NCBI RefSeq assembly: GCF_006483455.1
Contig: NZ_PPPU01000028.1
Location: forward strand, 1 to 64,000
Direction of reading: 5' to 3'
Length of the DNA: 64,000 nt
Source of the DNA: Methylomonas koyamae
Lineage (GTDB): Bacteria > Pseudomonadota > Gammaproteobacteria > Methylococcales > Methylomonadaceae
A program made the position numbers and the translations under genes. Positions 1-64,000 of this stretch are shown one piece after another. The notes below the pieces were generated by a model. It was not told where the DNA came from and ran no database searches. It saw only the letters and a program-made list of their open reading frames with translations. Each line of letters opens with the position of its first letter. The first letter of the stretch is position 1.

Positions 1-236
1 ATGGAGCCACTTCTGGCTGGTAAAACTGGGCTAGGCCATCTCTGAGGCTCCAGGCGGATACAGCGCGTCTAAGGCCGAAGCGGCGAACACTCCGCCCTGT
101 TCAGCAGTCAAGGGCAAGCGAAATTTATTGACTGTCGGAATAGCCTAATCGGAGAGCTGCCGAACATGTATTCGACCGAATGATGGCGGCTGATCGACGT
201 CGGTTCGACAAGTTTGGCGATTCGGCTCACGGTGAA
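1..236. other. Left-edge stretch with no assignable gene
   Basis: No convincing coding region is visible. Two plus-strand frames are open from base 1 and close at about 34 and 45, so the last few codons of a gene lying to the left could be here, but nothing identifies it. The short open frames farther in, on both strands, have no ribosome binding site and unlikely composition. The right part leads into the NtrC-like boxes of the sRNA promoter. Confidence 0.4.
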
Positions 237-282
237 GCTTGTTTTTGGTGCAATTTTGCCCGGCATTGCGTGGTTTTGGTGC
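237..282 (+). promoter_or_regulatory. Tandem NtrC-like enhancer boxes upstream of the sRNA
   Basis: Two 15-bp boxes fit the GC(AC)-N7-GTGC layout of NtrC sites. Box 1 is at 237-251 (GCTT-N7-GTGC) and box 2 at 268-282 (GCGT-N7-GTGC); both end in TTTTGGTGC. The GTGC halves are 31 bp apart, three helical turns, as in the classic glnA enhancer. They centre about 128 and 97 bp upstream of the predicted start of the sRNA. The left halves are degenerate, so the call rests on the right halves, the spacing, and the same geometry before glnK1. Confidence 0.6.
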
Positions 283-345
283 GTTTTCCGAGTTGGTTCA
301 TCGCGCAAAGGAGCAAAAAAGGCTTGGAGCGACGTGTTTTTGACT

Positions 346-361
346 TGGCATTAACTTTGCT
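346..361 (+). promoter_or_regulatory. Sigma-54 promoter of the sRNA
   Basis: TGGCATTAACTTTGCT matches the sigma-54 consensus TGGCAY-N5-TTGCT, with GG (-24) and GC (-12) exactly 12 bp apart. The predicted start is near 372. No plus-strand gene follows; the next plus-strand signal is an intrinsic terminator ending at 448. Confidence 0.75.
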
Positions 362-371
362 TTAACTAAAG

Positions 372-448
372 CGTGTGTTGTTACTCCTACCTGTTCTCAA
401 GTGTGGACATTACGCCCTAGTTGGAAATCCAAGCAGGGCGTTTTTTTT
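372..448 (+). ncRNA. Predicted nitrogen-regulated small RNA
   Basis: The interval between the predicted sigma-54 start and a strong intrinsic terminator is about 77 nt. The first 40 nt look unstructured and carry a pyrimidine-rich stretch, ACTCCTACCT (383-392), complementary to Shine-Dalgarno sequences. The 3' part is the terminator hairpin with eight T residues. No ATG or ribosome binding site lies inside; a 15-codon GTG frame (373-420) ends in the hairpin and is not credible. By layout (NtrC boxes, sigma-54, short transcript) it resembles the NtrC/sigma-54-dependent sRNA NrsZ of Pseudomonas, but no sequence homology is claimed. The neighbour on the right, YjdM, is on the opposite strand, so this is not its leader. 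Confidence 0.65.
412..448 (+). terminator. Intrinsic terminator of the sRNA
   Basis: The arms ACGCCCT (412-418) and AGGGCGT (435-441) pair, with an inner TTGG/CCAA helix and an AAAT loop. Eight T residues follow (441-448). The T tract is on the plus strand, which argues for a plus-strand transcript. The reverse orientation lacks a U tract, so it is a poor terminator for yjdM. Confidence 0.85.
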
Positions 449-478
449 GCGCGTCACAACTCGATTTGACCGGCCGAA

Positions 479-820
479 TTAAGCTTTTTTAACGAATTCG
501 GATTTCAACTTCATCGCGCCGATGCCGTCGATCTTGCAATCGATGTCGTGGTCGCCTTCCACCAAGCGGATGTTTTTGACACGGGTGCCGACTTTGACCA
601 CCAGCGACGAACCTTTGACTTTCAGGTCCTTGATTACGGTGACCGTGTCGCCGTCTTGCAGCGGGTTGCCGTTGGCGTCTTTGATGACCTTGAGGTCGTC
701 ACTATGGGCGTCGGCGGCGTCCTGAGTCCATTCGTGAGCGCATAACGAGCAGACGAAATTGTTACCGTCGTGATAGGTGTATTCGGACCCGCACTGCGGG
801 CAATTGGGTAAATCGTTCAT
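479..820 (-). CDS. yjdM: YjdM/PhnA family zinc-ribbon protein
   Basis: A 113-residue protein with an N-terminal zinc ribbon (Cys7, Cys10, Cys24, Cys27) followed by a compact C-terminal SH3-like domain rich in short beta strands ([20 protein letters not shown] and on). This is the architecture and usual length of the YjdM (formerly PhnA) family. Despite the old name the family is not an established part of phosphonate degradation and its role is unknown. The gene stands alone, converging with the sRNA on its left; purM lies upstream in the same direction after about 165 bp in which nothing else was recognised. It starts with ATG. Confidence 0.9.
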
Positions 821-985
821 TGATTTCGGTCGTTCCGTTCTTGATAAAAGCTGAGCACAGCCGTATTGAGTTAGTCCTGTGCCTGTGCCTGTGGCAGATT
901 GGCCTAGGCCGTTCTTCGGTATGGCCGGGGCAGGGGCGGGTGCCGCGCGCCAGCAGACATCACTGCCAGCGACGGCATCGATTGG

Positions 986-2026
986 TCAGCGGTATTTGAC
1001 GTGTGGTTTGCCGTTGCCCACGCCAATCTCGCCGATGGTAAATGCGGTTTCGCCTTGCTGTTGCAATATTTGTAACGTGGCCGCTTCGTCGGCGGCGGCG
1101 ATGCAAACGATCATGCCGATGCCGCAGTTGAATGTCACCAGCATGTCTTCCAAGGCAACGTTGCCTTGTTGCTGTAGCCACTGAAAGATTTCCGGCAATT
1201 GCCAACTGCTCAGGTCGATATTGGCTTGCAGGCCTTCAGGCAATACTCGCGGCAAGTTCTCGGTGATACCGCCGCCGGTGATATGGGCCATGGCATGGAC
1301 CGGAATCGTTTTTAGCAACTCCAGCAGCGGTTTGACGTATATCCGGGTCGGGGTCAGCAAGGTCTCGCCGAGCGGTCTGCCGTTTACCTCGTCGGTCCAG
1401 GCGAGTCCGCTGCGTGCCACGATTTTACGGATTAGAGAGTAGCCGTTCGAGTGCGGACCGGAAGCGGCCAGGGCAATCAGTTTGTCGCCGGCTTGAACCA
1501 AGCTGCCGTCTATGATGCGGTCTTTTTCGACGATGCCGACGCAAAAGCCGGCCAAGTCGTAGTCGCCATCGGCGTACATGCCCGGCATTTCCGCGGTTTC
1601 GCCACCGACCAGAGCGGCGCCGGCCTGCTCGCAACCCAGGCCTATGCCTTCGATAACGCTGGCTGCGGTATCGACCGCCAATTTGCCGGTTGCGAAATAG
1701 TCCAGAAAGAACAGCGGTTCCGCGCCTTGCACGACGATGTCGTTGACGCACATTGCCACCAAGTCGATACCGACGCTGTTGTGGATATTTAAATCCAGGG
1801 CCAGTTTCAATTTGGTGCCGACGCCGTCGGTGCCGGAAACCAGTACCGGTTGTTTGTAGCGGTCCAGAGGCAATTCGAATAGCGAACCAAAGCCGCCAAG
1901 GCCGGCCATCACGCCTGCATTACGGGTTCTGGCAGCGATGGGTTTGATGCGTTCCACCAAAGCGTTGCCCGCTTCGATATCGACACCGGCACTCTTGTAA
2001 TCCAGGCGGTCTTGTTGTTCGCTCAA
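986..2026 (-). CDS. purM: Phosphoribosylformylglycinamidine cyclo-ligase (AIR synthetase)
   Basis: 346 residues, the normal length for PurM, which converts FGAM to AIR with ATP in cytosolic purine synthesis. Diagnostic stretches include [13 protein letters not shown] near residue 65, the [11 protein letters not shown] segment in the middle and the [13 protein letters not shown] loop in the C-terminal half. The start codon is TTG (2024-2026 on the plus strand), preceded by AGAGG at a good distance, and it gives the family N-terminus ([16 protein letters not shown]). It is divergent from the DUF2066 gene. In many gammaproteobacteria purM is followed by purN; here it is not. Confidence 0.96.
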
Positions 2027-2122
2027 TGTTGGCCTCTTGTTAAAGTTCAGGTTGAATCGACCGATATTGTACTATATTCCGAATTAATGCTGAGTCAGGG
2101 TAGGCGAGTGAGCAAGGTTTTT

Positions 2123-2932
2123 ATGAAACGTAAATCCGTGAGTTGGGGCTTGCTGGTATGGGGTTTGTTGGGCGGAGTCGTAACTGCCGATGCCGTTGAG
2201 GTCAAGGGACTTTATGAAATCGAACTGGTGGCCCGCAGCCAATCGGCCGAGGACAGGCTGCAAGCTATCAAACAGGCTATGTATGCGGTATTGAGCCGGG
2301 TGTTGGTAGCGGACGACATTTCCAAAATTCCGGCGGTGCAGCAAGCGTTGGCCAGTGCGCAAAACTATGTCAAACAATCGCAATTTTCGCTGATTGCGGC
2401 TGACGAGCAACCGGACAATGAGGCGCGCTTGATTCGGGTGCAATTCGACGAAGATCAATTGATGCAAGTCATGCGCGATAGCCATGTCGGGATCTGGAGT
2501 GAGATCCGGCCGGAAACCTTGGTCTGGCTGGTAGTCGACGAAGACGGCGTACGCCAGTTTTATAACGCCGACGCCATGCCGGAAGTGGAAAGCGCATTGG
2601 CCTTTGCCGCCAAAATCAAAGGTATTCCGATGATTTATCCGATGTTGGATCTGGAAGAGCAGCAAAAGATTTCGGTTAGCGAAGTCCTCAGTGCCGATTC
2701 GCGTAATTTACTGGCCGTTTCCGCACGTTACGAAGTGACCTCGGTCATGGCCGGGCGCATCGCCAAAAAAGGCGGTTGCTGGCAAGGCGAGTGGGCGTTT
2801 TATTTCGACGGTAAGATCAAGCAGTGGAATGGCGAATGCTTGCCTTTGAAAGCGGCCGCCGTTACCGGCGCCGAAGGCGCTTATCGAGTGCTGTCCAATT
2901 ATTACGGCGTTAAGCCGTCAGCCAATCAATAA
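2123..2932 (+). CDS. DUF2066 family exported protein
   Basis: 269 residues from the ATG at 2123, which has AAGG five bases upstream and opens an apparent signal peptide (about residues 1-23, ending near TADA). Earlier in-frame starts at 2012 and 2087 would place 12-37 residues before the signal and are less likely. The mature part matches the pattern of the DUF2066 family, proteins of unknown function often found next to purM in gammaproteobacteria, as here. Segments such as ETLVWLVVDEDG and the late Trp-rich stretch GGCWQGEWAFYF support the call. The C-terminus overlaps the convergent membrane-protein gene by 15 nt. Confidence 0.75.
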   Translation: MKRKSVSWGLLVWGLLGGVVTADAVEVKGLYEIELVARSQSAEDRLQAIKQAMYAVLSRVLVADDISKIPAVQQALASAQNYVKQSQFSLIAADEQPDNEARLIRVQFDEDQLMQVMRDSHVGIWSEIRPETLVWLVVDEDGVRQFYNADAMPEVESALAFAAKIKGIPMIYPMLDLEEQQKISVSEVLSADSRNLLAVSARYEVTSVMAGRIAKKGGCWQGEWAFYFDGKIKQWNGECLPLKAAAVTGAEGAYRVLSNYYGVKPSANQ

Positions 2933-3418
2933 GCTGTAAAGGCCGTAGGCGCCGCCGTAGCTGATCAAAAAATAGAAAAGAGACATCACCAAGCCGGCCG
3001 TATTGTTGATGCGCAAAGCGTCTTTGAAAATCCTGCCGATAATGATCAAGTCCCACAGTAAAAACAAGCTTAGCGTCATGTAGCTGGGCGTATCTTCGGC
3101 AACGGTCACCCAAAACAGAATTGGCGCCAGGAACAGCGCCACTACGTTCTCGCAGAACAATATCGCCGACGACACTTTAATAAAATCGCCGAAAGTGCCG
3201 TTGGTTAGCAATACCAGCGCAATAAAGGCTAAAGTCAGCAAAGTCTCCAGCATCACCTCGAAAATCGAATCGATATCGTCAACCATGTTGAATTGGACGA
3301 AGAACACGATTGAGAAATAGAAAATCAGATTGTGCTTAAAGAAACGAGGTGAGGCCGGCAGATTGAGGACCGAGACATTGAGCCAGCACAGCAGAAAATA
3401 CTGTCTGATGATGTCCAT
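2918..3418 (-). CDS. Small integral membrane protein, unknown function
   Basis: 166 residues, about four to five hydrophobic segments (near residues 30-45, 58-75, 85-105, 115-130 and 145-165) and few charged residues between them. I recognise no family. It lies 26 nt downstream of the dynamin/EHD-like gene in the same direction, so the two are probably co-transcribed and may work together at the membrane. The start is the ATG complementary to 3416-3418. Confidence 0.6.
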   Translation of the reverse strand: MDIIRQYFLLCWLNVSVLNLPASPRFFKHNLIFYFSIVFFVQFNMVDDIDSIFEVMLETLLTLAFIALVLLTNGTFGDFIKVSSAILFCENVVALFLAPILFWVTVAEDTPSYMTLSLFLLWDLIIIGRIFKDALRINNTAGLVMSLFYFLISYGGAYGLYSLLIG

Positions 3419-3444
3419 CGTCTCGGTGTCCTAACAGTTGTGGT

Positions 3445-4809
3445 TTATTCTTCCGTTTCGGAATACGGGTAGGCGTCGTAAGGGCCTCGGTAATCCTGTT
3501 GTTGTAAGTGGCTGAACTGGTCGTTCAGCGCTTGGATCAGATCCTTGCTCTGCTCAATCAGGCCGAGCAGGCGTTTCCGGTTCTTTTTGTTTCTGCCGAC
3601 TGGATCGGTGATCGGCAGCAAAGTTCTCCAGAATCCCAGGCTCTTCTCGAATAAGCCGACAAGATCTTCGCTCAAGTTAAGTTGAGCCTGGCGCTTCAGC
3701 AGTTGTTTTATGACGAATTTGGCATTAACCCGGCTGACAATCATATGCAGTGGCGTCATGATCGCGAGCAAAGCCAGGACCATGATCGGGCCGATGATGG
3801 GGTCGAATACCAAGTCGAGTATGCCGACTGCGATTTCGGCAAACAGCAATAGCATGATAATGAAGCTCAACACGATCAAGCTCGAAGCATTGGAGCGCTC
3901 TTTCCAGGTATTCAGCGCTTCTTCCACTTCAGGCATTATCACTTGATCGATAGCGAGGATGCTGTTTTCCAGCGAATCCAAAATTCGGTAAGAGCGGTCA
4001 TTGTTGATGTTAGCGAACCGATGATCGAACGGGGTGGTATCTCCGGATTGCGAGAGCACCACAAACTGGCCGGTGTGGATGCCAAGGTTTGCCAACCGGC
4101 GTTGCCAGGACGCGGCGATTTCCTGGCTTTTGGCTGGGTCGATACTGATCTCGGAATGATCGACGACAAACAGAAACTTATTGGAATCCTGATGGGCAAC
4201 GATGGTACTGAGGGTGTCTTTGATCAATTCGGCGTCGGCTTCGAACAAATCCGTAAATACCAAAACCAGATCCGAAATACCAATTACGTAATTCCGTAAC
4301 AAAGCCGAAATCTGGGATTCCTGATTGGGGTTCAGTACCGGAGCGTCTATGACTAATTTGTTTTTCAATTTGGCGCTATTGGCGGTGACTAGCTCCAAAT
4401 AAGCGTTGACTTTACCGCCCTCTCCAGTCGCAGTTTGTTCGAGTACGCGGCTGATCTGGTAAAACGGCAGGCGGTGGTCGGCGTCCAGCGCGGTACCCGG
4501 TAAAGTGGCTGTGGTCGCTTGCGGCGTATATTGTAGTACTGTGAATTTGTGGCGAGAGGTATTCAGTTGCACGCCAAGATAGCGGTTGATGAATTCGGAT
4601 TTGGCTGGTGAGTAGCCGCCCAGGGTGCTGACGATAGGCCACCAACTGGTTTTGCGCGCAGTGGTTTCGTCGTTGTCGATCAGGCCCAACTCGAACTCGA
4701 TTTCATCCAAGTCCTGAAATATTTTTGCGGTTTTCTGCAATATCGGGTCGTTGGCGGCGAATTGCCGCTCGAGATTGATCAGGTGCTTGCTTACCGTTTT
4801 CTCCGCCAT
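3445..4809 (-). CDS. Membrane protein with a degenerate dynamin/EHD-like NTPase domain
   Basis: 454 residues. GGYSPAKSEFINRYLG (from residue 64) aligns by eye with the P-loop of dynamin/EHD proteins (GxxSxGKS), but the conserved Gly is Ala69. It is followed by an EHD-like KFTVLQYTP stretch. The G3 element reads VIDAPVLNP where EHD proteins have IDTPG, and the G4 NKxD is replaced by VVDHSE. Nucleotide binding may therefore be weak or lost. Two hydrophobic segments follow at roughly residues 310-365, then a basic, coiled-coil-prone tail. It probably acts at the inner membrane, perhaps in membrane remodelling or as a scaffold; this is inference. The partner membrane protein lies just downstream. 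Confidence 0.6.
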   Translation of the reverse strand: MAEKTVSKHLINLERQFAANDPILQKTAKIFQDLDEIEFELGLIDNDETTARKTSWWPIVSTLGGYSPAKSEFINRYLGVQLNTSRHKFTVLQYTPQATTATLPGTALDADHRLPFYQISRVLEQTATGEGGKVNAYLELVTANSAKLKNKLVIDAPVLNPNQESQISALLRNYVIGISDLVLVFTDLFEADAELIKDTLSTIVAHQDSNKFLFVVDHSEISIDPAKSQEIAASWQRRLANLGIHTGQFVVLSQSGDTTPFDHRFANINNDRSYRILDSLENSILAIDQVIMPEVEEALNTWKERSNASSLIVLSFIIMLLLFAEIAVGILDLVFDPIIGPIMVLALLAIMTPLHMIVSRVNAKFVIKQLLKRQAQLNLSEDLVGLFEKSLGFWRTLLPITDPVGRNKKNRKRLLGLIEQSKDLIQALNDQFSHLQQQDYRGPYDAYPYSETEE

Positions 4810-4887
4810 GATACATGAACCTTATTCTACTAGTTGTGGGGTGTTCATCAGACGGCGGGAGTATACACCGATGGCTTTAATCGGAGT

Positions 4888-4918
4888 AAAAAAACCTGCC
4901 GCCCCAGCAACGGCAGGT
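4888..4918 (-). terminator. Intrinsic terminator of ntrBC
   Basis: ACCTGCCG (4894-4901) pairs with CGGCAGGT (4911-4918). Read on the minus strand the hairpin is followed by seven T residues (A run at 4888-4894 on the plus strand). It lies about 40 bp after the ntrC stop. Confidence 0.85.
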
Positions 4919-4956
4919 CCGGGAGGATGCGGGATGTACGAGTCGGGCGCGGTGGC

Positions 4957-6378
4957 TTATTCCTTGATATCCAGCTCTTTGATTTTGCGCGTCAGCGTAT
5001 TACGGCCGTAACCCAGAAGTAAGGCCGCTTCGTGTTTGCGGCCGTGGGTATGGTTCAGCGCCGCCTCGATTAATAAGGTTTCCACCGACGGAATCGCATG
5101 TTTAGCGATATCGACTTTACCCGACGAGAGCTGTTGTTTGACCCAGGTTTTGAATTGGTTTTCCCAGTCGCCATTACCGGGCTCATTTACGCTGGTCTCG
5201 GCGTGGCTCTGGCTGAGCTCCGGCGGTAGATCCTCGATATGGATTTCCCGGCCCGATGCCATAACTGTGAGCCAGCGGCAAATGTTTTCCAATTGTCTGA
5301 CGTTGCCCGGCCAACGCAAGGAACTCAGAAACGCTTCGGTATCCGGTCGCAATACTTTGATCTCGGTGTTCAGCTCTTTCGCACTTTGGTAGAGGTAATG
5401 CCGCATCAGCAAACCGATATCCTGCCGCCGCTCGCGCAACGGCGGAATATGGATGCGGATTACATTCAAACGGTGAAATAAGTCCTCCCTGAACCGGCCT
5501 TGGGCGACCAGTGCCTCCAGATCCTGGTGGGTGGCGGCAATGATGCGGACGTTGACCTTGACCGAGGTGTGGGCGCCGACCGGATAAAACTCGTTATCCG
5601 CCAACACTCGCAATAGCCGGGTTTGCAATTCGGCCGGCATGTCGCCGATTTCGTCCAGAAACAAGGTGCCGTTGTTGGCCTGTTCGAAGCGGCCGATGCG
5701 GCGGGCTTGGGCGCCGGTAAAGGCACCTTTTTCGTGGCCGAATAGTTCCGACTCCATCAAGTCCTTGGGAATCGCCGCCATGTTTAAGGCGATGAAAGGC
5801 TGGTCGGCACGCGGGCTGTGGCGGTGCAGCGCCTTCGCTACCAACTCTTTGCCGGTGCCGGATTCACCGTTGATCAGTACGGTGATATGGGAACGCGCCA
5901 AACGGCCTATGGCGCGAAAAACCTCTTGCATCGCCGGGGCTTCGCCGATGATTTCCGGCGTTTCCTGCACCCTTTCCTGTTCCTGAGTGTTGTCGCTATG
6001 ACGTTGCCGGCTGTGGGCGCAGGCGCGCTGTACGGTTTCGACGACTTCGGTCACGTCGAAGGGTTTGGGCAGGTATTCGAAGGCGCCGCCGTGGAATGCC
6101 GATACCGCGCTTTCCAGATCCGAGTGCGCGGTCATCACGATCACCGGCAGCTCGGGGTAGCTGTTTTGAATGTTGCGCAGCAGCTCGAAACCGTCCATGC
6201 CGGGCATCCTGATGTCGGTGATCAACACGTGCGGCAAGCCGTGGGGCAGCGATTTCAACAAATCGCCGGCATTGGAGAAGCTCTGCGTGTTGGCTCCGGC
6301 TTTCTGCAAGGCTTTTTCGAGTACCCAGCGAATGGATTTGTCATCATCGACAATCCAGACCTTGTCAGGAATTTGCAT
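4957..6378 (-). CDS. ntrC: Nitrogen regulation response regulator NtrC (NRI)
   Basis: 473 residues: receiver domain with phospho-acceptor Asp55 (ITDIRMPGMDG), AAA+ sigma-54 activator domain with Walker A GESGTGKE (171-178), the sigma-54 contact loop GAFTGA (218-223) and Walker B LFLDE (239-243), then a Fis-type helix-turn-helix near the C-terminus (LLGYGRNTLTRKIKEL). Phosphorylated by NtrB under nitrogen limitation, it activates sigma-54 promoters from enhancer sites. Its start overlaps the end of ntrB by 14 nt, so the two are translationally coupled. Several candidate targets with NtrC-like boxes lie in this window. Confidence 0.97.
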   Translation of the reverse strand: MQIPDKVWIVDDDKSIRWVLEKALQKAGANTQSFSNAGDLLKSLPHGLPHVLITDIRMPGMDGFELLRNIQNSYPELPVIVMTAHSDLESAVSAFHGGAFEYLPKPFDVTEVVETVQRACAHSRQRHSDNTQEQERVQETPEIIGEAPAMQEVFRAIGRLARSHITVLINGESGTGKELVAKALHRHSPRADQPFIALNMAAIPKDLMESELFGHEKGAFTGAQARRIGRFEQANNGTLFLDEIGDMPAELQTRLLRVLADNEFYPVGAHTSVKVNVRIIAATHQDLEALVAQGRFREDLFHRLNVIRIHIPPLRERRQDIGLLMRHYLYQSAKELNTEIKVLRPDTEAFLSSLRWPGNVRQLENICRWLTVMASGREIHIEDLPPELSQSHAETSVNEPGNGDWENQFKTWVKQQLSSGKVDIAKHAIPSVETLLIEAALNHTHGRKHEAALLLGYGRNTLTRKIKELDIKE

Positions 6379-7420
6379 GATTTTGCTCCAAGGGTAGGTA
6401 GATGGAAAACACGGTGTGGCCGGGTTCGCTTTCGCATTCGATCAGGCCGTTGTGTTGATTGATCAAGGATTGCGCGATCGATAGCCCCAGCCCGGTTCCT
6501 TCGGCGCGGCCGGTGATCATCGGGTAAAAAATTTGTCCCATCAGCTCGGGTTTGATGCCGGGGCCGTTGTCGATGATGTCTATTTTTACCGTCAGCCGGT
6601 AGCGTTTACGGCCGATCGTCATATGCCGTTGTACCCGGGTCTTGATGGTGATCTCGCCGTCGCTCTGTAACGCTTGCACCGCGTTGCGGACGATGTTCAG
6701 AATCGCCTGAATCAGCTGGTTTTTGTCGGCGAAAATCTCTGGAATGCTGGGGTCGTAGTTGGTTTCCAAGACGATGCCTTTGGTCGATTCCGCCGCAACC
6801 AGGTGGCGGACGCGTTCCAGGACTTCGTGGATGTTCAGCTGGCTCTTATTCGCCGGCTTGTTCGGGCCCAGCATTTTGTCCATCAGGTCTTGCAAGCGAT
6901 CGGATTCGGCAATGATGATTTGGGTGTATTCCTTCAATTCCGGGTCTTGTAACTCCAAATCCAGCAATTGCGCCGCACCGCGCAGCCCGCCCAGCGGGTT
7001 CTTGATCTCATGAGCCAGACCGCGGACCAGCATCCGACTGGTGTTTTGCTGGGCCAGCAATTGCTCTTCCTTGGTAATGCGCAGATGGCGGTCCACTTGC
7101 TGTAGCTCAATTAATATCTCGCTGAGTTCGCCGTCTTCCAGTAACGGCGTCGCGCTGAGATTTACGGTAATCGACTGGTTAAGCCGTTCTAGGATCAGCT
7201 CTCTATCGACCAGGGGTTCCAGCATGTACAGACGCGGCAATAATTCATTAAACAAGCTGCTGTGTGCGGTTTTGAATAGTTTGTGCGCCGTGTGGCCAAG
7301 CAAATGCTTGGCGCTGTCTGCTAACAGCATTTCGCCTGCCGGGTTAATGTAGATTAATCGCAAATCCTTATCGAACAGCAGGATTGCTTCGTTTAAGTGA
7401 TCGAGTATTTTTTTGTGCAC
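6365..7420 (-). CDS. ntrB: Nitrogen regulation sensor kinase/phosphatase NtrB (NRII)
   Basis: 351 residues: an N-terminal PAS domain (about 10-110), a HisKA domain with His137 in the H-box (LAHEIKNPLGG), and a HATPase domain with an N-box, DNGPGI and GLGLSIA. No membrane segment, as expected for the cytosolic NtrB that reads nitrogen status through PII proteins, two of which are encoded nearby. The start is GTG (complement of 7418-7420). The ntrBC operon is separate from glnA and appears to have its own sigma-54 promoter. Confidence 0.96.
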   Translation of the reverse strand: MHKKILDHLNEAILLFDKDLRLIYINPAGEMLLADSAKHLLGHTAHKLFKTAHSSLFNELLPRLYMLEPLVDRELILERLNQSITVNLSATPLLEDGELSEILIELQQVDRHLRITKEEQLLAQQNTSRMLVRGLAHEIKNPLGGLRGAAQLLDLELQDPELKEYTQIIIAESDRLQDLMDKMLGPNKPANKSQLNIHEVLERVRHLVAAESTKGIVLETNYDPSIPEIFADKNQLIQAILNIVRNAVQALQSDGEITIKTRVQRHMTIGRKRYRLTVKIDIIDNGPGIKPELMGQIFYPMITGRAEGTGLGLSIAQSLINQHNGLIECESEPGHTVFSIYLPLEQNHANS

Positions 7421-7456
7421 TGGAAACGGATATCCTTAAAAGTCCTGTTTAGCTAA

Positions 7457-7472
7457 AGCAATATGTACGCCA
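7457..7472 (-). promoter_or_regulatory. Predicted sigma-54 promoter of ntrBC
   Basis: The minus strand reads TGGCGTACATATTGCT, with GG at -24 and GC at -12 in exact spacing; the -24 part (TGGCGT) deviates from TGGCAC. The predicted start is near 7446, giving a 5' leader of about 26 nt before ntrB. Confidence 0.55.
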
Positions 7473-7525
7473 ATGTCCGGATTCTCAGGGCGGATGCACC
7501 TTGCCGGGCGAAGTTGCCTATGGTG

Positions 7526-7571
7526 CGCTTATTTTAGTGCATATGCTGGAGCAAAAGCACCAAAGTGGTGC
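7526..7571 (-). promoter_or_regulatory. NtrC-like enhancer boxes of ntrBC
   Basis: The box at 7557-7571 is a perfect GCAC-N7-GTGC palindrome. A second box at 7526-7540, read on the minus strand as GCACTAAAATAAGCG, resembles the E. coli glnA enhancer in its left half. Their centres are 31 bp apart, about 118 and 87 bp upstream of the predicted ntrB start. This implies autoregulation. Further TGCACC/GGTGC half sites lie at 7494-7526. Confidence 0.6.
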
Positions 7572-7700
7572 GCTGTATTGCGGTCGCCGGTTTTCAGGGT
7601 GCCCGGCTTTTAAGGCTAACTGGACTTGGGAGGGGGTTACCGATCATCTCGGTGCGACTTAAATAACAAGGTTGATGCTGTTGAGTTGCCTTGTGGCCGA

Positions 7701-8477
7701 TCAGAGTCGATAGTCAATGGTCAGCGGTGCGTGGTCGCTGAACCGCTGTTGTTTGTATATCTGCGCTGCGGCTGCCTTGTTGCCGATTCCTGGCGTGGCG
7801 ATCTGGTAATCGATGCGCCATCCGACATTCTTAGCCCAAGCTTGGCCACGATTGCTCCACCACGTGTAACATTCGTCTGTGGTGTCGGGATATAAATAAC
7901 GGTAGGTATCTACCCAACCGAGTTCTGCCAACACCTGTGTCATCCAGTTTCTTTCTTCCGGTAAAAATCCGGAATTTTTCTGATTGCCGCGCCAGTTTTT
8001 TAAATCGGCCGGGCGGTGGGCGATGTTCCAGTCGCCGCACACGACGACTTCGCGGCCGCTGCCGATCAAGTCGGCTAAATGGGGAAGAAATCGCTCCATG
8101 ACACTGAACTTGACAGCCTGGCGCTCTGCGCTGCTGGAACCGGACGGCAGGTACAGCGAGACAATCGATAGATTGCCGACTCGAATTTCCAGATAACGGC
8201 CTTCGCTGTCGATATCAAGGTGGCCCAGGCCCTCGATGACCGTATCGGCCGGCACCTTGCTATAGATGCCGACACCGCTGTAACCCTTTTTCTCGGCGTA
8301 ATGAAAGTAACCGTATAGCCCGGCGGGCCTTAACATCTCGGCGGTCAGGTTTTGGGCTTGGGCCTTGAGTTCTTGTAAGCAGACGAAATCGGCGTTTTGG
8401 TCTGCCAGCCAGTCGTAGAAACCTTTGTTGGCTGCGGAGCGAATGCCGTTCAAGTTGGCGGAAATAATGCGAAGCAT
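7701..8477 (-). CDS. xthA: Exodeoxyribonuclease III
   Basis: 258 residues, typical for the Xth/ExoIII branch of the exonuclease-endonuclease-phosphatase fold. Visible motifs are NLNGIRSA at the N-terminus, LQELKAQ with the metal-binding Glu, GYSGVGIYSK, CGDWNIAHRPADLKNW and a C-terminal DHAPLTIDY with the catalytic Asp-His pair. It cleaves DNA at AP sites and degrades 3' ends in base-excision repair. It lies downstream of glnA but is separated from it by a strong terminator, so it is transcribed on its own. Confidence 0.96.
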   Translation of the reverse strand: MLRIISANLNGIRSAANKGFYDWLADQNADFVCLQELKAQAQNLTAEMLRPAGLYGYFHYAEKKGYSGVGIYSKVPADTVIEGLGHLDIDSEGRYLEIRVGNLSIVSLYLPSGSSSAERQAVKFSVMERFLPHLADLIGSGREVVVCGDWNIAHRPADLKNWRGNQKNSGFLPEERNWMTQVLAELGWVDTYRYLYPDTTDECYTWWSNRGQAWAKNVGWRIDYQIATPGIGNKAAAAQIYKQQRFSDHAPLTIDYRL

Positions 8478-8518
8478 GGGGATACTTTGGGATGGGTTCC
8501 GGTCGTAACGAGCGACAT

Positions 8519-8555
8519 AAAAAACCCCGCTAAGCCTTGAAGCTTGCGGGGTTTT
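8519..8555 (-). terminator. Intrinsic terminator of glnA
   Basis: AAAACCCCGC (8521-8530) pairs with GCGGGGTTTT (8546-8555), and an inner AAGC/GCTT helix extends the stem past a single bulged T. On the minus strand six T residues follow. It separates glnA from xthA. Confidence 0.9.
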
Positions 8556-8591
8556 GAGCCGGTTTCGGCCTGCGCGAGACAGGCTTAACCT

Positions 8592-10001
8592 TTACAGGCT
8601 GTAGTACATATCCAGCTCAACCGGGTGAGTGCTCATGCGCAGGCGAGTTACATCTTGTTTTTTCAGTTCGATGTAGCCGTCGATCACGTCGTCGGTGAAT
8701 ACGCCGCCGCGGGTCAGGAACTCGCGGTCTTTGTCCAAAGCATCCAGCGCTTCGTCGAAAGAGAAGGCCACTTGCGGGATGGCTTTTTCTTCTTCTGGCG
8801 GCAAGTCGTACAGGTCTTTATCCATCGCTTCACCTGGGTGAATTTTGTTTTGGATACCGTCAAGACCGGCCATCAGCATGGCGGAGAACGCCAGGTATGG
8901 GTTAGCGGTGGAGTCAGGGAAGCGGACTTCGATACGGCGACCTTTTGGGTTGGTGACGTAAGGAATCCGGATGGACGCAGAGCGGTTACGTGCTGAGTAA
9001 GCCAGCATCACCGGTGCTTCGAAGCCTGGTACCAAGCGTTTGTAGCTGTTGGTTGACGCGTTAGTAATCGCGTTCAGGGCTTTAGCGTGTTTGATGATAC
9101 CGCCGATGTAGTACAGAGCGGTTTCTGACAGGCCGCCATACAGGTTGCCGGTGAACAGGTTGACGCCGCCTTTGGCCAGAGATTGGTGGACGTGCATGCC
9201 GCTGCCGTTGTCGCCGACCAGTGGTTTCGGCATGAAAGTAGCGGTTTTGCCGTAAGCGTGAGCGATGTTGGCGATGACGTATTTCAATTCCAACACTTCG
9301 TCGGCTTTTTTAACCAGGGTGTTGAATTTGGAACCGATTTCGCATTGACCGGCAGTGGCCACTTCGTGGTGGTGCACTTCGATGGTTTGACCCATTTCTT
9401 CCAGCACCAAGCACATGGCGGAACGCATGTCTTGGAATGAATCGACTGGCGGAACCGGGAAATAACCGCCTTTTACGCCAGGACGGTGGCCGATGTTGCC
9501 GTTTTCGTAAACTTTTTCCGAGTTCCAGCCGGCTTCTTCGGAGTCGATTTGGTAAGAGCAGCCGCCCATGCCGGCGCTCCAGCGTACGTCGTCGAAAATG
9601 AAGAATTCGTTTTCAGGGCCGAACAATGCGGTGTCGGCGATGCCGGTAGATTGCATGTAAGCTTCTGCGCGTTTGGCGATGGAACGCGGGTCGCGGGCGT
9701 AACCTTGCATGTCTTTCGGTTCGATGATATCGCAACGCAAGATCAGCGTTTTGTCGTCGAAGAACGGATCGATTTTGGCGGTGCTGGGATCCGGCATCAG
9801 AATCATGTCGGATTCGTTAATGTGTTTCCAACCGGCGATGGAAGAGCCATCGAACATGTTGCCTTCTTCAAAGGTGTCTTCGTCGATGGTGTGCGCAGGG
9901 AAAGTGACGTGTTGTTCCTTGCCGCGGGTATCGCAGAAGCGGAAATCGACGAATTTAATGTCGTTTTCCTGAATCATTTTTAGTACGTTATCTACTGACA
10001 T
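8592..10001 (-). CDS. glnA: Glutamine synthetase, type I
   Basis: 469 residues, exactly the length of the adenylylated GSI-beta enzyme. Motifs: [10 protein letters not shown] near the N-terminus, [14 protein letters not shown], the ATP-binding [17 protein letters not shown], and NRSASIRIP. The adenylylation Tyr lies in [10 protein letters not shown] near residue 398. It forms glutamine from glutamate, ammonia and ATP and is the main entry point for assimilated ammonium. An AGGAG element precedes the ATG. Unlike ntrBC, the porin and glnK1, no well-spaced sigma-54 element was found in the short gap upstream; a TGGCTC...AGCA candidate there is one base too short. Confidence 0.98.
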
Positions 10002-10084
10002 CGGCCAAAATCTCCTAGTGGATGGTTATTGTTTTAGGTTTAAAAAACCGGCGCTTACCATAGCATCAATTGCTAACAAGAGCC

Positions 10085-10127
10085 AGAAAAATCAAAGCTT
10101 CCAGCGTGCCTAAATCACCCTGGAAGC
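10085..10127 (-). terminator. Terminator of the porin gene
   Basis: GCTTCCAG (10097-10104) pairs with CTGGAAGC (10120-10127). On the minus strand the stem is followed by TTTGATTTTT. It lies between the porin stop and glnA, leaving about 85 bp for the glnA promoter. Confidence 0.75.
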
Positions 10128-10162
10128 GTCTTGTGATTGCTTGTCGGCGAGCGGGGTAGAGC

Positions 10163-11518
10163 TTAGAAAGTCACGACCACATCGGCGGTAAACAGAAACT
10201 GGCTTTGCCGAGTGCCGTTATCGAACGCTCTGGCGTCGTCGGTAAAGTCATAACGCAAGTTTGGTCTCAGATTCAGCCATTTTGCCGGCTTGTAACTCAT
10301 GCCGGCAGTTACGGCATAGTAGCTTGAGCCTTCTTGGGTATAGCTGGCAAGGTAGTTGCCGCCGCAGGCGAAGTTGTCGCCTTGGTTAGCGGATGCAGCA
10401 TAGCAGCGGCCTGGGCCGTAAACTCTGATGCCGTTGTGGTCGCGGAACCATTCGGCTCTTAAACCGGCCGATACTTTGTCGTTGACGTCGTAAATCAAAT
10501 ATTGGTTGATGCCATACCATTCCGCGTCGCCGTTGCCGCTGGCATCAGCTGGTAGCCAAATGTTTTGGGCGAAGCCGTGGTCATGCTGAATGATGTAATG
10601 CAGCTTGTCGGTGAAATTGTGTTTGCCGACCACGCTATACATTGACCAGCTATCGTTAACATGCTCGGCACGTTTGCCTGCGGTAGACGTAATCGCTAGA
10701 GAGGTGCCTGCGTCGTCGCTTGTCCAGGTTACGCCTCCCAGCCAGGCCCAGTTACCCAAATCGCGGTCCCAGTTACCGTCCCAGCCGCCAGTGCTGCTAC
10801 CGGTAACGGCGCCACCCATTACGGTCCAGTTTGGATTGAACGCATAGGTCGCTAATACCCCTGTATGGGTGAAAGGCTCGCCGTACTGCATCGTATAAGG
10901 TTTGGTGATGAAGAAATTGTCCGGCGCGGTTACGACTTCGTAACCAATGGGGGTGTAAAAGTGACCGAGTTTGACGTCGATACCGTTACCAAACGGCAGG
11001 TTGATTTCCGCATAGGCCTGGGGTAAGGCTAAGCCGTAAAAGCGCTCGCCGTTACCACTCAAGCCCAAATCCCAGCTGCCGCGTTCGCTGGCTTCAAGCG
11101 TTTTAGGATCAAATCCCGGGGAGCCGTATGCTTGAGTGAAAATCGCGTCGGTTCCGTACATGGCGTCGACTCGTCCGCCGATATCGAAAGCATCGCCGCC
11201 GACAGTAACGGCTTTTTGGAAATATAGGTAGAACTGGTTGACCTGGAATTCGCCACTGCGGTCGTTGAACGTGACCGGGCCGTTAAAACCATCGCCGTTG
11301 CTGCTCATGTTCGCGCCAATGCTGGCGTTAAACCATCCGCCCAACTTCAGATTGTGGTCCTGCATGAATTTGCTTTCGTTGGGATCGATGCCGGCTGCGC
11401 TGAGCAAACCGGGAGCTTGGCTCCAGGTTTCGGCAGTGGCGCTACCGCAGCACAGCGCGATGACGGCCGCCAACGAAGTGTTCGCAGTAAGTTTGAGTGA
11501 TGGAAGGATTATTTTCAT
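10163..11518 (-). CDS. OmpL-like outer-membrane beta-barrel porin
   Basis: 451 residues with a signal peptide (about 1-29, ending ATA before ETW), then a long protein of alternating amphipathic strands, Gly/Asn-rich turns and a terminal aromatic residue (TADVVVTF), as required for barrel assembly. The pattern fits the 'putative beta-barrel porin-2, OmpL-like' family. The substrate is unknown. AAGAGG stands just before the ATG. It lies between glnA and glnK1, and its upstream region carries a sigma-54 element and NtrC-like boxes. The inference is a role in uptake of a nitrogen source under limitation. Confidence 0.8.
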   Translation of the reverse strand: MKIILPSLKLTANTSLAAVIALCCGSATAETWSQAPGLLSAAGIDPNESKFMQDHNLKLGGWFNASIGANMSSNGDGFNGPVTFNDRSGEFQVNQFYLYFQKAVTVGGDAFDIGGRVDAMYGTDAIFTQAYGSPGFDPKTLEASERGSWDLGLSGNGERFYGLALPQAYAEINLPFGNGIDVKLGHFYTPIGYEVVTAPDNFFITKPYTMQYGEPFTHTGVLATYAFNPNWTVMGGAVTGSSTGGWDGNWDRDLGNWAWLGGVTWTSDDAGTSLAITSTAGKRAEHVNDSWSMYSVVGKHNFTDKLHYIIQHDHGFAQNIWLPADASGNGDAEWYGINQYLIYDVNDKVSAGLRAEWFRDHNGIRVYGPGRCYAASANQGDNFACGGNYLASYTQEGSSYYAVTAGMSYKPAKWLNLRPNLRYDFTDDARAFDNGTRQSQFLFTADVVVTF

Positions 11519-11556
11519 AGGTTTACCTCTTGGTGTGTGACTACTGCATTAAGAAT

Positions 11557-11572
11557 AGCATTTTTGGGGCCA
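11557..11572 (-). promoter_or_regulatory. Predicted sigma-54 promoter of the porin gene
   Basis: The minus strand reads TGGCCCCAAAAATGCT, with GG and GC in exact -24/-12 spacing; the -24 hexamer is TGGCCC rather than TGGCAC. The predicted start is near 11546, 28 nt before the porin ATG. Confidence 0.6.
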
Positions 11573-11625
11573 ATTTCATTTTAATAAAAAATCAATAAGA
11601 TACGTTTGTTTGTTCCGGTTTTTTT

Positions 11626-11669
11626 GAACCTAAACGGTGCAATTCCGATTTTGTGATTTATTTTGGTGC
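11626..11669 (-). promoter_or_regulatory. NtrC-like boxes of the porin gene
   Basis: The box at 11626-11640 is GAAC-N7-GTGC, one mismatch from GCAC-N7-GTGC. A second, half-conserved box ends in TTTTGGTGC (11655-11669). Centres lie about 87 and 116 bp upstream of the predicted porin start, 29 bp apart, nearly the same positions as before ntrBC. Confidence 0.5.
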
Positions 11670-11744
11670 GGAGGAAGTTTGCTTAGACTAATCAATCAGA
11701 TGAAGAGACTTATCGTCAATGTTTGAGTTTGTGCTTGAAGAGAT

Positions 11745-11789
11745 GGGTCGTGGTGGTGCATGTCTGTGCCGGATGCACCATCTGAGTGC
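11745..11789 (+). promoter_or_regulatory. NtrC-like boxes of glnK1-amtB1
   Basis: The box at 11775-11789 is a perfect GCAC-N7-GTGC match. A weaker box ending in GGTGGTGC lies 30 bp upstream (11745-11759). They centre about 96 and 126 bp before the predicted glnK1 start, almost identical to the sRNA promoter at 237-361. Confidence 0.65.
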
Positions 11790-11851
11790 GAATCTATTTG
11801 GTTTCGGCGGGGGATTTGTAACAACCGCTTATAAATCACGGACATAAATAG

Positions 11852-11867
11852 TGGCATGCATCATGCT
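11852..11867 (+). promoter_or_regulatory. Sigma-54 promoter of glnK1-amtB1
   Basis: TGGCATGCATCATGCT has GG and GC at exact -24/-12 spacing and follows the consensus except for an A in the -12 TTGC. The predicted start is near 11878, giving a 37-nt leader before the glnK1 ATG. Confidence 0.75.
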
Positions 11868-11911
11868 TCGTCGGTTTCGGGATTTTACTAACTGAAGCAA
11901 CGAGGTGTTGA

Positions 11912-12253
<342 letters not shown>

Positions 12254-12275
12254 CATCAAGATGGGGAAACAAACA

Positions 12276-13679
12276 ATGAGATATTTAACAAGCATGGCGC
12301 TGTTAGCGCTGTTTGGGCTATCCGGCGCGGCGTTTGCGCAAGAAGCGGCCGCACCGGCGGTACAAGCCACGATTAACAAAGGCGACACCGCTTGGATGAT
12401 AGTGGCCACAGTGTTGGTGGCGTTGATGGTAATTCCGGGGCTGGCTTTGTTCTACGGCGGTATGGTGCGAGCAAAAAACATGCTGTCGATTTTGATGCAG
12501 GTTTTCGTGATTTTCTCGTTGACGGCGATCTTGTGGGCCACCTACGGCTACAGTATCGCCTTCACCGAGGGCAATGCGTTCTTCGGTGGATTCAGCAAGG
12601 CCTTCCTGAGCGGTATCACGCCGGATTCGATGGCGGCGACCTTTAGCAAAGGCGTTTACGTGCCTGAGTATATTTACGTCGCGTTCCAGTTGACGTTTTC
12701 GGCAATTACCCCGGCTTTGATCGTCGGTGCTTTTGCCGAACGGGTTAAATTCTCTGCAGTGCTGTTGTTTACCGTATTGTGGTTTAGCTTCTGCTACCTG
12801 CCGATGGCGCATATGGTTTGGTACTGGGCCGGCCCGGATGCATACACCGATGCCGCAGCGGCGGAAACGGCAGGCGCTACAGCCGGGTTTCTGTTCCAAA
12901 AAGGTGCGCTGGATTTCGCCGGCGGTACCGTGGTGCACATTAACGCCGGTATTGCCGGCCTAGTCGGTTGTTTGATGATCGGCAAACGTATCGGCTATGG
13001 CAAAGAATTCATCGCGCCGCATAGCGTAACGATGAACATGATCGGTGCGTCGTTGCTGTGGATAGGCTGGTTCGGCTTCAACGCCGGTTCCAACCTGGAA
13101 GCCAACGGCTTGGCGGCGATGGTGTTCTTGAACACTCTGCTGGCTGCCGCCGCCGCGACCCTGGCCTGGATGGCCGCAGAATGGCTGGTACGCGGTAAAC
13201 CCAGCATGTTGGGCGCCACCTCCGGCGCGGTAGCCGGCTTGGTTGCAATTACCCCGGCTTGCGGATGGGCTGGTCCAATGGGATCGATCGCGCTGGGTCT
13301 GGTGGTGGGCGCCGTGTGTTTCTGGTCTGTCACTTACCTTAAACACGCTTTGAGCTACGACGATTCGTTGGATGCCTTCGGCGTGCACGGTATCGGCGGC
13401 ATCATCGGCGCGTTGGGTACTGCCGTTGTCGCCAGTCCGGCGTTGGGCGGTTCCGGAGTATGGGATTACGTTACCAATGCTACGGCACCGGACTACAGCA
13501 TTCTGACCCAGCTCGGCAGCCAAGCCTGGGGTGTTGGTGTCGCCATTGTCTGGTCCGGCGTCGTATCGTTCATCGCGTTCAAAATTGCCGATGTGGCACT
13601 GGGTTTGCGAGTCAGCGAAGCCACCGAACGCGAGGGTCTGGACGTTACCGAGCACGGCGAGACCGCTTACCACAGTTAA
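12276..13679 (+). CDS. amtB: Ammonium transporter AmtB1
   Basis: 467 residues from the ATG at 12276. This start opens a signal peptide (MRYLTSMALLALFGLSGAAFAQ) as in other Amt proteins and has a G-rich element eight bases upstream. About eleven membrane segments follow the mature N-terminus. Family marks: LALFYGGMVRAKN, the pore His in PMAHMVWYW and the second pore His in FGVHGIGGI. It conducts ammonium across the inner membrane and is gated by GlnK, encoded just upstream. Confidence 0.96.
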   Translation: MRYLTSMALLALFGLSGAAFAQEAAAPAVQATINKGDTAWMIVATVLVALMVIPGLALFYGGMVRAKNMLSILMQVFVIFSLTAILWATYGYSIAFTEGNAFFGGFSKAFLSGITPDSMAATFSKGVYVPEYIYVAFQLTFSAITPALIVGAFAERVKFSAVLLFTVLWFSFCYLPMAHMVWYWAGPDAYTDAAAAETAGATAGFLFQKGALDFAGGTVVHINAGIAGLVGCLMIGKRIGYGKEFIAPHSVTMNMIGASLLWIGWFGFNAGSNLEANGLAAMVFLNTLLAAAAATLAWMAAEWLVRGKPSMLGATSGAVAGLVAITPACGWAGPMGSIALGLVVGAVCFWSVTYLKHALSYDDSLDAFGVHGIGGIIGALGTAVVASPALGGSGVWDYVTNATAPDYSILTQLGSQAWGVGVAIVWSGVVSFIAFKIADVALGLRVSEATEREGLDVTEHGETAYHS

Positions 13680-13708
13680 TTGCTACGCGTACCGAAATGC
13701 TTGAGGGA

Positions 13709-13738
13709 ACGGGCGATCAATTACAGGTCGCCCGTTTC
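13709..13738 (+). terminator. Probable terminator of glnK1-amtB1
   Basis: ACGGGCGA (13709-13716) pairs with TCGCCCGT (13728-13735), followed by only three T residues. It lies 30 bp after amtB1. Confidence 0.55.
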
Positions 13739-13778
13739 AGTTAGCTCGGGATGTCTTGTCAGTAACGCGGCTGGCTAA

Positions 13779-14201
<423 letters not shown>

Positions 14202-14241
14202 TGCACCGATAATAATCAGAAAGTCGGGCGTAAGATCGGCA

Positions 14242-14286
14242 AAAATCGCCCTGGTCTGCGGGTAAAACGTAGACCAGGGCGATTTT
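14242..14286. terminator. Strong bidirectional hairpin between glnK2 and amtB2
   Basis: A perfect 16-bp inverted repeat: 14242-14257 (AAAATCGCCCTGGTCT) against 14271-14286, with a 13-nt loop, A-rich on the left and ending in TTTTGTTG on the right. It should terminate most glnK2 transcription before amtB2. Confidence 0.85.
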
Positions 14287-14335
14287 GTTGTTTATAGCCC
14301 GTCAAAAAACAACACAACAATATTCGTGATAGACC

Positions 14336-15628
14336 ATGACAACAATTATAAGAGCGTTAACGCTCATCGCCTCCACCTGGGCATTACCCGTTTCGGCGTT
14401 CGCCGATGAATTAAACCAGGCCAACACCGCCTGGGTTCTCACCTCCACCGCGTTGGTCTTGTTCATGACCATACCGGGCTTGTCGCTGTTTTACGGCGGT
14501 CTGGTCAGAAGCAAAAACGTGCTGTCGGTGTTAATGCAGTGTTTTTCGATTACCTGTTTGGTTTCTTTGCTCTGGCTGGCCGGTGTTTACAGCTTTATCT
14601 TCGCCGACGGCGGCGATTGGCAGCCGTGGTTGGGTGGCGCCTCCAAGATCTTTCTGCCGGATATGGGCATCCGCAGTTTGACCGGCGACATCCCGGAAAC
14701 CGTGTTTTTCATGTTCCAAATGACGTTCGCGATCATCACGCCGGCACTGATCGTCGGCGCCTTTGCCGAACGCATGAAATTTTCGGCGATGCTCTGGTTC
14801 AGCGGGTTGTGGCTGGTTTTCGTCTACATGCCGATTTGCCACTGGATTTGGGGTAACGGCTGGTTGGCGGCGCTGGGCGCTAAGGACTTCGCCGGCGGCA
14901 TCGTGATTCATGTCAATGCCGGGGTTGCGTCGCTGGTTGCGGCATTGGTGTTGGGCCGGCGCAAAGGTTTTCCGACCGTGGCGATGCCGCCGCACAATAT
15001 GACGATGGTGGTTACCGGCGCCGGCATGCTTTGGTTCGGTTGGTTCGGTTTCAACGGCGGTAGTGCGCTGAAGTCGGACGGGTCGGCCGGAATGGCGATT
15101 GTCGTGACCCATATCGCGGCGGCGGCCGGCGCCTTGACCTGGATGACGATCGAATGGCTGCGCTATAGTAAACCCAGCGTTTTGGGCATCGTTACCGGCA
15201 TGGTGGCCGGGTTGGGCACCATTACGCCGGCCTCCGGCTTCGTTGGGCCTATCGGCGGCTTGATAATCGGCGTGGTCGCGGGCGGCGTCTGCTTCTATGC
15301 CACCCAATTCGTCAAGCGTCGCTTGAAAATCGATGATTCGTTGGACGTGTTTCCGGTACACGGCGTCGGCGGCTGCGTCGGCTCCGTTCTCACCGGCGTG
15401 TTTGCGGCCGAGAGTTTCGGTGGGCTGGGGCTGAACGGCGTCAGCATCGGTCACCAAGTGGCAATCCAGACCCTGGCGGTGCTGGTGACCGCCGCCTGGA
15501 GCGGTGTTTTCAGTTACGGCTTGTTGAAGATTTTGGATGTGCTGATCGGTCTGCGGGTCACAGACGATGAAGAGCAGCAAGGCCTGGATATCGTGCTGCA
15601 CGAAGAGACCGGCTACCACAATCTGTAA
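14336..15628 (+). CDS. Ammonium transporter AmtB2
   Basis: 430 residues with a signal peptide (about 1-24, ending AFA before DELNQ), about eleven membrane segments, SLFYGGLVRSKN, the pore His in YMPICHWIWG and the second pore His in FPVHGVGG. It is shorter than AmtB1 because the extracytoplasmic insert around the first pore His is missing. It follows glnK2 but is cut off by the strong hairpin at 14242-14286. No clear ribosome binding site precedes the ATG, and no promoter was recognised in the 49 bp between. Confidence 0.94.
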   Translation: MTTIIRALTLIASTWALPVSAFADELNQANTAWVLTSTALVLFMTIPGLSLFYGGLVRSKNVLSVLMQCFSITCLVSLLWLAGVYSFIFADGGDWQPWLGGASKIFLPDMGIRSLTGDIPETVFFMFQMTFAIITPALIVGAFAERMKFSAMLWFSGLWLVFVYMPICHWIWGNGWLAALGAKDFAGGIVIHVNAGVASLVAALVLGRRKGFPTVAMPPHNMTMVVTGAGMLWFGWFGFNGGSALKSDGSAGMAIVVTHIAAAAGALTWMTIEWLRYSKPSVLGIVTGMVAGLGTITPASGFVGPIGGLIIGVVAGGVCFYATQFVKRRLKIDDSLDVFPVHGVGGCVGSVLTGVFAAESFGGLGLNGVSIGHQVAIQTLAVLVTAAWSGVFSYGLLKILDVLIGLRVTDDEEQQGLDIVLHEETGYHNL

Positions 15629-15669
15629 ACTGCGGCATTGCAGGTTAGAATAACCGGCTGACTCAACAG

Positions 15670-15691
15670 GCGGGGTGTGCCAACACCCCGC
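15670..15691 (+). terminator. Hairpin after amtB2
   Basis: GCGGGGTGT (15670-15678) pairs perfectly with ACACCCCGC (15683-15691) around a 4-nt loop. The T stretch comes only after eight further bases (CTATTTTAAG), so it is a weak terminator at best. Confidence 0.45.
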
Positions 15692-15717
15692 TACCGCTAT
15701 TTTAAGCCGAGATTTCC

Positions 15718-16482
15718 ATGCCAATCACACTCCAAGCTCTGGAACCCATCATTCGCGCCGCCGGCAGTGTGGCGATGAATTATTTCAACGATCTGCCCAA
15801 TCTGGCCGTCAACAAAAAAAGCGCGCGCGATTTAGTGACCGACGCTGACGTTGCCGTCGAAAATTATCTGAAACAAGCGCTGACCGAACATTGCCCGGAA
15901 TACGGTTTCTGGGGCGAGGAGAGCGGTCAGACCGCCAATCAAACCAGTCGCTGGATCGTCGATCCGATTGATGGCACCCATTCCTTTTCCAAGGGCCAAT
16001 ATTTCTGGGGCATCAGCGTTGCGTTGGAAATCGACGGCGAACTGATCATGGGCGTAGTCTACGGCCCTGCTTTAGACGACTATTACTGCGCCGAGAAAGG
16101 CAAGGGCGCCTGGAAAAACGGCAAACCGATCCGGGTCTCCGACGAAACCGATCTCGGCGCCAGCATGGTTTCGACCGGCTTTGCCTGCCTGCGCCAATAT
16201 CTTACCGACAACAATCTGGCGCGCTTCGCCCGCATCGCCCAAGCTACCACCGGCCAACGCCGTCTGGGTTCGGCCGCATTGGATTTATGCACCGTCGCCG
16301 ATGGCCAAGTCGATGCGTTTTGGGAGCAGGAATTGAATCTGTACGACGTCGCCGGCGGCGCCCTGGTCGTGATGGAAGCCGGCGGCACCGTCACCGATTT
16401 CGCCGGCAATCCCGGCGTGTTTCCCAAACAAATCCTGGCCACCAACGGCAAATTGCTCGATCAAATCTTGCCGTTGATGTAG
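15718..16482 (+). CDS. hisN: Inositol monophosphatase family protein, probably histidinol-phosphatase
   Basis: 254 residues. The metal-dependent phosphatase motifs are GEESG (near residue 64), WIVDPIDGTHSF (near 80-91) and the C-terminal YDVAGGALVVMEAGG. Length and the WIVDPIDGTHSF form fit the HisN-type branch, which releases phosphate from histidinol-phosphate, but a SuhB-like or other sugar-phosphate role cannot be excluded by reading alone. It stands alone between amtB2 and the convergent oxidase operon. Confidence 0.8.
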   Translation: MPITLQALEPIIRAAGSVAMNYFNDLPNLAVNKKSARDLVTDADVAVENYLKQALTEHCPEYGFWGEESGQTANQTSRWIVDPIDGTHSFSKGQYFWGISVALEIDGELIMGVVYGPALDDYYCAEKGKGAWKNGKPIRVSDETDLGASMVSTGFACLRQYLTDNNLARFARIAQATTGQRRLGSAALDLCTVADGQVDAFWEQELNLYDVAGGALVVMEAGGTVTDFAGNPGVFPKQILATNGKLLDQILPLM

Positions 16483-16515
16483 CTAGCGGTGACGGTCAGG
16501 CTGGTTTGGTATCGG

Positions 16516-17307
16516 CTAATCCCGCAATACCGCATTGCGCCGGTCGGCTTGTTTCAGTACGCCGCCCAGGATCCACATCTGGTACATCGACACGGTCCAC
16601 ATGAAGGCGAAGGAGATGCCAAGCCCGGCGCCGGCGACGATGATCAGCCAGGCGAAGTGCGGGTTTAACTTGGTCAGCCACCAGGAGGCGATGTCGACCA
16701 GCAAAAACAAATAGGGCATGACGATGGCCGGATACTTGTATTTGCACGGTACGCCGGTGCTGAAGCTAAAGATCAGGCCGACGAACATGAAAATAAAACT
16801 GATGCCGAACAAATGAATGTGGGACAGCCGGGTCAACGAGGCAAAGGTGGCGCCTTCGTTGGATTCGGATACCTTTTTCAGGTTTTCGAATTTGGAAAAA
16901 TCCGGTAACGAGCCCGCATTGGCGTTGTGACACATCACGCAGTTCTTTTCGACGATGGGTTTGATGTCGGCGTTATAAGACGCTTCGGCGGCCCCGTCGC
17001 GCACCCACTGGATAATCTTGAACCGATCCTGGTCCGGTGCGTTCATTTTCATCGAGCCGTTCAGTTTCGATTCCAGTACCGAACCCGAGCGATCGCCGTA
17101 GTAACTGTAGACGATGTCGTCCAGCGACAAGCCGAACTTGCCGTCGGCCATGCCGTGAGTGAACAAGATTTGGGTCAGCGCCATCAAGTAACCGGCGCCG
17201 ATGGTGACCAGATAGCCGGTGAACAGCAACTTGATACATGTGCCGAAGCTGACTAGATTCGCGCCTTTGTAGGCATATTTAACGGGAATATTGGGTTCGG
17301 TCGACAT
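16516..17307 (-). CDS. Membrane protein with a c-type heme, oxidase-associated
   Basis: 263 residues. A membrane segment near 25-48 is followed by a periplasmic part with one heme-binding CVMCH (Cys123, Cys126, His127) and then four membrane segments from about 155 on. It is the last gene of the ba3 oxidase operon, 75 bp after the diheme cytochrome c. I know this type from oxidase clusters but no accepted name. It may deliver electrons or anchor the cytochrome c partner; that is inference. Confidence 0.7.
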   Translation of the reverse strand: MSTEPNIPVKYAYKGANLVSFGTCIKLLFTGYLVTIGAGYLMALTQILFTHGMADGKFGLSLDDIVYSYYGDRSGSVLESKLNGSMKMNAPDQDRFKIIQWVRDGAAEASYNADIKPIVEKNCVMCHNANAGSLPDFSKFENLKKVSESNEGATFASLTRLSHIHLFGISFIFMFVGLIFSFSTGVPCKYKYPAIVMPYLFLLVDIASWWLTKLNPHFAWLIIVAGAGLGISFAFMWTVSMYQMWILGGVLKQADRRNAVLRD

Positions 17308-17382
17308 AGGTTGTCCGGTCGCTGAGTTGACGGAGCAGGCGTGAATGGGCGGCCGCGATTTGCGGCCGCCCGGCCAGCCTGG

Positions 17383-18030
17383 TTACTTTTTGACGTTTTG
17401 GTAGAAAAAGCCTAGTTCATTGATCTCGTCTTCGCTGAGCGATTCGGCTAGCAAACGCATCCTGCTGTAGATGTCGTTACGGCGGCTACCGGTTTTAAAA
17501 GCCTTTAAGGTCGCGACCAAATATTCGGCATTTTGGCCGGCCAGGGCCGGGATATCCATTTCCTGGCCTTGACCGTTACCGCCGTGGCAAACTTCGCATG
17601 GCGGCAAAATCCGGTCGCTGCTGCCTGCCGAAACCAGCTTTTCCGCCAGTTCATAGACCATCGGGCTGCGCGATTTGAATGCCGGCGGCCGGGTAGAAAA
17701 CCACGCCGCCAAGTCGGCCGCATCCTGCTTGCTTAGCGATTTGGCCAAGCCCGACATCATCGGATTGTCGCGGCTGCCGTCGGCGTAATCGCGCAACTGC
17801 TTGTACAGGTAGGTCGGTAGCTGGCCGGCCAGCGATGGCGTGCCGGGCATCGTGCTGATGCCGTTTTCGCCGTGGCAAGCCGCACAGGTTTTGGCCAGTT
17901 CCTGGCCTTTCTGCGGGTTGCCGGCTTTGGCAAAGTTCAGCTCCGCGGCGGTCCAGGCCACTTGCGACGACGGTTGCGCCGCCAATGCGCTCGGCAACAG
18001 CAAGACTGTAGTGAGTATCAGTTTTTTCAT
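17383..18030 (-). CDS. Diheme cytochrome c (c4-like)
   Basis: 215 residues from the ATG at 18030, which follows a GGGGGG stretch and opens a signal peptide (about 1-18). Two heme sites, CAACH (49-53) and CEVCH (145-149), sit in two homologous halves, the c4/c553 arrangement. Met ligands are likely in MMSGLAKSL and SRMRLLAESL. It lies 2 nt after the oxidase subunit I gene and is the probable electron donor to that enzyme in the periplasm. Confidence 0.88.
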   Translation of the reverse strand: MKKLILTTVLLLPSALAAQPSSQVAWTAAELNFAKAGNPQKGQELAKTCAACHGENGISTMPGTPSLAGQLPTYLYKQLRDYADGSRDNPMMSGLAKSLSKQDAADLAAWFSTRPPAFKSRSPMVYELAEKLVSAGSSDRILPPCEVCHGGNGQGQEMDIPALAGQNAEYLVATLKAFKTGSRRNDIYSRMRLLAESLSEDEINELGFFYQNVKK

Positions 18031-18032
18031 GA

Positions 18033-19652
18033 TCAGACCCCCCATCTGCCTGAACCAAAGGTTTCCATCAAGAAAAATTGCAGAATCGGATAACCGAAGG
18101 CAATCAGCATGAATACGGCGATGATGGCGTTCCACAAGCCGAAGCTGTTCAGGTAGCCGGGTAATTCCTTGACGGCATGGATCGGTTCGGCGTATTCGAC
18201 CTCGCCCTTATAGCTTTCCTGGCTGGTTTGGGTTTTATACAGGATATAGATCAGCAAACCGGCCGAGCCCAGTAGAATCAGGCCGCCGAATATCATCGTC
18301 ACCTCGTACGGTTCCCAGGACAGCGTCAACAAGTTGTTGTAGTGCACGCTGTCGATCCGGCGCGGTTGGCCGAGCAGGCCCAAAATGTGCCAGGGCGTGG
18401 TCATGATGATCATGCCGATAAACCAGCTCCACAGTTGGGCGATCGCCAGCGACGGGCAATACAGCGGTTTGCCGCTCAACACCGGCCAGAAGTAATAGGC
18501 GATACCGAAGTACATGATGATGGTGGTGCCGCCGAAGATCAGATGGAAATGGCCGGAAATCCAGGCAGTGTTATGTACCATCGCGTTCATCGCGTAACTG
18601 GCGTTGATCAAGCCGCCGAAGCCGCCGAAGATCAGCATCAGTAGGCCCAGTATCAAGGCCAGAACCATCGGGTTGTTCCAGGGCAGCGCCGCGATCCAGC
18701 CGAACAGTCCTTTGCCGCCACGCAAACGGCCGGCGATTTCCAGCGAGGCAATCACGGTAAAGCCGGTAATGAAGGTCGGTAAGGTCACGACGAAGGTGCC
18801 GACCGCGTGCAGCAGTTTCCAGCCGTGGCCTTGTTCCGGGTCCATATACAGATGATGGAAGCCGATAGGCAAGCTGAATACCACCAACAGGATGAAGGCG
18901 GCGCGGGCCATTTCGTCGCTGAACAAAAAGCCGCCGGCTTGTTTCGGTACCAGACAGTAAAACGCGGTGTAGGTCGGAATCAGCCAGAAGTAGACGATAG
19001 GATGCAGGGTCCAGGCGAAAAGGGTGCGGGCCAAGCCGGCGTCGATGGTGTCGATCCAACCCAATGCCCACGGGATTAACTGGAACAACACTTCTGCAGC
19101 GACGCCGACGCTGGTCCACAACCACAGGATCGCATTGCCGGTGGTGGCGAACATCGCCAGCGGCACCGGTACGCCGGGGTTGGCCTTTTTCCATTGCATA
19201 TACATGACGATCATCGACACGCACCAGAACCAGGAGCCGACCACCAACAAGGTGGCGCCGATATAGAACAACGGGTGCGCCTTCAACGGCGGATAAAAGG
19301 TAAACAGCACCGAAGCCTGGCCAAATAGCAAGGGCAGCGCCGCCATGACCACGCCGGCCAAGGCTACGCCGAAACCGGTCCAGGCGAAGGTTTTATTCCA
19401 CACCGGCAATTTCAGCGTGCTGGTGGCGACGTAATAGCCGAAGCCCATGATGAAAAAGGTGGTCAACACAAAGCCCATCAGCACGCCGTGGGTACTGACC
19501 GAGGCGTAATAAACCTCGCGCGATTCCAGAAAGCTAAAGAAGCCGCTGCGTTCGATGACTTGATACAGGCCCATCACCGCGGCCAAGCCGAAGGCGCCGA
19601 AGGCGACCCAGAAATGGGTCAGCGCCAATTTTTTTTCTACGCTGTTATCCAT
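18033..19652 (-). CDS. Heme-copper oxidase subunit I, ba3 type
   Basis: 539 residues from the ATG at 19652, preceded by AAGGGGGAG. About 13 membrane segments. LHPIVYFWLIPTY carries the CuB His and the cross-linked Tyr in the form seen in B-family (ba3) oxidases; GFHHLYMDPE gives the next two CuB His and SGHFHLIFGG the heme ligands. The long matches to the Thermus ba3 pattern (KQAGG...MARAAF, LEIAGRLRGGKGLFGWI, LPWNNP) make type B clear. It reduces oxygen to water and pumps protons. The gene overlaps the subunit II stop by 8 nt. Confidence 0.93.
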   Translation of the reverse strand: MDNSVEKKLALTHFWVAFGAFGLAAVMGLYQVIERSGFFSFLESREVYYASVSTHGVLMGFVLTTFFIMGFGYYVATSTLKLPVWNKTFAWTGFGVALAGVVMAALPLLFGQASVLFTFYPPLKAHPLFYIGATLLVVGSWFWCVSMIVMYMQWKKANPGVPVPLAMFATTGNAILWLWTSVGVAAEVLFQLIPWALGWIDTIDAGLARTLFAWTLHPIVYFWLIPTYTAFYCLVPKQAGGFLFSDEMARAAFILLVVFSLPIGFHHLYMDPEQGHGWKLLHAVGTFVVTLPTFITGFTVIASLEIAGRLRGGKGLFGWIAALPWNNPMVLALILGLLMLIFGGFGGLINASYAMNAMVHNTAWISGHFHLIFGGTTIIMYFGIAYYFWPVLSGKPLYCPSLAIAQLWSWFIGMIIMTTPWHILGLLGQPRRIDSVHYNNLLTLSWEPYEVTMIFGGLILLGSAGLLIYILYKTQTSQESYKGEVEYAEPIHAVKELPGYLNSFGLWNAIIAVFMLIAFGYPILQFFLMETFGSGRWGV

Positions 19653-20169
19653 GGTTTGCTCCCCCTTGTTTGTTGAGCGCTTCCCATTGCGCCTTGCTGA
19701 CCACCTTGATGTTGCTCCACATATGGGCGTGGCCCATGCCGCAATATTCGTTGCACAGCAGCGGATAGTCGCCGGCATGATGCAGTTCGGTTTGGACTTG
19801 AGCGACATAACCCGGCACGATCATCGTGCTCATGTTCGTCATCGGGATGTGCACACCGTGGATCACGTCCAGACTGACCCAGCGAAAGGTGATTTTGGTT
19901 TCCGCCGGCAGGGTCAGGGTTTTCGGATAAAAGCCGTACCGTCCGGCCACCATCCGCACCGTGACGCTGCCGTCCGGGTTGATACTGGCGCCTAATTTGT
20001 CTTCGGCAAATTCTGCGGACAAATGCAGTTTTGCCGAATCGATGGTCTCCACGTTACTCGGGGCGTGGATACCGTGGACCAAGGCGGAACCCAGAATCAC
20101 CGCAACAAAAAGGCCGGCGATGCCCAAGGCAATGCCGGCCCATCTTTTTTCCAGTCGGTCGATATGCAT
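19645..20169 (-). CDS. Oxidase subunit II with CuA site, ba3 type
   Basis: 174 residues: a single N-terminal membrane segment (about 12-33) and a periplasmic cupredoxin domain. CuA ligands are His104, Cys139, Glu141, Cys143, His147 and Met150 (CNEYCGMGHAHM). The short one-helix form is that of ba3 subunit II, not the two-helix aa3 form. AGGAGG, overlapping the stop of the upstream small gene, precedes the ATG. It accepts electrons from cytochrome c, probably the c4-like protein encoded two genes on. Confidence 0.93.
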   Translation of the reverse strand: MHIDRLEKRWAGIALGIAGLFVAVILGSALVHGIHAPSNVETIDSAKLHLSAEFAEDKLGASINPDGSVTVRMVAGRYGFYPKTLTLPAETKITFRWVSLDVIHGVHIPMTNMSTMIVPGYVAQVQTELHHAGDYPLLCNEYCGMGHAHMWSNIKVVSKAQWEALNKQGGANHG

Positions 20170-20178
20170 GGCAGCCTC

Positions 20179-20331
20179 CTAGCCGATATGGCCGCGGGGC
20201 AGAAATACCCCGTAATACATCAGCAGCCACGCAATCACCATGCCGCCGCCGACGATCAACATCAAAGCCCAGGTGCCGACCGGCGAGCTCTCCAGGATTT
20301 TTTTGCGTTCTTCTTCAGTGAGATTGTTCAT
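20179..20331 (-). CDS. Small one-helix oxidase subunit (IIa-like)
   Basis: A 50-residue protein beginning MNNLTEEERKKILESSPVGT, followed by a single hydrophobic helix (about residues 20-45). GGAAGGAT stands just before the ATG, and the gene ends 9 nt before subunit II, whose ribosome binding site overlaps its stop. Position and one-helix design match subunit IIa of ba3 oxidases, which supplies the helix missing from the short subunit II. It is the first gene of the operon. Confidence 0.75.
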   Translation of the reverse strand: MNNLTEEERKKILESSPVGTWALMLIVGGGMVIAWLLMYYGVFLPRGHIG

Positions 20332-20587
20332 ATCCTTCCTTTCTTGTATGCGTTTGTGACAGGAGTTGAGTTGGCAACCAACGGCATGAACAGCACAGGC
20401 TCCGTCATTCTTGCTGATGACTTAACCAGCCGATTGCTGTGGTAATCATAACCTTAGCCCCCGTCGGATCGAAAGCGAAAATTCAATGTAATTAATTGGT
20501 TGTAATCCAAAGTTACTATCAATCTCAGTATTGGGTCCCGGTATTGGCTGCAGTATTTCGCGATGGTCGCGGTGCTTGGCTTCGGCT

Positions 20588-20596
20588 TGGTATAAT
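20588..20596 (+). promoter_or_regulatory. Extended -10 promoter of proA-nadD-rsfS
   Basis: TGGTATAAT gives a perfect TATAAT (20591-20596) with the TGn extension; no good -35 hexamer is present. The predicted start is about 30 nt before the proA ATG. The rest of the gap back to 20332 must hold the promoter of the oxidase operon, which I could not locate. Confidence 0.5.
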
Positions 20597-20630
20597 GGCC
20601 GACTTTTTCCAAATGACTGGGTTTGTCAAG

Positions 20631-21887
20631 ATGAACATCACTGACTATATGCAGCAGTTAGGGCGACAGGCCAGGCGCGCCGGCCGCGAGATCAGTAAGG
20701 CCGATAGCGGTCGTAAAAACAACGCGCTGCTGAATATCGCCGCCATGCTCGAGGCCGACAGCGGCACATTAGCCAGCGAAAACCGCAAGGATCTTGATGT
20801 CGGCCGGGCTAACGGCATGGATGCGGCCACGTTGGATAGGCTGGAACTGACGCCGGCCCGCATCGGAGCGATGGTCGAGGGTTTGAAGCAAGTCGCGGCG
20901 TTGCCGGACCCGGTAGGTGAAATTAGCAATCTCGGGTATCGGCCCAGCGGTATTCAGGTCGGCCAGATGCGAGTGCCCTTGGGCGTGATCGGCATCATCT
21001 ACGAGTCGCGGCCCAACGTTACCGTCGATGCGGCGGCCTTGTGCTTGAAATCCGGCAATGCCTGTATTTTGCGCGGCGGCTCGGAATCGATTCACTCCAA
21101 TCGGGCGATTGCCGCCTGCATCGCCAAGGGTTTGGCCGCGGCCGGCCTGCCGGAACAGGTGGTACAGGTAGTCGAAACCACCGATCGGGCCGCGGTTGGC
21201 GAATTGATCCGGCTGCAGCAATATGTTGACGTGATTGTACCGCGCGGCGGCAAGAGCCTGATCGAGCGGATCAGCGCCGAAGCGACGATCCCGGTGATCA
21301 AGCATTTGGATGGGATTTGCCACGTCTATATCGACGGTAAAGCCGACATCGACAAGGCCGTAGCGATTGCGATGAACGCCAAAACCCACCGCTATGGTGT
21401 CTGCAATGCGATGGAAACCCTGCTCGTCGCCGAGAGCATCGCTCCGGCGGTACTGCCGGTTTTGGCCGAAAAATACGCGGAGCAGGGCGTCGAATTGCGA
21501 GGTTGCCTGAAAACCTGTTCCTTAGTGAAACAGGCCGTCCGCGCCAGCGAAGCAGACTGGCATACCGAATATCTGGCGCCGATTTTGTCGATCAAGATCG
21601 TGGCCGATATCGACGAAGCGATAGACCACATCAATACCTATAGCTCGGCCCACACCGAAGCCATCGTCACAGAGGACTACACCTTGGCGCGGCGCTTTTT
21701 GCGCGAGGTGGATTCCAGCTCGGTGATGGTCAACGCCTCCACCCGCTTTGCCGACGGTTTCGAATACGGTTTGGGCGCCGAAATCGGCATCAGCACCGAC
21801 AAACTGCACGCCCGCGGACCGGTAGGATTGCACGGCCTGACGTCATTGAAATACATCGTGCTTGGCGACGGCCATATTCGCCAGTAA
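20631..21887 (+). CDS. proA: Gamma-glutamyl phosphate reductase
   Basis: 418 residues from the ATG at 20631, matching the usual length (E. coli 417); an in-frame start at 20496 would add 45 unrelated residues. Motifs: [29 protein letters not shown] (split across residues near 125-150), the catalytic Cys in [11 protein letters not shown] and [18 protein letters not shown] near the C-terminus. It is the second enzyme of proline synthesis, reducing gamma-glutamyl phosphate with NADPH. Its stop abuts the nadD start. Confidence 0.96.
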
Positions 21888-22523
21888 ATGATCGGCGTTT
21901 ACGGCGGCACTTTCAATCCGGTCCATTTCGGCCATTTACGCACGGCGCTGGAAGTCAAGGAGCGGTTCAAACTGCAGCGCCTGCACCTGATTCCATGCCG
22001 GCTGCCGGCCCATCGCGGCCAACCCGAGGCCGACGCCGAGATTCGGATGCAGATGCTGGCCGCCGCGGTGGCGGATACGCCTGGGTTTTACGCCGACAGG
22101 CGCGAGCTGGAGCGCGACGGGCCTTCGTATATGGTCGATACTTTGGCGGCATTGCGGAGCGAGTTAGCGGGCGATACGCCATTAGTGCTGTTCATCGGTG
22201 CCGATGCCTTTGCCGGTTTGGAGCGCTGGTACCGATGGCAGCACCTGTTCGAGTTCGCCCACATCGTCGTGATGACCAGACCCGGTTTTCAACCCGGGCC
22301 GTTACCGGTTTTTTTGCAACAGCGGGTCGTCGACGATGCCGGTGTGTTGAGCGTCGAAGCGGCCGGACGGGTGTTCTTTCAACCGGTGACGGCCTTGGCG
22401 ATTTCCGCAACTGAAATCCGTCGTTTAATCGCGGCTGGCCGCAGTCCGCAGTTTTTATTGCCTGATCGGGTTATTGCTTTGATCCGTCAGCATCAACTTT
22501 ATCAAGCAACTACTGATCAATAG
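21888..22523 (+). CDS. nadD: Nicotinate-nucleotide adenylyltransferase
   Basis: 211 residues. The nucleotidyltransferase motif GGTFNPVHFGHL is at residues 6-17 and ISATEIRRLI near the C-terminus. It adenylates nicotinate mononucleotide in NAD synthesis. The ATG follows the proA stop without a gap, so translation is probably coupled. The proA-nadD-rsfS order is common in gammaproteobacteria. Confidence 0.96.
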   Translation: MIGVYGGTFNPVHFGHLRTALEVKERFKLQRLHLIPCRLPAHRGQPEADAEIRMQMLAAAVADTPGFYADRRELERDGPSYMVDTLAALRSELAGDTPLVLFIGADAFAGLERWYRWQHLFEFAHIVVMTRPGFQPGPLPVFLQQRVVDDAGVLSVEAAGRVFFQPVTALAISATEIRRLIAAGRSPQFLLPDRVIALIRQHQLYQATTDQ

Positions 22524-22531
22524 GAATTGGA

Positions 22532-22873
22532 ATGCAATCAGAAGATTTAGTGAAACTGGTCGAAACCGAACTCGACCTCCGCAAAGGCCTGAATATCAAA
22601 ACCATCGATGTGCGGGGTAAGACCAGTATCACCGATTTTATGGTGATCGCTACCGGTACCTCATCGCGGCATGCCAAATCGTTGTGCGATTACGTGCTCG
22701 AAAAGGTGAAAGAGAGCGGGCTGCAAGCTTTGGGTATGGAAGGCGACCAAAGTTCGGATTGGATCTTGCTGGATTTGGGCGACGTGATCGTACACGTGAT
22801 GACGGGACAGGCGCGTGAACTTTATCAATTAGAGAAGTTGTGGTCGGTAGCCGGCGATGCGGCCAGGGCCTGA
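22532..22873 (+). CDS. rsfS: Ribosomal silencing factor RsfS
   Basis: 113 residues, the usual length of the RsfS (Iojap) family. Marks are TSITDFMVIATGTSSRHAKSL (split near residues 30-50) and the C-terminal WILLDLGDVIVHVM. It binds ribosomal protein L14 and blocks subunit joining in starved cells. It begins 8 nt after nadD. Confidence 0.95.
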   Translation: MQSEDLVKLVETELDLRKGLNIKTIDVRGKTSITDFMVIATGTSSRHAKSLCDYVLEKVKESGLQALGMEGDQSSDWILLDLGDVIVHVMTGQARELYQLEKLWSVAGDAARA

Positions 22874-22981
22874 CCTCGCCGGCGCGTAAGCAAATTGCTT
22901 GCCGGGTCGAGCTAAACTTTCAGGCTGATCCTAAAGAATAATTCTGCTCTGCCGATGACTCAGGCATAGAGTGGAGGGTTT

Positions 22982-23665
22982 ATGAAAGCATTGCGAATAA
23001 TCGGTTTAGCGGCATGTTTGGGATTAGCGGCGTGTACCAGCCTGAGCGGCAAGAATGCGGAGTCGGTGCAGCAGACTAAAACCTTGCGCGCCAGCGGTTT
23101 CAGCAGTTTCGACAACAGCGGTCGGCTTTCGGTCAACCAGCGTTGGTTGCAAGCGCAACAGGCGGCCAAGCTTGAGGCATTCCGCGGTTTGGCGGACCAG
23201 TTGTACCGGGAGCCGCTCGACAACGGCGATACGGTCGGCGCAAAAGTGATGCGCGATGAAACCTATCGTGTCTATCTCGATACCTATCTACGCGGCGCTG
23301 CCGCCTCGGATTACCGCACCGTAAAGGACAACTTGAAAGCAACATTGGAGTTGCAACTCAGTCCGCGGTTTTACCGGTGCATGAGTGGCGGTGCCGGTAA
23401 CGTCAATCAATGTTTGCAGGAAGAAAATAAGGTTCCGTTTACCCGATTGGGTTATAAGGAAGCGACGGTCACATCCGCCAATCTGGCTTGCGGTGTGCGT
23501 GACTGTAATGATCTGTATTACGTCAGCGGTTTCTCTAAACAACCGAACCTGCTGGACGACGTTTTGTTGGATGCCGGCTTTTACGACGCGCAAGGTATCG
23601 TCAATACCGGTGCTCGCGGATTTCTGCAATACTTTCTATTCAATGGCTTCTTTAATACGCTTTAA
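22982..23665 (+). CDS. flgP: LPP20/FlgP-like outer-membrane lipoprotein
   Basis: 227 residues with a lipoprotein signal ending in LAACTS, so Cys near residue 19 is the lipidation site. A LPP20-type core follows (QQAAKLEAFRGLADQLY...GDTVGAKVMRDETYRVYLDTYLRGA), the pattern of the FlgP family, then a Cys-containing C-terminal extension of about 100 residues. In Vibrio and relatives FlgP and FlgT help build the flagellar basal body. GGAGG precedes the ATG, and the next gene overlaps by 23 nt. No other flagellar gene is near, so the assignment rests on the two-gene pair. Confidence 0.65.
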   Translation: MKALRIIGLAACLGLAACTSLSGKNAESVQQTKTLRASGFSSFDNSGRLSVNQRWLQAQQAAKLEAFRGLADQLYREPLDNGDTVGAKVMRDETYRVYLDTYLRGAAASDYRTVKDNLKATLELQLSPRFYRCMSGGAGNVNQCLQEENKVPFTRLGYKEATVTSANLACGVRDCNDLYYVSGFSKQPNLLDDVLLDAGFYDAQGIVNTGARGFLQYFLFNGFFNTL

Positions 23666-24833
23666 CAGTCTGATTGCACCGATGTTGGCGATCCTATTGG
23701 TCGCCTGCGACGGCTCGTTGATGCGTAAATACGGCGCCGGCGACGGGGCGGTTGACGCATCGGGCCGCCAAACCACAGTGCAAGGGGCTGCGCAAATCGG
23801 CGTCGGCGGTGTCGAGGAAGCCCGGCGTGCAGCGATCGACGACGCAGTGATGCGCGCTTCTTCGCATTTGAAACGCAGCAATGCCGGGTCGGTCATCAGT
23901 GACGTCAAGGTGGTTGACGAATGGCAAGACGGCGAGGTCTACCGGGTTCAGGCCTTGGCAGTATTGTCCGAGCGTCAGCATTGTGCTTCGCCTTACCGCA
24001 AAAAGATCGTTGCTACCGGTTTTCCGATCATGAACGCCGAACAGGTGAGTAGCAGCGAAAGCCAGGATTTGTTTAGCGGTATCCCGCGCGAAATCAATAA
24101 TCGCTTAATGGAAACCGGCGATTTTATCGGCCGTAATCTGACCAACGCCGTATTGTATTCCCGCCCCGACATCGCGCCGGAAATCCTGTCGCCGACAGGC
24201 TCGGCCGAGTCGGTGATCGTTAACGTCGCCCGCCAATACAATGCCCAGTTCGTGTTGTCCGGCGTGATACGCGGGTTTCGCACCGAATCGACCGAATATG
24301 TGCGGGGTACGGGGGTGTTGGCGGAAATCAAATCCATGACCAGGGAATTTATCGGTCGACGCAGTATCGATTTCGACGTCTTCGTCCACGATGGTTTCAG
24401 CGGCGCGCTGTTATTCCAGCAGCGTTACAGTGCCTCTATCCTGGGCGACGTGTCGCTGCCGAACGGCTATAACGTCGGCAGCGAGCGTTTCAACGACACG
24501 CCGTCCGGGCATAAAATCGACGAATTGATTCAGCAGGCCAGTGCGGATTTGCATCGGCTATTCGGCTGTTACCCATTCACGACCCGCGTGCTGGAGTCGA
24601 CCCATAACCGAATCGTGATCGCGGCCGGTGCTCAGGACAAAATCAAAGCGGGAGACAAGTTGATGATATTTTCCGCTGCCGGGATTGCGCCGGATGGACG
24701 CGGAATGAGCGAGTCGATCGGAATTTTGACCGTCTCGGAAGTTAGTGCCAACACGGCGGCCGGTAGTCTGGACTCGGGGGCGACTCGGGTGGTTCGACCG
24801 GGAGACTGGGTGAAAAGTTTTGCTTCGCCGTAA
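23643..24833 (+). CDS. flgT: FlgT-like exported protein
   Basis: 396 residues from the ATG at 23643, which overlaps the upstream gene and opens a lipoprotein-like signal (LIAPMLAILLVACDG). An N-terminal domain with VEEARRAAIDDAVMRASSHLKRS, a middle domain with GFPIMN and FVLSGVIRGF, and a C-terminal domain near KIKAGDKLMIF follow the three-domain FlgT plan, as does VVRPGDWVKSF at the end. FlgT forms the H-ring of polar flagella in Vibrio. Without other flagellar genes here the function stays inferred. Confidence 0.65.
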   Translation: MASLIRFNSLIAPMLAILLVACDGSLMRKYGAGDGAVDASGRQTTVQGAAQIGVGGVEEARRAAIDDAVMRASSHLKRSNAGSVISDVKVVDEWQDGEVYRVQALAVLSERQHCASPYRKKIVATGFPIMNAEQVSSSESQDLFSGIPREINNRLMETGDFIGRNLTNAVLYSRPDIAPEILSPTGSAESVIVNVARQYNAQFVLSGVIRGFRTESTEYVRGTGVLAEIKSMTREFIGRRSIDFDVFVHDGFSGALLFQQRYSASILGDVSLPNGYNVGSERFNDTPSGHKIDELIQQASADLHRLFGCYPFTTRVLESTHNRIVIAAGAQDKIKAGDKLMIFSAAGIAPDGRGMSESIGILTVSEVSANTAAGSLDSGATRVVRPGDWVKSFASP

Positions 24834-24836
24834 GGT

Positions 24837-25325
24837 CTAAGACCTAGCCAGAAGTCGCTCAATATCCTTACTTAGCGTGGACGGCGGTATAAAAGGTGCG
24901 TAACGGCGGTGGACGGTACCGTCGCGACCAATCAAAAATTTACAAAAATTCCATTTGATCGACTGGCTGCCCAAGAAACCGGGCGCCTTAGCTTTGAGGT
25001 ATTGAAACAAGGGCTCAGCCGTGGCACCGTTAACATCAACTTTTGCAAATAGCGGAAAACTGACGCCGTAGTTTGCTTCACAAAAATCGGCTATCTCGCG
25101 GTTGGAACCCGGCTCCTGTTGGCCGAATTGATTGCACGGAAATCCCAGTATCTCGAGTCCGCGGCTTTTGTAGGTCTGGTATAACGCTTCCAAACCACGG
25201 TATTGCGGCGTAAAGCCGCAACGGCTGGCAGTATTGACCACTATCAGGACTTTGCCGCGAAATTGCTCCAGAGACACGCTTTCGCCGCGAATATTCAAGA
25301 CGGAAAATTGGTAGATATCGCTCAT
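24837..25325 (-). CDS. Glutathione peroxidase family protein
   Basis: 162 residues from the ATG complementary to 25323-25325; an upstream in-frame ATG at 25373 would add 16 residues unlike the family. The redox Cys36 is in NTASRCGFTP, followed by GFPCNQFGQQEPG and WNFCKFLI, the Gln and Trp segments of the active site. It is the Cys-type BtuE/Gpx enzyme that reduces peroxides, often with thioredoxin. It converges with the FlgT-like gene with only 3 nt between them. Confidence 0.92.
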   Translation of the reverse strand: MSDIYQFSVLNIRGESVSLEQFRGKVLIVVNTASRCGFTPQYRGLEALYQTYKSRGLEILGFPCNQFGQQEPGSNREIADFCEANYGVSFPLFAKVDVNGATAEPLFQYLKAKAPGFLGSQSIKWNFCKFLIGRDGTVHRRYAPFIPPSTLSKDIERLLARS

Positions 25326-25524
25326 AGGGGAAACTTCGCTGGTAGATGTCGGTGATTTAGTGGGCGGAGCCATGTTGGCATGATACCGGGTTTGGAAGTG
25401 TGCGGGTTTTCCGAAAATTTGCCGATGGCGGAAACGATATTTTCGTTAGTCGGTTGAGTGCGCCGCGGCGCTAACGGCGAAAGCTTACCGTTGGCCGCGG
25501 ATTTGTCAAAACAAAACCTGTCGC

Positions 25525-26109
25525 TTAAACCGATTGCAACCGTGCCAGATATTGTTGCAGCTTGTGGGCGACCATGGCCTCGTAATGCCTTTTCAGGACA
25601 GAGTCAGCCGGTTTGGCAGGTAGTTCGCTTTCAATCTCGCGAGTGATGTGTGCCAAAAAATGCCTTCTCAGGACAGAATCCTGCGGTAAGGCAGATGCGG
25701 ATGCCAATGCTGCGACCGCCGGTGTTGCTATGGCGGCGGTCTGGATGGGTGGAATATCCGAATGGGTTTCGGCCGCGGAGGCGAGCGAATGCATGGCGTC
25801 GTAATGACGGTGCAAAACCGAGTCTTCGGGCGGCTGCTCGACATATGCCGTGTCTGCTGGCTTAGCGGCGGCCGTGTTTGCCACTTCCGGCTCGGTTTTT
25901 GTAAATGTTGCCGGTTCTACGGCCGCGGTTGCTGGAGCCGTTTGCGCTTGTTGCGGCGCTGTATCAACGGTTGCCGACGTCGTCTGCGTCGCCGACGATA
26001 TTAACCCCGCCGCGGCCGCATTGTTTTTTTTGCGACGGCGGAGCAAAGCCCAGGCCAGAATGCCCAATACCAGCAGCGAAATACCCAGAATCGATAAAGT
26101 TACCAACAT
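25525..26109 (-). CDS. Membrane-anchored protein with three DSVLxRHY repeats
   Basis: 194 residues from the ATG at 26109, with GGAGG just upstream. A membrane helix (about 3-23) is followed by a basic stop (RRRKK), an Ala/Thr/Pro-rich linker, and three copies of a short motif: EDSVLHRHY (95-103), QDSVLRRHF (143-151) and ADSVLKRHY (168-176). The last two are followed by short helical stretches. I recognise no family. The anchored, spaced short motifs look like a docking platform for a partner with repeated or multimeric binding, but this is a guess. Confidence 0.75.
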   Translation of the reverse strand: MLVTLSILGISLLVLGILAWALLRRRKKNNAAAAGLISSATQTTSATVDTAPQQAQTAPATAAVEPATFTKTEPEVANTAAAKPADTAYVEQPPEDSVLHRHYDAMHSLASAAETHSDIPPIQTAAIATPAVAALASASALPQDSVLRRHFLAHITREIESELPAKPADSVLKRHYEAMVAHKLQQYLARLQSV

Positions 26110-26398
26110 GACGGTCCTCCTTTGAAAGAGTGTTGTTATTTTCCCAGCCGACCCGGCGTCCACTTTGGGCAGCTTTGATTTTTATAATGGCCGCCAAGCC
26201 TCCTTCAGCGACCGGATAACCTTCGGCGTCGCGACAAAACCCGCGGTGCTGTGACGGTTACCTGGTTCGACTTATAACATAATTCGTTGAAATTGTTGAC
26301 TTTGGCCTGGTTTTTTCCGGCTTGGTGATGTGGTCGCGTTTATCGGCGGCTGGGTCCGGTACAATATGCGCCTCTTTTCTGTATTTCCTGATGTATTG

Positions 26399-27175
26399 AT
26401 GACTGATTCAACGATCTATGCGCTGGATTTCGACGGCGTGATTTGCGATAGCGCGCTGGAAACCGCGCTGACTGGCTGGAAGGCTGCTGCCACAATTTGG
26501 AGCGGCATGACTGGCATTGCGCCGCCGGAAATCGTCAAACGTTTTCGCGCCGTGCGTCCCATCATAGAAACCGGCTACGAGGCGATTCTGGTGATTCGTT
26601 TGTTGTATGCGGGAGAGAGCATAGAGTCGATTTATGCTGGCTACAGCGAAAAAGCCAATCAAATAATGACGGCGGCCGGATTGACGGTCGAAGGTTTGAA
26701 GCAGTTGTTTGGAGACACTCGCGACCAATGGATCGCGCAGGATAAGGCCGGTTGGATTGCCGTAAATCCGTTGTTTTCAGGTATCGCCGACAAGTTGCGT
26801 CGGTTGGGTTCGAACCATGACTGGTATGTGGTTACGACCAAACAAGAACGTTTTGTGAAAAAAATCTTAAACGCGAATCACATCGAGCTCGCTGCCGAAC
26901 GTATTTTTGGTCTGGACCGGAATATGAGCAAACCGGAAGTATTGAAAGGTCTGAAGCGTTCGTACCCCGGTCGGCCGATTTATTTTGTCGAAGACCGTCT
27001 GCCTTCATTGCAGAACGTTTTGCAGCATGCGGAACTTGCCGACTTGCGTCTCGGCTTTGCCTTGTGGGGCTACAACCTGCCGCAGGACAAAGTGCTGGCC
27101 GAGGCGGAAGGGTGTTTGCCGCTAGAGCTCGAATACTTTTTGGCAGACGACTTATCGCCGCTCGGCGCAGCCTGA
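26399..27175 (+). CDS. HAD superfamily hydrolase
   Basis: 258 residues from the ATG at 26399. Motif I DFDGVICDS near residues 9-17 supplies the two catalytic Asp residues, motif II is the Thr in VVTTKQERF, motif III the Lys of SKPEVLK, and motif IV FVEDRLPSL. The helical cap insert between motifs I and II fits the phosphoglycolate-phosphatase-like class. The substrate is unknown. It converges with the alginate-export-type porin gene. Confidence 0.85.
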   Translation: MTDSTIYALDFDGVICDSALETALTGWKAAATIWSGMTGIAPPEIVKRFRAVRPIIETGYEAILVIRLLYAGESIESIYAGYSEKANQIMTAAGLTVEGLKQLFGDTRDQWIAQDKAGWIAVNPLFSGIADKLRRLGSNHDWYVVTTKQERFVKKILNANHIELAAERIFGLDRNMSKPEVLKGLKRSYPGRPIYFVEDRLPSLQNVLQHAELADLRLGFALWGYNLPQDKVLAEAEGCLPLELEYFLADDLSPLGAA

Positions 27176-27182
27176 GGCCGGC

Positions 27183-28670
27183 CTAAAATCTCAACAAGCT
27201 TTGCACGTAGAAATAATCCGTATCCGGTGTCCGTGGCGCGGATGGGGCAATTCTGGCGAATTCGCCTTTGAACAAGTGAGTCCAGCCGGTTTCGAAATTC
27301 AGGCTGCTGTTTAAATCCCAACGCGCCGTCATTTCCAACTGTTGGCCGACCGAATCGCCGCTGCGGCCGGTTTTGTCCTGCAAGCCGGTGCCGGCCCAAC
27401 TGTCAGTCGGCGAGGCCAGCCAGAACAAGCGATGGGAAACCGATGCTTGCAGGTCGCTTCGCGGCGAAAAGGTGATGCGGGCGCCGGGCGAGTTGATGTT
27501 GGTGCGGGCAAACGCGCCGTAGATGCCGGTGGCGCCGAACTCGAAGCGGCGGGCGCCGTATAAGGTATCGAACCTCTGGTCTTTATTGTCGTGGGGATTG
27601 TCGTCGCCGCTAGCATAATCGTATTCCAGTGTCAGATGCGGGGACCAGGCTGTGTCAAAGCTATAACCGATGTCGGCATGTTGGTACCAAGCCGAGTGGT
27701 TCTGGTCAAGTCCGTCTCGACTGCCGCTGCTGGCTCTTACGGTGCCGAACTGGCCGATAGTTTCCAGTTGAAAGTCGAACTGCGACTTGGCCGGTTTGAT
27801 AAACCAGCGGGCGCCGGGCGTAAAATAGCGCCGGTTGCGAGTCTGATTGCGGATGCTGTCGCCTTCGTCCAGATGGTACAAATAAACTTCGGCGCTGGTG
27901 CGCCAAGCTAAATTGTAAAGTTCAAAAAAGCCTCCGGAAAACCAAGTGTGGCTGTCTTCCTCGTCGAATTCATGAGTTTCCGCCAACAAATCGGTCGCTG
28001 CCGTCGGGTAGCGGTTGACCGGCATTGTCACAAATCCGGTGAATTGCCAGGTGTCGTAATCTAACAAGCGCAATTTGATGCCGGTAAAGCTGTTGATGGT
28101 ATTGCGCATGGCGTTGCGAGCAATCAGGCGTCGGCTGCCCAAATTCAGCGTTTGCCGACCGGCGACCATTTCAAAGCCGAGTCCGCTGTAGAACATATTC
28201 TGCCTGGCCCAGGCCAGATAGCCTTGGAGAAAGTCTGCCTGGTCGGCGTGGGTATTGTTGACGCCGGAACCGCCGTCGGCAGCCAAGGCTCTGGCATCCA
28301 GAAATTCCGCGCCGAGGCGAAAGGCGTTGAAACTGGCTTGTAGCCAAAGATCGCTTTGCAGCGCAATTTGCTGGTCGCCGCCTTTGCCGTTGGCTTTGAA
28401 GGCATTGTCCAAGGTTTCGTAGCGTGTGCGCTGTTCCAAGCCGATTGCCAGCCATTTCGGTAATCCAAGGCTATCGTGCAAATTCCAAACCGGCTTTTCG
28501 TATTTATCGTTTCCCAGCAAGGCATCGGGCATTTGACTGGAAAACGGAGCGAATGGCGGCCGGCTGTAGGTTTTCTGTTCCGCAGCTCCGACTGCAGTTG
28601 CCGCGCTGGCCAAGTAAAGACTGCCGGCCGCCAATGTTGTCAGTGGGTTACAGATGGGTAGTGGTTTCAT
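27183..28670 (-). CDS. Alginate export (AlgE-type) outer-membrane porin
   Basis: 495 residues: a signal peptide (about 1-29), then a beta-barrel with the alginate-export domain pattern, including GLEQRTRYETLDNAF, LGAEFLDARAL, LNLGSRRLIARN, EYDYASGDDNP and a C-terminal SLLRF. Such barrels export alginate in Pseudomonas, but many relatives occur without alginate genes, and none are seen here. The ATG is complementary to 28668-28670. A 36-codon frame lies just upstream. Confidence 0.82.
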   Translation of the reverse strand: MKPLPICNPLTTLAAGSLYLASAATAVGAAEQKTYSRPPFAPFSSQMPDALLGNDKYEKPVWNLHDSLGLPKWLAIGLEQRTRYETLDNAFKANGKGGDQQIALQSDLWLQASFNAFRLGAEFLDARALAADGGSGVNNTHADQADFLQGYLAWARQNMFYSGLGFEMVAGRQTLNLGSRRLIARNAMRNTINSFTGIKLRLLDYDTWQFTGFVTMPVNRYPTAATDLLAETHEFDEEDSHTWFSGGFFELYNLAWRTSAEVYLYHLDEGDSIRNQTRNRRYFTPGARWFIKPAKSQFDFQLETIGQFGTVRASSGSRDGLDQNHSAWYQHADIGYSFDTAWSPHLTLEYDYASGDDNPHDNKDQRFDTLYGARRFEFGATGIYGAFARTNINSPGARITFSPRSDLQASVSHRLFWLASPTDSWAGTGLQDKTGRSGDSVGQQLEMTARWDLNSSLNFETGWTHLFKGEFARIAPSAPRTPDTDYFYVQSLLRF

Positions 28671-28679
28671 CTTTAAACC

Positions 28680-28790
28680 TTATTCATCGAAGTTGATCCG
28701 TTGCCCGATCAAACGTACGTCTAAGTCAATTTGTTTCGGGCGCCCTGTTTGTGGCTCTGGTTCGGTTAAGTACGGTATTAGCTTACTCAT
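28680..28790 (-). CDS. Possible 36-residue small protein
   Basis: An open frame from ATG (complement of 28788-28790) to TAA encodes a 36-residue product beginning MSKLIPYLTEPEP and ending with a LIGQRINF-type stretch. It ends 9 nt before the AlgE-type gene on the same strand. The last 30 residues weakly recall the N-terminus of ClpP (IPxVxEQTGR...DIYSRLLxxRIIF), so it could be a truncated ClpP-like relic or an independent small protein. A poor AAGATA element precedes the ATG. Coding status is uncertain. Confidence 0.35.
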   Translation of the reverse strand: MSKLIPYLTEPEPQTGRPKQIDLDVRLIGQRINFDE

Positions 28791-29139
28791 CGTTATATCT
28801 TTGCGTAAATAACGAAGAATGAGAATAGTATGTTTCCGGCTTGGTAATAATCACCGCCGGATCAAAGAAATCGGGCCCGAGGCCGGTTAGGCGAGATAGT
28901 CGTTGCGGCGGCCTCATCGGTCGTTTGGGAGGGGCTCTTTATTTTGATATTCCATGTTGGAACAGCTGCTGACCGGGCTAGATCCCGCAGGCAGGGCCCA
29001 AGAAGTTGCCGTCGCAGTGTCGGTAATCGAAGCCGAGTAAACGACATCAAGCTGGCCGGGCCCCGGCTGTTGCCACAGCGGTTTGATGCAAAACCTGGTC
29101 GCAAACCTTACATAAACTTCGGCAAAGGTTCTGGTGTGA
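28791..29139. other. Gap between the AlgE-type gene and the nif-type operon
   Basis: No credible gene on either strand. The left end must hold the promoter of the AlgE-type gene; TATTCTCATTC there (minus strand) is at most a weak Fur-like sequence. Short frames at 28862-29104 and 29047-29295 (minus) lack ribosome binding sites and overlap the regulatory region. The right end leads into the NifA-type enhancer. Confidence 0.4.
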
Positions 29140-29155
29140 TGTCGTGTTTGCGACA
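29140..29155 (+). promoter_or_regulatory. NifA upstream activator sequence
   Basis: TGTCGTGTTTGCGACA is a perfect TGT-N10-ACA NifA site with extended symmetry (TGTCG...CGACA). Its centre lies about 103 bp before the sigma-54 element at 29251 and about 130 bp before the predicted start, a usual distance for NifA enhancers. Confidence 0.8.
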
Positions 29156-29250
29156 ATGTCGGTCATAGGCCGGCTGAATTGGCTTGTTTTTCCGCTGCAG
29201 AAATGCGGCTGTCTTTGAATAATCCTAAGAATGATAAGGATTTGGCAAGC

Positions 29251-29266
29251 TGGCAAGCCTCTTGCT
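29251..29266 (+). promoter_or_regulatory. Sigma-54 promoter of the nif-type operon
   Basis: TGGCAAGCCTCTTGCT has a perfect -24 GG and -12 TTGCT at the right spacing. The predicted start is near 29277, 38 nt before the first gene. Confidence 0.85.
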
Positions 29267-29314
29267 TCGCAGCACAGTAATACGATTTCATTCATCCGAC
29301 AGGAGATTTTCCCG

Positions 29315-29890
29315 ATGTTACTCGAGAGCTACGACAGCCAAGGCCTTTTGACTATTACTTCCGTGCTCGGCAAAACCAGTACGGCCGGAGTATCCGCCTG
29401 GCGCGGCGATCTGGTGTTGGTAGAAGGCGCTATGCGCGAAGGCGCCACCAATCTTAACGATCGTAATCCGCCGAAGTTGTTGATTCATCAAGCGGCGATG
29501 CTGGCTGATAACGAGAAGATCTTGTTCGTCAACGGCGTGGTTTATAAGCTCGACTCACTGCAAGTGTTCGTAGAAAAGTACAAAGCGGGTTTGACTCCTG
29601 AAACCCTGGCTTTGGTGTACGTCGAAAATATTGGCAGCAATTTGGAAGTCGAAATCGGCGGTGTCAAATTCAAATTAGTGCCCTACAGCGAAGGCATGGT
29701 CTGGAACGAAACCATGGAATTGCTGTACATCGAAAAGGCCGACCTGAAAGGTCAATCTGCCGAAGACAAGGTGGTGACGGTATATGAAGCCGCCAAAGAT
29801 TTTAAATTTAAGGCGGAAGCGGTGGACTACCAAACGGCTTTAAGCAAAACCATCGAAGTCAAGCGCGAAGCCAGCTACGGACCGGTGTAA
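29315..29890 (+). CDS. Unknown protein of the NifA-type operon
   Basis: 191 residues from the ATG at 29315, which has AGGAG nine bases upstream; the longer frame back to 29231 would start inside the promoter. The protein is soluble, without signal or membrane segment, and rich in beta-strand stretches (LLTITSVLGKTSTAGVSAW, VEIGGVKFKLVPYSEGMVW) and charged residues. No Cys residue is present, so it is unlikely to bind an Fe-S cluster by itself. I do not recognise a family. As the first gene after a NifA enhancer and before a rhodanese and a NafY-like gene, it should have a role in nitrogen fixation. Confidence 0.75.
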   Translation: MLLESYDSQGLLTITSVLGKTSTAGVSAWRGDLVLVEGAMREGATNLNDRNPPKLLIHQAAMLADNEKILFVNGVVYKLDSLQVFVEKYKAGLTPETLALVYVENIGSNLEVEIGGVKFKLVPYSEGMVWNETMELLYIEKADLKGQSAEDKVVTVYEAAKDFKFKAEAVDYQTALSKTIEVKREASYGPV

Positions 29891-29918
29891 ACCGGCTTTA
29901 TCCAGGTCGGGAGCGAGC

Positions 29919-30227
29919 ATGAAAAACTTTAAAACGGTTTCGGTTGCCGAATCGGAACATTTGATAGCCGAACAGCAACCGATGATTTTAGATTGCCGCG
30001 ATCTGAAGGATTACCGGGCCGGTCATATCGATAACGCCATGCATGTACACGAACAATTGCGCGATTCCCTGCTCAGAAAGGGCGATAAGACCAAGCCCTT
30101 GCTGATTTACTGCTATTACGGCCACGCCAGCGAACATTTGGCGGAAATGTTCGGCGATTTCGGCTTTCAAGCGGTTTACAGTCTGGCCGGTGGTTACGCC
30201 GACTGGAAAGAGCAGCACAAACTATAA
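29919..30227 (+). CDS. Rhodanese-like sulfurtransferase of the nif-type operon
   Basis: 102 residues, a single rhodanese domain of GlpE size. The catalytic loop is CYYGHAS with Cys65, preceded by LLIY; LDCRDLKDYRAGHIDNAMH and SLAGGYADW are the family marks. GGAG precedes the ATG. Single-domain rhodaneses occur in nif clusters (for example RhdN of Azotobacter) and may supply sulfur for cluster assembly. It lies 28 nt after the unknown protein and 10 nt before the NafY-like gene. Confidence 0.88.
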   Translation: MKNFKTVSVAESEHLIAEQQPMILDCRDLKDYRAGHIDNAMHVHEQLRDSLLRKGDKTKPLLIYCYYGHASEHLAEMFGDFGFQAVYSLAGGYADWKEQHKL

Positions 30228-30237
30228 AGGTAAGGCT

Positions 30238-30945
30238 ATGGAACAATTATCACGAGATTTGGCGTTGCGGATTGCGTTGGCGTCGCGGGTGCTGCCTGGA
30301 GTCGATATCGCAACGCTAATCGGCATCTTGCACGAAAAGGCCGGCTCGCCGCTGTCGGACGAGAAATTGAAGACGATCACCGTCACCAATTTAAAGACCG
30401 GAATCGGCAGCCACGACGGCGAGGAGGACGGCGAGGACATTGATATCGGCTTGGCCAATATCAAACTGGCCGTGCGTTATCTTTGGGGCGAAGAAGATGG
30501 TGACGAGGGCTTGCCGGAAATTCAACCGTACAAAGACGGTGATTTGCCGGAGTCGATTCGGGTCGCGATTGCTTCCAACAGCGGCGCTTCATTGAACGGC
30601 CATTTCGGCTCCTGCATCCGCTTCCTGGTATACCAATTGTCGCGCGACGATATGCGTTTGGTCGATATCCGTTCCACCGTCGATGCCGACGCAGCCGAGG
30701 ATAAAAACCTGTTTCGCGCCGAACTGATCAAGGATTGCCACGTGCTGTTCGTGCAATCGATCGGTGGTCCGGCAGCGGCTAAAGTGATCCGCGCCGACAT
30801 TTACCCGATCAAGATTCCGGACGTGATCGAAGCGACCGATCAATTGCGCGAGTTTCAGAAAGTGTTCGACGCGCCGCCGCCTTGGATGGCTAAGGCATTG
30901 GGCAAAACTGCCGAAGAACGCAAACGCTTCGTATTGCAGGAATAA
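30238..30945 (+). CDS. nafY: NafY/NifX-like dinitrogenase cofactor protein
   Basis: 235 residues from the ATG at 30238 (AAGG upstream). An N-terminal domain of about 100 residues with SRVLPGVDIATLIGIL fits the NafY N-terminal domain, and an acidic linker (GEEDGEDIDIG) leads to a C-terminal NifX-type domain (IRVAIASNSGASLNGHFGSC...VLFVQSIGGPAAAKVI). The His in NGHFGSC matches the position where this family binds FeMo-cofactor. Such proteins hold the cofactor or apo-dinitrogenase during maturation. It is the last gene of the operon and converges with the kinase gene at 30971. Confidence 0.85.
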   Translation: MEQLSRDLALRIALASRVLPGVDIATLIGILHEKAGSPLSDEKLKTITVTNLKTGIGSHDGEEDGEDIDIGLANIKLAVRYLWGEEDGDEGLPEIQPYKDGDLPESIRVAIASNSGASLNGHFGSCIRFLVYQLSRDDMRLVDIRSTVDADAAEDKNLFRAELIKDCHVLFVQSIGGPAAAKVIRADIYPIKIPDVIEATDQLREFQKVFDAPPPWMAKALGKTAEERKRFVLQE

Positions 30946-30970
30946 TCAAGCAAACCGGCCGGCAATCAGC

Positions 30971-32296
30971 TTACTTGGGCAGTTGCCGGTTCAGTCGGAT
31001 CAGGAAGGTGGTACCTTGGCCGGCTGCGCTGACGAAACTCAGCGAGCCGCCGTGCTGCTGATTTATGATGCGATGAGCGATATACAAACCTTGGCCGCTG
31101 CCTTTGCCGACATCTTTGGTCGTAAAAAACGGATCGAATATTCGGTCTTGAAGCGGCTCAGGAATGCCTGGCCCGTTATCCGCGATCCGGATTTCGACGC
31201 CATCGGTGACGCTTGCCGTGCTGACCCGAATCCGGCCATCGCCGCTGCCGCCATCCTCGATCGCTTGGGCTGCGTTAATAAGGACGTTTAAAAACACCTG
31301 GTTTAGTTCGCCGGGGAAGCATTCTATATTCGGCACCTCGGCAAAATCGGTTTCGATCTCGGCGATATATTTGTAGCTGTTGCGGGCGATCAGCAACGTA
31401 TTCTCCAGCGCCAGATTGACGTTAATCCAGCCGGCATTACTTTGGCCGCTGTGAGAAAACCCTTTCATCGCTTGGACGATACGGACGATTTGCGATATTC
31501 CCTCCAATGATTGTTCGATGGCTAACGGTGCGTCTTCCAGAATAAACGCCAGATCTTCTTTCCGCTCCAGGGCATCGATCAGCGGCCTATGGTTTGCCTG
31601 GGCCGACAGTAGTTTGCGGTACTGTTCCAGTAGACGGGTGATGCTGCCGAAAAAATCGCCGATGGCTTTGATGTTGTCGCCGACGTATTGGGCCGGCGTG
31701 TTGATTTCATGGGCGATGCCGGCGGCAAGCTGGCCTACCGCCGCCAGTTTTTCGGCTTGCAGCAGGTTTTTGTTGGCTTGCTCGATCGCTTGGGTGCGCA
31801 GCTCGATTTGTTGGTCCATGTAGCGCATGATGTGTTGCGATTGCCGGTTCAATTGCCACTTGCGTAACACGGCGTGAACTATCTGGCGCAACTCCAGCGC
31901 ACTGAACGGTTTTTCCAAGATCAATAACTGGTCGCTTTCGCCGAGTTTGGCGACCACTTGCTGCCAATTCAAGGTTGGTCCGCTACTACAGAGTACCGCG
32001 TGCAAATTGGGATCGATTAGCCACAGACGGCGGATTAACTCGATGCCTTCGCCATCCGGCAATTCGTTTTCGACAAAGATCAATTGGTAAGGCTTGTCCG
32101 ATTCCAGGCCGAGACAAATATCCGCTTCAGCCGCGGTTCCGCAGGTACGGCCCTGAAAAATGTAGCTCAGGGTTTCGGTAGCGTTCTGCAGCGACGCGGC
32201 CGCGTCGCCATTGAACATCAAGTCGAGCCTGTCGCGTAAAGCAGGATCGGGGTCCACGATCAAAATTCTGGAATGGTCTTCGGTTTCGATAAACAT
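30971..32296 (-). CDS. Histidine kinase with an N-terminal pseudo-receiver
   Basis: 441 residues: a receiver-like domain (about 10-140), a coiled linker, a HisKA domain with the H-box LAAGIAHEINTPAQYV and a HATPase domain with DNGPGIPE and GKGSGQGLYIA. In the receiver the phospho-acceptor Asp is replaced by Glu76 (IFVENELPDGEG), while the acidic pocket (VDPD) and the Lys of EKPFS remain. The domain may mimic the phosphorylated state or act only as a binding module. No membrane segment. It is the last gene of a three-gene signalling cluster, 66 nt after the PP2C gene. Confidence 0.88.
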   Translation of the reverse strand: MFIETEDHSRILIVDPDPALRDRLDLMFNGDAAASLQNATETLSYIFQGRTCGTAAEADICLGLESDKPYQLIFVENELPDGEGIELIRRLWLIDPNLHAVLCSSGPTLNWQQVVAKLGESDQLLILEKPFSALELRQIVHAVLRKWQLNRQSQHIMRYMDQQIELRTQAIEQANKNLLQAEKLAAVGQLAAGIAHEINTPAQYVGDNIKAIGDFFGSITRLLEQYRKLLSAQANHRPLIDALERKEDLAFILEDAPLAIEQSLEGISQIVRIVQAMKGFSHSGQSNAGWINVNLALENTLLIARNSYKYIAEIETDFAEVPNIECFPGELNQVFLNVLINAAQAIEDGGSGDGRIRVSTASVTDGVEIRIADNGPGIPEPLQDRIFDPFFTTKDVGKGSGQGLYIAHRIINQQHGGSLSFVSAAGQGTTFLIRLNRQLPK

Positions 32297-32362
32297 ACTT
32301 ACAATCCGAATTGGCTTAGATTCAGTTTAATCCGCAACGCGGCCGGCAGGCGCTATCGGTCG

Positions 32363-33586
32363 TTAGCGGGTCAGTGCCCGTTGGATGCTTGGCAGATGGA
32401 TGTCAACCATCGATATGTCATCGGTTTGCGACTGTTGCTGGCGATGTAGGCGCAAGCGTTCGGCTACATGGTCGATCCGGCGCATGCCGGGCGGGGTGTC
32501 GGTCAATGCCTGTTGCAGCCTGTCGGCACCGAACAAACTCAGATCGTTGCCGATTTGGTCGGTGACCCCGTCGCTGTAGGCAAAAATCGATTCGATTCCG
32601 CTGATATCGTATTCGGAGATGTTGTCGGTCAAGCCGCTGCCGGAGACAATGCCGAGCGGCAGATTGGCGGAATGCAAGTTTTCTATGAGCTTGCCGTAGC
32701 TGTCGAACAGGAAGATATCGGGCATGCCGCCATTCCATACCCGAAACCGGCCGGTTGCCAAATCCAGTTTAATCAGCGATGCCGCGCAGAATAAACCGGT
32801 CGGCAATTTGCGGCACATTTTCCGGTTAATGATGCCGACGAGTTCTTCCAATGGCGGATGATCCAAACATTGCTGGTCGAAAATCTCGGTGACCAGCAAA
32901 CCGCCCAGGGCCGATTGCAGACCGTGGCCGGTCAAATCGCCCAGCATCAGGTAAAAAGCCTGGCCGTCCCGGCTGACGGCGTTCAAGATAAAATCGCCGC
33001 CGACCCCGTCTTTGGCCGATAGAAAAAACTCCAATCCGTCCGGTACTTGGTAGCCGTATTTACCGAACTTGCTGCAGACGATTTTGGCTGCTTCCAGTTC
33101 GTGTTCCAGCAGCGCCTGTTTTTCCGCCAATTCGGCATTTCGTTGCTGCAATTCCTGATTTTTCTGCTCGAGTTGAATGCTTAACTGGCGTCTGGAAATG
33201 ACCAGATTGTATTGTGCAATTGCGTCGCCGATGACCTTTCTAGTCACTTCCAGCGGGCAGGGTTTCGGTAAGTAGCGAAAGACATGGGTGTCGTTAATCG
33301 CTTTGATCGCGATGTCGAGTTCGATATTACCGGTCAGTATGATTTGCACGCTGTCGGGCGACAATTCCCCGGCCTGCTTCAGAAAATCCAAACCGTTGAT
33401 TCCGGGCATGGCGTAATCCGACATGATCACAGCGATATCGGATTCGCGGCGCAGTATCGCCAAAGCTTCTGTGGCCGAGCTGGCGGTATATAAGTCGAAC
33501 TGGCGGCCCAAAGTGCGTTTAAACAATTGGAGCATGTTGTTTTCGTCGTCGACGCACAGAATTTTTTCCGGTGTATTGTCCGCCAT
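32363..33586 (-). CDS. Response regulator with SpoIIE-type phosphatase output
   Basis: 407 residues: receiver domain (about 7-125) with Asp57 in MSDYAMPGINGLDF, a coiled coil (about 135-180: QLEQKNQELQQRNAELAEKQ), and a SpoIIE/PP2C phosphatase domain with GGDFILN, MLGDLTGHGL and AYSDGVTDQI. This is the RsbU/HsbR type that dephosphorylates an anti-sigma antagonist or similar protein. GGAG precedes the ATG. No antagonist or anti-sigma gene is adjacent, so its target is elsewhere. Confidence 0.93.
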   Translation of the reverse strand: MADNTPEKILCVDDENNMLQLFKRTLGRQFDLYTASSATEALAILRRESDIAVIMSDYAMPGINGLDFLKQAGELSPDSVQIILTGNIELDIAIKAINDTHVFRYLPKPCPLEVTRKVIGDAIAQYNLVISRRQLSIQLEQKNQELQQRNAELAEKQALLEHELEAAKIVCSKFGKYGYQVPDGLEFFLSAKDGVGGDFILNAVSRDGQAFYLMLGDLTGHGLQSALGGLLVTEIFDQQCLDHPPLEELVGIINRKMCRKLPTGLFCAASLIKLDLATGRFRVWNGGMPDIFLFDSYGKLIENLHSANLPLGIVSGSGLTDNISEYDISGIESIFAYSDGVTDQIGNDLSLFGADRLQQALTDTPPGMRRIDHVAERLRLHRQQQSQTDDISMVDIHLPSIQRALTR

Positions 33587-33595
33587 TGCTCGCTC

Positions 33596-34822
33596 CTATT
33601 TTTTTTCGAAGAACGCGGTTACTTTTTCGGCCAGCGTCTGCCAATCGGCGAGGCGATGCAGTCGGCCGATTCGCTGCAGGTAGCTTTGGTCCAACTGCAT
33701 CTCGAACAAGCGGTCGTTGCCCGGCCGTTCTGTCGGATTTGCCAGGCAAGCCGCGACATGCACTGCGGTTAACTCATTGACCGTCTGGTATTCGGATTCG
33801 CTTGGCGCGTTTTGCCACAGGATCGATTCCACGATCAGGGCAGGAATTTTCCATAAACTCAAGACGTAAGCTGCCGCAGCTGAGCGGGTAAAACCGAAAA
33901 TCTCAGTTTCCAGTGCGGCCACGGGGGTGTTGCTGCGGGTTGTTTGCTCCCGGAGCATTTTGAATTTGTCCCCGCCGCGCGACATGAAAATAAGCAAACC
34001 CATGTTGTGCAATAACCCGCCGACATAGGCCTGATCCGGCTTGTCGCCGGTTTGCTGTTCCGATAGTGAGATCAGCCTTGCCAGTTCTGCAACCCGGCTG
34101 GCGTCTTGCCACAGGTATTCCATGTAGCGCTCCATTTCCGGGTCGCTGACGGGGAAGGCGGTCTTGATATGGACCGATAACACCAGGCTGTTGAGTTTTT
34201 TCAGGCCGATCAGATTAATTGCGTCGGTCAGATTCGAGACGGTGCGTTGCAGACCGAAATACGGCGAATTGACCAGATGCAGCAGCTTGGCGGAAAGCAC
34301 CATGTCCTTGGCGAAGATTTCGGCGATTTGCAAGTTGGTGACGCGTTCGTCGGCAATAGCGGCGTTCAGGTCGTGGTAGATTTTCGGCAAACTCGGTAAA
34401 TGGCTGGCTTCGCCGACTTCCGCCGCGATCCGCGGGTTATTGACGTAATCCTGGGTTTTGAAAACTTGGGTGATTGCTTCCCGCAATACTTCGGCACTAC
34501 AGGGTTTGGTCAAGTACTGGTGGGCCACTTCCAGGCCGCGGCTCAAGGTTTCTTCGTCGGCGTAGCCGCTAAGGATCATACGCACCGTAGCAGGGTAGAT
34601 GTCGGCCACCCGTTTCAACAACACGTCGCCGCGCATTTCCGGCATCATCATGTCGCTGACGATCAAATCGATGGGTTGATGCTGCATGATCTCCAAGGCT
34701 TGTTTGCCGCAGGTGGCGAAATACACGCTCCATTGTTCGCGGTAAGGTCGCAGTTGACGTTGAATGCCGCTAATCACATTTTCGTTGTCATCGACAAATA
34801 GGATGTGTTTTTTGGCGTCCAC
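33596..34822 (-). CDS. Response regulator with HDOD output domain
   Basis: 408 residues: a receiver with Asp57 (IVSDMMMPEMRGD) and the KPCSAEVL switch Lys, then an HDOD domain beginning near LPSLPKIYHDLN and containing NSPYFG and INLIGLKKL, and a helical C-terminal region. HDOD domains act in signalling and may bind partners rather than hydrolyse nucleotides. The start is GTG (complement of 34820-34822) with AAGGA upstream. It is the first gene of the signalling cluster, 9 nt before the PP2C gene. Confidence 0.92.
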   Translation of the reverse strand: MDAKKHILFVDDNENVISGIQRQLRPYREQWSVYFATCGKQALEIMQHQPIDLIVSDMMMPEMRGDVLLKRVADIYPATVRMILSGYADEETLSRGLEVAHQYLTKPCSAEVLREAITQVFKTQDYVNNPRIAAEVGEASHLPSLPKIYHDLNAAIADERVTNLQIAEIFAKDMVLSAKLLHLVNSPYFGLQRTVSNLTDAINLIGLKKLNSLVLSVHIKTAFPVSDPEMERYMEYLWQDASRVAELARLISLSEQQTGDKPDQAYVGGLLHNMGLLIFMSRGGDKFKMLREQTTRSNTPVAALETEIFGFTRSAAAAYVLSLWKIPALIVESILWQNAPSESEYQTVNELTAVHVAACLANPTERPGNDRLFEMQLDQSYLQRIGRLHRLADWQTLAEKVTAFFEKK

Positions 34823-35064
34823 GCGTTTTCCTTAAGTCGGCCCAGTGGTTCCGCTCGCAGCCGGGTGTCGCGAACAGTGCAAGCGATAATCGGTTTGGCG
34901 TTTCGGAATGAAAGGCATCGGTCGGGGCGAGTCAGCAGTCAGGAGCGCTAAGTTTAGATAAGAGCGGCCACTTTGTCTGACGCCAATCGGCTGGAAATCG
35001 ACGCTGCCGCCAAAAATGCCGTCCACCGCCGGTTCTGTCGGGTGTCGGCGAGGATTTAGCGACA

Positions 35065-35093
35065 TTGACAAGGTTTTGGGCAACTGATAGCTT
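35065..35093 (+). promoter_or_regulatory. Probable sigma-70 promoter of the hrcA operon
   Basis: TTGACA (35065-35070), a 17-bp spacer and TAGCTT (35088-35093). The -35 is perfect, the -10 weak. The CIRCE operator begins six bases later. The rest of the 34823-35064 gap shows no gene and must hold the promoter of the receiver-HDOD gene. Confidence 0.5.
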
Positions 35094-35098
35094 TGCTG

Positions 35099-35125
35099 CT
35101 GGCACTCGGCAATGTGGAGTGCTAA
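35099..35125. promoter_or_regulatory. CIRCE operator of HrcA
   Basis: CTGGCACTC-N9-GAGTGCTAA, against the consensus TTAGCACTC-N9-GAGTGCTAA; the right arm is perfect and the left arm differs at two bases. The spacer is exactly nine. HrcA binding here would make the operon self-repressing. Confidence 0.85.
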
Positions 35126-35146
35126 CGAATTTTGAAGGTATCGAAT

Positions 35147-36187
35147 GTGGCTGGCGGACAGGATTTAAACGAACGATCGCTTTATTTGCTAAAAACCCTG
35201 GTGGAGCGTTATATCCAAGACGGCCAACCGGTCGGCTCGCGCTTGCTCTCCAAGGACCCGAATTTGAAATTGAGTCCGGCCAGCATCCGCAACGTGATGG
35301 CGGATTTGGAGGAGATGGGCTTGATCCATTCGCCGCATACCTCCGCCGGGCGGGTGCCGACGGTCAGCGGCTACCGTCTGTTCGTCGACAGTCTGCTGAC
35401 TGTCAGACCTTTGGCTTCCAACGAACTCGACCAGTTACAGGCCGGGTTGCATAGCGAGACCGAGACGGCCAGCGATCTATTGGGCAAGGCCTCCAAGCTG
35501 TTGTCCGACGTCACCAAAATGGCCGGGGTGGTCACTTTGCCGCGGCGCGACAGCGTTTCCTTGCGGCACATCGAATTTTTGCCGATGTCCAGCACCCGGA
35601 TTCTGGTGATTTTTGTCACCGACACCGAAGAAGTTCATAACAAGATCATCCACACCGAAAAACAATTCTCTGCGGCCGAATTGCAGCAGGCTGCCAATTA
35701 TTTGAACTCGGTTTTCTCCGGCCGCAGTCTGGCCAAGATTCGGGAATTGGTGGTGAAGGACCTGGAAAAAGATCGGCATTCGGTCAACCAGGGCATGATC
35801 GATGCGGTGAATATGGCGCAATTGGCCTTCGCGCAGCAGCCCGACGACGATTATGTGTTGAGCGGCGAAACCAATTTGATGGGTTTTTCCGAGCTGTCAG
35901 ATATGGAGCGGCTCAAACAGTTATTCGAAGCCTTCAGCCAAAAACACGGCGTAATCCACTTGTTGGACCAATGTCTGCAGGCTGACGGCGTCCAAATTTT
36001 TATCGGCGAAGAGTCCGGCTACAGCGTGTTCGAGCGTTGCAGCCTGGTGACCGCGCCGTATTCGGTCAACGACGAAGTGGTCGGCGTGCTCGGCGTGATC
36101 GGCCCGACCCGGATGGCTTACGAAAAGGTGATTCCGTTCGTCGACGTAACCGCAAAATTATTGGGCGCGGCCTTGAATCCGAAATAA
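35147..36187 (+). CDS. hrcA: Heat-inducible transcription repressor HrcA
   Basis: 346 residues from the GTG at 35147, which has GAAGG at a good distance; a TTG at 35132 would add five residues and overlaps that ribosome binding site. The winged-helix N-terminus shows DGQPVGSRLLS, SPASIRNVMADLEEMGLI and HTSAGRVPTVSGYR; the C-terminal dimerisation and sensor part ends with GVLGVIGPTRMAYEKVIPFVD. It represses chaperone genes through CIRCE, found immediately upstream. Confidence 0.95.
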   Translation: MAGGQDLNERSLYLLKTLVERYIQDGQPVGSRLLSKDPNLKLSPASIRNVMADLEEMGLIHSPHTSAGRVPTVSGYRLFVDSLLTVRPLASNELDQLQAGLHSETETASDLLGKASKLLSDVTKMAGVVTLPRRDSVSLRHIEFLPMSSTRILVIFVTDTEEVHNKIIHTEKQFSAAELQQAANYLNSVFSGRSLAKIRELVVKDLEKDRHSVNQGMIDAVNMAQLAFAQQPDDDYVLSGETNLMGFSELSDMERLKQLFEAFSQKHGVIHLLDQCLQADGVQIFIGEESGYSVFERCSLVTAPYSVNDEVVGVLGVIGPTRMAYEKVIPFVDVTAKLLGAALNPK

Positions 36188-36236
36188 AAGCCCTTATCGT
36201 TAGCCCAACTCAAAAAATTAGAACCATGGAGAAACT

Positions 36237-36875
36237 ATGAGTCACCAGCAATCGAGTCACGAACAGCAACCCGATAGCGAATTGATCGCCGAAGTATTGG
36301 AGCAAACCAAACCTGCCTTCGAAGAAGCGGCGGCAGAAGAAACGGCAGGCGAAGAGACGGTTGGCATCGAGTCCTTACGCCAGCAATTGGAACAAGCTCA
36401 GCAACAGGCGGCGGCTAATCTGGATAAAGCGTTGCGGACCCAAGCCGAAATGGAGAATTTGAAAAAACGGGTACAAAAGGATTTGGACGACGAACGTAAA
36501 TACGGCTTGGCCAAATTCGCTAAAGAATTGCTCAGTGTGCTGGACAGTCTGGAATTGGGCATTCAGGCCGCCAGCGGCGACAGCCCGGAAGTGGTCAAGT
36601 TGCGCGAGGGCAGTTTGCTGACCGTCAAACAATTCGAATCGGTGTTTGCCAAGTTCAATATCGAAACCATCGATCCGTTAGGCCAGCCGTTCAATCCTGA
36701 ATTCCATCAGGCCATGGTGATGCAGCCCAGCGAAACGGCCGAACCGAATTCGGTATTGAACGTATTTCAAAAAGGTTACGTTTTAAACGGCCGGTTGTTA
36801 CGCCCGGCCATGGTGGTGGTGGCCAAGGCCGCCGACAAACCCGCCGATAGTGCAAAAATCGATGAGCAGGCTTGA
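36237..36875 (+). CDS. grpE: Nucleotide exchange factor GrpE
   Basis: 212 residues: an acidic, low-complexity N-terminus (1-45), a long coiled coil (about 45-110, including AEMENLKKRVQKDL) and a C-terminal beta domain with GQPFNPEFHQAMVMQ and VLQ-like VLNVFQKGYVLNGRLLRPAMV. It releases ADP from DnaK. It lies 49 nt after hrcA in the operon. Confidence 0.96.
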   Translation: MSHQQSSHEQQPDSELIAEVLEQTKPAFEEAAAEETAGEETVGIESLRQQLEQAQQQAAANLDKALRTQAEMENLKKRVQKDLDDERKYGLAKFAKELLSVLDSLELGIQAASGDSPEVVKLREGSLLTVKQFESVFAKFNIETIDPLGQPFNPEFHQAMVMQPSETAEPNSVLNVFQKGYVLNGRLLRPAMVVVAKAADKPADSAKIDEQA

Positions 36876-36946
36876 AAATCCAACGATCAACCGCATATCG
36901 CTAACAACTTTTTAACTTACCTCTTATTCAAGTCTGGAGAATTTCA

Positions 36947-38884
36947 ATGGGCAAAATGATCGGTATCGATTTAGGAACCACCAACTCCTGCGTCGCCGTA
37001 CTGGAAAACGGCACCGCGCGGGTCATCGAAAATAGCGAGGGCGCCCGCACCACGCCTTCCATTATCGCCTTTACCAACGATAACGAAGTCTTGGTCGGCC
37101 AATCCGCCAAGCGTCAGGCGGTCACCAATCCGGAAAACACCTTGTTTGCGATCAAACGTTTGATCGGTCGTCGTTTCAAAGAAGACGCGGTGCAAAAAGA
37201 CATCAAAATGGTGCCTTACAAAATCATGGAAGCCAACAATGGCGACGCCTGGGTGGAATGCCACGGTAAAAAAATGGCGCCGCCGGAAGTGTCTTCCCGG
37301 GTGTTGATGAAACTGAAAAAAGACGCCGAAGCCTTTTTGGGTGAAGAAGTCACCGAAGCGGTCATCACCGTACCGGCTTATTTCAACGATTCGCAACGTC
37401 AAGCGACTAAAGATGCCGGCCGTATCGCCGGTCTGGACGTCAAACGCATCATCAACGAACCTACTGCGGCAGCGTTGGCGTTCGGTATGGACAAACCGAA
37501 AGGCGACACCACCATCGCGGTCTATGACTTGGGCGGCGGTACTTTCGATATTTCCATCATCGAGATCGCCGAAATCGAAGGCGAGCACCAATTTGAAGTA
37601 TTGGCGACCAACGGCGACACCTTCCTGGGCGGCGAAGACTTCGACTTGCGCATCATCGATTTCCTGGCCGGCGAGTTCAAAAAAGACACCGGCATCGATT
37701 TGCACAACGATCCTTTGGCTTTGCAACGGCTGAAAGAAGCAGCGGAAAAAGCCAAAATCGAATTGTCTTCGGCTGAACAAACCGACATCAATCTGCCGTA
37801 CATCACCGCCGATGCCTCCGGTCCGAAACACTTGAACGTCAAGCTGACCCGCGCCAAACTGGAATCGCTGGTCGACGATCTGATCGAGCGCACCAAGGGC
37901 CCATGCCTGCAGGCGATTAAAGACGCCGGCATTTCCACAGCAAAAATCAACGACGTGATTCTGGTCGGCGGTCAAACCCGGATGCCGAAAGTGCAAGCTT
38001 TCGTTAAGGAATTGTTCGGCAAAGAACCGCGCAAAGACGTCAACCCTGACGAAGCCGTGGCGTTGGGTGCAGCGATTCAGGCCGGCGTACTGGGCGGCGA
38101 CGTTAAAGACGTGTTGCTGCTGGACGTGACTCCGCTGTCGCTGGGTATTGAAACCCTGGGCGGCGTAATGACCAAGCTGATCGAGAAAAACACCACGATC
38201 CCGACCAATGCCTCGCAGACCTTCTCGACGGCGGACGACAATCAAACCGCGGTCACCGTGCATGTGTTGCAAGGCGAGCGGGAAATGGCGTCCGGCAACA
38301 AATCGCTGGGCCGGTTCGACTTGCAGGACATTCCGCCGGCACCGCGCGGCATTCCGCAAATCGAAGTGTCGTTCGACATCGACGCCAACGGTATCTTGAA
38401 CGTCTCGGCCAAAGACAAAGCCACCGGCAAAAAACAATCCATCGTGATTAAAGCCTCCAGCGGTTTGTCGGACGACGAAGTCGAACGCATGATCAAGGAC
38501 GCCGAAGCCCACGCCGACGAAGACCGTAAGCTGAAAGAACTGGTCTCGGCGCGCAACTCGGCGGAAGGCATGATTCACGCCACCGAAAAATCGCTGAAAG
38601 AATTGGGCGACCAAGTCAGCAGCGATGAAAAATCGGCGATCGAAGCGGCGATCAAAGACCTGCATGCGGTACTGAGAACCGATGACAAAGACGCCATCGA
38701 AGCCAAAACCAATGCCTTGACCGAGCTATCGGGTAAACTGGCCGAACGCGTCTACGCCCAAAAAGGCGGCGCCGAAGCGGCTGCAGCCGGTGGTCACGAA
38801 CACGCGACCGGCGGCCAACAAGCCGAGCCCGACCACAATGTGGTCGATGCTGAGTTTGAGGAAGTTAAGGACGATAAGAAGTAA
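36947..38884 (+). CDS. dnaK: Chaperone DnaK (Hsp70)
   Basis: 645 residues. The N-terminal ATPase domain starts with [18 protein letters not shown] and contains [15 protein letters not shown] and [11 protein letters not shown]; the linker [19 protein letters not shown] joins the substrate domain, and the helical lid ends with [15 protein letters not shown], the C-terminal EEV-type tail of bacterial DnaK. It folds and rescues proteins with DnaJ and GrpE. GGAG is placed before the ATG. Confidence 0.98.
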
Positions 38885-38979
38885 GGTTCGCTCGGTTTCT
38901 CTCGCCGCCTGAGAGAGGGTAGGACGGACGCGAACGTGGTTCAGGTCGCTTCGTCTTCTTTCAATTCAATATCTTAATT

Positions 38980-39006
38980 AACCGCCGGTTTCCGCCGGCG
39001 GTTTTC
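38980..39006 (+). terminator. Hairpin between dnaK and dnaJ
   Basis: AACCGCCGG (38980-38988) pairs with CCGGCGGTT (38995-39003) around a 6-nt loop, followed by a short T stretch. It ends seven bases before the dnaJ ATG, so it may attenuate dnaJ-dapB relative to dnaK. Confidence 0.6.
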
Positions 39007-39012
39007 CTCGTT

Positions 39013-40149
39013 ATGGCAAAAGAAGATTTTTACAAACTGCTGGAAGTGGATCGCAACGCCAGCGAAGCCGAAATTAAAAAAAGCTATCGCAAGATGGCGA
39101 TGAAATACCATCCGGACCGCAACAAGGATAATCCGGACGAGGCCGAGAAAAAATTCAAGCTGATCAAGGAAGCTTACGAGGTTTTGTCGGACTCGAAAAA
39201 ACGCGCGGCTTACGACCAATTCGGCCATGCCGGTGTCGATCCGTCAATGGGCGGCGGCCGTGGCGGTTTTACCGGGGCCGAGAGTTTCAGCGATATTTTC
39301 GGCGATGTGTTCGGCGATATTTTCGGCGGCGGCCGCCAGCAGCGCAGCAGCGTACAGCGCGGTGCCGACTTGCGTTATAACCTGGAATTGACGTTGGAAG
39401 AAGCAGTCGGCGGTACCGAAGCCACCGTTAAGGTACCGGTGCTGGTCGCGTGCGGCGAATGTAACGGTAGCGGCGCGAAGAAGGGCAGCAGTCCTGTCAC
39501 TTGTACTACTTGCCACGGCCACGGCCAGGTGCGGATGCAGCAAGGCTTTTTCTCGGTGCAGCAAACCTGTCCGACCTGCCGCGGCACCGGCAAGCAAATC
39601 AAGGACCCGTGCCCGAAATGCTACGGCCAGGGTCGGGTCCAGGAAACCAAAACCCTCAATGTCAAGGTGCCGCCTGGCGTGGATACCGGCGACCGCATCC
39701 GTTTGGCGGGCGAGGGCGAGGCCGGCCTGAACGGCGGCCCATCCGGCGATTTGTACGTGCAAGTTCAGGTCAAGGACCATCCGATTTTCACCCGCGACGG
39801 CGCCAACTTGTATTGCGAAGTGCCGATCAGTTTCCCGATGGCCTGTCTGGGCGGCGATTTGGAAGTACCGACCCTGGACGGCAAGGTCATGCTGAAAATT
39901 CCGCCGGAAACTCAAACCGGCCGCATGTTCCGCTTGCGCGGCAAGGGGGTCAAGCCGGTCAGAGGCGGCGCAGTCGGCGATTTGCTGTGCAAAGTGCAAC
40001 TGGAAACCCCGGTGCACTTGACCAAGGACCAGAAAGCCTTGATCGAGAAACTCGGCGAATCCTTGTCCGGCGGCGGCAAACACCATAGTCCGCAAGAGCA
40101 TAGCTGGATGGACGGTGTGAAAAACTTCTTCGACAAACTGACGGGATAA
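39013..40149 (+). CDS. dnaJ: Chaperone DnaJ (Hsp40)
   Basis: 378 residues: J domain with KYHPDRN (HPD near residue 33), a Gly/Phe-rich linker (about 75-110, GGGRGGFTG), and a zinc-binding domain with [24 protein letters not shown] and CPKCYGQG, then the C-terminal substrate domains. It stimulates DnaK. The hairpin upstream leaves little space for a ribosome binding site, and none is obvious. Confidence 0.97.
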
Positions 40150-40959
<810 letters not shown>

Positions 40960-40974
40960 GCCTGGCACGGTAGC

Positions 40975-40994
40975 GGCCGGGTTCGAGCCCGGCC
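40975..40994. terminator. Hairpin between dapB and the Nudix gene
   Basis: GGCCGGG (40975-40981) pairs with CCCGGCC (40988-40994). It lies between two convergent genes but has no U tract on either side, so termination is only a possibility. Confidence 0.4.
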
Positions 40995-41019
40995 TCAACG
41001 TCTTAAAATCAGCAATATC

Positions 41020-41466
41020 TTATATTCGCAGCGGCGTTACTGCGCCGGCCAGTTTATAATGCCGGTAGTCGGCGATAACCTGGGCGTGATCGAAAGCCAG
41101 AACGGCCGGCAAACTGTCGAATGTAAACAATCCGCAATTTTTCGCATCGTCCGCTGCCAACGGTTCGCCGTGGGCCGTTGCCAAATATACGGCAGTGACG
41201 GTGTGGTTACGCGGATCCCGGGCCGGGTTGGAATAAAGCCCGAGCAATGTGGTCAGTTCGACGTCCAATCCGGTTTCCTCCTTCGCTTCCCGAATCGCCG
41301 CATGTTCGACGGTCTCGCCGACGTCGACGAAGCCGCCGGGTACCGCCCAACCATAGGGTGGATATTTGCGTTCGATCAATACGAACGGGCGTTGCGGATG
41401 GTCGATCAATTCGATCAGGATGTCGGCGGCAAGTAGCGGTGTAATCGGTTTCGGCATAGCGGTCAC
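41020..41466 (-). CDS. Nudix hydrolase
   Basis: 148 residues with the Nudix box [20 protein letters not shown] and ETGLD following it, the form GX5EX7REUXEEXGU. WAVPGG before the box suggests an ADP-ribose or nucleotide pyrophosphatase type. The substrate is unknown. The listed start is GTG; an ATG three codons in (41457) is equally possible, and neither has a clear ribosome binding site. Confidence 0.88.
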
Positions 41467-41565
41467 GAGGCTGAGTTAAACGTTAGAATATCGATTGGCG
41501 TTAGTTTATACCGGTTTTTACCGGTAGCCGAAATGTGCGTGGCTCAGCAAAACGGCGTTTTCGGT

Positions 41566-41593
41566 TTGGCATGTCTGCCGGCCGGACTATAGT
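41566..41593 (+). promoter_or_regulatory. Probable sigma-70 promoter of rapA
   Basis: TTGGCA (41566-41571), a 16-bp spacer and TATAGT (41588-41593), giving a leader of about 60 nt before rapA. Confidence 0.5.
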
Positions 41594-41658
41594 GCTATCG
41601 GGGAACCGACCGATGACTCGAGTCTGTGCCGACTGGAAATTAAATAAAAAAGAAATAC

Positions 41659-44424
41659 ATGAACGAATTTATTCCCGGCCAACGCTGGATCAGTAACACC
41701 GAATCGGAACTGGGTTTGGGCATGGTCGTCGAGGCCGAAGCCAATCGCGTCACCGTCTTGTTTTTAGCCACCGGCGACCGGCGGGTCTATGCCAAGGACA
41801 ATGCGCCGCTGACGCGGGTCCAGTTCAGCGCAGGCGACGTTATCGAATCGGTGGAATACGCCAAGATCACGGTGCAGCAGGTACAGCAACACGCCGGCCT
41901 GCTGACCTATATCGGCTTGGATGAAGACGGTCAGTTGCAGCAAGTCGACGAAATGGAATTGAACCACCATATTCAATTCAACAAGCCGCAAGATCGCTTG
42001 TTTACCGGCCAATTCGACCCGACCGCCTGGTTTTTGCTGCGTTACGAGACCTGGCGCCGGCAACAGCAACATCAACAATCCGCCGTCAAAGGCTTGCAGG
42101 GCGCCCGCGCTGCGCTGATTCCGCACCAGTTGTACATCGCGCACCAGGCCGCAAACCGCTCCGAGCCTCGCATCATGCTGGCCGACGAGGTCGGTTTGGG
42201 CAAGACCATAGAAGCCGGTTTGATCATTCAGCACCGCTTGATCAACGGACTGAGCCGGCGGGTCTTGATTCTGGTGCCGGAAAGCCTGATGTACCAATGG
42301 CTGGTGGAAATGCTGCGCCGCTTCAATTTGCGTTTCAGCCTGTTCGACGAGTCGCGCTGCATGTCGTTTGCCGACGAAGGCAATCCGTTTCTGCATGAGC
42401 AATTGATTCTGTGCAGCCAGCAGTTCTTCGCTGACTTTCCCGAGCGGCGCGAGCAGGCGCTGGATGCCGGCTGGGATTTGGTTGTGGTCGACGAGGCCCA
42501 CCATCTGGAATGGAGCGCGGAGGCGCCGAGCGAAGAATATCTGTTCGTCGAGCAACTGGCCGCGGCGGCGCCGGGCTTGGTGTTATTGACCGCTACCCCG
42601 GAGCAATTGGGCAAGGAAAGTCATTTCGCCCGCCTGCGCCTGTTGGACCCGGACCGTTTTTACGATTTTCAGCAATTTCTGGCTGAGGAAAGCCAGTTCG
42701 AGCCGGTCGCCCGCCTGGCGAATCTGTTGATAGCCGGCGAAAGATTGGATGCCGAGCAGCAAGCGCTGTTGCAAAAGTTGCTGCAGCACGACAATGTCGA
42801 CAACTGGTTGCAGCAAGTCAACGCAGAAGACGGTGGCGCGCGCGAAGAGTTAATCAAGCTATTGTTGGATCACCACGGTACCGGGCGGATTTTGTATCGC
42901 AATTCGCGGCATACCGTACAGGGCTTTCCCGACCGGCAACGCCACGCCTATCCGTTGCAGAGCGAGGATAGCGCCGATTTGGCCAACAGTCCGTACTTGC
43001 ATTGGCTGGTTGCCAAATTAAAGGCGTTGGGCGACGAAAAAGCCTTGCTGATTTGCAAACGGGCCGACACTGCGATCCAATTGGAACAGTTGCTACGGCA
43101 CCATGTCGGTCATACTGCGGCGGTATTTCACGAAGGCATGAGCATCGTCGAACGTGACCGCGCCGCCGCGTTTTTCGCCGACGAAGAGAGCAGGGCGCAG
43201 TTGTTGGTGTGTTCGGAAATCGGCAGCGAAGGCCGCAATTTCCAATTCGTGAGGCATTTGATTCTGTTCGACTTGCCGGAAAATCCGGATTTACTGCAAC
43301 AACGCATCGGCCGCCTGGACCGGATCGGGCAGAAGCACGTGATTCAGATCCATATCCCTTATCTGGTCGGCAGCGCCCAGCACGTGCTCTACCGTTGGTA
43401 CGAGGAAGGTTTGGATGCGTTCAGACATAATTGTTCCGGGGCCGCACAAGTGTTGAAATTGCTCGGCAGCGAATTGGACCAGGTATTGCACGGGCGCGAG
43501 CCGGCCGCAATCGAAGCGTTGCTTGCCAAAACCCGCGACTTGAACAGCCGGGTGGAAGAAGAATTGCACAAGGGCCGCGATTTATTGCTGGAGCTCAATT
43601 CCTGTCGGCCGCAGGAGGCGGCGCATTTGGTGGAAACGATCTATCAGAACGAGCGGGACGGCAGTTTGTGGCCTTATATGGAGGCGATGTTCGATTGTTA
43701 CGGGGTCGATGTCGAGGACCATTCCCGGGATTGCTACATCTTATGGCCCAGCGAAAACTTGCGCATCGCCCATTTTCCGATGCTGCAGGACGACGGCCTG
43801 ACCGTCACGGTCGACCGCGACATCGCCTTGGCCCGCGAGGACATGCAGTTTCTGACGGCCGAGCATCCGATGGTGTTGTCGGCGATGGATTTGGTATTGT
43901 CCAGCGAGACCGGTAACGCGGCGGTCAGCGTGGTCAAACATCCGCAGTTGAAAGCCGGCCAGTTTTTGTTGGAGCTATTGTTCGTGGCCGAATGCAGCGC
44001 ACCGGCCGAATTGCAGCTCGGTCGGTTTTTGCCGCACACGCCGATCCGCATTCTGGTGGACCAAAACAAACAAGATCTGACGGCGGCCGTCGGCCACGAT
44101 AGTCTGACCGAGACCGGTGACAGCTTCGATAAACTGCAGGTAGCCCAGTTTTTGCACAGCCAGCGCCAGCACATTCAGGACATGATCCTGGTGGCCGAGC
44201 GGCTGGCTGCGGCACAGATGCAAAGGTTGGTTACCGAGAGCGGCAATCGGATGATCGCGGCCTTGACCGGCGAGATCAAGCGGCTGGTGCGCTTGAAAAA
44301 GATCAATCCGGGTATCAAACCGCAAGAAATCGAACAACTGAAACAGAAAACCATGCTGTCTCACGAATGCATCCAGGATACCCAGTTACGGCTGGATGCG
44401 GTGCGGTTCGTGATTACCAGTTAG
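41659..44424 (+). CDS. rapA: RNA polymerase-associated ATPase RapA
   Basis: 921 residues. Two N-terminal Tudor-like domains are followed by the SNF2 helicase core: Walker A LADEVGLGKTIEAGLI, DEAH in VVDEAHHLEW, LLTATPEQLG, then the second lobe with CSEIGSEGRNFQF and QQRIGRLDRIGQ, and a long C-terminal region. RapA (HepA) recycles RNA polymerase stalled after transcription. The length is close to that of E. coli RapA. It ends 3 nt before the convergent PilZ gene. Confidence 0.96.
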   Translation: MNEFIPGQRWISNTESELGLGMVVEAEANRVTVLFLATGDRRVYAKDNAPLTRVQFSAGDVIESVEYAKITVQQVQQHAGLLTYIGLDEDGQLQQVDEMELNHHIQFNKPQDRLFTGQFDPTAWFLLRYETWRRQQQHQQSAVKGLQGARAALIPHQLYIAHQAANRSEPRIMLADEVGLGKTIEAGLIIQHRLINGLSRRVLILVPESLMYQWLVEMLRRFNLRFSLFDESRCMSFADEGNPFLHEQLILCSQQFFADFPERREQALDAGWDLVVVDEAHHLEWSAEAPSEEYLFVEQLAAAAPGLVLLTATPEQLGKESHFARLRLLDPDRFYDFQQFLAEESQFEPVARLANLLIAGERLDAEQQALLQKLLQHDNVDNWLQQVNAEDGGAREELIKLLLDHHGTGRILYRNSRHTVQGFPDRQRHAYPLQSEDSADLANSPYLHWLVAKLKALGDEKALLICKRADTAIQLEQLLRHHVGHTAAVFHEGMSIVERDRAAAFFADEESRAQLLVCSEIGSEGRNFQFVRHLILFDLPENPDLLQQRIGRLDRIGQKHVIQIHIPYLVGSAQHVLYRWYEEGLDAFRHNCSGAAQVLKLLGSELDQVLHGREPAAIEALLAKTRDLNSRVEEELHKGRDLLLELNSCRPQEAAHLVETIYQNERDGSLWPYMEAMFDCYGVDVEDHSRDCYILWPSENLRIAHFPMLQDDGLTVTVDRDIALAREDMQFLTAEHPMVLSAMDLVLSSETGNAAVSVVKHPQLKAGQFLLELLFVAECSAPAELQLGRFLPHTPIRILVDQNKQDLTAAVGHDSLTETGDSFDKLQVAQFLHSQRQHIQDMILVAERLAAAQMQRLVTESGNRMIAALTGEIKRLVRLKKINPGIKPQEIEQLKQKTMLSHECIQDTQLRLDAVRFVITS

Positions 44425-44427
44425 CGG

Positions 44428-44784
44428 TCAATGCGTCTTGATAAATACGGTGGAGTTATCCAGCTCGATGCATTCGAACATCACATCGTCAATAGAGCCG
44501 TCGATGTGATCCACGTAATGCACGCCGCATTCGGAGTCGTTTTGTTGGTGTTTCAGGATGCCGTGGACGCTGAAGCAGGTACCGGATTCGGGCAGCGTCA
44601 TCGTAATTTTGATATGGCCGATGATTTCTGCCGCGATCGGTTGTTTCAGTCTGACGCGAATTCCGCTGCAACTGATGTCCAGAATATCGGCGTCCAGTGC
44701 GATTTCCTGTTCAGCGGAGTAAAAGCGCAGGCCGGCTTGCAGGCCTTTGGGTTGTAATCTTGGGTGATTACGTTTCTCGGTCAT
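44428..44784 (-). CDS. PilZ domain protein (c-di-GMP receptor)
   Basis: 118 residues from the ATG at 44784, with AGGAGG upstream; an earlier in-frame start would add 29 basic residues. The c-di-GMP motifs are intact: RxxxR (Arg5, Arg9) and DxSxxG (Asp36-Ile-Ser38...Gly41). It is a stand-alone PilZ domain and may sense the c-di-GMP made or degraded by proteins such as the GGDEF-EAL protein at 49838. Confidence 0.9.
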   Translation of the reverse strand: MTEKRNHPRLQPKGLQAGLRFYSAEQEIALDADILDISCSGIRVRLKQPIAAEIIGHIKITMTLPESGTCFSVHGILKHQQNDSECGVHYVDHIDGSIDDVMFECIELDNSTVFIKTH

Positions 44785-44933
44785 CGGGCGCCTCCTTAGA
44801 AAGATTAACTTGCCTGTTAGGGTAGTTATTTTAGATAAAAAAGTCGGGTTTTGCCGATTTTTGGTTGGCAAAGCGATGCTGGATATTTTGGATTCGCGTC
44901 CGGATTGGCGGGCGCCATGTTATAGGTTGATTC

Positions 44934-46238
44934 ATGCTATTTTCAGAGTTGGGCTTATCCGAGCAACTGCTGCGAGCGGTTGCCGAGCAAGGCTATCAGA
45001 CGCCAACGCCGATTCAGGCGCAGGCGATACCGGTTATTTTGCAGGGGCGCGACGTGTTGGCCGGGGCGCAGACCGGCACCGGCAAGACGGCTGGCTTCAC
45101 GTTGCCGTTACTGCACATCCTGCAGCAACAGCCGATTCCGCAAAAGCCGCGGCCGGTCAGGGTGTTGGTGTTGACGCCGACCCGCGAATTGACCATGCAG
45201 GTCTACGAAAGCGTCAGAACGTACGGCAAGCATCTGCCCTTGTTTGCCGAAGCGATTTTCGGCGGCGTCAGTATCAATCCGCAGATTCAGAAAATCCGCC
45301 GCGGCACCGATATCGTTGTCGCGACGCCGGGGCGCTTGCTGGATTTGATTCAGCAGCAGCATTTGGATCTGTCCAGTGTCGAGCATTTCGTGTTGGACGA
45401 GGCCGACCGCATGCTGGATATGGGCTTCATCCGCGATATTCGCAAAATCATCGCGCTGTTGCCGGAAAAACGCCAAAACCTGTTGTTTTCGGCGACGTAT
45501 GCCCCGGAGATCAGCGCACTTGCCGAGCAATTGCTGAACGACCCGGTCGAGATCGCCGTGGCCAAACGCAATGCGGCCGCAGATACCGTTTCGCAATTGG
45601 TTTACGGCATTCAGCGCGAGTACAAACGCGAACTGTTGTCGTATTTGATCGGTCACGGCCATTGGCAACAAGTGTTGGTTTTCGTCCGTACCAAACACGG
45701 TGCGGACCGCTTATGTAAGCAATTGATCAAAGACGGCATTCGCTGCGCGGCTTTGCACGGCGACAAGAGTCAGGGCGCCCGGGTTCGGGCTTTGGACGAT
45801 TTCAAGAAAGGCACGATTACCGCGTTGATCGCGACCGACATTGCGGCGCGCGGCCTGGATATCGATCAATTGCCGCATGTGATCAACTTCGATTTGCCGC
45901 AGGTTGCCGAAGATTACGTCCATCGCATCGGCCGTACCGGCCGCGCCGGTGCCGAAGGGCAGGCTATTTCGTTGGTGGATCCGGAAGAGGCGCATCTGCT
46001 TGCGGCAATCGAAAAGTTATTGAAACGGCAGATTCCGCGCATCGCCGATACCGGTTATCCGCGAGTGTCGCTGGAGTCTGGCAACGCCAAGCCGCCGGCA
46101 AAGCCGGTGGCGGCGCGGTCCAAACCGCAGCAAACCGGGCGCCGCGCCCAATCCGGTACCGAAAAGCCCGAGCCGGGCAAACGCAGCCAGCCGCGCAAAC
46201 CGCGCCGTGGCAACACTAACGCCGCTAAGCCTCGTTAG
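44934..46238 (+). CDS. rhlE: DEAD-box RNA helicase, RhlE type
   Basis: 434 residues: Q motif region [14 protein letters not shown], Walker [18 protein letters not shown] in [16 protein letters not shown], and [10 protein letters not shown], then a basic C-terminal tail rich in Arg, Lys, Pro and Gln (about 370-434) as in RhlE. It remodels RNA in ribosome assembly or decay. The tail overlaps the convergent cupin gene by 14 nt. Confidence 0.94.
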
Positions 46239-46572
46239 CGGCGGCAGCGCCAATATGGATAGCCAGCCAGACTGTATCCTGGTCCGGGCTGGTCCAATCG
46301 ACCCGGTGCTGGCAATGTGCCGGGATCATCACATAGTCTCCGGAAGACATCTCTAGCGCTGGCGCCGTTTTAAAACTCAGCCGCGCAGCGCCTTGCAGTA
46401 CCATGACCCATTCGTCCCAGGCCTGATCGTACCAGGCATCCGTTTCGGTGAAATGCCCGCGCGAGACGATGCGCTCGATGCGCAGATTGGGCGCGGCGAG
46501 CAAGGTTTGGCAAAATTCATTTGGCAACTGAACTGGAATGCCTGTAAAAATAGACGAACTGCTGATGCGCAT
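46225..46572 (-). CDS. Cupin domain protein
   Basis: 115 residues, a small single cupin barrel. The first motif is around [15 protein letters not shown] and the second around [16 protein letters not shown], which keeps a His near the end. The metal-binding set looks incomplete in motif 1. The substrate is unknown. It converges with the RhlE gene and is divergent from the DoxX gene. Confidence 0.8.
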
Positions 46573-46610
46573 AAGGCAGATAAAAATAAAAAATTTGGGG
46601 GAGGTTACGA

Positions 46611-47255
46611 ATGAATACTACGCCGTTTAACACACTAATTCAGACTTTCATCGGCAATATACCCGACGCGATGCGGCTGTCCAGCCGCTTATGCGACAAA
46701 GCCAAAGCCTTGGATTTTCTGGCACCGCTGCTGATCCGCTTGTATTTGGCCCCGGTGTTCTGGATGGCCGGCACCAAGAAATTCGCTAGTTTTTCCGATA
46801 CGGCCGAATGGTTCGGCAATGGCGATTGGGGCTTAGGTTTGCCCGCGCCTTACGTGCTGGTGTTTTTGGTGGCGCTGTTCGAACTGGTCGGAGCGTTATG
46901 TATGTTATTGGGTTTTGCGACCCGGCCGATTTGCCTACCGTTGATGGTGATCATGGCAGTTGCCGCCGTCACCGCGCATTTGCAAAACGGTTGGCTGGCG
47001 ATCGCCACCGGCAGCGGAATTTTTGCCACCGACCGGACGGTCGGCGCGATCGAACGCCTGGAGCGGGCCAAGGAAATTTTGCAGGCGCAAGGCGACTACG
47101 AATGGATCACCGAACACGGTGCGTTGGTCGTTTTGAATAACGGTATCGAATTTGCCGCAACTTATTTGGTGATGCTGCTGGCTCTATTTTTCTTGGGCGG
47201 TGGCCGTTTTGTCAGCGCCGATTACTGGTTGCGCCGCCGGTACGGAATTGACTGA
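46611..47255 (+). CDS. DoxX family membrane protein
   Basis: 214 residues with four membrane segments: about 42-60 (LLIRLYLAPVFWMAGTKKF), 80-100, 105-125 and 175-195. The first and second fit the DoxX pattern (R-x-x-L-G-x-x-F/M-x-x-G-x-x-K). The third and fourth are separated by a soluble insert of about 45 residues that is longer than usual. GGGGGAGG precedes the ATG. Function unknown; DoxX proteins are linked to thiol or redox stress. Confidence 0.85.
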   Translation: MNTTPFNTLIQTFIGNIPDAMRLSSRLCDKAKALDFLAPLLIRLYLAPVFWMAGTKKFASFSDTAEWFGNGDWGLGLPAPYVLVFLVALFELVGALCMLLGFATRPICLPLMVIMAVAAVTAHLQNGWLAIATGSGIFATDRTVGAIERLERAKEILQAQGDYEWITEHGALVVLNNGIEFAATYLVMLLALFFLGGGRFVSADYWLRRRYGID

Positions 47256-47312
47256 TAGTATCGCCTCGCCGGCAAACTCTTGCTTGGGTGCAAGGTATCC
47301 ATCGATAACGCT

Positions 47313-47618
47313 TCAGTTGCGATAATTCTGTACCAGCACCCAAGGTTTGACTACCACGGCCCAGACCGAGCTGTCGGCGGCGACCCAATCAGAAGCTTGG
47401 GCGTCGGAAACGTGGCCGACTTGTCCGGCATTCAGCCAAGCCTCGACCTGGCTTTTGTTATCCAACGCAAATTGGCTGGCGACCTCGATCAAATCCAATT
47501 CGTCGGCAACGGCTATTGCCAGGCCGGCTGCAAAAAAACGCTGCAATTCCGACCAGGGAATAGTCGACGTTTCCAGATTCATCTTGGCTTTTTCCAGATC
47601 GGCTAAGGTCTCGCTCAT
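47313..47618 (-). CDS. DUF2288 family protein
   Basis: 101 residues beginning with MSETLADLEKAKMNLETSTI, then WSELQRFFAAG and a C-terminal VVVKPWVLVQN. The pattern, with a conserved Trp-Ser-Glu-Leu and a terminal PWVL-type stretch, fits DUF2288, a small soluble family of unknown function. It is divergent from the TPR-like gene across an 86-bp gap. Confidence 0.8.
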   Translation of the reverse strand: MSETLADLEKAKMNLETSTIPWSELQRFFAAGLAIAVADELDLIEVASQFALDNKSQVEAWLNAGQVGHVSDAQASDWVAADSSVWAVVVKPWVLVQNYRN

Positions 47619-47704
47619 TTACATTTTCCGGTTGTGGCGGGATGTTGTAGTATGCTGCGCTATTTTATCGCAACCCGGTTTTAAAACAGAAATGAGGAAT
47701 TTTC

Positions 47705-48412
47705 ATGTCGTTGTTGAGTTCATTTAAGAAGCGTTCGACCTTGGATGCCGCCATCAAACAAGTCGCTCAAGCCCGCAAAAGCGAAGGCAGCAAGGCAGAG
47801 CAACTGTATAAAGGCGCCTACCAAGGCTTCGCCAGCGTTATCGCCGACCATTTGATTGTATCCGAAGCACTTTATCACTGGGGATTTGGGCTGTTACACG
47901 AAGCCAGAAGTCTGGACGCACAACAAGCGATTGAAATCTACGAAGACGCGATTTCCAAATTTTCGTTTTGCTTGCTGACCGCACCGCATTACCTGGGAGC
48001 GGCCATCGACGGCGGCGTCGCCTTCATGGAACTGGCTCGCATCAGTCCGGATTCGGCAAAGCCGGAGTTGTACAAATTCGCCGAGGACTTTTTCGAAAAG
48101 GCCGGAGCAATTCAAAAAGGCAGTGCGGCTTACAATTTGGCTTGCATTCACGCGTTACGCGGCGACCACGATGCTTGCCTTAAAGCGTTGCAAACCGCTC
48201 GCGAATTCGGCAGTTTGCCGGACGAGCAGAACATTTTGCAGGACGCCGACATGGTCGCGGTAATCGATAGTCAGTGGTTCAAGGATTTTCTAGAGGAGCT
48301 GCGCAAACAACCGGAGCCGGCAACGGCGGACGAGACCAAAGATCAGCCGGTAGACGTTGAGCCGCGTTTTAAATTGGAAAAGAAAGAAGATTTCGATTAC
48401 TACTCGAAATAG
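47705..48412 (+). CDS. TPR-like protein of unknown function
   Basis: 235 residues, almost wholly alpha-helical. Helix pairs around DHLIVSEALYHWGFGLLHEA, IEIYEDAISKFSFCLL and KGSAAYNLACIHALRGDHDACLKAL look like tetratricopeptide repeats, the last followed by a TPR end-of-group type segment. No signal peptide. It may be a scaffold; no partner is visible. AGGAAT precedes the ATG. Confidence 0.7.
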   Translation: MSLLSSFKKRSTLDAAIKQVAQARKSEGSKAEQLYKGAYQGFASVIADHLIVSEALYHWGFGLLHEARSLDAQQAIEIYEDAISKFSFCLLTAPHYLGAAIDGGVAFMELARISPDSAKPELYKFAEDFFEKAGAIQKGSAAYNLACIHALRGDHDACLKALQTAREFGSLPDEQNILQDADMVAVIDSQWFKDFLEELRKQPEPATADETKDQPVDVEPRFKLEKKEDFDYYSK

Positions 48413-48450
48413 TCTTTGCTAGTCGGCGGCAGTCGCCTGCCGGTGCGGTC

Positions 48451-48482
48451 AAACCCCGCGAGCGCACCGCCGGGCGGGGTTT
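48451..48482. terminator. Bidirectional terminator between the TPR-like gene and grxD
   Basis: AAACCCCGC (48451-48459) pairs with GCGGGGTTT (48474-48482). The convergent genes on both sides end nearby, so it probably serves both. Confidence 0.75.
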
Positions 48483-48495
48483 GTTGAGTAAGGAT

Positions 48496-48810
48496 TTATT
48501 GCTTGGCGCCAGCTAACATGGTCGCCAGTTCACCTTTGTTGTACAAATCGGTGACGATGTCGCAACCGCCTACCAATTGGCCGTCGATATACAGTTGCGG
48601 GTAAGTCGGCCAATTCGAATATTCCTTCAGCGCTTCCCTTAATTCCTGGTCTTCGAAAATATTGAAGTGGTTGTATTCGGCGTTACAGGCATCCAATATT
48701 TGCACCACCCGGCTGGAAAACCCGCATTGTGGAAATTCAGGCGTGCCTTTCATGTACAACAATACGCGGTTTTCGGATAACTGATTTTGAATTTTTTCAA
48801 TAATACTCAT
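48496..48810 (-). CDS. grxD: Monothiol glutaredoxin (Grx4 type)
   Basis: 104 residues, with the CGFS active site in KGTPEFPQCGFSSRVVQIL and the GSH-binding WPTYPQLYIDGQLVGGCDIV. These proteins bind glutathione-ligated [2Fe-2S] clusters and pass them on in iron-sulfur metabolism. Confidence 0.95.
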   Translation of the reverse strand: MSIIEKIQNQLSENRVLLYMKGTPEFPQCGFSSRVVQILDACNAEYNHFNIFEDQELREALKEYSNWPTYPQLYIDGQLVGGCDIVTDLYNKGELATMLAGAKQ

Positions 48811-49020
48811 GGTTGATCTCGGTTGCTAAACGTTATTCGGATTCTATCGATCGCCATTGCGGATTAGAAGTTCAACTTCAAAACCATGGCTGGAGACTAC
48901 AAACATACCGGTAAAACCGAGCATGCGGTAATGACTCTGCCTAACTGAAGCAATATCGGTGCCAGCAATGCTTAAGTCGAACAGGTTCAGATTCAGCCCG
49001 CATCGGCGGCAGGCGAGGGT

Positions 49021-49067
49021 AGCGAAAAGCGTTCGCTAAAGCCGCTCCTATCAGATTTCGGAGCGGC
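49021..49067 (-). terminator. Probable terminator of rpe
   Basis: GCCGCTCC (49041-49048) pairs with GGAGCGGC (49060-49067), and beyond it, on the minus strand, a second small hairpin AGCGAA/TTCGCT (49021-49037) and T-rich sequence. The U tract is imperfect. The remaining gap up to 48811 shows no gene. Confidence 0.4.
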
Positions 49068-49080
49068 CTGCCGATCAAGC

Positions 49081-49752
49081 TTATTTGGCTTTGGCCAATT
49101 CCGCGCGCATTTCGTCGATCACGGCTTTGTAGTCCGGTTTGCCGAAGATCGCGGAACCGGCAACGAAAGTATCGGCGCCGGCTTCTTTGATCTCGCGGAT
49201 GTTGTCCACTTTTACGCCGCCGTCGATCTCCAGGCGAATATCGAAGCCGCTGTCGTCAATGATCTTTCTGACCTGGCGCAGCTTGTCCAGCGCCGACGGA
49301 ATGAAGGATTGGCCGCCGAAGCCGGGGTTGACCGACATCAACAGGATCATGTCGCATTTATCCAGTACGTGGTCCAGAAAAGACAACGGTGTGGCCGGGT
49401 TGAACACCAGGCCGGATTTGCAGCCGTGGTCGCGGATCATTTGCAGGCTGCGGTCAATGTGGCGCGAGGCTTCCGGATGGAAGGTAATGTAACTGGCGCC
49501 GGCTTTGGCGAAATCCGGAATGATGCGGTCGACCGGTTCGACCATCAAATGGACGTCGATCGGCGCGGTGACGCCGTGCTTGCGCAGCGCTTCGCAGACC
49601 AATGGACCGATAGTCAAATTAGGCACAAAATGGTTGTCCATCACATCGAAATGCACGATATCCGCACCGGCATTTAAAACATTAACGACTTCTTCGCCCA
49701 AGCGCGCGAAGTCTGCGGAAAGAATGGAAGGTGCAATCAGATTGTCAGCCAT
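49081..49752 (-). CDS. rpe: Ribulose-phosphate 3-epimerase
   Basis: 223 residues from the ATG at 49752 (AAGG eight bases upstream). The TIM-barrel marks are [51 protein letters not shown] and EIDGGV. It interconverts ribulose-5-phosphate and xylulose-5-phosphate in the pentose phosphate pathway and, in RuMP methanotrophs, in formaldehyde acceptor regeneration. Confidence 0.96.
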
Positions 49753-49837
49753 CTTTTGATCCTTATAGGTCGGGTTAAAAAGCGGCATTATAACTTTTTT
49801 CCGCAGTTTGGCTAAAACCGGGATGGGCAGCGGCCGA

Positions 49838-52219
49838 CTAAGATGCCGTTTCCAGCCGTTCCTGGCGGTATGTGGCTAAAAAAGCCGCAAATTCCGCCGC
49901 ACTCAGTGGGGCGCTGGTCAAAAATCCTTGGTATAAATCGCATTGCCGGCTTTTTAAAAACGCCAGCTGCTCGGTAGTCTCGACGCCCTCGGCGATGACT
50001 CGCATGCGCAGGTTTTTGGCCATGGCGATGATTGTCGCGGTGATTTCCATGTCGTCGCTATGGTGCGGAATATCTTCGATAAAACTCCGGTCGATCTTCA
50101 ACACGTCCAGCGGCAGTGATTTCAGATAGGCCAGGGACGAATAACCGGTGCCGAAATCGTCGATCGCCAGGTGTACGCCTAAGTCGTGTAAATTGTGCAG
50201 AATTTGGATCGCCTCCTTTTCGCGCTTCATCAACGCGCTTTCCGTCAATTCCAGTTCCAGCAGATGAGCCGGGAAGCCGGTTTCCTGTAAGGTTTTGGTG
50301 ACCACGCTGCGGATATCGCTGTGCAGGAATTGTTGTGGCGACAGATTGACCGCCAGCCGCAACGGTGGCAAGCCGGCGTCCAACCATTCCCGCCCTTGGC
50401 GGCAAGTTTCCCGTAACACCCAATTGCCGATCGCTGTAATCAATCCGGATTCTTCGGCGATCGGAATGAAGTGGGCCGGCGAAATTAATTCTCCAGCTGA
50501 GGTCAGCCAACGCACCAGCGCTTCGGCGGCGAGAATCTCGCCGGATTCGACATCAATCTGCGGTTGGAAAAATACCCTCAATTCGCCGCGCTCTAGCGCT
50601 TGGCGCAGGCGAATCTCGATATCGATACGTTCGCGGGCAGCGCGGGTCAAGTCCTCGGAAAAATACTTGAACCGGTTGCGGCCTTCGTTCTTAGCTTGGT
50701 AGAGCGCGGTGTCGGCGTGCTGGATCAACTCGTCCGGGCAGGTACCGTGCTTCGGAAACAGCGAAATGCCGACGCTGACGCCGATGCGTACTTCGTTGCC
50801 ACTCGGTAGGCACCAAGTCTGGCTCAAGGTCTTGATGATTTGGGTGGCGACTTGGGCCGCGGCTTCCGGATGGCCGATGTCTTCCAGTAAGATTACAAAT
50901 TCGTCGCCACCCAGGCGGCATACGGTATCGGAACTGCGCAGGCGTGCAGTCAATTGCTGCGCGACCATTTGCAGCAAATTGTCGCCGGCCAAATGGCCGA
51001 AGCTGTCGTTGACATCCTTGAAACGGTCAAGGTCCAGCATTAGCACCGCCATTTGGGCCGATTGGCGCCGAGTTTTTTCGATCGTATGCTGTAGACGAGA
51101 CAGAAACAGCATTCGGTTCGGCAGCTTGGTCAGCGGGTCGTGATGGGCCAGAAATTCCAGTTCCTTTTCCGAAGCCTTCAGTTTGGTGATGTCGGCAAAC
51201 ACGCCGACATAGTGGCTGACCGCGCCGTCTCCACTCCGCACGGTACTGATACTCAATAGCTCCGGATAAATGTCGCCGTGTTTCCGGCGATTCCAGATTT
51301 CGCCCTGCCAGTGGTCGGTCGCGGCGATGCTACTCCACATCTCCCGGTAAAACTCGCTATCGTGCCGGCCGGAACTGAGCAGGCGCGGACTGTTGCCGAT
51401 CACTTCTTCCGCGCTGTATCCGGTAATGGTGGTGAACGCCTTATTCACCATCATGATGCGGCGGTCGGCGTCGGTGACCATGACGCCCTCGCGGGTACTT
51501 TCGAAAACCGCTGCGGCCTGACCGAGCGTTTCTTCGTTGGCTTTGATTTCGGAAATATCGGTAATCGTGCCGACGTAGCCCAGCAAATTGCCGGTCTCGT
51601 CCAATTCCGGCTCCGCCCGGCCTATCACCCAGCGGATTTGGCCGTCGAGGTGTTGAAACCGGTATTGCAGGGTAAAGGGCTTGGCCGCGGCTATGCAGGC
51701 GGCCCACTCGGCTTTGACGCGCTCCAGATCGTCGATGAAAATAGCGGCAGCCCAGCCGTCGCCGTGCGCCTGATGGTGGCTGAGGCCGGAAATTTCGCAC
51801 CAGCGCTGGTTTACATAGTCGCAGCTTCCATCGCGATCGGTACGAAAAATACCGACCGGGGCGATCTTCGACAAGGTGTGGAACAACAGTTCGCTTTCCT
51901 GTAACGCGATTTCGGCTTGCTTGCGGGCGGTAATGTCGCGCAGAGCAATCACAAAAGCCGGGGCCGCATCCCACTCCAATGGGGTGGAACGCATTTCGGC
52001 CCAGGCGATGCCGCTGGGTCGGATCAGATTGATATCGTGGTGAACGGCTTGGTCGATGGTCACCGGGATTGCCAGTGTCTGGCCGGTCAGCGGACCGCGT
52101 TCCAGCAGTTGTTCGGCGGCTTGATTGGCGTAAAGAACGATGCCTTGCGGGTCGACCACCATCACGCCGTCGGTGATGGTGTTTAACATCAGCTTCAGTT
52201 GTTTGAGAGTCTGCGGCAT
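49838..52219 (-). CDS. PAS-PAS-PAS-GGDEF-EAL signalling protein
   Basis: 793 residues: three PAS domains (about 10-115, 118-230 and 232-355), a GGDEF domain with intact RLGGDEF near residue 440 and an RxxD inhibitory site five residues before it (RSSD), and an EAL domain with AEALVRWL near 560 and [17 protein letters not shown]. Both catalytic motifs look intact, so it may make or degrade c-di-GMP under PAS control. No membrane segment. A PilZ receptor is encoded at 44428. Confidence 0.94.
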
Positions 52220-52234
52220 CGGTTAGAGTCTGGA

Positions 52235-52537
52235 TTAGCTTTTGGCTCTGACGGTCAGGACGCCGGTACCCTGCGTTTGGGGCGTGATTGCTGCGACTAT
52301 TGGATACATCCTCGACAAGTTGCCGAGCAGTTTCTGATACAAGCCATTATCCAGAATAAAAGAGCTTGCGAAGGTTTTTATATCCGACGTTTTATCCGGC
52401 ATGTCCTGTGTCGGGCGGGTTTGTTCTGGCAGGTGCCGGGAGTCAGGATGCGGCGATGCTTCAAAGCGCGTCAAGCACGAATTGAACGCGCTGGGTTCAG
52501 CCGGACTCTCGTTAACCAACAAGATGGTGTTTACCAT
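52235..52537 (-). CDS. Possible 100-residue protein upstream of the GGDEF-EAL gene
   Basis: The frame begins MVNTILLVNESPAEPSAFNSCL, which recalls the start of a receiver domain (ILLVDDSPAE...), but the rest has no receiver features and ends with a short basic tail. No ribosome binding site precedes the ATG. It may be a degenerate receiver remnant or non-coding. It ends 15 nt before the GGDEF-EAL gene. If it is not real, 52220-52754 is an empty stretch. Confidence 0.3.
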   Translation of the reverse strand: MVNTILLVNESPAEPSAFNSCLTRFEASPHPDSRHLPEQTRPTQDMPDKTSDIKTFASSFILDNGLYQKLLGNLSRMYPIVAAITPQTQGTGVLTVRAKS

Positions 52538-52754
52538 GAGATAGTTCTTTGAACGTCGAGAATGAGGATCGTGGAAATTTTACCCGGATGTCGTAATCCG
52601 GACCGCGCTAGTCTCCAAAGTCGTAGTTCTGCAAAAACGCCAAAAATACCTCCTCAATTGCGCCAATTGCTCAAGGGGCGATGCCTGTGAAAGTTTCCTG
52701 GGCAAGCACTTGTTCTATAATCGCAAGCTTTTGTCTTTCCGCCAAGGAGAACTT

Positions 52755-53321
52755 ATGGCCGCCACCGCTTCCGCGATGTTGCCGCTCGGTACCGTCGCTC
52801 CCGATTTCCGCTTGCCCGACACCGTGAGCGGTCGCGAATTCGCGTTGCAGGATTTACGCGGTGAGCGGGCGACGCTGATCATGTTCATCTGCAACCATTG
52901 CCCCTACGTTTTGCACGTCAAGCAACAGCTGATCGCGATCGCCCGCGATTATGCCGACGCCGGCGTCGCAACCATCGCCATCAGCGCTAACGATGTCGCC
53001 AATTTTCCGGAGGATGCGCCGGACAAAATGAAAGCGATGATGGCCGAGTGGGGCAATCCGTTTGCCGCCTACCTGTACGACGAAACCCAGGCGGTGGCCA
53101 AGGCTTATCAGGCTGCCTGCACGCCGGACATCTATCTGTTCGATGCCGATTTGGCCTGCGTTTATCGGGGCCGGCTGGATGCGGCGACGCCAAAGAATGC
53201 CGAGCCGGTGACCGGCGCCGATTTGCGCAACGCCTTGGACGATCTGCTTGCCGGCCGGCCGTTCAGTGCCGAACAGATTCCGAGCATAGGTTGCAATATC
53301 AAATGGAAGCCGGCGCAATAG
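52755..53321 (+). CDS. Thioredoxin-fold redoxin (AhpC/TSA-like)
   Basis: 188 residues from the ATG at 52755, with AAGGAGA upstream; an earlier ATG at 52710 would add 15 unrelated residues. APDFRLPDT starts a thioredoxin-like domain and ICNHCPYVLHV carries a CxxC (CNHC). AYQAACTPDIYLFDAD holds the cis-Pro region, and the C-terminal SIGCNIKWKP carries another Cys. This pattern is common in small thiol-redox proteins of the AhpC/TSA type; the substrate is unknown. Confidence 0.85.
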   Translation: MAATASAMLPLGTVAPDFRLPDTVSGREFALQDLRGERATLIMFICNHCPYVLHVKQQLIAIARDYADAGVATIAISANDVANFPEDAPDKMKAMMAEWGNPFAAYLYDETQAVAKAYQAACTPDIYLFDADLACVYRGRLDAATPKNAEPVTGADLRNALDDLLAGRPFSAEQIPSIGCNIKWKPAQ

Positions 53322-53432
53322 GCCCGGTGAGTTACCCATAGGCCAGGAGCGCGCCGGCTTTTGCTGCCGATATTTTTGCCAGCTTGAGGACATGCACTAT
53401 GCTTGATCCGATCATTTCACCGGGAGGCACCC

Positions 53433-54470
53433 ATGGCAGAACAACAGGCTCAGCCGCTGCATTTCAGCGGTAGCGGCGGCGAGTATTTTCGACTTTGGAT
53501 AGTCAACGTTTGTTTGAGTCTCGTGACATTCGGGGTTTATTCGGCCTGGGCCAAAGTGCGGCGCAACCAGTACTTCTACCGGCATACTCGTCTGGCCGGA
53601 GCCGGTTTTGATTATCACGGTGACCCCAAAGCTATCTTGAAGGGCCGCCTGATTGCCTTTGCCCTGTTCGCCGCGTACACGCTGACTAGCGGTTTCTCGC
53701 CCGCGGCCGCGACGATGATTCTGATTCTGATCATGGCCTTGGCGCCTTGGTTACTGGTGCGGTCGCTGCGTTTCAGATTGCACAATACCAGCTACCGCGG
53801 CTTGCGCTTTGGGTTTCGCGGCCAGACCGGGCCGGCTTATCTGGCGTTTTTGCTGTGGCCGCTACTGGCCGGTTTCAGCTTGGGTTTGTTATGGCCGTTC
53901 GCCCAGCAACGCATGGCTGCCTACACCCGCAACCACAGCGCGTACGGCAGTGCCGAGTTCCGTTTTTCGGCGACGGCCGCCGCGTATTACGGAATTTATC
54001 TGATGACGCTGATGTTGGGTGTGGTTCTGTTCGCCGGTTTGACGGTATTGACCAGTGTGCTGGGAAGCAACGGTTGGTTCGCCGTGGAAGAAGGCCAGTT
54101 GACGGCAATGAGCTTGTTGCTGGCGGCGTTCGGTACCTATCTGGGGCTGCTGTTATTTGCGTATCCCTACGTCACCGCGCGTTTGCAGAATCTGGTTTGG
54201 GCGACGACGACGCTGGGCGAACACCGTTTCGTAGCCAATGTCAGCGCTTACCAGTTGCTCGGTCTGATGTTGAGTAACGTCGTGTTGGTGATACTGACGC
54301 TGGGATTGTATAAGCCGTTTGCCGATATCAGGCTGGCGCGTTACCGGATCGAACATCTGCAAGTACTGGTGGCCGGCAGTATGGACGATTTCGTGGCCGG
54401 ACTGCAGGCCAACGCTTCGGCTGCTGGCGACGAAATGGCCGAAATGTTCGATTTCGATATCGGCTTGTAA
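53433..54470 (+). CDS. DUF898 (YjgN) family membrane protein
   Basis: 345 residues from the ATG at 53433 with GGGAGG upstream. Two repeats of a membrane unit are visible, each with a sequence like FSGSGGEYFRLWIVNVCLSL...FGVYSAWAKVRRNQYFYRHT and the later YQLLGLMLSNVVLVILTLGLYKPFADIRLARY. Six or more membrane segments. This is the DUF898 pattern; function unknown. The next gene starts directly after the stop. Confidence 0.88.
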   Translation: MAEQQAQPLHFSGSGGEYFRLWIVNVCLSLVTFGVYSAWAKVRRNQYFYRHTRLAGAGFDYHGDPKAILKGRLIAFALFAAYTLTSGFSPAAATMILILIMALAPWLLVRSLRFRLHNTSYRGLRFGFRGQTGPAYLAFLLWPLLAGFSLGLLWPFAQQRMAAYTRNHSAYGSAEFRFSATAAAYYGIYLMTLMLGVVLFAGLTVLTSVLGSNGWFAVEEGQLTAMSLLLAAFGTYLGLLLFAYPYVTARLQNLVWATTTLGEHRFVANVSAYQLLGLMLSNVVLVILTLGLYKPFADIRLARYRIEHLQVLVAGSMDDFVAGLQANASAAGDEMAEMFDFDIGL

Positions 54471-55472
54471 ATGCGGGTAGCAGCGGTTTATTACGACGGC
54501 CGTAGCGCTAAGGCTCATCCGGTCACGTTATGCCTGGAGGGCGATAAACTGTTGTTGCAGGGTAAGGAAGTGGTTCGCCGCGAGGTGTTGACGGGCCTGG
54601 AGATTCAGCCGCCGCTCGCGAGCACGCCACGGGTGGTACTGTTTGCTGACGGTGCTCGTTGCGAGGTGGCGGATAGCCGCGGCTTTGCCGAGTTGTTTCC
54701 CGGCACCGACAGCCGGGTGGCTGCGTTGGAAAATAGTTGGCGCTGGTCGGGATTGGCATTGCTGCTGGTTCTGGTGGTGGCCGGCGCCGGGTACGTGTGG
54801 GGCTTGCCTTATGCCGCGCAACGGCTGGCGGAACGTATTCCGGTCGAGCTGGCCCAGAGCCTGGACCGGCAGGTTCTGGCCGATCTGGACCGGCATCTGT
54901 TGCAACCCAGCCGGTTAAGCCCTGAGCGCCAGGGGCAAATCAATGCCAAGCTCGGGAATTTGGTTTTAGCCGATGAGGCGGGGCGGCCGGCCGGATTGGA
55001 GTTCCGGGCCAGTGCGGAACTAGGTGCCAATGCCTTTACGTTGCCGGGCGGCAATGTGGTCGTGTTGGACGCTCTGATCGAATTGGCGGATGATGACGAA
55101 CAGATCGTCGCGGTTTTGCTTCACGAGATGGGACACGTGGCCGGAAGGCATGCCTTGCGGCAGTTGTTGCAGGCGTCCGCGGTCGGTTTGGCGCTGGCGT
55201 GGTACGTCGGCGATTTCAGTCAAGTGCTGGCCGCGGCGCCGGCCTTATTGCTGGAAGCCCGCTATTCGCGCGAATTCGAACGCGATGCCGATCAATTTGC
55301 CGCCGATGCGCTAAAGGCCAACGCCATTCCGCCCGGCCGTCTGGCGGATATGCTGCAGAAATTGGAAGCGGCCCGGCAAGGCAACTACAACCGGAAGTTT
55401 GCCGACGGTTTGGATTATCTATCCAGTCACCCGAGTAGCGAAGAGCGCATCAACCGTCTGCGCAGTCAATGA
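54471..55472 (+). CDS. M48 family membrane metallopeptidase
   Basis: 333 residues. A cytosolic N-terminal domain of about 90 residues precedes a membrane segment (about 92-111) and a peptidase domain with the zinc motif HEMGH (218-222) and the third-ligand Glu in EFERDADQFA. It resembles M48 peptidases such as HtpX/BepA and probably cleaves membrane or periplasmic proteins. Its ATG abuts the stop of the DUF898 gene; the pair is a known combination. Confidence 0.9.
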   Translation: MRVAAVYYDGRSAKAHPVTLCLEGDKLLLQGKEVVRREVLTGLEIQPPLASTPRVVLFADGARCEVADSRGFAELFPGTDSRVAALENSWRWSGLALLLVLVVAGAGYVWGLPYAAQRLAERIPVELAQSLDRQVLADLDRHLLQPSRLSPERQGQINAKLGNLVLADEAGRPAGLEFRASAELGANAFTLPGGNVVVLDALIELADDDEQIVAVLLHEMGHVAGRHALRQLLQASAVGLALAWYVGDFSQVLAAAPALLLEARYSREFERDADQFAADALKANAIPPGRLADMLQKLEAARQGNYNRKFADGLDYLSSHPSSEERINRLRSQ

Positions 55473-55507
55473 GTCGCTGCCGATTTTTCAATATCAAGAG
55501 TGAGCAA

Positions 55508-55936
55508 ATGATTAAATCCTGCTACGGCTTTGTGCTGGCGGCGTGGTTCGCGGCCGGTTGTGCCCAGCCGGTGCAACCGCAGGCCGCACCGGATACGGCT
55601 CGATTACACCATTTGGCGATCGTCTGGCTCAAACAGCCGGGCAATGACCAATTGCGTCGGCAATATATAGAGGCCAGCCGGCCGCTGGCCGGCTTGCCTG
55701 GAGTAGTGGCCTACGAAGCCGGCACCCCGGCCGCAGTTCAGCGCAGCCGGCCCAACGCGGCGCTGGACGAAAGTTATGATGTGGCGATTTACGGCGTGTT
55801 CGACAGTCGGCAAGCGTACGAACAGTTTCTGAAAAACCCGGAATATTTGCGCGTCGCCCAGCAAGTGTTGCGGCCGTTGGTGGATAAGTACAAGCTTTAC
55901 GAGTTCGCGGAGCCGGACTGGCCGAAACTGCCTTAA
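55508..55936 (+). CDS. Dabb-domain lipoprotein
   Basis: 142 residues from the ATG at 55508, opening a lipoprotein signal with the box FAAGCAQ. An earlier in-frame ATG (55469) overlaps the M48 stop but would bury the signal. The mature part matches the stress-responsive alpha/beta barrel (Dabb) pattern: HHLAIVWLKQPGN, YDVAIYGVFDSRQAYEQFLKNPEY and VLRPLVDKY. Function unknown. It is probably co-transcribed with the M48 and DUF898 genes. Confidence 0.8.
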   Translation: MIKSCYGFVLAAWFAAGCAQPVQPQAAPDTARLHHLAIVWLKQPGNDQLRRQYIEASRPLAGLPGVVAYEAGTPAAVQRSRPNAALDESYDVAIYGVFDSRQAYEQFLKNPEYLRVAQQVLRPLVDKYKLYEFAEPDWPKLP

Positions 55937-55952
55937 CCGTTATCGGTTAAGG
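55931..55952 (+). terminator. Hairpin after the Dabb gene
   Basis: CCTTAACCG (55931-55939) pairs perfectly with CGGTTAAGG (55944-55952) around a 4-nt loop, overlapping the stop codon. No T tract follows, so it may be a stability or pausing element. Confidence 0.4.
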
Positions 55953-55998
55953 TGATCGGAACGGTCTCCGCGATTAATCAGAGCGGGTGGTTGCGGTG

Positions 55999-56628
55999 TT
56001 ATTGTTTTAAAGCCGAAGCCACTGCGGCGCGGCGAGTGATTTCGGCCCAATCGCCGGCGTCGACCAGATCGGCCGGCGCCATCCAAGAGCCGCCCACGCA
56101 GGCCACGTTATTCAGCGCCAAATACTCCGGCGCGTTTTTCGGATTGACGCCGCCGGTCGGGCAGAATGTGACTTGCGGTAGCGGGCCGCCGAGCGATTTC
56201 AGCATAGGAATGCCGCCGGCGGCTTCGGCCGGGAAGAATTTCATCGCGGTGATGCCTTTGTCCAGCAAACGCATCACTTCGCTTGGCGTAATGACGCCCG
56301 GCAGCAACGGCACGCTGGTTTCCAATGCCGCATCCAATAGGCTCTCGGTGACGCCGGGGCTGACGATGAACTGGGCGCCGGCGTCGAGAGCATGGTGCAG
56401 AGTCTGAACGTTGATGATGGTACCGGCGCCGACGATCGCGCCGGGCACCTCGGCTTTGATCTGGCGGATCGCGTCCAGGGCCACTGGCGTGCGCAAGGTT
56501 ATTTCCAGCACTTTCAAGCCACCGTCGACCAGGGCTTTCGCCAGCGGGACGGCGTTTTCCAGATTATTGATCACCATGACCGGCATTACCGGCGAGGTGG
56601 TCATGACTTGTTTGATGGTTACGGTCAT
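55999..56628 (-). CDS. eda: KDPG aldolase
   Basis: 209 residues. The Schiff-base Lys lies in MKFFPAEAAGG, with VGAGTIINVQT and FCPTGGVNPKNAPEYL around it. It splits 2-keto-3-deoxy-6-phosphogluconate into pyruvate and glyceraldehyde-3-phosphate, the last step of the Entner-Doudoroff pathway. It is the last gene of the zwf-pgl-edd-eda cluster, 109 bp after edd; the gap holds a GCCCGGCA/TGCCGGGC inverted repeat. Confidence 0.96.
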   Translation of the reverse strand: MTVTIKQVMTTSPVMPVMVINNLENAVPLAKALVDGGLKVLEITLRTPVALDAIRQIKAEVPGAIVGAGTIINVQTLHHALDAGAQFIVSPGVTESLLDAALETSVPLLPGVITPSEVMRLLDKGITAMKFFPAEAAGGIPMLKSLGGPLPQVTFCPTGGVNPKNAPEYLALNNVACVGGSWMAPADLVDAGDWAEITRRAAVASALKQ

Positions 56629-56737
56629 AGCTTATGTTTCTCTCTGTTGGCGGTGCTGCGCCCGCGGGCGGACGCGGTGGCCCGGCAGAGGGACTCGATC
56701 GAGTATTCCCCGTGCCGGGCTTGGGTTGTTGTTATTG

Positions 56738-58558
56738 TTAATCCACGTAAAACAAATTGGTGGCTCCGGTTTCCGCCGACGACGCGTGGGCGCGGAAGCC
56801 GCCGAACAATTCCCGGCCCATGCCGAAATGATGACCTTTGGCGCTATTGGCGGCCACGGTGCGGGCTTCGAATTCGGCCGAATCGACTTGGACGTTGACT
56901 TCGCCGGTCTGCGTGTTCAGCGCGATGATGTCGCCGTCGCGAACCTTGGCCAACGGGCCGCCGTCCAGACATTCCGGACACATGTGAATCGCCGACGGCA
57001 CTTTGCCGGAGGCGCCGGACATGCGGCCGTCGGTAATCAATGCTACTTTGAATCCTCTATCCTGCAATACGCCTAGCGGTGGCGTCAGTTTGTGCAGTTC
57101 CGGCATGCCATTCGCTTTCGGGCCCTGAAAGCGGAGCACGACGATGCAGTCCTTTTCCAGCTCGCCGCGTTTGAAGGCGGCAACCACGTCGTCCTGATCG
57201 TCGAATACCACCGCCGGAGCAGTGACGACTTGGTGTTGCTCGGCGACCGCGGAAATTTTCGATACGCCGCGGCCCAGGTTGCCGTGCATCACGGTGAGGC
57301 CGCCGGTCGGTTGGAACGGTTTGCTTACCGAGCTGATCACCGTTTCGTCTTGGCTGGCGCCGGGGCCCTCGGCCCAATGCAGTCCGCCGTCGGTCAGTTT
57401 CGGCTCCCGGCTGTATTGTCCCATGCCGCGTTCGTCGCCGATGGTCAAAATGTTGCCGTGTAGCAGGCCGTTGCGTAGCAATTCGGCTATCAAGACGCCC
57501 ATGCCGCCGGCCGCTTGGAAGTGGTTGACGTCGGCCGAACCGTTCGGGTAAATCTTGGCCAGTAGCGGTACGATTTTCGACAATTTGTCGAAGTCGTCCC
57601 AGTTGATGATGACGCCGGCGGCGCGGGCGATTGCGATCAGATGGATGGTGTGGTTGGTCGAGCCGCCGGTGGCCAGTAAGCCGATGATGGCGTTGATGAT
57701 GGCTTTTTCGTCGATGGCGTGGCCGATAGGACGAAAATCGTCACCCAACGCGGTGAATTTCAAAATTTGCCGAGCGGCCGCTTTGGTCAGTTCGTCGCGT
57801 AGCGGCGTATAGGGGTTGACAAAGGAACTGCCGGGCAGATGCAGGCCCATGATTTCGACCATCATCTGGTTGCTGTTGGCCGTGCCGTAGAAAGTGCAGG
57901 TGCCTGGGCTGTGGTAAGACTGGGATTCCGACTCCAGCAACTCCTTGCGGCCGACCTTGCCTTCGGCGTACAACTGGCGTATGCGAACCTTTTCTTTGTT
58001 AGGCAGGCCGCTCGGCATCGGGCCGGCCGGGACGAATACTGCCGGTAAATGGCCGAAGCTCAAGGCGCCGATCAGCAGGCCAGGTACAATTTTGTCGCAG
58101 ACGCCTAAATATAAGGCGGCGTCGAACATATTGTGGCTGAGGCCGATCGCAGTCGCCATCGCGATTACGTCGCGGCTGAACAGTGACAACTCCATACCGG
58201 GCTGGCCTTGAGTGACGCCGTCGCACATTGCCGGCACGCCGCCAGCGAATTGCGCCACGCCGCCGGCTTCGCGCACGGCTTGTTTGATCAGGGTCGGGAA
58301 GTCCTTGTAAGGTTCATGGGCCGACAACATGTCGTTGTAGGCGGAGATGATTGCAATATTGGCTTTTTGCGCGCCGGCCAGATCGTCTTTTTCGTCGCTG
58401 GCGCAAGCGGCAAAGCCGTGGGCCAGGTTACCGCAAGCCAGTTTGGCGCGGTGCGGGCCTTTTTCGACGGCGGCGTCGATGCGGGCAAGATAAGCCGCAC
58501 GAGTTTCGCGGCTGCGTTTCACCACGTCTGCGGTGACTTTTTCTAAAGAGGGATGCAT
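56738..58558 (-). CDS. edd: 6-phosphogluconate dehydratase
   Basis: 606 residues, the length of Edd. The dehydratase family marks are [31 protein letters not shown] (split here by residue groups), [31 protein letters not shown] and [13 protein letters not shown]. It holds a [4Fe-4S] cluster and removes water from 6-phosphogluconate to give KDPG. It lies 72 nt after the methyltransferase gene. Confidence 0.97.
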
Positions 58559-58630
58559 AAATTATCCTGATGCTTGACTTGGTGGCCTACATAGAAAACA
58601 AGGTTCCCCATGCTAGGGTGGTTCGTTTGG

Positions 58631-59560
58631 CTAATGCGTATTCGGCTTTTTTTCCAATATGATCCAAAAGCTCAACCAGCTCAATAAGTCGCGGCTCACA
58701 GACCTGAACTCCGACGCCAATTTGGGCATGATGCGATCTATCTGCTCGGCGCCGAGCTGGTCGATCGGCGCCAACTGCGTAATCTCCAGACCCGCTTTGC
58801 CCGCGGCTTCGACGTATTTGTTTGCGCGCCAACGGTTCGGAAAGCCTTTGTGGGAGTACATCAATCGGTACAGCGGCCGCGGCCAAGTTAAAAAGTCGAA
58901 CGCTTGGTAACGGTCCAAGCCGTGGCTTTTCAGATCGACCTTGTGAATCGATTTTCCGTCCGGTTTTAACGCTGCGTCGATATCGGCAAACGTGGCATCG
59001 ATATCGTCGACATGTTCCAGCACCGCCCGGGAAATAATTAAGTCGTAAGCCAGGCTTTCGCCGGACAATCCGTTTGGGGTGACCGCGTAGTTGACGGTGC
59101 CGGCGCTGAATCCGCTTTCCGGATCTCCGCTGCTGTTGAAGGCAGCCATCGCCCTGGATTTCTCGTCGCCGGTCAAGCCTTCGCAGAGGGCTTTATAGAT
59201 CGCGGCGTTTTTGGCATTGATTTTATTCAGCGGAAATCGGTCGACGCAGCGAACCTGTGCCGCGCCGTAGGCGTATAACAGCAATGCGACCCCGAGCACG
59301 TCGCCAGGCCCGTATTCCAAAATAGTCTTGCCGGCCAGAAACGTTTTGAATTCCGCCGGTTCCAGACCCAATTGCCGGCGGTAATCTTCCACGCACTCGA
59401 AAAAATAGCCGGCAACGTCTGCAGAGCTGCCTTCATCGCCGCCGCGCCCGGTTTGGCCGGTAAGGCGGACATAAAGGCCAGGCGAGAATCGGGCGATTTG
59501 ATTGGTGGCAACAGCCTTCGAAAAAAGGAGGATGTCTTTGCAAATGTTCTCGGTGTACAA
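58631..59560 (-). CDS. SAM-dependent methyltransferase
   Basis: 309 residues. The start is TTG (complement of 59558-59560) with AAGGAG seven bases upstream; no other start gives this N-terminus. The class I Rossmann motif ILEYGPGDVLGVALLLYAYG is near residues 80-100, the acidic residue in VRCVDRFPL follows, and LIISRAVLEHVDDIDATF is motif III. No substrate can be named. It interrupts the Entner-Doudoroff operon between pgl and edd, 45 nt after pgl. Confidence 0.82.
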   Translation of the reverse strand: MYTENICKDILLFSKAVATNQIARFSPGLYVRLTGQTGRGGDEGSSADVAGYFFECVEDYRRQLGLEPAEFKTFLAGKTILEYGPGDVLGVALLLYAYGAAQVRCVDRFPLNKINAKNAAIYKALCEGLTGDEKSRAMAAFNSSGDPESGFSAGTVNYAVTPNGLSGESLAYDLIISRAVLEHVDDIDATFADIDAALKPDGKSIHKVDLKSHGLDRYQAFDFLTWPRPLYRLMYSHKGFPNRWRANKYVEAAGKAGLEITQLAPIDQLGAEQIDRIMPKLASEFRSVSRDLLSWLSFWIILEKKPNTH

Positions 59561-59605
59561 AAGCGGCTCCTTTTCAGCGTTATTTATGATGTTGCCGGCC
59601 CGGGA

Positions 59606-60316
59606 TCAGGGAGCCCAATACAACTCGACCGGCGCCTGCTCCTGATTCAACAGGGCCCGGATCGGCATGTCTTCGACCGGACCGGGCTGTTGGGCTTTAC
59701 CGAATACGGCCAGTTTGTCCTCGCCGGTGAACAGGATCACGATGCGCTCCGATTTCAGCAGGCCTTTGCGGGTCAAGCTCAGGCGTTCGGTATTGGCGCC
59801 GGTGACCTCGCTCTGCACCGCATTGATCGCCGCGGTCAGTTGGGTGTTGTTTTCGCTCAGAGCCTCGGTCAGACCGGAGGCGTGCGGAAACAACGACGCG
59901 GTGTGGCCGTCGATGCCCATACCGACGATGCTCAATGTAAACGGTTGCGGTAAGGCCTGGTAACGGCCTTCGGTTTCGGCCTGGCCGGCAGCGGCGGTCG
60001 CGGCGGCGGTTTTCATGCCGACGAACTCGACGTTTCTGGCGTTGTTGATCAACAGGCTGCGGCGGATCAGGGCTTCGTTGCTGGCACTGTGCTCAGCGTC
60101 CACCCAGCGTTCGTCGACCAGCGCGACCTTGATTTTTTTCCAGTTCAGATCGGATTTGGAAAGTGCTTCATACAGAGGCGCCGGTGTGGTGCCGCCGGAA
60201 ACCAGTAGCACGGCATGGCCGTGCTTGCTGATCGCTTCCGACAACACGTCGTGGCATTCCGCTACCAATGCGGTGAACAAGTGGTTTCGCTGTTCGAAAA
60301 AAAATTCTCTAACCAT
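59606..60316 (-). CDS. pgl: 6-phosphogluconolactonase
   Basis: 236 residues, the DevB/SOL type. Marks: VSGGTTPAPLYEAL, ALVDERWVDAEHSASNEAL and GIGGDGHTASLFPH in the form VGMGIDGHTASLFPHA. It hydrolyses 6-phosphogluconolactone to 6-phosphogluconate. It begins 30 nt after zwf. Confidence 0.95.
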   Translation of the reverse strand: MVREFFFEQRNHLFTALVAECHDVLSEAISKHGHAVLLVSGGTTPAPLYEALSKSDLNWKKIKVALVDERWVDAEHSASNEALIRRSLLINNARNVEFVGMKTAAATAAAGQAETEGRYQALPQPFTLSIVGMGIDGHTASLFPHASGLTEALSENNTQLTAAINAVQSEVTGANTERLSLTRKGLLKSERIVILFTGEDKLAVFGKAQQPGPVEDMPIRALLNQEQAPVELYWAP

Positions 60317-60346
60317 AATCGTTGTACTCGTGATGGATTTAGATGG

Positions 60347-61813
60347 TTACTCTTCCCACGCGCGGCCGTCGCGGGCCAAAAGCGCTACCGAGGCGATCGG
60401 GCCCCAGCTGCCGGCCGGATAGGATTTGGGCGCGCTGTGGCTGTGTGCCCAGGCGTCCTGGATCGAATCGACCCAAGTCCAGGCCTGTTCGATTTCCTCG
60501 CGGCTCAAAAACAGCGTCGGATTGCCGCGCAGGGCTTCCAGGATCAGTTTTTCGTAGCCGCCGAAGATGCTGTTTTTCTTGAAGGTTTCCGAGAAACTCA
60601 AGTCGAGCTTGGTTTGCTGCAGTTTGATGTTGCCGTCGATGCCGGGCACTTTGTTCAGCATCACCACCTCGACGCCCTCGTTGGGTTGCAGGTGGATCAC
60701 CAGTTTGTTGGCGGGCAGGTCGCGGAAACTGTCTTTAAAGATGTTGTGCGGCAACTGTTTGAAATTGACCACGATCTCGGTGCGCTTGTTCGGCATGCGT
60801 TTGCCGGTGCGCATATAAAACGGCACGCCGGCCCAACGCCAGTTGTCGATGTCGACCCGGATCGCGACAAAACTTTCGGTGGTGCTTTCCTTATTGGCGC
60901 CTTCCTCTTCCAGATAGCCCGGCACAGCCTGGCCTTTGATGAAGCCGGCGGTGTACTGGCCGCGCACGGTTTTCTCTTCGACGTTGCGCGCCGTGATCGG
61001 CCGCAGCGCTTTCAGAACCTTGATTTTCTCCATGTGGATGCTTTCCGCTTCCAGGTCGGCCGGCGGTTCCATTGCGACGAAGGTCAGAATTTGCAAAAGG
61101 TGGTTTTGCAACATGTCGCGTAACTGGCCGGTCTTGTCGAAATAGTCCCAGCGGCCTTCGATGCCGATGTCTTCGCCAACCGTGATCTGGATGTGGTCTA
61201 TCGTATTGTGGTTCCAGTTGGTGGTGAAAATCGAATTGGCGAAGCGCAAGGCCAACAGGTTCAACACGGTTTCCTTGCCCAGGTAATGGTCGATCCGGTA
61301 GACCTGGTCTTCGTGAAAGGCATCGGCGACGGCGTCGTTGATTTCTTTCGACGACTTCAAATCGTGGCCGATCGGTTTTTCCATCACCATCCGCGATTCC
61401 GGTGTCAACACGCCGCAGCTTTGCAGGCCCTGGCAAATGCTTTTGAACAAAAACGGCGCGACGGCGAAATAATTCACCATGACCCGTTTATCCGGCTCCA
61501 CAGCGGCATTCAGCTCCAGGTATTGCTCAGGCTGAGTCAGGTCTATTTTCAAATAAGACAGGCGCTTGGAAAAACGTTGCCAGATTTCTTCGTTGATGGT
61601 GTTGTTCAAAAACGCCTCGAGACTGGCGCGGGCGATTTTGACGAAACCTTCGCTGGTCTCGTCGAGCCGGTCGACGCCGACGATGCGGGTGTCGGGTTCG
61701 AGTAATTCGGACTTTTCCAAGCGATATAACGAAATCAACAGTTTGCGCTTGGACAAATCACCCAGCGCGCCGTAAATCACCAAGTCGCAGGGTTTGTAAG
61801 TGTGGTTTTTCAT
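60347..61813 (-). CDS. zwf: Glucose-6-phosphate 1-dehydrogenase
   Basis: 488 residues. N-terminal Rossmann marks are IYGALGDLSKRKL, and the active-site segment RIDHYLGKETVLNLLALRFAN is intact. MRTGKRMPNKRTEIVV follows. It oxidises glucose-6-phosphate, supplying NADPH and the first step of the Entner-Doudoroff route. It is the first gene of the operon; no promoter was identified in the 177-bp gap upstream. Confidence 0.97.
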   Translation of the reverse strand: MKNHTYKPCDLVIYGALGDLSKRKLLISLYRLEKSELLEPDTRIVGVDRLDETSEGFVKIARASLEAFLNNTINEEIWQRFSKRLSYLKIDLTQPEQYLELNAAVEPDKRVMVNYFAVAPFLFKSICQGLQSCGVLTPESRMVMEKPIGHDLKSSKEINDAVADAFHEDQVYRIDHYLGKETVLNLLALRFANSIFTTNWNHNTIDHIQITVGEDIGIEGRWDYFDKTGQLRDMLQNHLLQILTFVAMEPPADLEAESIHMEKIKVLKALRPITARNVEEKTVRGQYTAGFIKGQAVPGYLEEEGANKESTTESFVAIRVDIDNWRWAGVPFYMRTGKRMPNKRTEIVVNFKQLPHNIFKDSFRDLPANKLVIHLQPNEGVEVVMLNKVPGIDGNIKLQQTKLDLSFSETFKKNSIFGGYEKLILEALRGNPTLFLSREEIEQAWTWVDSIQDAWAHSHSAPKSYPAGSWGPIASVALLARDGRAWEE

Positions 61814-61990
61814 TCAATGGTACCCAAATACGCTGAAATCCGTTCGGTGCCGGCGGCGGTTCCGGACGGTGGCAAAATCCGGCGGGCCGAAATTAGCCGA
61901 AAATGCCGCCATTATACCGTTCCAAGAGCTTTTCGAACAAGAAAAAAGCCTGGAGGCCTTGATTTTACTGGGTTGTGCAGGAGGAATGGC

Positions 61991-62548
61991 TCAGCCGAAG
62001 CTTTCCGTGGTGTAGCGGAAAAATCGTAGGCTGTCCGACCAATAAGCGGCCGGCAGGCCGGCTTTTTGTTTCAGGTGGTTCAGGAAACGGGCCGGTTCGG
62101 GCAGGTCGTCCCAAACCGCGGGTAGAAATGTCGCCCGCCGGCCGCCTTCTTCCAGAATCAAGCCATCCACGCCGGGGCGAAGCTGCTGCAGCAAGTCGGC
62201 TTCCGACTTGACCGGCAGCGGTTCCGCCGGCGTCAGCACCGAGATATGCAGATCGAGTCCGGCCAGCTCGCTGTCCCGCAGCGGCGGGAAGCGCGGATCG
62301 CGGAAGGCGGCGGCGAAGGCGTTTTCGGCCACGTCTTCGGCCAAAGGCCGCCGCGCTTCGAGCATGCCGATACAACCCCGCAACTGGCCGGCGCGTTCGA
62401 GCGTGACGAAGGTGGCGCGGCGGGCGGATAATTCGCCGGCATACTGCGCCGGATCGACGCTTGACGGCCGGCCGGTTTCCAGGCCATGGCTTATCGAATG
62501 CCGGGCCAGCGCCAACAGGCGTTGGCGTTGGTCGTCAGTCAACGACAT
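61991..62548 (-). CDS. amrA: AmmeMemoRadiSam system protein A (AMMECR1 domain)
   Basis: 185 residues from the ATG at 62548, overlapping the end of amrB by 14 nt; a GTG two codons earlier is possible. The AMMECR1 marks are FVTLERAGQLRGCIGMLEARRPLAEDVAENAFAAAFRDPRFPPL (in consecutive segments near residues 48-95) and FLPAVWDDLP. The family is widespread and almost always occurs with the MEMO1 and radical SAM genes found beside it. The role of the system is not settled. Confidence 0.93.
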   Translation of the reverse strand: MSLTDDQRQRLLALARHSISHGLETGRPSSVDPAQYAGELSARRATFVTLERAGQLRGCIGMLEARRPLAEDVAENAFAAAFRDPRFPPLRDSELAGLDLHISVLTPAEPLPVKSEADLLQQLRPGVDGLILEEGGRRATFLPAVWDDLPEPARFLNHLKQKAGLPAAYWSDSLRFFRYTTESFG

Positions 62549-63314
62549 AGGCACCGTAGCCCACCACTTGCTGCTTGTCGCCGGCGGTGTCTCCGGAGTT
62601 GCGCAGGTCTATGGTTTTGATCGACAGGCCTTTTTCTTCGAGTAATTTTAATAGGCCGTTCACCGCCACCTTGCCGCAGGCGTCCTCGCCGCCGATGTCC
62701 TGGTAGCGCAATTGTTCGATCAGTTGGCTGGTATTGCGGTCCATGCGTTGCGCGGTGGCGTAAGGGTGGTAGTGGCTCAGGTCGGAGCTGACCACCAGCA
62801 AGGTTTCCGGGCCGTCCCACAGCAGATCCAGCACTTGGCTGACTTGGTCCGGGCTGGCGTCTCCGGCCACGATCGGCACCAGGCTGAAGTCCCGCAAGAC
62901 TTCCTGCAGAAACGGCACATGGACTTCCAGGCTGTGTTCCAGGGTATGAGCTTGCTCGATATATTCGACAAACGGTAGTTGCAATAAAGTTTCCACCGCG
63001 GCCCGGTCGACCAGGACGTCGCCGAGCGGCGTGGTGTAGGCGTGGGTTCTGCTGACCGCCAGACCGCGGAACGCCACCCGGTGCGAAGGTCCGATCAATA
63101 CCACGCGTTTGATCGAGCCGGCTGCCGGCTTCAAGCGTACATAAGCGCTGGCCGCGATCGGCCCCGAATAGAGGTAGCCGGCGTGCGGGGCAATAATGGC
63201 TTTGGGAACTTGGTCCGCCGGTTCGGCCTGCTGCAGAAAGCCGACGATTTCGGCGTGGAGTTGTTGGGGTTGCGCCGGGTAGAAGCGGCCGGCGACCGCT
63301 GGTTTTCTGTTCAT
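62535..63314 (-). CDS. amrB: AmmeMemoRadiSam system protein B (MEMO1 family)
   Basis: 259 residues from the ATG at 63314 (AAGGA upstream), which gives the family N-terminus RKPAVAGRFYPA. Further marks: IIAPHAGYLYSGPIAA, VVLIGPSHR, EHSLEVHVPFLQ, VVSSDLSHYHPY and a C-terminal GYGAYVV. MEMO1 is related to extradiol dioxygenases and keeps His residues of a metal site. An upstream in-frame start at 63503 would cross the divergent radical SAM promoter. Confidence 0.94.
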   Translation of the reverse strand: MNRKPAVAGRFYPAQPQQLHAEIVGFLQQAEPADQVPKAIIAPHAGYLYSGPIAASAYVRLKPAAGSIKRVVLIGPSHRVAFRGLAVSRTHAYTTPLGDVLVDRAAVETLLQLPFVEYIEQAHTLEHSLEVHVPFLQEVLRDFSLVPIVAGDASPDQVSQVLDLLWDGPETLLVVSSDLSHYHPYATAQRMDRNTSQLIEQLRYQDIGGEDACGKVAVNGLLKLLEEKGLSIKTIDLRNSGDTAGDKQQVVGYGAYVVD

Positions 63315-63468
63315 GCGCTGATCCTTATTAGAGTTGTAATCGATCAGTAAGCCTGGGCCGGCTGCGGCTGTCGAAATAACTACAGTTCGCGCCTGCTCCG
63401 GCGTTATTCTACTGCTAACTGCATCGGTAACGACCGGATTTTTTCGGCGAGGTTCAAGGAGCAACACC

Positions 63469-64000
63469 ATGGCTACATTACTCAGTTCCGACACTGCTGC
63501 CACCCGCTATTGGCACGTCCTGGCCGACGGCAAAGTGCAATGCGATTTGTGCCCGCGCTTTTGCAAACTTCACGCAGGCCAGCGTGGCTTGTGTTTTGTC
63601 CGGCAGAATCTGGGACAGCAAATCGTCATGACCAGCTACGGCCGTTCCAGCGGCTTTGCGGTCGACCCGATCGAAAAGAAACCGCTGAACCATTTTTTGC
63701 CCGGTACGCCTATCCTGTCGTTCGGCACCGCCGGTTGCAATCTGGCCTGCAAGTTTTGCCAGAACTGGGATATCAGCAAATCGCGGGAAATGGATACTTT
63801 GATGAGTCGCGCCAGCCCGGAAGCGATCGCCAAGGCGGCATTGGAGCAGGGCTGCAGCAGCGTGGCTTATACCTACAACGATCCGGTGGTGTTTCACGAG
63901 TATGCTATCGATACTGCCCAGGCCTGCCGCGAACTCGGGTTGAAGTCGGTGGCGGTGACCGCCGGTTACGTTTGCGCCGAACCGCGCGCCGAGTTTTACC
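63469..64000 (+). CDS. amrS: AmmeMemoRadiSam system radical SAM enzyme (partial)
   Basis: The gene starts at the ATG at 63469 with AAGGAG upstream and runs off the right edge after 177 codons without a stop. An N-terminal Cys set (CDLCPRFC, residues 25-32, and Cys42) precedes the radical SAM motif CNLACKFC (Cys90, Cys94, Cys97). The conserved VAYTYNDPVVFHEY follows. It is divergent from amrBA. Together the three genes form the complete AmmeMemoRadiSam set. Confidence 0.92.
   Translation, partial: MATLLSSDTAATRYWHVLADGKVQCDLCPRFCKLHAGQRGLCFVRQNLGQQIVMTSYGRSSGFAVDPIEKKPLNHFLPGTPILSFGTAGCNLACKFCQNWDISKSREMDTLMSRASPEAIAKAALEQGCSSVAYTYNDPVVFHEYAIDTAQACRELGLKSVAVTAGYVCAEPRAEFY

Follow-up and report, generated by a model that had tools for sequence, protein, structure and literature searches.

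Organization of the locus

The window, a stretch of 64,000 nucleotides from Methylomonas koyamae, starts at the start of its contig. The features at this end of the window are listed below.

237 to 251, forward strand: NtrC-like enhancer box 1, GCTTGTTTTTGGTGC; its TGGTGC half is 98% identical in 14 genomes
268 to 282, forward strand: NtrC-like enhancer box 2, GCGTGGTTTTGGTGC; 93% identity in 14 genomes
345 to 361, forward strand: sigma-54 (-24/-12) promoter, TTGGCATTAACTTTGCT; 13 of 17 columns invariant in 14 genomes
372 to 448, forward strand: predicted small RNA of about 77 nt, from the geometry of promoter and terminator, conservation from +1/+3 and the absence of a conserved Shine-Dalgarno-led ORF
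374 to 409, forward strand: nearly invariant 5' core with an anti-Shine-Dalgarno-like motif, UUACUCCUA; 97% identity, predicted unstructured
412 to 448, forward strand: intrinsic terminator, with the stem ACGCCCTAGTTGGAAATCCAAGCAGGGCGT at 412-441 and a T8 tract at 441-448, from folding and pair conservation
479 to 820, reverse strand: yjdM (phnA family), a convergent gene 30 bp beyond the terminator (Pfam YjdM, TIGR00686)

The two boxes are spaced 31 bp apart, their GGTGC motifs starting at -125 and -94 relative to the predicted +1 (about position 372), and in each of them one half-site is good and the second is weak. The sigma-54 element at 345-361 has the form GG-N10-GC, and the RNA predicted to start downstream of it carries the conserved 5' start UGUGUUGUU. 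No same-strand gene lies close downstream of the sRNA; yjdM and then purM are convergent to it, and yjdM is a neighbour of the sRNA and is not proposed as its target. An earlier note on this DNA had described a sigma-54 promoter that faces no gene, two NtrC-like boxes 31 bp apart and an intrinsic terminator with eight T residues. All of these were located, and the free-standing unit of about 77 nt that the note had drawn from them appears to hold in the genomes with readable neighbours.

Chance controls and folding of the predicted RNA

Among 200 Markov-shuffled versions of the 64-kb window, none had a sigma-54-like site with an upstream GGTGC pair 29-33 bp apart; the real window has exactly one, and it is the sRNA promoter. 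The strict sigma-54 pattern has 9 matches in the whole genome, compared to 3 for the reversed control. Folding of the whole RNA gave -22.4 kcal/mol (z -2.7 against shuffles), a better-than-shuffle value that is due to the terminator half; the first 40 nt (372-411) fold no better than shuffles (z 0.43). A generic terminator scan did not call the sRNA terminator; the 2x2 internal mismatch in the stem is the probable reason. Across 14 sequences 96% of the terminator pair cells are kept, with some compensation, including changes from GC to AU on both sides.

Conservation of the module within Methylomonas

Of 37 Methylomonas genomes, 15 have the conserved module and 7 more have diverged free-standing homologues, 22 in total. 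A blastn search with positions 330-455 gave matches in 13 of the 35 other Methylomonas genomes; of the 61 genomes searched, none from another genus matched. The module is also present in one more genome of the same species. Among the named records in which the core motif occurs are those of M. methanica, M. fluvii and Methylomonas strains LW13 and WSC-7. The sRNA gave no matches in the plasmid collection. In the other 15 of the 37 genomes, some of which are incomplete, the sRNA is absent or was not recognised, and it is therefore not essential to the genus.

Pairwise identity over 14 genomes gives a clear footprint. The boxes are 98% and 93% identical, the spacer up to the -24 element 53%, the -24/-12 element 91% and positions -11 to -1 54%. 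The RNA core is 97% identical, with 33 of 36 columns invariant, and is followed by terminator arms at 89% and 98% around an apex at 66%. Thus the spacers have drifted (53-66% identity), and invariance starts at the predicted +1, as expected of an RNA gene. In nearly all type-A genomes the GGTGC of box 1 lies between -125 and -127, and in all of them that of box 2 lies between -94 and -96. Conservation of promoter and terminator in relatives, on which the earlier note had staked its prediction, proved strong. The decisive support for the locus is this phylogenetic footprint over 14 genomes together with the same predicted layout in 22 genomes. From these sequence data, the region 237-448 is very probably a real NtrC/sigma-54-dependent sRNA gene.

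NtrC as the candidate activator

The genes and control regions that bear on the activator lie in the same window.

4957 to 6378, reverse strand: ntrC, the presumed activator (TIGR01818, 735 bits against a cut-off of 558.6)
6365 to 7420, reverse strand: ORF directly upstream of ntrC, read as ntrB from position and sequence
7457 to 7472, reverse strand: sigma-54-like site before ntrBC, with the NtrC-type palindrome GCACCACTTTGGTGC upstream; positive control
11557 to 11669, reverse strand: porin control region, with the sigma-54-like site TTGGCCCCAAAAATGCT and two GGTGC boxes shaped as at the sRNA; positive control
11752 to 11867, forward strand: glnK-amtB control region, with NtrC-type boxes at 11752-11790 and the sigma-54 site GTGGCATGCATCATGCT at 11851-11867; positive control

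The palindrome at ntrBC has the form GCACC-N5-GGTGC, and the region upstream of glnK-amtB carries NtrC-type boxes and TGGCATGCATCATGCT. As read from the sequences of the ORF list, the window also holds glnA, glnK-amtB and a second amtB. The sRNA boxes can be called NtrC sites because similar boxes are found at ntrBC, glnK-amtB and the porin promoter, and the same likeness lends support to NtrC as the activator, as the earlier note had proposed.

A true sigma-54 sRNA could instead respond to an activator other than NtrC, such as the NtrC-family response regulator that adjoins type A in the M. methanica clade and lies near type A' in three further genomes. This appears unlikely. The orthologue of that regulator (76% identity) is on another contig in the window's own genome, the regulator is also found in genomes without a detected sRNA, and the sRNA boxes resemble those at ntrBC and glnK-amtB. 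NtrC is taken as the best candidate for the putative activator.

The porin-type gene, which is divergent from glnK-amtB, apparently has its own sigma-54 promoter and NtrC boxes (window 11557-11669), which suggests a nitrogen-regulated outer-membrane porin. At another locus of the genome (L115, G000:C32:21204-21219), a strict sigma-54 site with the NtrC-type palindrome GCACCGGATTGGTGC upstream is located just before an ORF starting MNTQNIFDEMRAGDG; this locus is probably another Ntr target.

Diverged members and neighbouring genes

Two covariance models were used, one of the core group alone and one of the core group with the diverged members. They revealed free-standing homologues with a UGUUGUUCCUCCUGUC-like core in five genomes and a third core form, CGUAACUCCUGGCUGUUCCUCCUGUCC, in two; the E-values of weak matches are rough. 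Predicted transcript length is 75-89 nt across the 22 genomes. The near downstream neighbour is almost always convergent, and the neighbouring genes vary by clade. In the window's clade they are yjdM-purM and in the M. methanica clade an NtrC-family response regulator; several small genomes have a peptidase-type gene there, and two others an HDOD gene. An exception to the convergent arrangement is the MAG genome G030, in which a same-strand gene lies 353 bp downstream. Since the neighbours differ between clades, the sRNA gene is an independent unit at several unrelated chromosomal sites.

In most genomes the convergent gene ends only about 5-45 bp beyond the terminator, and the transcript might act in cis alone on this gene, by 3'-end antisense or interference, or merely provide its terminator. 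Such a role is very unlikely, as the convergent partner varies by clade while the RNA core stays 97% identical, and the conserved core precedes the terminator without overlapping the neighbour gene.

ANTAR-type leaders upstream of nirB and nrtA

The first covariance model also matched other loci in most genomes. These matches outside the main group were considered as a second sRNA type, which was rejected on account of the downstream genes, nirB and nrtA, and the ANTAR features. The nirB leader (L074:5749-5876, in the window's own genome G000:C2:23748-23875, reverse strand) is the best of these matches in that genome and is an NtrC/sigma-54 leader conserved in most Methylomonas genomes. Its ANTAR-type hairpin, GGAC-AAAGGC-GUCC, overlaps the terminator, and beside nirB are a nitrate-type transporter gene and an ANTAR response regulator. 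A similar sigma-54 leader with GGACAAAGGCGUCC (L143:3612-3750, own genome G000:C44:13611-13749) stands before an NMT1-family binding-protein gene, read as nrtA of nitrate transport. A hairpin that overlaps a terminator is the arrangement known for ANTAR antitermination. For comparison, see PMC3369931 and PMC7496416. By their sequence features, the nirB and nrtA loci are predicted NtrC/sigma-54 leaders and not sRNAs, and they match the models weakly because they share promoter and terminator with the sRNA.

Models built from the sRNA thus match leaders in the own genome and in relatives. Like the sRNA, these NasT/NasR ANTAR leaders have NtrC boxes, a sigma-54 promoter and a similar terminator, within about 100-120 nt of the promoter, and the sRNA region could on this ground belong to a downstream gene as its sigma-54 leader or attenuator. 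This reading is very unlikely. The leaders, unlike the sRNA, are directly upstream of nirB or nrtA, with the hairpin overlapping the terminator and an ANTAR regulator near nirB, whereas the window transcript is followed by the convergent yjdM and purM, and by other convergent genes in other clades. On sequence inspection, no A1/G4 hexaloop hairpin of the kind present in the nirB leader was seen in the window RNA, and no nitrate gene lies downstream on the same strand. The window RNA was also considered as an ANTAR decoy, which was rejected on inspection of the sequence, as there is no suitable hexaloop.

A short, possibly leaderless, peptide gene in place of a noncoding RNA is also very unlikely. 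In some genomes a GUG at +2 opens a reading frame through the core, but no Shine-Dalgarno precedes any start, and neither the length nor the sequence of the frames is constant from genome to genome; in many genomes a closed ORF of at least 8 codons is lacking. The two core sites that vary fall, in the GUG frame, on first and second codon positions and not on silent third ones. No conserved Shine-Dalgarno-led ORF was found across the 22 transcripts, and the small-peptide reading was rejected for want of a consistent ORF between genomes.

Proposed mode of action

The region 237-448 is best explained as a stand-alone gene for a putative trans-acting noncoding sRNA of the NtrC regulon. Under nitrogen limitation, NtrC-P would bind the two boxes and loop to E-sigma-54 at 345-361. 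Judged from sequence and conservation, transcription would start near 372 and the RNA would end at the U8 terminator, at 448. The product would have an unpaired, nearly invariant 5' half with CUCCU, a strong 3' terminator hairpin and a U tail, a shape typical of sRNAs that bind Hfq.

CUCCU, which is complementary to the Shine-Dalgarno sequence, is present in the 5' region of all 22 transcripts, and in the window RNA this region is predicted to be unstructured. Hfq is encoded in the genome (hfq). The sRNA would most likely act, with the help of Hfq, by pairing of its CUCCU region with the Shine-Dalgarno of target mRNAs, and initiation of their translation would then be lowered when nitrogen is short. 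The chances of such an anti-Shine-Dalgarno, Hfq-dependent mode of action are about even. Searches for extended seed complementarity in 8-9 genomes yielded counts that for the most part did not exceed those of the reversed-pattern control, and none of the single target candidates inspected was at a convincing start site. In a pilot duplex scan of 59 window genes the best duplex reached -27.2 kcal/mol and so stayed short of the 1% level of shuffled sequences, -29.3.

Comparison with known small RNAs

In Rfam 15, no family reached the gathering threshold for the window; the best sub-threshold score for the sRNA stretch was 17.4 bits against a cut-off of 50. NrsZ of Pseudomonas aeruginosa is an NtrB/C- and RpoN-dependent sRNA of at least 226 nt that is processed to about 40 and 140 nt; it is encoded in the spacer next to ntrC and carries the conserved motif ACAGGCAG (PMC9308961). 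Like NrsZ, the Methylomonas RNA is predicted to be free-standing under NtrC and sigma-54 and would be expected under nitrogen limitation, and in the window's clade it lies in the wider ntrC neighbourhood. Unlike NrsZ, it is 75-89 nt long, and in the window about 4.5 kb separate it from ntrC; in other clades its neighbours are other genes. The NrsZ motif is absent in 19 of the 22 Methylomonas sequences and is found inside the terminator stem in the other 3. By the features tested (length, position and motif), the Methylomonas sRNA is functionally like NrsZ but is not an NrsZ.

The Vibrio Qrr sRNAs, which depend on LuxO and sigma-54, are also short and of the Hfq type, with a sigma-54 promoter, upstream activator boxes and an intrinsic terminator, as predicted here. 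Their activator and signal are different, and no Rfam family matched the window RNA. GlnZ of Enterobacteriaceae, a nitrogen-limitation-linked sRNA, is described in PMC9731577 as released from the 3'UTR of the glutamine synthetase mRNA; the Methylomonas sRNA, in contrast, has a predicted promoter of its own.

Nitrogen-responsive sRNAs of this kind have apparently not been described in methanotrophs: no report was found in open-access titles and abstracts, consistent with the earlier note, and the Methylomonas NtrC/sigma-54 sRNA family is apparently undescribed. Nitrogen supply shapes the growth of methanotrophs and their uptake of methane. The exact gene, promoter and predicted 5' end are now at hand for cultured Methylomonas that carry the sRNA, such as LW13 or M. 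methanica.

Candidate transcripts in other Methylomonadaceae

Other genera of the Methylomonadaceae have candidate sigma-54 transcripts (loci L124-L127, L132, L133 and L078) about 80-90 nt long, each with a CUCUCUCCUGGG-like core and a terminator. They may be more distant relatives of the window RNA or form a class of their own. The Methylomonas RNA could conceivably belong, as one branch, to a class of CUCCU-bearing, NtrC/sigma-54-driven sRNAs that spans the family and includes the candidates linked to rhodanese and ankyrin genes, a proposal that we hold only tentatively and consider doubtful; if true, nitrogen status would govern translation in methane oxidisers. In several genomes rhodanese and ankyrin genes follow the candidate transcripts at a distance of a few hundred bases, and at locus L127 the candidate is present in two tandem copies.
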